From a virus, in IMG/VR virus record IMGVR_UViG_3300047546_001521, positions 1 through 24,395 of that record: a stretch of 24,395 nucleotides of DNA. One strand, given 5' to 3'. Every line of letters starts with the position of its first letter. Position 1 is the first letter of the stretch. Shown here one piece after another: positions 1 through 24,395 of the stretch. A model generated the notes under the pieces. It saw nothing but the letters and a program-made list of their open reading frames with translations, did not search any database and was not told the DNA's origin. Made by a program: the position numbers and the translations under genes.

Positions 1-367
1 GGATTTCGATTTCTTCATTGGCACTTGCTGCGGTGTTTGCAACATTTGGCAAGAAACGGCCTGCGATAATTTGAGTGCTACCGGCTGAGCCGTCATAAGC
101 ATAAACTTTGCCAGCAAGACCAGGCATCACAAAAGAGTCAGTGCCGGCGGTGATTGTGCCACCAGCAACGACACGAGAAACACCGCTGATGCACACATTG
201 ATTGCATCACCACTTGCGCCAGTGAGTTGAGCAACGCCAACGGGGATATCAGTGGCAGCGGTGCAAGGTGTAACTTTGCCAGCGCTATCGAGTTTGACAA
301 GAGTCAAGGCAGTGACGGATGCAGATGCAATGAATGTTTTATAGATAGAAAAATTATTAAGACTCAT
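1..367 (-). CDS. Capsid decoration-like protein (DUF2190-like), 3' end outside window
   Basis: The leftward frame starts at an ATG at 367-365 and is still open at the left edge, giving 122 visible residues starting MSLNNFSIYKTF. The SD, AAAGGAT, overlaps the stop of the protease/scaffold gene 4 nt upstream, so the two are translationally linked. The protein is small-residue rich and predicted beta, with a pattern like PVGVAQLTGASGDAINV, then VSRVVAGGTITAG, then a glycine/alanine segment. This resembles the DUF2190 or capsid-cement proteins that often follow the protease in phage head operons. Position after the portal and protease supports a head role on the capsid surface. A major capsid protein would be expected further left. 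The family call rests on pattern and context, not on a diagnostic motif. Confidence 0.6.
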   Translation of the reverse strand, partial: MSLNNFSIYKTFIASASVTALTLVKLDSAGKVTPCTAATDIPVGVAQLTGASGDAINVCISGVSRVVAGGTITAGTDSFVMPGLAGKVYAYDGSAGSTQIIAGRFLPNVANTAASANEEIEI

Positions 368-371
368 GATT

Positions 372-1028
372 TTATCCTTTGAAATGCTTGATGTAAGCGT
401 CTGGTTGTTCGGTTCTCATCACATTTAAAGCCTCTGAAAATGTGATCCCTTTGGCCTTCTTGATTTCATTTACTTGATCAATAAAGCTGATTTCTTGCGC
501 AGTGCTGGCGTGTCCTTTTTCAGAAAGATTGACGGCTTGATTTGCCTTTCTTTCGCTGAAGGATTGCCAGATAGCGGGGAATTTATCTTTGATATCATAG
601 GCTGATTCAACTGCTGAAATCTCACTAGGTGCGATCTTGCCAGTGTTGAGAAGACCGTCAACAACAAGCTTTCTTTCTGCTTGATGTTTTTGAGCGGTCA
701 AAGCCTTCACTTGCTCAGATAAGGAAGTAACTTGAGCATTCAATTCGTTCATCAGCTTAGCGCTTGCCATCTCAGACAAAGCGGCGGCTTCTGACATCTT
801 CTTCTCATCTTCCATCATCTTTTTCTTGTCTAGGTTTTCACCTTCAAGCTCGATCTCCACCTTTTGACCGTCTGCCATACTGGCATCATCTTCTGGCGCT
901 GAAAGCTGATCATTTTCAGATTTTAAGCCTTCAATTTGAGCTTCTAACTGCTTGACGAGTTGATCTTTTTCTAGCACCAAAGTGGCCAGTTGATCAACTG
1001 TCATAGCTTTTAATTCGTCTGGATTCAT
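372..1028 (-). CDS. Nested scaffold protein (internal in-frame start in protease gene)
   Basis: Within the protease frame an ATG at 1028-1026 (Met325, MNPDELKAM) is preceded by GGAG at 1038-1035 with a 6-nt spacer, an ideal SD. Translation from it would give a 218-residue protein made only of the coiled-coil, charged scaffold part. This is the arrangement known for Mu gene Z inside I and lambda Nu3 inside C, where the scaffold is made in excess from an internal start. The SD and domain boundary are seen; use of the start is inferred. Confidence 0.6.
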   Translation of the reverse strand: MNPDELKAMTVDQLATLVLEKDQLVKQLEAQIEGLKSENDQLSAPEDDASMADGQKVEIELEGENLDKKKMMEDEKKMSEAAALSEMASAKLMNELNAQVTSLSEQVKALTAQKHQAERKLVVDGLLNTGKIAPSEISAVESAYDIKDKFPAIWQSFSERKANQAVNLSEKGHASTAQEISFIDQVNEIKKAKGITFSEALNVMRTEQPDAYIKHFKG

Positions 1029-2000
1029 TATGTTCTCCATGAGTAAAACACGACTGATTTTATTTTTAGATTGTGCTGGTCTAGCGGTCAAAGTCACAGC
1101 TTGAAGTTGAGCAAAACCAATCGGCTTCGGATCGCCTTCTCTTGCAAAGACTTCACCAACTAAGAATTCTGGTGATGGATATAAAACGCCTTCACTGGCC
1201 TTCACTAGATCAAGACCAGCTTGAGTATATAGTGGCTTTACAAAAAGTGCATCTTCTTTGATATACACATCTGCAATCTCACCATACGCCATGGATTGAG
1301 CTGGCGCCGTTGGTCCGTTATTCATAAAGGGAGATGATTGATGATTCCAGTCAATGATGACCGGATCAGTCTCTTTTCTATCTTTAAAAACTCTTACCAT
1401 CTCTTGCAAGATATCAATTGAAATTTCTTGAATAGTCTCGCCGTTGATCCGGCTGTTGACCTTACCCAAAGAAAGCACTTTAATGTCTTGTCCTGGATAT
1501 AAAGCAACTTCCCCCAACCGGATTCTTTCTCTAAATGCCTTAAGGTCAGTACGATCGGCGGCCTGCATGGAAGTCTCTGACAATGCCTTTTCTTTCTCAT
1601 CAGCTCGCTCCATTTGTGCTAAAATCTTCTTTGCCCAAGTATAACCAGCATCACCGCCCCAACCATCCCAAGCCTGCCTCCCCTTGCCATATTCTTCCCA
1701 AGTTGAGCCTTGCTTGTCAACTTCATGTCTTGTGAAATAGGCCACCATTCTTTTAATGGTTTCAGGCGATAGGCTTACCCCGTTAGATAAATCCCTTGCT
1801 CGAGCAATCCCAACGGCTGTCATACCACGCGTTGAAGGTGGTTGCTCAGACCGTTTCTTTAGTGCTCTGATTGCTGCATCTCTTACGCCTTGAGGTGGAG
1901 TAAAATCAATCCCCTCATATTTTTTAGGAGCATTAAGATAAGCAGTAAATCGTCTATTCATCAATCTTTGTTTGGCAAGTGATATTTGTTTTTCATTCAT
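372..2000 (-). CDS. Mu gpI-like head maturation protease fused to scaffold
   Basis: 542 residues in three parts. Residues about 30-135 hold a module with RARDLSNG, a serine-threonine-rich turn, RMVAYFTRHEVDK and WGGDAGYTWA; I know this pattern from many phage head proteins but not its function. Residues about 165-320 match the Mu-like protease: IIDWNHQSSP (215-224), LYPSPEFLV (273-281) and AVTLTARPAQ (301-310) correspond to the conserved DxxHQ, YxSPxF and LTxxPA positions. Residues 325-542 are charged, glutamine/lysine rich and coiled-coil-like, as expected of an internal scaffold. In Mu and lambda the protease and scaffold share a frame and the scaffold is cleaved out during head maturation. 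The start codon overlaps the portal stop as ATGA (2000-1997). A separate scaffold start appears to lie at 1028. Confidence 0.85.
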   Translation of the reverse strand: MNEKQISLAKQRLMNRRFTAYLNAPKKYEGIDFTPPQGVRDAAIRALKKRSEQPPSTRGMTAVGIARARDLSNGVSLSPETIKRMVAYFTRHEVDKQGSTWEEYGKGRQAWDGWGGDAGYTWAKKILAQMERADEKEKALSETSMQAADRTDLKAFRERIRLGEVALYPGQDIKVLSLGKVNSRINGETIQEISIDILQEMVRVFKDRKETDPVIIDWNHQSSPFMNNGPTAPAQSMAYGEIADVYIKEDALFVKPLYTQAGLDLVKASEGVLYPSPEFLVGEVFAREGDPKPIGFAQLQAVTLTARPAQSKNKISRVLLMENIMNPDELKAMTVDQLATLVLEKDQLVKQLEAQIEGLKSENDQLSAPEDDASMADGQKVEIELEGENLDKKKMMEDEKKMSEAAALSEMASAKLMNELNAQVTSLSEQVKALTAQKHQAERKLVVDGLLNTGKIAPSEISAVESAYDIKDKFPAIWQSFSERKANQAVNLSEKGHASTAQEISFIDQVNEIKKAKGITFSEALNVMRTEQPDAYIKHFKG

Positions 2001-3406
2001 CTGATCGCTCTCAGTCTTTCAGCCATAGCCAAAGCCGGATTTTGTGCAACGGCCCGATCTTGTGCCGTTCTAGTCGCTTCCATTGGCAACTGACCGGCGC
2101 CGATCTTTTGTCTGATAGCACGCTCAAGGTCATCATCTGGTGTGAGTAGTTGAGCTTGTACCAAGGAAGGCAATGAGATCAAGGCTTCTGCAAGTGCATC
2201 AGCATCTAGGCCGGTATGCACTAAGCGGGGGAGTTTTGTTGTCTCAATGTTTCCATAATTCCAACGAATAAGACGGCCAATTGTGCCGCCTCCCCGTCTA
2301 TCTTGTCCACTGATTGCACTGGCCACCAAGTCAAGAAAATTGATACATGCTCTTCTAAAAACGGATAGATGCACTTCACCAACTGATCTAGATCCAGTGT
2401 CGGATATCCCCAAATTCATAAATTGAGCCATGAAGGCTTGAGAAATTTGATTGTCGCACTCTTGAATAACTTGCAAAGCGCCACCAGCATCAAAGCCGGC
2501 CGATCCTCCATAGGTGTCAAAAGAAACAATATTATTTTCAACTAAATAGCTTTGCTCCTGCACAACATAGGCCTGCGCTTGCTGCTGAGCTTCATTGATC
2601 ATTGCATCAACATCACCGCTTGAAATCCCCATCTGATCAATTGCTTGACGATTGACTTTAACAATTGGCGTAGGCACAGCCCACTTTTCAAGACCGATAG
2701 CCATGAGAGTAGCAGACCGTTGTTTCTCTTTCCACCACCACCAGCATGGACGTAAAAGGCCAATACCTTCGAAGTTTGATCCAGTGCGATTGAGAGTCAA
2801 AAGTAAAAGTTTTGATGCTGGGATAGGTTCTGGATTTACCCCGCCGACCATGATTTGAATAACGCCATCTAAATTCTGCTTGTCAGCTGACAACCATTGT
2901 TGATGAGATGACGGCTCACGATCAGCGTATCTTTTGAGAAAGACTTTCTCTTTTCCTAGAGAGTCTTTAGCGACACAATAAATCTCTTCTGCATATCTCC
3001 AACCATGTGGGATAAATTCCAAAAGATAATTTAATTGATCTTCAAAAGACAACTCCATCATGCCCGGATATCCCTTAAATCCAAATGCTTCATTGGCAAA
3101 TCTGGCGAGTTCTTCACTAGTTTGATCGCCGTCTTTGCCTGCTTTGAATTCCCATTTGGCAGACAAGAGAGTCTGCTTGACCAGACTCCAAGACCGTCTG
3201 ATAATTGGATCAGTTGCAAGCATATCTTCCGCCTCTCTGGTCCATGATCTGCCAGATAGCGCCGGATTTTGTTCCTTGCCAGTGATATACCCGCCTTGAA
3301 TAGATGTTCCACTGATCCCATAAGATTGAAAATGTGGCTTTTCCTGAGATAGATACGGCATCTCTTGAGTGGATCTTGTCATGGTCATATATGGGAATGA
3401 AGTCAT
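1997..3406 (-). CDS. Portal protein (DUF935, Mu gp29-like)
   Basis: 469 residues matching the Mu gp29/DUF935 portal family: an N-terminal region with LATDPIIRRSWSLVKQTLLS and KWEF, the central FIPHGWRYAEEIY, a long helical segment around WWWWKEKQRSATLMAIGLEKWAVPTPI, and the QISQAFMAQFMNLG and RSVGEVHLSVF segments near the C-terminal third. Portals form the dodecameric ring at the head vertex through which the terminase pumps DNA and to which the tail joins. The SD AAGGTGA precedes the ATG by 4 nt. It is the first gene of the leftward head operon, with an extended -10 promoter about 50 nt upstream, and its stop overlaps the protease start. Terminase lies further upstream, separated by several unrelated genes. 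Length is normal for the family. Confidence 0.9.
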   Translation of the reverse strand: MTSFPYMTMTRSTQEMPYLSQEKPHFQSYGISGTSIQGGYITGKEQNPALSGRSWTREAEDMLATDPIIRRSWSLVKQTLLSAKWEFKAGKDGDQTSEELARFANEAFGFKGYPGMMELSFEDQLNYLLEFIPHGWRYAEEIYCVAKDSLGKEKVFLKRYADREPSSHQQWLSADKQNLDGVIQIMVGGVNPEPIPASKLLLLTLNRTGSNFEGIGLLRPCWWWWKEKQRSATLMAIGLEKWAVPTPIVKVNRQAIDQMGISSGDVDAMINEAQQQAQAYVVQEQSYLVENNIVSFDTYGGSAGFDAGGALQVIQECDNQISQAFMAQFMNLGISDTGSRSVGEVHLSVFRRACINFLDLVASAISGQDRRGGGTIGRLIRWNYGNIETTKLPRLVHTGLDADALAEALISLPSLVQAQLLTPDDDLERAIRQKIGAGQLPMEATRTAQDRAVAQNPALAMAERLRAIR

Positions 3407-3552
3407 TTGTTCACCTTAATCAATTAACTTATATCTTATTGCACAAAATATGATTATATCAAATAAAATTTAAAACTAGGTGCAGAAAGCAAGAAAAACT
3501 ACACCTAGAAACACAAAGCAACCGGATTGATAAACACGCTCAAGGTGAAAAT
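3407..3552. promoter_or_regulatory. Divergent promoter region, portal operon / 198-aa gene
   Basis: This AT-rich 146-nt gap separates divergent genes. On the minus strand TGATATAAT (3461-3453) is a perfect extended -10 (TGNTATAAT), placed to start a roughly 40-nt leader before the portal ATG. On the plus strand TTGCAC (3439-3444) and TAAAAT (3464-3469), 19 nt apart, are a weaker candidate. An inverted repeat, CTAGGTG at 3476-3482 and CACCTAG at 3502-3508, lies in the plus-strand leader and could be an operator or a 7-bp hairpin with a 19-nt loop. Assignments are by eye. Confidence 0.5.
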
Positions 3553-4149
3553 ATGTGCAAGATAGATGATGAATTTTTTATCACCACTTCCAGCAAGATC
3601 TTTTTCAAAGGTCAAGTCCACGAGCTGGAAGATTGTGAGTTTCTGGAAGGCTCAAAGATAGTCATCCACTACTCAGAAAAAAGAATTGAAAAGCTACTTA
3701 AAAAAGACGGTAAAATAAAGCTGATCCCAGACCAATTCATTTATCAGAAAGAAGAAGATATGTTTTTATATCCGATAGAAGATCAGATGCTGATCGCTCA
3801 AGCTGATGCGCCTTCACCGGCTCAAACGCACTCACTTGTTGAGTTGCCGCCAGAGATTGACCAATTTCAAGAGCTGATGAAAATCACCAAAGACAATACC
3901 CCACTAGCCTTGATCATCTTGATTGTCTTGATGTTTCAGAAGATGCAAAAGAAAGAAAGAGAAGATAAAGATCATTCTTTGGTATGTGATTTTGAGAGAC
4001 AAGAGATTGAAAAGAAGATCAACATTCTAGAAAGCAAGATTGATGCACAAGCCAAGGATCAAACTAAAATCTTGATCGGTGATAATGAGTTGGCTGATAG
4101 ACTGGATAGAGTCGAAGATAAGATCAAGAAGATCAATCTATCTCTTTGA
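3553..4149 (+). CDS. Unknown protein with hydrophobic segment and coiled coil
   Basis: 198 residues, not recognised. It is the only rightward gene between the leftward head and packaging operons. The start has a usable SD, AAGGTGA, 7 nt before the ATG. Residues 1-85 are a mixed charged/beta region (FFITTSSKIFFKGQVHEL). Residues 117-128 (PLALIILIVLMF) are a short, strongly hydrophobic stretch followed at once by positive charges (QKMQKK), suggesting a membrane anchor with its C-terminus inside the cell. Residues about 147-195 have heptad-like spacing of I, L and K/E and are probably a coiled coil. The end overlaps the oppositely directed gene by 17 nt. Its own promoter region and isolation fit an accessory gene expressed separately from virion genes, such as a host-interaction or superinfection gene, but nothing in the sequence proves this. 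Confidence 0.7.
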   Translation: MCKIDDEFFITTSSKIFFKGQVHELEDCEFLEGSKIVIHYSEKRIEKLLKKDGKIKLIPDQFIYQKEEDMFLYPIEDQMLIAQADAPSPAQTHSLVELPPEIDQFQELMKITKDNTPLALIILIVLMFQKMQKKEREDKDHSLVCDFERQEIEKKINILESKIDAQAKDQTKILIGDNELADRLDRVEDKIKKINLSL

Positions 4150-4699
4150 TGATCAATTCTCTAGGCTTTCCACCTCTGCCAAGATAGTAGTTATATTTAA
4201 GCCAAGCACGATATTTACCACGATACTTTAAAATGCTTCTGGCAATGCTAAACGGTTTATTTAATTTGAATGCCAGCAATCCAATAAATCCACCGTATAA
4301 AATCATGAGCTGATCAAGTTTTTCTGCTGATGGAGAAACTCGCTCATAATACTTAATTTTATTCTCAATCTTCTTTTGTGGATCAGTGATCTTTGGCCTA
4401 CCAACACATGATCTTTTTTTGATACCGTTTTGAGCTGCAAACGCAATGCATCTCGCTTCGGTCTCGCTAAACATCTCAGCGATCTTTTCCCAAGTCAATT
4501 TTTGATCGCAAAGAAATTTCATCTGCTTCTTGCTTCCCTTAAATGGATTGTTGTCAAATCGCACTTGAGTCTCATCAAATTCTCCAGCCATAAGCCTAGC
4601 CTCTAAATCCATAAGCCTCGGATCTGGCTCCCACTCAAGCATTGCCAAAACTTCAAAGATGTTTCTTCTCTCTCCATCGGTTCGTATGTATTTTCTCAT
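4133..4699 (-). CDS. HTH protein, divergent third member of tandem paralogue cluster
   Basis: 188 residues from the ATG at 4699, which overlaps the upstream stop as ATGA. Longer reading frames exist to 4804 but would overlap the upstream gene by about 109 nt. Residues about 60-95 contain KQMKFLCDQKLTWEKIAEMF and CIAFAAQNGI, which line up with the FMSIYCAEKSWDTMAQELGI/CIRLAIKFGI segment of the gene at 5040-5477 and the corresponding part of 5474-5896. The C-terminal half (LMILYGGFIGLLAFKLNKPFS) occupies the place of their second HTH and is basic at the end. I infer a DNA-binding protein derived from the same ancestor but more diverged. The gene ends convergently with, and overlaps by 17 nt, the rightward 198-aa gene. 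Function is unknown. Confidence 0.65.
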   Translation of the reverse strand: MRKYIRTDGERRNIFEVLAMLEWEPDPRLMDLEARLMAGEFDETQVRFDNNPFKGSKKQMKFLCDQKLTWEKIAEMFSETEARCIAFAAQNGIKKRSCVGRPKITDPQKKIENKIKYYERVSPSAEKLDQLMILYGGFIGLLAFKLNKPFSIARSILKYRGKYRAWLKYNYYLGRGGKPRELIIKEID

Positions 4700-5046
4700 T
4701 TTCTTATCCCAAAAGATGCCAGATAGGTTTTTTTCAAGTTTAGTCTTTCTTCGGTTGTTAGATTTAGATACCAACGATAATGTCTGCATCCCTCTAAAAT
4801 ACAATAGAAGTAAGTCTTTTGATTGAGTGATAGATTTGATAATTCGTAAGGCAAATACAAGATGAAAGACGCCAGATCGCAGATCTCTTTTAGTACCTGC
4901 TCAGATGTCTTTTCATGCATGTATCTTTCAATCATATAAAATCTAAGGTTGATTTGATTTTTAATATCTTCTGGATCTGATAGATCAGCATCCTCATAAT
5001 CAACAAAGGGGAAATCAAATTCATCAAATAATTTTTTAGCTACCAT
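4696..5046 (-). CDS. Unknown 116-aa protein
   Basis: 116 residues, not recognised. The N-terminus is very acidic (DEFDFPFVDYEDADLSDPED), followed by a helical, aromatic-rich region (FYMIERYMHEKTSEQVLKEI, FILYLPYEL) and a basic C-terminus. No signal peptide, membrane segment or known motif is visible. The ATG at 5046 overlaps the end of the upstream HTH gene by 7 nt, and the stop overlaps the start of the next HTH gene as ATGA, so it is translationally coupled inside the HTH cluster. No strong SD precedes it, which fits coupling. The acidic N-terminus beside DNA-binding proteins could mean a partner or DNA mimic; that is speculation. Confidence 0.65.
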   Translation of the reverse strand: MVAKKLFDEFDFPFVDYEDADLSDPEDIKNQINLRFYMIERYMHEKTSEQVLKEICDLASFILYLPYELSNLSLNQKTYFYCILEGCRHYRWYLNLTTEERLNLKKTYLASFGIRK

Positions 5047-5477
5047 ATCATTTCAAGCCTTTTCATCCTATATCTCAAGGAATTAATATTCATATTTAAT
5101 TCCCTTGCGATGCCAGTCAATCCCTTTGCTGGAAGATCAATCAAGGCCTGCTTGATTTGTGAATCCGGTACTTTATAAGCTCGCTCTTTTGCACCTGCAT
5201 CAATCCCAAACTTAATGGCCAGTCTGATGCAAGTTTGCCGGCTAATCCCCAACTCTTGCGCCATAGTATCCCAGCTTTTTTCAGCACAATAGATGCTCAT
5301 GAATTTCTCTTTGGGGCATTCCACCGCCGTTCTAGGCTTGTACTTTGCACTTGATTTGCTAGTCTCTGGAAGTGTTGACGGGTATTTATTCGCACGATAG
5401 CCATGATAGACTTCCCCCCGCTCGATCATTTCTTCGATCATCAAAATTCTTTCATCTGAAGTCATTTCTTTTCTCAT
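5040..5477 (-). CDS. Two-HTH protein, paralogue of 5474-5896
   Basis: 145 residues. The N-terminus (MRKEMTSDERILMIEEMIER, then GEVYHGYR) is nearly identical to that of the upstream neighbour, showing tandem duplication. Two helix-turn-helix segments are visible: residues about 62-92 (KSWDTMAQELGISRQTCIRLAIKFGI) and about 104-145 (SQIKQALIDLPAKGLTGIARELNMNINSLRYRMKRL). These resemble homeodomain-like HTHs of phage transcription factors and some terminase small subunits or recombinases. The start overlaps the upstream gene stop by 4 nt (ATGA). The repeated N-terminal helix may be a dimerisation or coupling element. A DNA-binding regulator or packaging accessory is the best guess; the DNA target is unknown. 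Confidence 0.7.
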   Translation of the reverse strand: MRKEMTSDERILMIEEMIERGEVYHGYRANKYPSTLPETSKSSAKYKPRTAVECPKEKFMSIYCAEKSWDTMAQELGISRQTCIRLAIKFGIDAGAKERAYKVPDSQIKQALIDLPAKGLTGIARELNMNINSLRYRMKRLEMIW

Positions 5478-5896
5478 GGAATTAGCTTCAACTTTCTTGC
5501 CCTATAATAAAGACTAGGCCACTCGATTTTTAACTCCAGTGCAATGGTTGACATTCGCTTATTTGGATAGCCTTTGAACGCAGCAATGACTTGCTCATCT
5601 GTCACTTTTCTTGCACAATTCGGTTTCTTTTTACGACCTTCATGACCAGTTAAATACTGCCGCCCAAACTTGATGCAAGCTGATTGACTCATCCCCAGCT
5701 TTTGAGCAATAGCGATCCATGTTAATTGGGGATCATAAGCGCTCATAAACTCTTCTCTAGTGCACTCATACTTCTTGTTTCTTTTGGAATAAAAGACTTT
5801 TTCATCATCCCTATAACCATGATAAACCTCTCCCCGTTCAATCATCTCCTCGATCATCAAAACTCTCTCATCATCGGTCATCTCTTTGTGCATCAT
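5474..5896 (-). CDS. Two-HTH protein, first member of tandem paralogue cluster
   Basis: 140 residues. It shares DERxLMIEEMIERGEVYHGYR at the N-terminus with the next gene, then a first HTH at about 58-85 (LTWIAIAQKLGMSQSACIKFGRQYL) and a second at about 102-138 (DEQVIAAFKGYPNKRMSTIALELKIEWPSLYYRARKLKL). AGGAG at 5905-5901 serves two adjacent ATG codons at 5896 and 5893; the second has the more usual 7-nt spacing. The region between the shared N-terminus and HTH1 differs in length from its paralogue, so the linker evolves fastest. It is the first of four coupled genes downstream of the methyltransferase. Likely DNA binding; role not known. Confidence 0.7.
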   Translation of the reverse strand: MMHKEMTDDERVLMIEEMIERGEVYHGYRDDEKVFYSKRNKKYECTREEFMSAYDPQLTWIAIAQKLGMSQSACIKFGRQYLTGHEGRKKKPNCARKVTDEQVIAAFKGYPNKRMSTIALELKIEWPSLYYRARKLKLIP

Positions 5897-5921
5897 CTTT
5901 CTCCTTTCTGCATCTTTCTGA

Positions 5922-6104
5922 TCAATCTCTGTGCATAAAGATCAATTCAGCCCGCTTTATCTTGCCTTGATAAGACTCTTCCAAGTGCCTCAATCGATCA
6001 ACAATCTCTTGATCTAAAAGTTGATATGTTGCATCCAGTGGCAAGAAAAAATCCATGATGATGGTATCAACTTGTAGTCTTGCCAAAAGGGTGTTGCCTA
6101 ACAT
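5922..6104 (-). CDS. Unknown 60-aa protein
   Basis: 60 residues, not recognised. It begins MLGNTLLARLQVDTIIMDFF and continues with a helical, charged part (QLLDQEIVDRLRHLEESYQG). The ATG at 6104 overlaps the methyltransferase stop by 7 nt and has GGGGGAT just upstream, a strong SD. The gap to the next gene is 25 nt. Close packing and the SD support a real gene; the sequence shows no motif that gives a function. Confidence 0.55.
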   Translation of the reverse strand: MLGNTLLARLQVDTIIMDFFLPLDATYQLLDQEIVDRLRHLEESYQGKIKRAELIFMHRD

Positions 6105-6853
6105 TTATCCCCCATGTGCAATAAAGGTTCATGATTTGCCAGTCTCTCAAGACTCTTGCGATGATAAGTTTCATCTTTCTCAATGCAGATAAACCGGCGG
6201 TTTGTATTCATGCAGGCAACGGCGGTGGTGCCACTGCCTGAGCAGTTATCTAAGACTAATTCGTTTTCGTTGGTGTAGGTTTTGATTAGGTATTCAAACA
6301 AGGCTTGAGGCTTTTGTGTTGGATGGATTGAATGATTATTGCCGTTTGAGAATTTGATTATGTCATCGGGATAGCGATAACCTGTGTTGTCAATAGGCTT
6401 TTTTATCGTGTCAGTTAGGTTTTGAGATTTACTAGACACTCTCTTGCGATCGCTGTCTTTATAAGGCTTTCCTTCTTGCATTTGAGGATTGTAAGTTGGC
6501 AAGGCTTTGTAAAAGATCAAAATATCTTCATGCTTTCCGATAGGCATCTTATTGCAATGTAAAAACCTTGTCCCCATGGTCTTCTCCCAAATCCACTTAT
6601 ATCTGAAAAGTGATGGATTGCTTGACCACAATTTAAAGGTAAAGACTGAATTGGCCGTCAAAACGATTGCGCCGTTGTCTTTGATAACTCTCTCATACTC
6701 CTGCCAAAGCCTCCCCATATCAATAATAGAATCCCACTCGCACGCAGTTGTACCATAAGGCAAATCGCACAAGATCATATCAATCGATTTGCTGGGAATG
6801 GATGGCATGAGGTCAAGGCAATCGCCAAGGTGGATTTTGTTTTCTTCTAGCAT
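6098..6853 (-). CDS. DNA methyltransferase, N6-adenine/N4-cytosine class (beta order)
   Basis: 251 residues. The catalytic motif DLPYGTTACEWD (D30-Y33) comes before the AdoMet-binding motif LDNCSGSGTT (201-210), with HPTQKP at 177-182. That order and these motifs define the N6_N4_Mtase (beta) group. It transfers a methyl group from S-adenosylmethionine to adenine N6 or cytosine N4 in duplex DNA; the target site cannot be read from the protein. No restriction endonuclease is encoded nearby, so it is probably an orphan that protects phage DNA from host restriction or marks it for packaging or expression. It starts directly after the terminase stop (TAAATG) with the strong SD GAGGAG 7 nt upstream, and is clearly cotranscribed with terminase. 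Confidence 0.9.
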   Translation of the reverse strand: MLEENKIHLGDCLDLMPSIPSKSIDMILCDLPYGTTACEWDSIIDMGRLWQEYERVIKDNGAIVLTANSVFTFKLWSSNPSLFRYKWIWEKTMGTRFLHCNKMPIGKHEDILIFYKALPTYNPQMQEGKPYKDSDRKRVSSKSQNLTDTIKKPIDNTGYRYPDDIIKFSNGNNHSIHPTQKPQALFEYLIKTYTNENELVLDNCSGSGTTAVACMNTNRRFICIEKDETYHRKSLERLANHEPLLHMGDKC

Positions 6854-8245
6854 TTAGTGGCTCCTCATCGCTTTGATGTGTGATTGCACAAGATCGATCT
6901 TCTTTTTGACCGTCAAAGAAATGGATGGAATTGGCTTATCTGGCAGCATCTCACTATCACGCCAAAGCCAATTAATAACATCGTATCTGAGCGCGTCGAG
7001 TGGATCCTCCTTCCCGTCTTTCTTTGGCATCTCTTTGCCATCCCAAGCATATGATAAGATTGCCTTTCGGAAGGAATTGCCTTGAGCTGATCCACCTTTA
7101 TCCCAAACTTCTTTGGTGCATAGAATTCTTCTTTGGTGGATAAGCCGTTTAACTCTTTGAACGCCGTTTAAGATGTCCGTTCGTATTGGATCAGTTGACC
7201 ACCTAAAAGGCATACCAATCCCACCTTGTGCCGGCGGTTTAGCCAGCTCATGGAAGGCAGATAGAGCAGTGCGATCTGATCTAGCTGAGCCAGCCTTATC
7301 ACCTGATGCACCATCAAGCATGATGCGATTGGGGTAGTGTTTGGCTAGCTCTCGAGGCGCAGCAATCTTTAAGATCTCTTTGGCAAGATCTGACAAAGTG
7401 ATTTCTTGAGGATTAATTTCAGCGCAGATGACTTCAGCATTTAGAGACGGATCATGTGCCAAGATCAAGACTGAAGGTTTTCTAAAGCCAAAGTCAACCA
7501 CAATTCTTGCACTCATGGAGGGCTGATACTGCCAATCGTCTATGATGTGGCTTAGTGTCCACTCACTGAAGACAACACCTTGAGGAGGCTTTGGCTGATT
7601 TTCCACCATTGCCAGCCGTTCAGCTTCCGGTAGGTTTTTGACTGCCTCAAACCATGCTTCAGATAGATTGTTTTTGTTGACATGGCTTGAATAGAAGATT
7701 GGTGAGCATCCTGCTTTTTCTGCAAAATCTACCCACCAAGCCCCCCAAACTGGCAGGCCAACCATAACCAGCTTCGGAGATGGTCCAGATCGGAGACGGC
7801 CTAAAGTCTTCTGAGCAACTTCTTCAGATAGAGTTTGACATTCATCAATTAACGCCAATCCGCTTGTGATGTTGAGACCTTCAAGCGGATTGTGCGTTGC
7901 ATCTCTTGTACCTGGTCTGAAATATGATCTACACCAAACGACATGACCATTTGGCGCCGTCCATTTACCTTCTTGCTGGTGGTATATCCAACCATAAGGC
8001 ACAAGCCATTTCTCAATTTCTGGACCTAAGACCGATCGATATCGTGGCGCTGTGTCGGTGATCAAAAGAGATGATTTGTTTGGATGGATGCTTGACCATG
8101 TCCACAAGGCAAACACAAGCGCCGAAGTCTTGCCACTACCCCAGCCAGCTCTAACGGCAATAAATGGGTCATGAGAATAGATCAGCTTGTCGATCAGATC
8201 GATCTGCAAGGGATTAAGCTTAAGCTCAATATCAGTCTTCTTCAT
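6854..8245 (-). CDS. terL: Terminase large subunit (packaging ATPase and nuclease)
   Basis: 463 residues. Walker A is AGWGSGKTS (33-41), and Walker B with the catalytic Glu is LALIDE (130-135). Nuclease acidic residues are visible in VVDFGF (D251), MLDGASGDKAG (D311) and DPLDALRYDVINW (D414/D417), as in the RNase H-like domain of terminases. The motor docks on the portal, pumps DNA into the prohead and cuts it. The ATG at 8245 overlaps the end of the small subunit by 14 nt, the usual terS-terL coupling. It is followed without gap by a methyltransferase. Length is typical of the family and no key motif is missing. Which packaging strategy is used (headful, cos or other) cannot be told from this gene alone. 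Confidence 0.92.
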   Translation of the reverse strand: MKKTDIELKLNPLQIDLIDKLIYSHDPFIAVRAGWGSGKTSALVFALWTWSSIHPNKSSLLITDTAPRYRSVLGPEIEKWLVPYGWIYHQQEGKWTAPNGHVVWCRSYFRPGTRDATHNPLEGLNITSGLALIDECQTLSEEVAQKTLGRLRSGPSPKLVMVGLPVWGAWWVDFAEKAGCSPIFYSSHVNKNNLSEAWFEAVKNLPEAERLAMVENQPKPPQGVVFSEWTLSHIIDDWQYQPSMSARIVVDFGFRKPSVLILAHDPSLNAEVICAEINPQEITLSDLAKEILKIAAPRELAKHYPNRIMLDGASGDKAGSARSDRTALSAFHELAKPPAQGGIGMPFRWSTDPIRTDILNGVQRVKRLIHQRRILCTKEVWDKGGSAQGNSFRKAILSYAWDGKEMPKKDGKEDPLDALRYDVINWLWRDSEMLPDKPIPSISLTVKKKIDLVQSHIKAMRSH

Positions 8246-8750
8246 CTTCGATTTCTTCTGGCAATTCGTGTTTCACTTGCACTACTTGAGCGTGCTTCTC
8301 TTTTTGCACCTGCTGGATCACATTGATGATTACTTTGCTATCGTCTGATTTGGTATTCATATCAATCGTTGACTTCTCTCCAAACTCTGATGGAAACTTG
8401 CGAGCGAGTAGCCATTGAGATGCACGCACATCGCTTTCAGAATGACGCTGAATATTCTGAAGGTGCTTGATCTTCAATGAGATTTCAGCTCGTTTGATGT
8501 CTGCCACTAAATCCGGATCAGATTTCATCCATCCATTCCAAGTGCTATATGCAATCCCAACAAGAGATAAAGCGTCAGTTTGGGATAGGCCTTGAGAGAT
8601 AAAATCAAGTACTTGCTCGGTTGATATGATCCGCTTTCTCTTTGCGATTTCAGCCTTATCTTCTTCTGGCTTTTTTGTCAGTGCAGTGCTATTTTTGCCG
8701 GCCTTAGAATCAACCATATCATTTTTAGCGATTGCTTTAGTCTTTGCCAT
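8232..8750 (-). CDS. terS: Terminase small subunit (putative)
   Basis: 172 residues from the ATG at 8750 (MAKTKAIAKNDM), which has GGAG 8 nt upstream. An in-frame extension to 8849 is unlikely because it lies inside the upstream gene and lacks a good SD. Residues about 45-80 form an HTH with STEQVLDFISQGLSQTDALS and YSTWNGWMK, typical of small terminases that recognise the packaging site. The middle is helical (AEISLKIKHLQNIQRHSESD, SQWLLARKFPSEFGEK), and the acidic C-terminus (ELPEEIEDEED) could contact the large subunit. Direct overlap with terL supports the call. The protein would bind pac or cos DNA as an oligomeric ring and regulate the motor. Confidence 0.8.
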   Translation of the reverse strand: MAKTKAIAKNDMVDSKAGKNSTALTKKPEEDKAEIAKRKRIISTEQVLDFISQGLSQTDALSLVGIAYSTWNGWMKSDPDLVADIKRAEISLKIKHLQNIQRHSESDVRASQWLLARKFPSEFGEKSTIDMNTKSDDSKVIINVIQQVQKEKHAQVVQVKHELPEEIEDEED

Positions 8751-8973
8751 GATCCAGCTCCCGAATGATTTTAGTAGTGATTTTCTCAATAGCATCATCA
8801 TCATCGATACACAAGACTTGATCAATCTCACTTTTGTTGAGACCGTCAAGCATCAGTTTTTCAGCCAGCTTTGAAACTTTGATAGAGTGCCTATCACTGA
8901 AAGCATCTAGAAGGCTGATCAATTTTGTTGACACATACAGATTGAGGATTGATTTTCTATCTTTGATCTTCAT
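8737..8973 (-). CDS. Ribbon-helix-helix DNA-binding protein (putative)
   Basis: 78 residues. ILNLYVSTKLISLLDAFSDR followed by HSIKVSKLAEKLMLDGL has the strand-helix-helix spacing of MetJ/Arc-type regulators: an alternating beta strand at 9-15, helix A at 17-28, a turn, and helix B at 33-45. The C-terminus is acidic (CIDDDDAIEKI) then basic. The ATG at 8973 forms an ATGA with the stop of the reading-frame-corrected ssb (TGA 8972-8970), and its end overlaps terS by 14 nt. A repressor of this operon, or a DNA-binding accessory to terminase, would fit. No operator can be assigned to it here. Confidence 0.6.
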   Translation of the reverse strand: MKIKDRKSILNLYVSTKLISLLDAFSDRHSIKVSKLAEKLMLDGLNKSEIDQVLCIDDDDAIEKITTKIIRELDHGKD

Positions 8974-9259
8974 AGAAAAATGATCTCACTGGCAAGGAGT
9001 TTGACATAAGTTTTTCCCTCATGCTGGTTGATCTGGATCTTGCCAATGACGGTGATCCTATCCCCCTTCTTGAGTTGAGTTGAGTTGAGACGAGATTGGC
9101 AAGTTGTCCCCAAACTTCACAATTAAACCAAGTGACTTGATCTTGATCTTTGTATCTCTCTGAATAGGCGACTGAGAAAGTGGCAAGATCTTTTTCACCG
9201 ATCTTCTTGATTTGTGGATCACTGCCAGCTCGGCCAATTAAGTGCATTCTATTGAGCAT
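8957..9259 (-). CDS. ssb: Single-stranded DNA-binding protein, frame broken by 5-nt repeat
   Basis: The first 63 residues are a normal SSB OB-fold start: MLNRMHLIGRAGSDPQIKKI, then ATFSVAYSERY and WFNCEVWGQLANLVST. After four copies of CTCAA (9089-9070) the frame turns to serine/arginine-rich sequence unlike SSB and stops at 8957. With three copies the frame reads STQLKKGDRITVIGKIQINQ and ends KLLASEIIFL with TGA at 8972-8970, a canonical 94-95-residue OB fold whose stop overlaps the next ATG as ATGA. The functional gene is therefore best drawn as 8970-9259 with a 5-nt (or net one-base) correction. It binds single strands during replication and recombination. Even when corrected it lacks the long acidic C-terminal tail of bacterial SSB. 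The cause may be sequencing error, a slippage mutation or phase variation. Confidence 0.85.
   Translation of the reverse strand: MLNRMHLIGRAGSDPQIKKIGEKDLATFSVAYSERYKDQDQVTWFNCEVWGQLANLVSTQLNSRRGIGSPSLARSRSTSMREKLMSNSLPVRSFFYEDQR
9070..9089. repeat. Tandem repeat TTGAG x4 inside ssb
   Basis: Four perfect copies of the pentamer TTGAG on the plus strand (CTCAA in the coding strand). Because 5 is not a multiple of 3, gain or loss of a copy changes frame. Three copies, or six, keep the SSB frame open; four do not. This is a typical substrate for slipped-strand mispairing. Confidence 0.95.
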
Positions 9260-9695
9260 TTTTTAAGACTCTCTTTGTAAAGTGAAGATTATCCACTGCT
9301 GAAATGTAAAGTGTTTTATAAAATCGATTTGCCAGCTTGATCAATTCCTTTTCTGGATCTTGAGCAGCTAAAACTTGTTTGCAGTATTTGCGATTGCGAA
9401 CGACCTTTAAAGAGATAGTCACCATTTTTTCAACAAGATACCTCATTGAGATGGTTTTATTATCCAGCATCAGATCAAAATACTCGTTCGTATACTCATA
9501 GTCATCGATGCACACATCAAGCACAATGTTTGAGGTGATTGAGTTGATAACAAAACCTGTGTCGGAGCTTTTATAGGTAAAGCCGCCGGAGTTTTTGAGC
9601 AGGCAGATTGTCTTGAAAAAATTATGCAAAGAGACGGAATCGCCTTTGAAAGCATTCATTGACACATGCAATTTATAAACTGAAAATTCTCTCAT
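9249..9695 (-). CDS. Unknown 148-aa protein
   Basis: 148 residues, not recognised. The N-terminal half looks beta-rich with alternating hydrophobics (FSVYKLHVSMNAF, GFVINSITSNIVLDVCIDDY). The C-terminal part is basic and helical (VEKMVTISLKVVRNRKYCKQ, ELIKLANRFYKTLYIS). The ATG forms an ATGA overlap with the upstream stop at 9695-9692, and AAGG lies 7 nt upstream, so the start is well supported. The end overlaps the ssb start by 11 nt. Its place directly before ssb suggests a DNA-replication or recombination accessory, but no motif supports a specific role. Confidence 0.65.
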   Translation of the reverse strand: MREFSVYKLHVSMNAFKGDSVSLHNFFKTICLLKNSGGFTYKSSDTGFVINSITSNIVLDVCIDDYEYTNEYFDLMLDNKTISMRYLVEKMVTISLKVVRNRKYCKQVLAAQDPEKELIKLANRFYKTLYISAVDNLHFTKRVLKNAQ

Positions 9696-9967
9696 TTTCT
9701 GGCCTTCAGTTGATCGTAAATTTCTTTGATCTGCTTGATGTTTTCATCATTTTTTTCTTTGGATAGATCTTTGATCTTGCCTTCAATCTCCTGTTCACTG
9801 GCAAATTGCTTTTCAAGATCCTCACCATGCTTTTTGATCATGTCTGAGAAGATGTCGCTGATGCAGATCTTCAAGGCGGTTGCGACATCTGGCGCCTCGA
9901 TTTTAAACATGGCATCGATTACCCCCTCAAGACTGATGAGGCGATTGATTAAAGTGGTGTTGAGCAT
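9692..9967 (-). CDS. Unknown 91-aa helical protein, first gene of packaging operon
   Basis: 91 residues, not recognised. Residues 1-45 are an amphipathic helical region (INRLISLEGVIDAMFKIEAP, ATALKICISDIFSDMI). Residues about 48-91 are strongly charged with coiled-coil character (EDLEKQFASEQEIEGKIKDL). The SD AAAGGAG is 6 nt before the ATG. It is the first leftward gene after the divergent promoter region shared with thyX, so it should be made early in the transcript that continues through ssb and terminase. A small oligomeric or partner-binding protein is likely; nothing more can be said. Confidence 0.6.
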   Translation of the reverse strand: MLNTTLINRLISLEGVIDAMFKIEAPDVATALKICISDIFSDMIKKHGEDLEKQFASEQEIEGKIKDLSKEKNDENIKQIKEIYDQLKARK

Positions 9968-10050
9968 AATTTTCTCCTTTATGTTGTGTTATATAAACAC
10001 ATCAGCAACAATTATTATATATTATTATATAATATTTTTTAAGGAGTATC
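9968..10050. promoter_or_regulatory. Divergent AT-rich promoter region, thyX / 91-aa gene
   Basis: An 83-nt gap between divergent genes. It contains a run of A/T with TATAAT on the plus strand at 10028-10033 and on the minus strand within the same stretch. A palindrome, GTGTT-ATATA-AACAC at 9987-10001, could be an operator. No convincing -35 hexamer is seen for either direction, so exact promoters are not assigned. Confidence 0.4.
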
Positions 10051-10722
10051 ATGAAAATAAAAGTGAACGATGGATTTGTGGAATTGGTTGACCACATGGG
10101 GGATGATCTGGCAATTGTCAATGCCGCTCGCGTCTCTTATGCCGGAGAAAGCAAAGAATGGACCAACAAAGATGAGAAACTTTTGAGGTACCTTTGGGAT
10201 CATAATCATTCATCTCCCTTTAGACATGGCAACATTAAATTCAGAATTAAAGCGCCAATCTTTGTACTGAGGCAGTGGATGAAACATCAAGTTGGTTGTG
10301 CGTGGAATGAGCAAAGTGCAAGATACACAAAAATTGAAGAGAGCTTTTTTTATCCTGAGCATTTCAGACTACAAGACGCTAAAAACAAACAATCATCATT
10401 TGGCCACCTAGATGATGATCAAGATATGGATGCACTGGCCTTACTGAGTGAGACCTATACAATCGCCTATTGCAATTATCAAAAGCTGCTTGAGTTGGGG
10501 GTATGTAGGGAGCAGGCTAGAATCGTTCTTCCAGTTGGCACCTATAGCGAATGCATTTGGTCTGCTAGTACTCAAGCGGTGATGCATTTTTTAAAGTTGC
10601 GAATGGATCATCATTCTCAATTTGAGATGCAGGAATTTGCAAAAGCGGTGTATGATATAGCATCAACAATTTTCCCCAAGACAATGGAGCTGATCAATGC
10701 AATGCCTACGATGCCAGAATGA
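10051..10722 (+). CDS. thyX: Flavin-dependent thymidylate synthase
   Basis: 223 residues. ThyX methylates dUMP to dTMP using methylene-tetrahydrofolate, FAD and NADPH. Family features are NAARVSYAGES (24-34), LRYLWDHNHSSPFRHGNIKF (45-64), IFVLRQWMKHQVGCAWNEQS (70-89), ARY (90-92), REQARIVLPVGTYSE (153-167) and LKLRMDHHSQFEMQEFA (181-197). The signature is usually written RHRx7S; here it reads KHQ, with eight residues before the Ser. That is a variant I associate with other phage ThyX proteins, so activity is still expected. AAGGAG precedes the ATG by 5 nt. It heads a rightward operon that also carries a dCMP deaminase, the source of dUMP, so the operon supplies thymidylate for phage replication. 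Confidence 0.93.
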   Translation: MKIKVNDGFVELVDHMGDDLAIVNAARVSYAGESKEWTNKDEKLLRYLWDHNHSSPFRHGNIKFRIKAPIFVLRQWMKHQVGCAWNEQSARYTKIEESFFYPEHFRLQDAKNKQSSFGHLDDDQDMDALALLSETYTIAYCNYQKLLELGVCREQARIVLPVGTYSECIWSASTQAVMHFLKLRMDHHSQFEMQEFAKAVYDIASTIFPKTMELINAMPTMPE

Positions 10723-10879
10723 AATCAAATCGACTTTAGCCGGATCAAGTATCGAATACCACTACTGCAAAAAGTGTCGTGCTATCCTCGATCAAGATGC
10801 AATTGTGCTTTCCTTTGATGATGTGAATTATTGCTATGAGTGGGATGATATCACCAAGAGTGAGGATGAAGATGAATAA
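10697..10879 (+). CDS. Small zinc-ribbon protein
   Basis: 60 residues. Two CxxC knuckles, CLRC (3-6) and CKKC (24-27), 17 residues apart make a zinc ribbon; the rest is acidic (YEWDDITKSEDEDE). The ATG at 10697 lies inside the 3' end of thyX with GGAG 6-7 nt upstream, and the gene overlaps the next coding start by 8 nt, consistent with coupling. Such mini zinc ribbons in phages usually bind nucleic acid or RNA polymerase; which applies here cannot be seen. Confidence 0.65.
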   Translation: MQCLRCQNEIKSTLAGSSIEYHYCKKCRAILDQDAIVLSFDDVNYCYEWDDITKSEDEDE

Positions 10880-11348
10880 CTATTTTGAGATATGTTGGTA
10901 TGTCATGGGATTGATCTTTAATCCTAGCCAGTCTCTTCAAAGTGCCCGATGGGAGAAAATGATTTCTGCATCAATCCCTGCTAGGATGAGGCAGTGTGAA
11001 ATGGTAGCCAAAGCCGCCGACAAGTTTGAAATCGATCCTTATTTGATGATTGCTTTAGCCTACCATGAAAGCCGGTTTGAAACTGGCTTGACTTCCTCAG
11101 CTGGTGCAAAGGGAGTGATGCAAGTCAAGCGTCAGTTTGTTGATTGTGCTGGATGTAGTGAAATTGAATATGGTATCAAGGCGTACTCGATTTGGCTTGC
11201 TCAAAGCAAAGGCGATGTCTGTCTTGCTTTAGGTAGATATACAGTAGGTAATAAAGGCAAGTGCGGGAAGAGATCTAAAGCAATTGTCAAACTTGCGTCT
11301 GATTTGGCTTGTCTTGCATCAAAAGAAGAGGATTGCTATGACTGCTAA
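10872..11348 (+). CDS. Lytic transglycosylase (SLT-like)
   Basis: 158 residues from the ATG at 10872 (MNNYFEICWYVMG), chosen because GAGG sits 6 nt upstream; an earlier in-frame ATG at 10866 abuts the GAGG, and one at 10836 lies deep in the upstream gene. The SLT/goose-lysozyme pattern is clear: IDPYLMIALAYHESRFETGL (catalytic Glu67), SSAGAKGVMQV (75-85), GIKAYSIWLAQSKGDVCLAL and GRYTVGNKG. The enzyme cleaves the glycan strands of peptidoglycan. The N-terminus is moderately hydrophobic and might be a weak export signal or anchor. It lies in a nucleotide-metabolism operon, away from the M15 endolysin and holin-like gene, so it may act in entry, exclusion or host modification rather than final lysis. 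Confidence 0.82.
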   Translation: MNNYFEICWYVMGLIFNPSQSLQSARWEKMISASIPARMRQCEMVAKAADKFEIDPYLMIALAYHESRFETGLTSSAGAKGVMQVKRQFVDCAGCSEIEYGIKAYSIWLAQSKGDVCLALGRYTVGNKGKCGKRSKAIVKLASDLACLASKEEDCYDC

Positions 11349-11781
11349 AGATAAAGCATTTTTAGATATGGCTGGGATCATGTCTAGTCTCTCTCCATGT
11401 AGTAGAGCCAAAGTGGGTGCGATTATCGTTCGGGGGGATGTGCCAGTAGTGTCATCTTTCAATGGCATTGCCAGAAAACAAGCTGGTCTTTGTGGTGGCG
11501 ATTGCTGTCTTAGAGATGCAAATAAAATACCAAGTGGATCAGACACGCAAATTGGTTGTCATCATGCCGAATTTAATGCAATTGCGAATGCTGCCAAATG
11601 TGGGATAGCCACTGAGGGATGTTCAATTTATGTGACGGCGCCACCTTGTTTGATGTGTGCAAAGCTCATTCATCATGCTGGTATCAAGTCGGTGGTCTAT
11701 GAAAATAAAAGTGATAGATGGATCTCAACTGGCGAGGATTATTTAAAGGCCAATGGAATTGAGGTTGTTAAGATTTATTGA
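11338..11781 (+). CDS. dCMP deaminase (deoxycytidylate deaminase)
   Basis: 147 residues from the ATG at 11338 (MTAKDKAFLDMAG), with AGAGGAT upstream; the longer frame to 11284 lacks an SD and overlaps its neighbour more. Zinc-deaminase motifs are HAE (76-78, in CHHAEFNAI) and PCLMC (103-107, in APPCLMCAKLIHHAGI), giving His, the catalytic Glu and two Cys. AKVGAIIV (24-31) and an additional Cys cluster (LCGGDCCLRD, 51-60) fit deoxycytidylate deaminases with a second zinc site. The reaction is dCMP to dUMP, the substrate of the ThyX made from the same operon. It overlaps the transglycosylase by 11 nt and ends 3 nt before the convergent GroES-like gene. Another CMP/dCMP deaminase specificity is possible. 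Confidence 0.88.
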   Translation: MTAKDKAFLDMAGIMSSLSPCSRAKVGAIIVRGDVPVVSSFNGIARKQAGLCGGDCCLRDANKIPSGSDTQIGCHHAEFNAIANAAKCGIATEGCSIYVTAPPCLMCAKLIHHAGIKSVVYENKSDRWISTGEDYLKANGIEVVKIY

Positions 11782-11784
11782 TTT

Positions 11785-12066
11785 TTATTCCTCAATATCA
11801 AAAGCGTCAAACATCTTTTCGCTATCATCAGCTGAGCAATAAACGCCGATGATGTCTGCCTTTTTCAGTCTAAAAATACCGCCTATGATCGGCGTATTGA
11901 TATAGTCATAGCCTTTTCCTACAGCCTCAATCAGATCGCCGACCTTGAGCTCATCTTCATCTTTGGCTACGGAAATGACTGTGCAAAGAGTTGATGTATC
12001 TCTTTGTCCTTCCCATGTCGCCAAGACATAGCCGCTCAATGGTTTAAGGCAATTTGCTGTTTTCAT
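11785..12066 (-). CDS. GroES-like co-chaperonin (putative)
   Basis: 93 residues. The layout matches Cpn10: an N-terminal LKPLSGYVLATWE resembling the IRPLxDRVLV strand, a mobile-loop-like charged stretch (GQRDTSTLC), GTVISVAK-like TVISVAKDEDELKVGDLIEA (29-48), then IIGGIFRLKKADIIGVY (60-76), which sits where Cpn10 has the L-x-E-x-D-I-L-A-V end. An acidic tail follows. Phage co-chaperonins such as T4 gp31 replace GroES so that GroEL folds the capsid protein. GGAG lies 6-7 nt before the ATG. The gene is preceded by a 179-nt region of inverted repeats. The match is by fold pattern, not strong identity; a small beta-barrel protein of another kind is possible. Confidence 0.5.
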   Translation of the reverse strand: MKTANCLKPLSGYVLATWEGQRDTSTLCTVISVAKDEDELKVGDLIEAVGKGYDYINTPIIGGIFRLKKADIIGVYCSADDSEKMFDAFDIEE

Positions 12067-12245
12067 TCCATGCTCCAGATAGATGCCGGCTCGGTTTTAG
12101 TTTAGCGTATTTTGTGATTTCCTTTTAACCAAATTGAGCCGGCGATTTAAGTTGCCAGCTCTAAAGGTACTACGCACTAGAAACAATTCCACATCTAAAA
12201 AGGTTCGCTTAGGATGAGCTGGCAATGATTAAACAACTGGCCGGC
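12067..12245 (-). promoter_or_regulatory. Structured leader with competing inverted repeats
   Basis: No gene was found in this 179-nt gap between the initiator gene and the GroES-like gene. In minus-strand order it holds TTGCCAGCTC (12225-12216), GAGCTGGCAA (12161-12152), GCCGGCTC (12143-12136) and GAGCCGGC (12092-12085). Elements 1 and 2 pair perfectly over 10 bp and elements 3 and 4 over 8 bp. Alternatively elements 2 and 3 form an 8-bp stem with a 10-nt loop and one U-G pair, which excludes the others. The U-G pair works only in minus-strand RNA. This resembles an attenuator or riboswitch-like leader. GCCGGC also recurs at 12240-12245, so a DNA-binding or replication-origin role is the alternative. 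Confidence 0.5.
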
Positions 12246-13673
12246 TTATTTGATTTCAATATTTATGAAGTTTTCTTGAATTGCCTTAGAGCATTGACTG
12301 ATATGAGAAGTTGAGCAGATGATGAAATTCATTGCTGGTCTATTGAGGATGATCTGGTCAATGTCATTGTGCACATGCATGAGCATTTTATTTGTTGCGT
12401 TTGAGTGGTTGTAAATGATCATGTATTCAACATTGTCAGTCAGTAGCTGAGCAGTGGGAAAGCCACCAGGATTTTCTCTTCCATACTTTTCATACATGTT
12501 TTTTCTTGTTTCAATCAGAAATTCAAATCCGCCATAGAAGATGGATGAGCATCCAAATTGGCGATCATTTCCGTTCTCCATCTGAAAGAGTGCATGCTTA
12601 AAAATGCCTGCTGCTAAATGCTCACCTTTGGCGCGTTCTCCATAGATGAATAGCCTTTGACCTGTTGGGATGGTGATTGATGTTTCTATGGCGTTCTTTT
12701 CATCATCTGAGAGCAATCCGCCAAAGTTTTGCAAAGTCATGTCCATTTGTCTTTTAAGCAAGAGAGTTTTTTGACCATTTAAGGCCTTTATGATTTTGCA
12801 TTGCCTGGATACTTCTCTATCAAAATCTTTGGCCTTGAAATTGTGATTGCAATAGCCAGCCTCTTGATTGATTTTATATCCAGCTGGAGGATCTGGCCAA
12901 GATGAAACAATTTTGATCTGAGTCATATCATCCACCTTGATCATTTCTTCTTTGAAAAGATGCTTCATGTCATTCCATCTAGGTAAATCCAAATCAGCAA
13001 ATCCAGATGAAGAAGGCTTGTCGGTTGGTGGATGCTCCTTAATCCTGTTCTTAATAGAAGTATCTTCCTCTCTTAATAATGTGGTGTCACTGGTGGCAAG
13101 ATTTCTGCCACTGGTGGCAAGTTTTCCGCCATTGGTGGCACTAGGTGGTGCTATTGGTGACACCAGGGTAGTGCCATTGGTGGCACTAGGTGGTGCTATT
13201 GGTGACACCAGGGGGGGGAGGCTTAAATTATTTGAATTTAGGATGCTATTTAAGATTGCTTGAGCTTCTAGCCTGATCTTTAAATCTTTGTCTTCTGGAG
13301 GCAATGCACTGAGATTGATATCTTTAAAGTCTCCCCAAGATCGCCAGTATCTGACAATCATTTTAGAGGTAAAACACCAAGTATTTGCCTTCTTTTCTTT
13401 TTCATGTGCGTTTGCTTCTTTTACTAGAAAGCCATGATCACAAAGTGCAGTCAATCCCCTCATTGCCGGTCTTTCAGCAATTCCCAAGATGTTTGCAATT
13501 TCCATATACCTTTGAGTGATTGCCAGCTGACTACACATAGGCATGACATCATAAAGCTCTAAAAGTAACATGACAATTCTTTGACCATTTGGGATTGTTG
13601 CCATGGTTTTGCATCTGCTGATATTGCAGGCCACTCCCCAGCTAGTGATCTGTTTTGAAAAAAGTTTGCTCAA
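12246..13673 (-). CDS. Replication initiator with winged-HTH and degenerate AAA+ domain
   Basis: 475 residues starting at TTG (13673), chosen for the SD AAAGGAGAGAAA directly upstream; the first ATG is Met24. Residues about 25-110 form a winged HTH (GQRIVMLLLELYDVM, YMEIANILGIAERPAMRGLT, HGFLVKE) like phage replication initiators. Residues 155-184 are two copies of a 15-residue Pro/Ala/Thr linker repeat. The C-terminal region resembles DnaC/IstB AAA+ loaders: GQRLFIYGERAKGEHLAAGI (338-357) occupies the P-loop, but the GxxGxGKT residues are gone; EYMIIYN (416-422) replaces the Walker B Asp; FIICSTSH (around 451) matches sensor I. It probably binds the origin and recruits the helicase encoded on the other side of the shared promoter region. 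ATP hydrolysis is unlikely unless another subunit supplies it. Confidence 0.7.
   Translation of the reverse strand: MSKLFSKQITSWGVACNISRCKTMATIPNGQRIVMLLLELYDVMPMCSQLAITQRYMEIANILGIAERPAMRGLTALCDHGFLVKEANAHEKEKKANTWCFTSKMIVRYWRSWGDFKDINLSALPPEDKDLKIRLEAQAILNSILNSNNLSLPPLVSPIAPPSATNGTTLVSPIAPPSATNGGKLATSGRNLATSDTTLLREEDTSIKNRIKEHPPTDKPSSSGFADLDLPRWNDMKHLFKEEMIKVDDMTQIKIVSSWPDPPAGYKINQEAGYCNHNFKAKDFDREVSRQCKIIKALNGQKTLLLKRQMDMTLQNFGGLLSDDEKNAIETSITIPTGQRLFIYGERAKGEHLAAGIFKHALFQMENGNDRQFGCSSIFYGGFEFLIETRKNMYEKYGRENPGGFPTAQLLTDNVEYMIIYNHSNATNKMLMHVHNDIDQIILNRPAMNFIICSTSHISQCSKAIQENFINIEIK
13122..13218. repeat. In-frame 45-bp direct repeat x2 plus G8 tract
   Basis: Two 45-bp units (13122-13166 and 13167-13211) are identical over 41 nt (13128-13168 and 13173-13213) and encode the duplicated linker LVSPIAPPSATNG in the initiator gene. 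Shorter related copies of CCACTGGTGGCAAG lie beside it. A run of eight G at 13211-13218 adjoins the repeat. Change in the 45-bp copy number keeps the frame; change in the G run would not. Confidence 0.9.
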
Positions 13674-13701
13674 TTTCTCTCCTTTTGTCTTGAGTCATCA
13701 C

Positions 13702-13731
13702 ACTATAAACAAAACATTTTAAATAAGTAAA
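13702..13731 (-). promoter_or_regulatory. Promoter of initiator gene with embedded operator O1
   Basis: On the minus strand TTTACT (13731-13726) and TATAGT (13707-13702) are 18 nt apart, followed about 30 nt later by the SD and TTG start. Between them lies TTTAAAATGTTTTGTTTATA (13723-13704), matching the operator at 15871-15890 (in reverse orientation) in 17 of 20 positions. Repressor binding here would block RNA polymerase. Confidence 0.6.
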
Positions 13732-13739
13732 TCTTTTTG

Positions 13740-13769
13740 TTGATTTTTTTAAATGAAAGTGTTTAATTG
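13740..13769 (+). promoter_or_regulatory. Promoter of Cro-like gene with embedded operator O2
   Basis: TTGATT (13740-13745) is a -35 candidate, with a weak TAATTG -10 18 nt downstream (13764-13769). TTTAAAT-GAAAGT-GTTTAAT (13748-13767) overlaps the spacer and resembles operators O1 and O3. Its centre is 44 bp from that of O1, about four helical turns. The SD and ATG of the 78-aa HTH gene follow, suggesting autoregulation. Confidence 0.5.
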
Positions 13770-13798
13770 ATTTAGATTGTCAATCAAGGAGATAACAC

Positions 13799-14035
13799 AT
13801 GACAACAAAATCACAAATCAAGATCAATAAGATCAGAATGTATTCCGGCCTTACCGTCAAAGAAATCGCTCAAAGAATGGATCTCACTGTCCAGCAGGTT
13901 TACAAATATTTGGATGATGAAAAGAGTTGTAAGCTGGCCACTGCTGAGAAACTTGAGCGTGCAACAAATGGAATTAGCCATCAATTTTTTATGTATCCAG
14001 TACCAACTGCATTGCAATTCTTGCCTAAGAGATAG
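13799..14035 (+). CDS. Cro-like HTH regulator
   Basis: 78 residues. Residues about 17-38 (GLTVKEIAQRMDLTVQQVYK) form a helix-turn-helix with the A, G/M and I/V spacing of small phage regulators, followed by a helix (TAEKLERATNG). The C-terminus (HQFFMYPVPTALQFLPKR) could be a dimer arm. The SD AAGGAG is 7 nt before the ATG. It is the first gene of the rightward replication operon and is divergent from the initiator, the usual place for a Cro- or Cox-like switch protein. Three palindromic sites flank its gene set, one in its own promoter and one in that of the initiator, so it is the natural candidate to bind them. Binding is inferred. Confidence 0.75.
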   Translation: MTTKSQIKINKIRMYSGLTVKEIAQRMDLTVQQVYKYLDDEKSCKLATAEKLERATNGISHQFFMYPVPTALQFLPKR

Positions 14036-14046
14036 GAATAAAACAT

Positions 14047-15825
14047 ATGTTGACCGATTATGAGATTGCTCATTGGGGAGCATGGAAAGAATGGGAGTCT
14101 TACGCCAGCCAGTTAAGGATGGCTGATCCAGCTAGGTTCAACAATGAATATGCTGTTTGGTGCAAAAAAAATGATGAGATTGAGAAGAATAATCCCACCT
14201 CATACAATGAGTTTATGGAAAGATTTCCAGGCGCCAGCATTAGGCCAAATCATCAAGAAGATAAGCACCAGCAGGCAGAAAGAGAAAAATATGTTGCGGT
14301 GATCACCAAAGCCGAAGATCAATTCAAGTATACGCTTAGAAAGATCTGCAACTCTTATAGCTTCTTCACAAAAGAAGATTTATACATTCCATTCATCCGA
14401 GCTGCTAAGCTGATTAAAACGATGTGGATGATTTCTTCAGAAACAAGCATTGATGAAAGTCTGCCGGAATTTGTATCTGGTGATAATGGATTGCTCTATA
14501 ATCTTGACCGAGTCAGCTTCTCAAAAGTCAAAGATCATCCATGCAAAGCCGCAGTATTTAGGCTGATCAAGAATGAAGATATCTTTTTTAATGACACATT
14601 CATTGCGATTTATAGAGCATCTAAGACACTAAATGATGCTGGTAAGATGATCGATCTTTGCAATGTGCATGATCAGTATAGACGCCAATTTAAAGACTTT
14701 GAAAATGAATTGCCAGAGATGTCTGATCCCGATTATATCGGTACTATTCTGACAACAATTGAGTCAGAATATCAAACGCTTTTGACTCCATGGCATGTTG
14801 AGCAGTGCATCATGGAGCATCTGCATTGGTATGTGACTGCCAAGACGTCATTCTATGACGATCTAAAATCAACACTGCTTAGGCAGGGAGTCAGCAAAGA
14901 GTGGATTGATCAAAGATATCAAGCTAAAATCCAGGAATTAAAGGCCTGCATTCCCGTTAAGCTGGAAAGTTTTTCTGATCAAGTGGAGAGTGCGATTTTC
15001 TCTTTGGAGACCAAATCGGATGCACTTAGCACCGATCTGACTGATCTTGACTATATGCTCAAGCTAAGAAGAGGATGCCTTTATTATATCGGCGGCCGGC
15101 CTGGTATGGGAAAGACGGCGCTCTCTCTTCATCTTCTCCAGTTGTCCCAGCTTAGAGAGAATAAGAAAAAGACTTTGTTTTTTAGCTTAGAGATGAGCAA
15201 AGAGCAGCTTATTCACCGACTTGTCTGCTCAGTTGGTGAGATCAATGCTAGTGCGATCAAAGACAAAAGACTAAGCGAATTTGATCATGATCTAAGATTG
15301 GCCTATCAGAAGGCATCAAATGAAATCAAATCGCTCAACATCCATCTGGTTGATACTGGCATTGAGACCATTGCATCAGTGCAAACCATTTGCGAGCAAG
15401 TGAAGGATAAGGATGGGGAAGTTGGCTTGATCATCATTGATTATCTCCAGCTTCTAAAAGGCACAAGCAAGAATAGAACTCAGATGAGAGAGCAAGAAGT
15501 AAGTGAAATCAGCCGAGCATTAAAACTTCTTGCCAAGGCCTGCGATTGTCCAGTTATTTGCCTTACTCAGCTAAATAGACAAGTTGAAGGCAGGCTTGAC
15601 AAGAGGCCTGGATTAAGCGACCTTCGTGAGTCTGGATCACTTGAGCAAGATGCCGATGCAGTACTGATGCTTTATCGTGCAGACTACTATGATAAAGATG
15701 CACCCTCTGATCTTGAAATCATTGTCTCTAAAAATAGGCATGGATCACTGGGGACCGCTGTCGTTGACTTCAATCGTGAGACTCAAAAAATATCAAATAT
15801 CAATCGAAATTCTTACAAGTGGTAA
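14047..15825 (+). CDS. DnaB-type replicative helicase with long novel N-terminus
   Basis: 592 residues. The C-terminal third is a RecA-like DnaB core: Walker A GRPGMGKT (350-357), FFSLEMSKEQLIHRLVCSVG, Walker B LIIIDYLQLL (Asp465), EVSEISRALKLLAKACDCPV and QLNR, then DLRESGSLEQDADAVLMLYR. It would unwind the phage replication fork 5' to 3' as a hexamer. The first 310 residues do not look like the usual 100-150-residue DnaB N domain. They are helical, aromatic and charged (HWGAWKEWESYASQL, RKICNSYSFFTKEDLYIPFI, TPWHVEQCIMEHLHWYVTAK) and may hold primase-, loader- or initiator-binding surfaces. It starts 11 nt after the Cro-like gene with a modest AGGAA SD. The loader-like initiator is encoded divergently nearby. 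Confidence 0.9.
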   Translation: MLTDYEIAHWGAWKEWESYASQLRMADPARFNNEYAVWCKKNDEIEKNNPTSYNEFMERFPGASIRPNHQEDKHQQAEREKYVAVITKAEDQFKYTLRKICNSYSFFTKEDLYIPFIRAAKLIKTMWMISSETSIDESLPEFVSGDNGLLYNLDRVSFSKVKDHPCKAAVFRLIKNEDIFFNDTFIAIYRASKTLNDAGKMIDLCNVHDQYRRQFKDFENELPEMSDPDYIGTILTTIESEYQTLLTPWHVEQCIMEHLHWYVTAKTSFYDDLKSTLLRQGVSKEWIDQRYQAKIQELKACIPVKLESFSDQVESAIFSLETKSDALSTDLTDLDYMLKLRRGCLYYIGGRPGMGKTALSLHLLQLSQLRENKKKTLFFSLEMSKEQLIHRLVCSVGEINASAIKDKRLSEFDHDLRLAYQKASNEIKSLNIHLVDTGIETIASVQTICEQVKDKDGEVGLIIIDYLQLLKGTSKNRTQMREQEVSEISRALKLLAKACDCPVICLTQLNRQVEGRLDKRPGLSDLRESGSLEQDADAVLMLYRADYYDKDAPSDLEIIVSKNRHGSLGTAVVDFNRETQKISNINRNSYKW

Positions 15826-15863
15826 ACATTAAATTTTTTTATTTAAAATTTTAAACTTTTTTC

Positions 15864-15892
15864 TTGACACTTTAAACAAAATAGTTTAAATA
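15864..15892 (+). promoter_or_regulatory. Promoter with perfect palindromic operator O3
   Basis: TTGACA at 15864-15869 is a consensus -35; TAAATA at 15887-15892 is a weak -10 at 17 nt. The spacer is filled by the perfect inverted repeat TTTAAAC-AAAATA-GTTTAAA (15871-15890). This serves the four small genes and the RecT-like gene downstream. The whole gap 15826-15955 holds no convincing gene. Confidence 0.65.
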
Positions 15893-15955
15893 TTATTTAT
15901 CAACAAAGACAAGTAAGTCAAACATGATCAATCAGATCAGAAAGCGAAATGCAAA

Positions 15956-16213
15956 ATGCAAAACTTCAACATCTCCCCAGTAGATCAAATCCTCAACGCA
16001 ACCAGTCGAAAATTCGATGCCGAATTGGATGGCTGTGATGCTTTGGTTATCCCAACAAACGCCATGGCTTATGGCAAAGCGTTCTTCAGAGTAAGCGATG
16101 ATGAAATCACTTTGCTCACTGCTGATGGTAGCGACTGGGATCAATATGACATGCCAGAAGATGGCGATGTTGTAGCGTACATTGAAAACCTCCTCTCAAG
16201 CTTTGGCTTCTAA
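15956..16213 (+). CDS. Unknown 85-aa acidic protein
   Basis: 85 residues, not recognised. MQNFNISPVDQILNAT is followed by a mixed region (ALVIPTNAMAYGKAFFRVSD) and an acidic C-terminal half (LLTADGSDWDQYDMPEDGDV). It is the first gene after the O3 promoter. No good SD lies before the ATG, unlike most genes here. It is followed 19 nt later by a well-marked small gene. An early, small acidic phage protein that binds a host protein is a reasonable guess only. Confidence 0.6.
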   Translation: MQNFNISPVDQILNATSRKFDAELDGCDALVIPTNAMAYGKAFFRVSDDEITLLTADGSDWDQYDMPEDGDVVAYIENLLSSFGF

Positions 16214-16232
16214 AACACAAAGGATTTAAAAA

Positions 16233-16397
16233 ATGCAAAACCGTTCTCCAGAATGTGGATTATTCCAAATCGTAGCAAGACCAGTGGTCAAGAAAAGCGC
16301 TCTAAGAGACGCTATTGAAACTGTCCTCGCTTATCTCTTCTTCTGTGTCGTTGGCGCATTTGGCGTCATCTGTACAATGTACTGGCTAGCAGCCTAA
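16233..16397 (+). CDS. Small single-pass membrane protein (54 aa)
   Basis: 54 residues from an ATG with AAAGGAT 7-8 nt upstream, ending at TAA 16395-16397. The N-terminal 30 residues are polar and basic (CGLFQIVARPVVKKSALRD); residues about 31-53 (VLAYLFFCVVGAFGVICTMY and following) are a strong membrane helix. Positive charges before the helix suggest the N-terminus stays in the cytoplasm. It sits 19 nt after one small gene and 11 nt before the next, each with its own SD. Function is unknown; inner-membrane proteins of this kind in early phage operons may act in host takeover or superinfection exclusion. Confidence 0.7.
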   Translation: MQNRSPECGLFQIVARPVVKKSALRDAIETVLAYLFFCVVGAFGVICTMYWLAA

Positions 16398-16408
16398 GGA
16401 AACAAAAA

Positions 16409-16633
16409 ATGAAAAAATCAAGACATTATGAGGCATTGAGCTGGAGATCAACATGCATTGATGAATATCAATGGAAGGCCGGCGATGATGATTTGAAGTT
16501 TGAAATCACTTATCATTTGGGATTTGCTCCAAAATCCCTCTTTGCCGATAGAGAGTTAAACCTTGCTTTAGCCGAATGGTCTAAAGGTGGACCAGGCCAA
16601 TTCTACATCAACAACCAAAGACAAGAACGATAA
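16409..16633 (+). CDS. Unknown 74-aa protein
   Basis: 74 residues, not recognised. Basic N-terminus (MKKSRHYEALSWRS), then an aromatic and acidic middle (DEYQWKAGDDDLKFEITYHL), then ADRELNLALAEWSKGGPGQF and a basic tail. The SD AAGGAAA is 6 nt before the ATG. The gene is part of the O3-controlled early operon. There is no signal peptide, membrane segment or recognisable motif. Confidence 0.6.
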   Translation: MKKSRHYEALSWRSTCIDEYQWKAGDDDLKFEITYHLGFAPKSLFADRELNLALAEWSKGGPGQFYINNQRQER

Positions 16634-16644
16634 ACACAAAAACC

Positions 16645-16672
16645 ATAAGGCAACCACCATAAGGTAACCACC
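16645..16672 (+). repeat. Tandem duplicated ribosome-binding segment
   Basis: ATAAGGCAACCACC (16645-16658) is followed directly by ATAAGGTAACCACC (16659-16672) and then the ATG of the 72-aa gene at 16673. The 14-nt units differ at one base. Both contain AAGG, so the start has two SD copies, of which the second is correctly spaced. Confidence 0.85.
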
Positions 16673-16891
16673 ATGAAACTCAACCTTACTCAACTAGATC
16701 AAACTGCAAGGCTTATGCACCAGTTTGATGACTTCTTCGAAGATTGGGAAATTGACTGCGATGATGTCATTTTCACAATCGGTGCTCACACCATCACCGT
16801 CAAGATCGCTTCTCTTTCCCTAGATCAATCTGCATCGGCTGATCAGATCATTGCTGCAATCAACAACCAACTAAACCAACTCGCACAATAG
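16673..16891 (+). CDS. Unknown 72-aa protein
   Basis: 72 residues, not recognised. MKLNLTQLDQTARLMHQFDD and an acidic-aromatic stretch (FFEDWEIDCDDVIFTI) lead to an alternating hydrophobic segment (AHTITVKIASLSL) and a C-terminal helix (ADQIIAAINNQLNQLAQ). The start is fixed by a duplicated SD. It lies 8 nt before the RecT-like gene and is likely cotranslated with it, so an accessory to recombination is possible but unsupported by motif. Confidence 0.6.
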   Translation: MKLNLTQLDQTARLMHQFDDFFEDWEIDCDDVIFTIGAHTITVKIASLSLDQSASADQIIAAINNQLNQLAQ

Positions 16892-16899
16892 GAAAAAAA

Positions 16900-17766
16900 A
16901 TGGCTTCTCAAAAATTACTAGACTCCCTATCAGATATCAATGCAATCGCTGACAGCATGGATCAACTCGTAAAGCTCGCTGGCTATCTCACTGGTGGCAC
17001 CAACTGGAATGCTCAACAACTTGTAACTGCCTATCTTTCTTATGGCATGATGCATGGATGGAATATCGCACAAACAATGGAAAAAATGAATGTCATTAAA
17101 GGCAAGATCACTTATCAAGCCGCCACTATGTTTGGCATCGTGATTGCTTCTTCTAAGTGCAAATCCTGGAAGGTGTTGACCAATTCCGATGTTGAATGCT
17201 CTCTTGAATTCGTTCGTGCTGACAACAATCAAAAATATACAGTGCAATTCACCATTGAAATGGCGCAGCGCCAAGGCCTTACAAATAATAGACAATGGCA
17301 GACCATGCCAAAGCAAATGCTCATGGCCAGATGCAAATCAATGGCAGTGCGTGATGTCTTTGGTGATGTGATCAGTGGCTATGATGCAGTTGAGATCGCC
17401 GATAGCATGGACATGTCAGAAGAAGAAAGACTTGAGATCTTGAATAATGAGCTTGATACTCAAATCACAACAAGACAAGCAGCAGCGCCAGCTAAGCAAA
17501 AGACTCAAGTCAAGACTCAGCCAGTGCAACCGGTGCAAGTGCAACCAGTGCAACCAGTGCAACCAGTGCAACCAGTGCAACCAGTGCAACCAGTGCAAGT
17601 GCCACCAACACAAAGCAAATCGCCACAACCTGCTCCATTCCCAAGTGAGCAGAAAGCAGCTATCACACAGCACGCGTACAATGACACATCAAGAAAAGAG
17701 TGGATAGATGATGATATGGATGAAGATGATGCCAGAGACTGGAAAGCGTCATGGGGGATTAAATAA
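16900..17766 (+). CDS. RecT-like single-strand annealing protein
   Basis: 288 residues. Residues about 30-170 follow the RecT/phage annealing-protein pattern: YLSYGMMHGWNIAQTMEKMN, VIKGKITYQAATMFGIVIAS, a beta region ending YTVQFTIEMAQRQGLTNNRQ, WQTMPKQMLMARCKSMAVRD, VFGDVISGYDAVEIAD. Such proteins bind single strands and anneal homologous DNA in phage recombination and replication. Residues 208-233 are a low-complexity PVQ array encoded by a 9-bp repeat, joining the core to an acidic, Trp-containing tail (EWIDDDMDEDDARDWKASWG) that may contact SSB or the replisome. AGG lies before the ATG. No partner exonuclease is seen in the window. The gene ends convergently with the reductase, overlapping by 8 nt. 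Confidence 0.75.
   Translation: MASQKLLDSLSDINAIADSMDQLVKLAGYLTGGTNWNAQQLVTAYLSYGMMHGWNIAQTMEKMNVIKGKITYQAATMFGIVIASSKCKSWKVLTNSDVECSLEFVRADNNQKYTVQFTIEMAQRQGLTNNRQWQTMPKQMLMARCKSMAVRDVFGDVISGYDAVEIADSMDMSEEERLEILNNELDTQITTRQAAAPAKQKTQVKTQPVQPVQVQPVQPVQPVQPVQPVQPVQVPPTQSKSPQPAPFPSEQKAAITQHAYNDTSRKEWIDDDMDEDDARDWKASWGIK
17521..17598. repeat. 9-bp tandem repeat array (CCAGTGCAA) encoding PVQ
   Basis: CCAGTGCAA at 17521 and a variant CCGGTGCAA are followed by a partial GTGCAA (17539-17544) and six perfect copies from 17545 to 17598. Unit length keeps the reading frame, so copy number only alters linker length in the annealing protein. Confidence 0.95.
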
Positions 17767-19699
17767 GGCAGACTCCGCCGGCGCAGGCTGGTTCAACTGC
17801 TGGATTTTCTTTGAAACCTCCGACATTCAGATTGACCTTTGACCAATCAGCATTTAGCAATTTATTATATTTTTCAACCATTTGAGCATTGTCATCCTCA
17901 ACTGTTTGATATGGCGCATTTTCATAAACATGATCACCATAGTCAGATAAAAGGGATATGCCTTTTACGCTATCTCTGAGACGCCAAATCCTAGATGTCA
18001 GATCATCCCACTCATCGGCTTTGACGGTGCAGGTGTTTGACACATTATGAGTCAATCCGAATTGATCTTTTTCTCTGAGTTGAGTTGTTGGCTTTACCCA
18101 GTACCTTTGAATAAATTCAACCTTCTCCAAAAATTCAGCTGCTGATAGATCTTTTCTGACAATCGCACCGGTTGGAGCCTCGCAGGCAAAAGAGACAATC
18201 CCAACTTGAGGATCTCTATCATCGCAGACTTCTGGCAATTGGCTGACAATCTCTTGCCAAATTGGATTTATTTTATTTATCCTCATGGTGCGAATGTACT
18301 TTTTAGCATGATAGGGATGGATGCCAGCTGAGCAACCAGCAACGGTTGAGCTGTTGCCGGATGGCTTGATTGTTGTTGCTCTAAGTGCTGGATTTATGCC
18401 GATCTTTTTTGCAATCAATTTATTTTCATCAACCACAATTTGAGCACAAGACTTCAGCAAAAATTCGTCAAAAATCATTCCTGGTGCACTCATGATGCCA
18501 GTCATAGAGACGCCTAAAAGTGCATCTCTTTCGATGATCTTTTTAGTGGTCTCTCCAAGATAGCCAGTATTTGTGTAGCTGGCTTGAAGAGTGCCTAAGA
18601 AGGCAGCGGCGGCGCATACTTCTTTAAGTTGATCTGCATTGTCAATCTTTGCAACAACAATTTCATTTAAATTGCATACAGCCCAGCCGCTTTGAGTTGT
18701 ACCATCTTCATTTTTATAGGTTGGATAAAGACCTATTTCCCCGCACGGATTTGTCGCAAAATCTTTACTAGATGCAAAGAAAAATCCAGGCTCACCATAT
18801 TGTTTGGCGTTGTCGATGATGGTTGTAAAGGTCTCTTTTTTCTCAAATCCATCCAAGACGATTTGAGCGCTGATATTTGCATAAGCGCGTTGGGGATTGT
18901 CTTTCCACCAATCGCCAGTTTTAGCGGTCATCATCTCATCATCATCCGGTGAAAAGAGTGCAATTGTTGCCGCTCGTCTTGAGCTCAATAAAGCGGCGTG
19001 GCTTATGTGCATGAAGATATCAAAACATTGGATTGACTTAAGTCTTAGTTGACCTTGATTGACTGCATCATCAAGAATTGATCTAACTTTTTCAATTGCA
19101 GTTTCAAGCACTTTGGGACCTGGAGCAACGCCACCGATAGAGATTGAGGCCCCTTCTGGTCTGACTTGATCATAATGAAAATTTATGCAGTAGCCAGCTT
19201 CATCCTCATTGGCTGGCAAATAGCTTTTCATGAGTGAGTTGATAGCCTCAGCCCATCCCTCGATTGAGTCTTCAACAACATGAATTTTCTTTAGTCTTGA
19301 GCCTCTTTGATCTTTAGAAATGAGGTTTGGAAGTTTATTAATATGATGTTTTTGCACTGAAAAACCGACACCGCAGCCGCTCATGAGGAGCCAAAAACCT
19401 TCAGCGAAAAATCGCACTCGGTCAACATAACTGGCGGTGCAGTTGTACATACGCATATTATTGCGCTTGATAGCAATCCCCGCAAATTGCGTGCTTCTTT
19501 GAGATGGAAACACCAATCCAGCATATACGAATTTATTGAATACTTGCTCAATGCTCGATGATAGATAAGGAAATTTTTCTTGATGCATGTGCTTGACTCG
19601 AGTCATCGCATCAATGTATGTTTCTCTTGTGCCGTCCGGTTTGATATGTGCGTATTGGGTAGCAAAGGCAACTCTGCCAAGAAGTGCGTTTTGTGACAT
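17759..19699 (-). CDS. nrdJ: Adenosylcobalamin-dependent (class II) ribonucleotide reductase
   Basis: 646 residues from the ATG at 19699 (MSQNALLGRVAF), preceded by GGAG at 7-nt spacing; a TTG frame to 19738 is less likely. Class II features: NPCGEI (317-322) with the thiyl-radical Cys319 and Glu321; MYNCTASYV (Cys87) and WAVCNLNEI (Cys342) as the probable redox pair; LLMSGCGVGFSVQK (105-117); TIKPSGNSSTVAGCSAGIHP; and a C-terminal CAGGVC (639-644) that resupplies electrons. The enzyme reduces ribonucleotides to deoxyribonucleotides with B12, without oxygen dependence or a small subunit, and resembles the monomeric Lactobacillus-type triphosphate reductase but is shorter than its roughly 740 residues. 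It is placed after the lysis genes and ends convergently with the RecT-like gene. Confidence 0.88.
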   Translation of the reverse strand: MSQNALLGRVAFATQYAHIKPDGTRETYIDAMTRVKHMHQEKFPYLSSSIEQVFNKFVYAGLVFPSQRSTQFAGIAIKRNNMRMYNCTASYVDRVRFFAEGFWLLMSGCGVGFSVQKHHINKLPNLISKDQRGSRLKKIHVVEDSIEGWAEAINSLMKSYLPANEDEAGYCINFHYDQVRPEGASISIGGVAPGPKVLETAIEKVRSILDDAVNQGQLRLKSIQCFDIFMHISHAALLSSRRAATIALFSPDDDEMMTAKTGDWWKDNPQRAYANISAQIVLDGFEKKETFTTIIDNAKQYGEPGFFFASSKDFATNPCGEIGLYPTYKNEDGTTQSGWAVCNLNEIVVAKIDNADQLKEVCAAAAFLGTLQASYTNTGYLGETTKKIIERDALLGVSMTGIMSAPGMIFDEFLLKSCAQIVVDENKLIAKKIGINPALRATTIKPSGNSSTVAGCSAGIHPYHAKKYIRTMRINKINPIWQEIVSQLPEVCDDRDPQVGIVSFACEAPTGAIVRKDLSAAEFLEKVEFIQRYWVKPTTQLREKDQFGLTHNVSNTCTVKADEWDDLTSRIWRLRDSVKGISLLSDYGDHVYENAPYQTVEDDNAQMVEKYNKLLNADWSKVNLNVGGFKENPAVEPACAGGVCLI

Positions 19700-19741
19700 G
19701 ATCTTCTCCATGTGAAAGGGATGATCATTAAAACACAAATC

Positions 19742-19984
19742 TCACTTGTTTTTTAAAAAATCTAAATTCGTTTCTATTCTTTCAAGAATAACCGTGTGTT
19801 GATTTAGAGTTTTATTGATCATATCAAGCTCTGCATCGGTTTTTTCTTGCTTGACCAGTAGCGCCATAGTTTGATGCTCTAAAAGTGCAATTCGCTTATC
19901 ATATGACGAGAAGATTTTGAAAGCTGGCAGAAGTGCAGTGATAACAGCTGTTAAAGCTGAAATTGAGATCATATCACTATTCAT
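19742..19984 (-). CDS. Holin-like TM and coiled-coil protein (putative)
   Basis: 80 residues. A single N-terminal membrane helix (ISALTAVITALLPAFKIF, about 7-24) is followed by a charged heptad region (RIALLEHQTMALLVKQEKTD to LDFLKNK), a probable coiled coil. The gene starts 3 nt after the endolysin stop, which points to a lysis function: a holin-type pore, or an XhlA-like membrane partner, which usually has the opposite order with the coiled coil first. A spanin is less likely because no lipobox is visible. Function by context. Confidence 0.6.
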   Translation of the reverse strand: MNSDMISISALTAVITALLPAFKIFSSYDKRIALLEHQTMALLVKQEKTDAELDMINKTLNQHTVILERIETNLDFLKNK

Positions 19985-19987
19985 TTT

Positions 19988-20365
19988 TCAACCATCCCAT
20001 CTTGCTTTTGTACCTCGTACATCATAGTGCACAAAGCCCGATTTAATGTACTTGCCAAGACCGCCCTGCTTGATTTTGCCTTGAGCAATCAGCTTATCAA
20101 TTCGATTGTAAATCTCTTCAGTAGGTACGCCAGCAATCTTGATATCTGCCGCCTTAGCCTCCAAGTGTTGTGACTTGTCAGCACCACCAACCGCCGCATT
20201 TCTAGCAGGTGAACGATACCCGCTGATGATGACGATAGGCCTTTGAAAATGATCACGAATGACTTGAAGATTTTTCAGCAATTCAATCGCATTGGCCACC
20301 AGCTCGGGGGGGATTGAGTCGCTAAATTCAAGCTCAGACAGTTTAAAATTTTTTGTTACTTGCAT
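19988..20365 (-). CDS. Endolysin, M15 family zinc peptidase
   Basis: 125 residues. PIVIISGYRSPARNAAVGGA (43-62), SQHLEAKAADI (65-75) and FVHYDVRG (111-118) are the M15A signature. His67, Asp74 and His113 bind zinc, and Arg51 is the conserved partner. The enzyme would cut the peptide crosslinks of peptidoglycan (D-Ala-D-Ala or L-Ala-D-Glu type) at the end of infection. There is no signal peptide, so a holin is needed for release, consistent with the TM protein encoded 3 nt downstream. It follows three tail-fibre-like genes and has GGAAA upstream of the ATG. Length is normal for a catalytic-domain-only M15 endolysin. Confidence 0.87.
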   Translation of the reverse strand: MQVTKNFKLSELEFSDSIPPELVANAIELLKNLQVIRDHFQRPIVIISGYRSPARNAAVGGADKSQHLEAKAADIKIAGVPTEEIYNRIDKLIAQGKIKQGGLGKYIKSGFVHYDVRGTKARWDG

Positions 20366-20366
20366 T

Positions 20367-20876
20367 TTATTTCCAAGCCTTGATCAGAATGTGAGATTTA
20401 AAAGTTGTTCCCAGTGCACCATCTTGAGCGTTTAGCGTCACAACTGAAGTGGTGGACAATTTGTTTGCTCGCAATTTAATTGACTGAGATCCACCAGTGG
20501 CGTCTATATATAAACAGCACTTTTCTTGAGAGACCGGCGTTGAGCCAGATCGCCACAAAGTCATCAAGCCTTCAGATGATAAGACATTGTTTGATGTGTC
20601 GGTGAGCACATATCTGAGACGAGCATCAGCGGTGAGTGGCGCAGCAATAACGCATTTTAGTCGCACATCCAGAAAATACTTCCATCCGGCTTCAAGTGTG
20701 ATTGTTGTTGCTGAGCATGATACTGATGGATATCCAATAGATGATGCAATCTCATTCGTTGGCTCTCCTGAAAAAATGCTGATATCCGCTTCAGTGGCAG
20801 TAATCACTTGAGTTGCACTATTTGCCGGAAGAGCTGAGACGGATAAAGAAAGAGTTTTTGAATAAAAATAAGACAT
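20367..20876 (-). CDS. Small beta-rich tail/fibre-associated protein, paralogue A
   Basis: 169 residues, not recognised by family. It is predicted beta with Ser/Thr richness, and TTITLEAGWKYFLDVRLK (57-74) matches the TIVTLEAGYEYSIFTAL segment of the third gene upstream and the RYTYFVDVRHDL segment of the second. The ATG follows the upstream stop with no gap and GGAGG lies 10 nt before it. Position between the large tail fibre and the endolysin suggests a receptor-binding tip, decoration or fibre-cap protein on the virion. The three related genes probably arose by duplication. Confidence 0.55.
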   Translation of the reverse strand: MSYFYSKTLSLSVSALPANSATQVITATEADISIFSGEPTNEIASSIGYPSVSCSATTITLEAGWKYFLDVRLKCVIAAPLTADARLRYVLTDTSNNVLSSEGLMTLWRSGSTPVSQEKCCLYIDATGGSQSIKLRANKLSTTSVVTLNAQDGALGTTFKSHILIKAWK

Positions 20877-21263
20877 TTATGTGATCCTCCAGATTGCTTT
20901 AAAAGATTTGTCTGATGTGATCACCGCCGTACCAACTGATGAGCTTGTGCGTGTCATACTTGAATTTATCACATTTGCGCCACAATACGATTCGTCAGTC
21001 ATCATCGTCAATGATGATTGCCCATTGCATCTAAATGTTCCGCCAAACTTTGTGCCGGTTGACCAATGCCGCCAAAAATTCAAGCCGGCTGAAGATTCGT
21101 TGACAGTTAGATCATGCCTCACATCAACAAAATAAGTATATCGTGTGCTTAAGAAAGATGAATCAGTGTGTGATGTGATATCTGAGCTCACTGATGTGGC
21201 GCTATTGATATCAACAAGCATTGCGTTCACACTGGCCCCGTTGTCGCTGGGTAGATAGCTCAT
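20877..21263 (-). CDS. Small beta-rich tail/fibre-associated protein, paralogue B
   Basis: 128 residues from the ATG at 21263 (MSYLPSDNGASVNAM), which overlaps the upstream stop as ATGA; GGAG lies 9 nt upstream. A TTG at 21278 in the same frame is the alternative. STRYTYFVDVRHDL aligns with the strand pair of its neighbours, and the C-terminal ends of B and C (FKAIWRIT and RIEIWRTPL) are also alike. It is a Ser/Thr-rich beta protein, probably virion surface or fibre tip. No catalytic motif. Confidence 0.55.
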   Translation of the reverse strand: MSYLPSDNGASVNAMLVDINSATSVSSDITSHTDSSFLSTRYTYFVDVRHDLTVNESSAGLNFWRHWSTGTKFGGTFRCNGQSSLTMMTDESYCGANVINSSMTRTSSSVGTAVITSDKSFKAIWRIT

Positions 21264-21643
21264 AGTGGTGTTCTCCAAATCTCAATTCTCGAATTGGTGG
21301 TTATTGCCCCCGTTGCATTTATAGAGAATGAAATATCGCTTGTTGCATTTACTTGATCTAAGAGTTGATCTAAGCCGCTTCCTTGAGCCACAACACCAAT
21401 TGAATATGATGTCCCACTGACACCGTCAAAAATGTGATTGTAGTTGATTGTGCCAGTTGCTGAAGTTGCCAAGGCGGTAAAAATAGAATACTCATAGCCG
21501 GCTTCAAGAGTGACGATCGTTGTTGATATCGTTGGCAAAAAATCACCGTTCACATAAGAGAAAGTCACATTGCCAGATCCGGCAGATTGACACGATAGCA
21601 AAGCAAACTCTATGGTTGACGGTCTAGAAATTAGATGGCTCAT
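21260..21643 (-). CDS. Small beta-rich tail/fibre-associated protein, paralogue C
   Basis: 127 residues, ATG overlapping the tail-fibre stop as ATGA (21643-21640). TTIVTLEAGYEYSIFTALAT (42-61) is the segment shared with paralogue A; the rest is low-complexity Ser/Thr/Gly beta sequence (SATGTINYNHIFDGVSGTSY). It is coupled to the large tail fibre, so the two are likely made in a set ratio. A trimeric tip or adaptor on the fibre is the most reasonable role. Confidence 0.55.
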   Translation of the reverse strand: MSHLISRPSTIEFALLSCQSAGSGNVTFSYVNGDFLPTISTTIVTLEAGYEYSIFTALATSATGTINYNHIFDGVSGTSYSIGVVAQGSGLDQLLDQVNATSDISFSINATGAITTNSRIEIWRTPL

Positions 21644-24081
21644 TCAATGTACCATCCTGAAGATGTTGCGGTCAGCGTCACCGATGCATATTGCTGCGAT
21701 AGCGTCAAAGTCAAAGCGCCGTCAATGGTCTCAGATCCAGACGCATCAACCGTCACCGTTCCCGATCCGAGTTTTTTCAATACAATCTCAAGACCGTCAC
21801 AACCGGCCACCGCTGGCAGGTTGACCGTTACGGCTGACCCCCCGTTGTTGAGATAGTATTTTCTCTTTATCACTGATGAGGCTGGCGCTGAAATCGTAAG
21901 TGGAAAGGATGCCTCAGTGCTATATGTGGCTCTTGATGCACCGCTTGAAGTGGCAGAGATTTGGCCGTTTGTGATGCTGATGCCAGTGCCAGCGGTATAA
22001 TACGATTTCACTGATGAGACTGATGGAGCTTGATCTGGCTGAGTGCCTGCCATTGAATTCACAACCGCCGCCGTCTTTGCTAGCGTGTCAGTGTATTGTG
22101 TGATGGTGGTAGCGATTTGGCCGGTTGTGATTGTGATGCCAGTGCCAGCACTAAACGCATTTCTCGCAAGTGTATCTGAAAAATATTTGTTTGTTGTGCC
22201 TTCATTTAAATTGTCGGTTGTTTTTGTGGTCAATCGTGTATCAAACGCAGAATTAACTCTTGTGCTTGTATAATATAAATTACTTGAGCCTTCGCTTAAA
22301 TTATCGGTTGTTTTTGTGTCAAGCCTATTATCAAATCTCGTATTGGTATAATAGAGATTGGTTGATCCTTCGGTTAAATTGTCAGTTGTCAATGTGACAT
22401 TGCCAGAAACTGGAGAGACCGAATTGACCGAATTGACCGCTCCGGCATTGGCTAAAACATATGATTTCATTGCTGCCACTGATGCCGCTTGATTCGTTTG
22501 ATTGTTGTCGGTACTATTGACAACCGCCGCCGTTCTTGCCAGTGCATCGCTAAAGTATTTATTCGTTGCTCCCTCTGAAATATCATCAGTATCAAGTGAA
22601 ACCTCGCCAGTCTGACCATTGACCACAGTCACCGCACCACTTACGCCGAAAGCAATCCACGAACTACCGTCATAAATCCAAGATGATGAATTATCTGTTT
22701 GTATCGCAACATCCCCCTCCTGCGCCACTAAAGCATTCCTTTCAGTCGCATTAGCCACAACATGCACATCAGTGATTGCCAAAGAAGGAAGATGATTTGT
22801 AGGCACAAGACCATTTGCATCAAGCTCACAAATTCCGCTGTTTGCACCTTTTTGAAGTGCAATTCTAGCGTCTGCATCTGCATTAGTGTACTGCGTGATT
22901 GTTGATGAAATCTGACCACTAGAGAGAGAGATGCCAGTGCCGGCGGTATAGTACGATTTTACTGATGAAACTGATGGTGCTTGATCAGTTTGATTATCTG
23001 CCATGCTATTCACAACCGCCGCCGTTTTAGCGCGTGCAGTAGTAAAATAAAGGTTGGTTGATCCTTCGCTTAAATTATCAGTTGTTTTTGTCGTAAGTCT
23101 ATTATCAAATCTTGAATTCGTATAGAAAAGATTTGTTGATCCTTCGGTCAAATCATCGCTTGATGTTGGAATAGCTGGCTTATTTCTGAGCTCGCTATAT
23201 GATCCACTGAAAGAAGTGGAAAGACCATTATTGAGATCATAAACATAGCTATCCGAGTTTTGATATTGCACAACCGAGCCACTATTAAAGCCAGTGCGAC
23301 CAACTAGAACGACATTGCTTGTCAAGTTGGCTTGCAATGCATTTACCCCGCTGCATTCGGTCAAGATTGTCAATAGTGGTGAGCCGGCGCCAGATCTTGA
23401 TGAGGTGACGAATTGATTGCCTAAAGCACATCTATCAAAGTAAATTGTCGCCGTCACATTGGATGCAATAGAGATGCCACCAGCAAATGAGCATTGTTCA
23501 AAAGTGACAAAATTGGCCGTTGAATTGTTGATCGTAACGGTACTATCAAAGATAACATTTTTGAAATAGTGCCGGCCTTGAGTGCCATTGATCAAGAAAG
23601 ATCCCTCAATGTTGAGATTTTCAATCTTAATTCTTGTTGTACTTGCACCTGATATGGTTAAGCCTCGAGATAGCAACTCGCAACCATGCACGCCGGTTGG
23701 AGACTCTGGCGCTAAAATGTTGACATTTGCATGATCTGAGATTGTGACCGTTGAGCCGCCATAAGATCCAGCAGATACATAAATTGCACTTACTCCAGTT
23801 GATCCGGCAATATCGTCTAAGATCGCTTGAATATCGTTGACTCCATCATTTACATAATAAGAATTAGAATAAAGAGTCTTGTCTTGTACTGCATCTAAAG
23901 CAGTTTGATCAGCTTTAGCATCTAGATCGGTTTGCAGTGCAGCAGTGAAATATTGACGATCTGCATTTACGCCAGCATCGATATTGTCAGTAGTTAAAAC
24001 AACAACGCCAGTCTCTCCATTCACTGAATCAACTGCACCGCCACCGCCGCCACTTACTGGAGGCTTAATAATAATTGCCAT
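21640..24081 (-). CDS. Tail fibre/spike protein with repeats and beta-helix
   Basis: 813 residues. After a Gly-rich N-terminus and VNGETGVVVLTTDNIDAG, residues about 75-290 look like a right-handed beta-helix (DIQAILDDIAGSTGVSAIYV, then many short strands with G/N turns), as in pectate-lyase-like phage spikes. Residues about 300-700 carry at least six copies of a module of the type TTDNLSEGSTNLYYTxxR, common in fibres and baseplate proteins, alternating with VVNSMADNQTDQAPSVSSVK and GTGISLSSGQISSTITQYT segments. The C-terminus (KYYLNNGGSAVTVNLPAVAG, then GSETIDGALTLTLS) is a domain often seen at fibre ends. No intramolecular chaperone is seen. It probably binds or degrades a surface polysaccharide; no catalytic residues can be assigned by eye. 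Confidence 0.82.
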   Translation of the reverse strand: MAIIIKPPVSGGGGGAVDSVNGETGVVVLTTDNIDAGVNADRQYFTAALQTDLDAKADQTALDAVQDKTLYSNSYYVNDGVNDIQAILDDIAGSTGVSAIYVSAGSYGGSTVTISDHANVNILAPESPTGVHGCELLSRGLTISGASTTRIKIENLNIEGSFLINGTQGRHYFKNVIFDSTVTINNSTANFVTFEQCSFAGGISIASNVTATIYFDRCALGNQFVTSSRSGAGSPLLTILTECSGVNALQANLTSNVVLVGRTGFNSGSVVQYQNSDSYVYDLNNGLSTSFSGSYSELRNKPAIPTSSDDLTEGSTNLFYTNSRFDNRLTTKTTDNLSEGSTNLYFTTARAKTAAVVNSMADNQTDQAPSVSSVKSYYTAGTGISLSSGQISSTITQYTNADADARIALQKGANSGICELDANGLVPTNHLPSLAITDVHVVANATERNALVAQEGDVAIQTDNSSSWIYDGSSWIAFGVSGAVTVVNGQTGEVSLDTDDISEGATNKYFSDALARTAAVVNSTDNNQTNQAASVAAMKSYVLANAGAVNSVNSVSPVSGNVTLTTDNLTEGSTNLYYTNTRFDNRLDTKTTDNLSEGSSNLYYTSTRVNSAFDTRLTTKTTDNLNEGTTNKYFSDTLARNAFSAGTGITITTGQIATTITQYTDTLAKTAAVVNSMAGTQPDQAPSVSSVKSYYTAGTGISITNGQISATSSGASRATYSTEASFPLTISAPASSVIKRKYYLNNGGSAVTVNLPAVAGCDGLEIVLKKLGSGTVTVDASGSETIDGALTLTLSQQYASVTLTATSSGWYIE

Positions 24082-24083
24082 GA

Positions 24084-24395
24084 TTAAACAACCTTTCTAT
24101 TAAATGCACAAATCAACTTTAAATCATCACCGCTTGCGCCTTTTTTATAGGCGATAGTTGTGATTGCTCCGCCTTTTGTGCCTCCACATTGAAGATCAAT
24201 AGCGCCACCAGCTAAAACAAAAATTTCATTGGTTGTGCTATCTGATGCAGTGGTGCGAGGTCTTAGCTTTAAAAAAGCCGTTGATGATCCTGGATTGTAC
24301 ACACTGACATCACAAAAGGCTAAATCTGCATCAAGTGCTGATCCGGTTGTGCTATCAATGAAATCGCTAGAATTCAAATCGGTCCAGTCAGTGGA
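24084..24395 (-). CDS. Putative virion protein, 5' end outside window
   Basis: The frame is open from the right edge to the stop at 24084, 103 residues visible (beginning STDWTDLNSSDFIDSTTGSA). A TTG at 24377 exists but the frame continues past it, so the real start is probably outside. The sequence is Ser/Thr/Gly-rich and beta (LAFCDVSVYNPGSSTAFLKL, GGAIDLQCGGTKGGAITTI). It ends 2 nt before the tail-fibre start, whose SD AAAGG lies inside this gene. A fibre adaptor or tail structural protein fits the location; no family was recognised. Confidence 0.55.
   Translation of the reverse strand, partial: STDWTDLNSSDFIDSTTGSALDADLAFCDVSVYNPGSSTAFLKLRPRTTASDSTTNEIFVLAGGAIDLQCGGTKGGAITTIAYKKGASGDDLKLICAFNRKVV

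Follow-up and report, generated by a model that had tools for sequence, protein, structure and literature searches.

A promoter-like motif followed by covarying hairpins at a locus of gene exchange in uncultured phages

On the minus strand of the window (the whole stretch of DNA analysed, a 24,395-base viral record without a close cultured relative), a compact element lies between a DnaC-like and a GroES-like gene, in which a promoter-like motif is followed by two hairpins. The element is conserved in related phages with covarying stems, it always stands after the same kind of motif, it occurs in about one copy per genome, and the genes around it are exchanged. Judging from sequence comparison, we consider it fairly probable that it is a mobile promoter-hairpin cassette giving rise to a structured 5' leader or a small RNA, similar in its working to the promoter early stem-loops (PeSLs) of T4-type phages.

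Parts of the element and conservation of its stems

The sequence-only reading of this DNA had described four repeat arms that can pair either 1:2 together with 3:4, both perfectly, or 2:3 over 8 bp with one U-G, and had proposed that they alternate as an RNA switch in the leader of the GroES-like gene. The arms are all present as described (Table 1), with 10 and 8 perfect pairs in 1:2 and 3:4, respectively, and 8 pairs including one U-G around a 10-nt loop (AACUUAAAUC) in 2:3. One 10-bp close inverted repeat and a set of 8-bp ones appeared together in 40 of 20,000 block-shuffled copies of the 191-nt region (an approximate chance figure, as two-base blocks were moved), and the four-arm arrangement is unlikely to be due to chance. 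The folding energy of the whole stretch was only modestly better than that of shuffles on either strand (z of -1.5 on the minus and -1.9 on the plus strand) and is therefore no proof of RNA structure for a single sequence; the structure is supported by the comparison with relatives, not by folding energy alone. There was no terminator-like site in 11600-12700 of the window, no U-tract after H1 or H2 in the window group, and the tRNA/tmRNA search returned none. The AUCUAUCUG tail was found again 3' of the last hairpin in several element types.

Table 1. Coordinates of the element, its parts and the adjoining genes
Record	Feature	Position	Strand	Remarks
Window	DnaC-like gene	12246-13673	minus	upstream of the element
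Window	Promoter-like motif TTGAAA-N20-TTTAAT (TTGAAATCAAATAAGCCGGCCAGTTGTTTAAT)	12228..12259	minus	profile score 34.7; overlaps the 3' end of the DnaC-like gene
Window	H1, first hairpin	12152..12225	minus	arm 1 TTGCCAGCTC (12225-12216), arm 2 GAGCTGGCAA (12161-12152); 10 bp, 54-nt loop
Window	Inner motif GCGUAGUACCUU (family form GCGUAGCACCUU)	12164..12175	minus	conserved; just 5' of the H1 3' arm
Window	H2, second hairpin	12085..12143	minus	arm 3 GCCGGCTC (12143-12136), arm 4 GAGCCGGC (12092-12085); 8 bp
Window	H2 inner stem	12133-12127 / 12102-12096	minus	
Window	Common tail AUCUAUCUGGAGCAUGGA	12067..12084	minus	possible ribosome-binding site CUGGAG
Window	GroES-like (chaperonin-10) gene	11785..12066	minus	93 aa; directly follows the element
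Window	Deaminase gene	11284-11781	plus	convergent with the GroES-like gene
L002	GIY-YIG (SegE-like) gene	5853-6596		directly upstream of the element
L010	GIY-YIG (SegE-like) gene	3676-4590		directly upstream of the element
L058	GIY-YIG (SegE-like) gene	336-908		directly upstream of the element

Relatives were gathered with a scan for the DnaC-like protein (five loci), a TerL scan (72 more) and pattern scans (further loci), and those obtained via synteny or protein scans include types A, B and C by position. The contigs stem from freshwater sites. The GroES-like protein as the sole query did not find relatives. DNA searches against cultured phages, plasmids and E. coli gave chance-level matches or none. 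Five genome contigs with GGTTAAATGGAAATCACA proved to be chance matches lacking the element, and the viral matches L018-L023 to the same pattern were likewise due to chance. Type A comprises about ten versions at the same locus, in which the last 70 bases of the element are almost invariant and the neighbouring proteins are down to 50–85% identity in some relatives. At the same place, phages that are further removed have type B (L050, L051, L054, L064, L072, L081, and L095) or type C (L055, L058, L062, L063, and L091), which follow the plan of type A with different arm sequences. L010, L013, L015, and L016 have another DnaB-regulator-DnaC block altogether (22–35% protein identity), and the element is kept where it was. 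The swapped block (helicase, regulator and helicase-loader genes) corresponds to 12246-15825 of the window; one of its borders lies just upstream of the element, and the other genes of these phages are 80–100% identical.

Compensatory change in relatives, the sign that the sequence-only reading had suggested looking for, was found for 1:2 and 3:4. When 16 sequences from types A, B, and C were aligned, standard pairs occupied 88.6% of the cells of these two stems (the 3:4 figure is underestimated, because MAFFT mis-registers arm 4 in several rows), and pairing fell to 27–39% when the partner was slid by one to three columns. Two-sided changes were present in 31 cells compared with a shuffled mean of 13.7, and 0 of 500 shuffles reached as many, with the caveat that template switching between inverted repeats in DNA can also yield paired changes. 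The relatives' arms can thus have entirely different sequences and still pair. Type A by itself shows no two-sided substitutions; the paired changes within it are all of length, as in H2, where GCCGGCUC/GAGCCGGC stands against GCCGGUC/GACCGGC in relatives and L004 is intermediate. A kissing contact between the H1 loop (GCGUA) and the H2 loop (UACGC) is possible in type A only, where it is invariant, and is absent in types B and C.

The alternation fared differently. An attenuator or riboswitch with mutually exclusive 2:3 and 1:2 plus 3:4 folds has in its favour that 2:3 can form in the window and comes within 0.3 kcal/mol of 1:2 plus 3:4 in constrained folding; however, in the same alignment 2:3 paired in 65.2% of cells against 65.0% in shuffles, without a single two-sided change (0), the stem is absent from types B and C, and it is worse by 3.0–11.3 kcal/mol in the seven relatives folded. 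Even in the window ensemble, 1:2 and 3:4 dominate (0.89 and 0.90 vs. 0.10 for 2:3). Unlike in a riboswitch or attenuator, only one of the two folds is conserved, and there is neither a terminator at the locus, nor a stem sequestering the ribosome site (neither fold pairs CUGGAG differently in a conserved way), nor an Rfam riboswitch match. The RNA structure of the earlier proposal therefore stands, while its switch we regard as extremely improbable. By this comparison, the conserved state is two successive hairpins, and the near-tie with 2:3 is peculiar to the window's sequence; as 2:3 is unconserved and costly in relatives, the alternation is a by-product of arms 1–4 resembling each other in the window's lineage.

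Promoter-like motif and the H1 family

In front of every version of the element, at a fixed distance, stands TTGAAA-N20-TGTTTAAT/G or something very close to it; in every type, arm 1 starts 2–4 nt past this motif. With a motif profile built from 19 distinct sites, element-associated sites in relatives scored 19.7–38.2 and all other matches in 1.56 Mb of both-strand sequence ≤ 18.5, a gap that is partly circular because the scored sites include the training set; no such circularity attaches to the constant 32-base length of the motif or to its presence after unrelated upstream genes. The 18.5-scoring match itself follows a DnaC-like gene, in L045. We infer that TTGAAA-N20-TGTTTAAT acts as a promoter. 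A spacer of 20 nt is long and unusual for a sigma-70 promoter. Elsewhere in the window, TGATGTGTTTATATAACACA lies at 9985-10010 (minus strand) between the ThyX gene and a 91-aa gene, and is found at the same place in L014; it shares a TGTGTTTA core with the element motif, and this phage group may use it as its general promoter core.

In the H1 loops, GCGUAGCACCUU adjoins the 3' arm, and the 5' side carries CCU/ACCUUUUU. H1 precedes GroES-like, thymidine kinase (L073, L074, and L079), adenine methylase (L166, where it is placed before or in frame with the gene) and uncharacterised genes, and L003/L013 have it as their third hairpin. Two pattern scans, followed by a filter for complementary arms, added L112, L177, L166, L188, L198, L207, L217, L219, L221, L226, L236, L240, and L227. 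Altogether, 15 distinct H1 arm pairs surround the one conserved inner motif, and 119 of their 120 inner pairs are standard (mean 68 and maximum 95 when arms were permuted), although the search partly imposed motif and arms on the pattern-found members (in the most distant, L112, L166, L177, L188, L198, and L227, it fixed the motif and partly selected the arms for complementarity), whereas position had led to types A, B and C and to the L073 group. The pair closing the loop is always C-G, and each of the other seven positions shows three or four pair types. No covariance-model match at the gathering score was obtained with Rfam 15, and at E ≤ 10 or E ≤ 2 only matches below gathering to eukaryotic, viral or short bacterial families appeared. 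The H1 alignment across types misplaces 3' arms and is thereby unsuited to building a covariance model.

Ten virus records searched whole held one copy each in nine cases and two copies in that of L013; L112 also carries a second H1 copy. In this second copy, as well as in L188 and L198, a sigma-70-like sequence is followed by H1 and then by a long, U-tailed hairpin, of 16 bp in both L112 and L198, while in L227 a 14-bp stem is itself followed by UUCUUUUU. From their layout these four, which belong to two distant phage groups, look like complete short promoter-to-terminator RNA genes. One-hairpin versions are found in L073 and L177. Tandem extra copies of the second hairpin (UCAGCCUC...GAGGCUGA) occur in L062 (3725-3790), L091 (about 765-830), and L058 (about 1480-1560), each followed by CUAUCUG or a close variant, which suggests that whole hairpins duplicate and recombine.

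Genes beside the element and their exchange

The downstream gene of the window had been called GroES-like, and correctly so: the AlphaFold model of its product (pLDDT 84) has chaperonin 10 as its best solved structural match in Foldseek (4pj1, E 4e-4; 1p3h; 5opx; TM about 0.6), pointing to a Cpn10 fold, while no Pfam or PHROG match was found by sequence. Such a gene follows the element in the window, L004, L006, L010, L015, L050, L055, L058, and L095, in more diverged form in L064/L065 and as a fragment only in L014. In other relatives the place is taken, behind a second motif of the same kind, by a deoxyribosyltransferase-like gene (L005) or a long uncharacterised gene (L002, L062, and L091), and in L003, L013, L016, L054, and L072 no gene lies between the element and the convergent deaminase gene. 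Of the proposed leader of the GroES-like gene, the upstream RNA element on the right strand is thus retained, but, because other genes or none follow in related phages, it is not specific to that gene, which by its distribution is a frequent but optional passenger.

At roughly every second related locus, a SegE-like GIY-YIG homing endonuclease gene stands immediately upstream of the element (examples in Table 1). These genes probably offer a source for the frequent gene exchange there. In this respect the locus resembles those of the free-standing GIY-YIG (SegE-type) homing endonucleases of T-even phages, unlike which the element is equally present without such a gene (window, L004, L050, and L055). 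Gene gain or loss is also seen between L112 and L177, which are near-identical upstream, with a 134-aa gene right after H1 in L177 that is missing in L112. The start codon of this gene (L177, 748-1200) overlaps the hairpin tail (CTATCTGATGG); the corresponding region of L112 is at about 1600-1700 on the reverse strand.

Possible working of the element and alternative explanations

In the mechanism that we favour, the promoter-like sequence would drive an RNA that begins with arm 1 or in its first few bases, H1 would fold once arm 2 has been made and H2 thereafter, and both would coexist without alternating. The stable 5'-terminal hairpin would present, in its large loop, the conserved motif with its 5'-side and 3'-side parts, most simply for a protein or a second RNA to dock on. 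Where a gene lies downstream, the element would serve as its leader (in the window, that of the GroES-like gene), and where there is none, a short RNA would result. Recombination at the flanks, probably aided by the adjoining GIY-YIG genes, would swap, add or remove the gene that follows, and a regulatory effect on that gene may be expected. More tentatively, the element could belong to a new family of phage small RNAs with a conserved loop (CCUU...GCGUAGCACCUU) and a freely varying stem that binds a common bacterial factor, and that is also a landing pad where newly arrived genes gain a promoter as well as a structured 5' end, common to unrelated uncultured phages; this broader reading is possible, and we hold it with less than even confidence. 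Covarying stems and an invariant loop motif would define an RNA family absent from Rfam in several phage groups without cultured relatives. Provided that the RNA is expressed, two questions could be put to the test: by what means phages bring newly captured genes under regulation, and what bacterial factor so many of them, though unrelated, target through a single loop.

Several other explanations were weighed against this cassette. An autonomous, trans-acting phage small RNA (75–150 nt, H1 with or without H2, binding a host protein or RNA via its loop, with the downstream genes as accidental passengers) would account for the retention of the element without a downstream gene in the five relatives named above, the promoter-H1-terminator layout in the second copy of L112, L188, L198, and L227, the roughly single copy per genome and a loop conserved while stems vary freely. 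We rate it as possible but rather doubtful, as in many of the window phage's relatives a gene starts just past the hairpins, the loop pairs with the window's translation starts no better than shuffled loops do, and the window group lacks the U-tract. Two 5' hairpins binding RNA polymerase for read-through into the genes beyond would make the element a cis-acting antiterminator leader like putL of phage HK022, an RNA with two stem-loops at the start of the phage transcript, immediately after the promoter (PMC9378689). Here too, two stem-loops come right after a promoter-like motif, at the putative transcript start, and the same strand carries the late genes, from TerL onward, past a short opposite island. 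However, the element is twice as long (about 140 nt vs. about 70 nt) and has no demonstrated sequence relation to putL, one-hairpin (L073, L177) and terminator-ended versions (L188, L198, L227) exist, and downstream genes can carry promoter-like motifs of their own, so that we consider antitermination improbable.

Inverted repeats conserved as DNA, as a target of recombination or of a homing endonuclease or as a replication site, would agree with GIY-YIG genes inserted right beside the element, with frequent gene exchange at the locus and with the nearby helicase and loader genes. The chance of such a DNA-level element nevertheless seems small to us: the element stays the same across exchanges of the replication module, which makes an initiator-specific replication origin unlikely, the large loops (30–66 nt) are unsuited to cruciforms, and the element is directional, with the motif upstream and the conserved loop motif on one side. 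Moreover, wobble pairs in L004, L050, L073, L166, and L198 hold only as RNA of the element strand; C-A mismatches in L016 and L002 would fit the opposite strand, and on balance the wobbles together with the directional motif and loop support the minus-strand RNA that had been proposed. Alternatively, a short leader peptide could begin at the conserved motif (AUG/GUG CGU AGC ACC UU, Met-Arg-Ser-Thr-Phe/Leu), since several third-position changes are synonymous (CGU/CGA, AGC/AGU, ACC/ACA/ACU) and the frame of L177 ends in TGATG at the next start codon; yet the frame is broken in L015 (CGU UGA) and L081 (ACU UAG), the start codon is lost in L073/L074 (GCG/ACG), there is no consistent ribosome-binding site and nothing is conserved past five codons, leaving this explanation very unlikely.

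The closest likeness is to the PeSLs of T4-type phages (Arbiol et al. 2010; Comeau et al. 2014; as described in PMC4503421), which have a high density in shuffled regions (PMC4503421) and whose stem-loops are terminators, the titles of the PeSL papers speaking of promoter-terminator motifs. As far as that description goes, both are compact intergenic cassettes of a promoter or promoter-like sequence and a stem-loop, in regions of accessory genes and of gene exchange between related phages. Unlike PeSLs so described, the element is present roughly once per genome, keeps its loop motif while the stems vary, and usually comprises two or more hairpins; terminator-like forms are confined to distant phages, and the window phage is not T4-type (its TerL had a single weak match, 29% over 38%, among 50,697 phage records). 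By the features tested (no terminator in the window, one copy, a phage that is not T4-type), the element is not a PeSL.

Two other genes of the window showed peculiarities. The single-strand-binding protein gene (8957-9259, minus strand) matches its relatives in two frames (residues 1-61 and about 57-100), its C-terminal third being frame-shifted relative to L004, L006 and others, through either a real frameshift or a sequence error. In the RecT-like annealing protein (16900-17766, plus strand), PVQ repeats follow one another at about residues 205-240 (VQPVQPVQ...).
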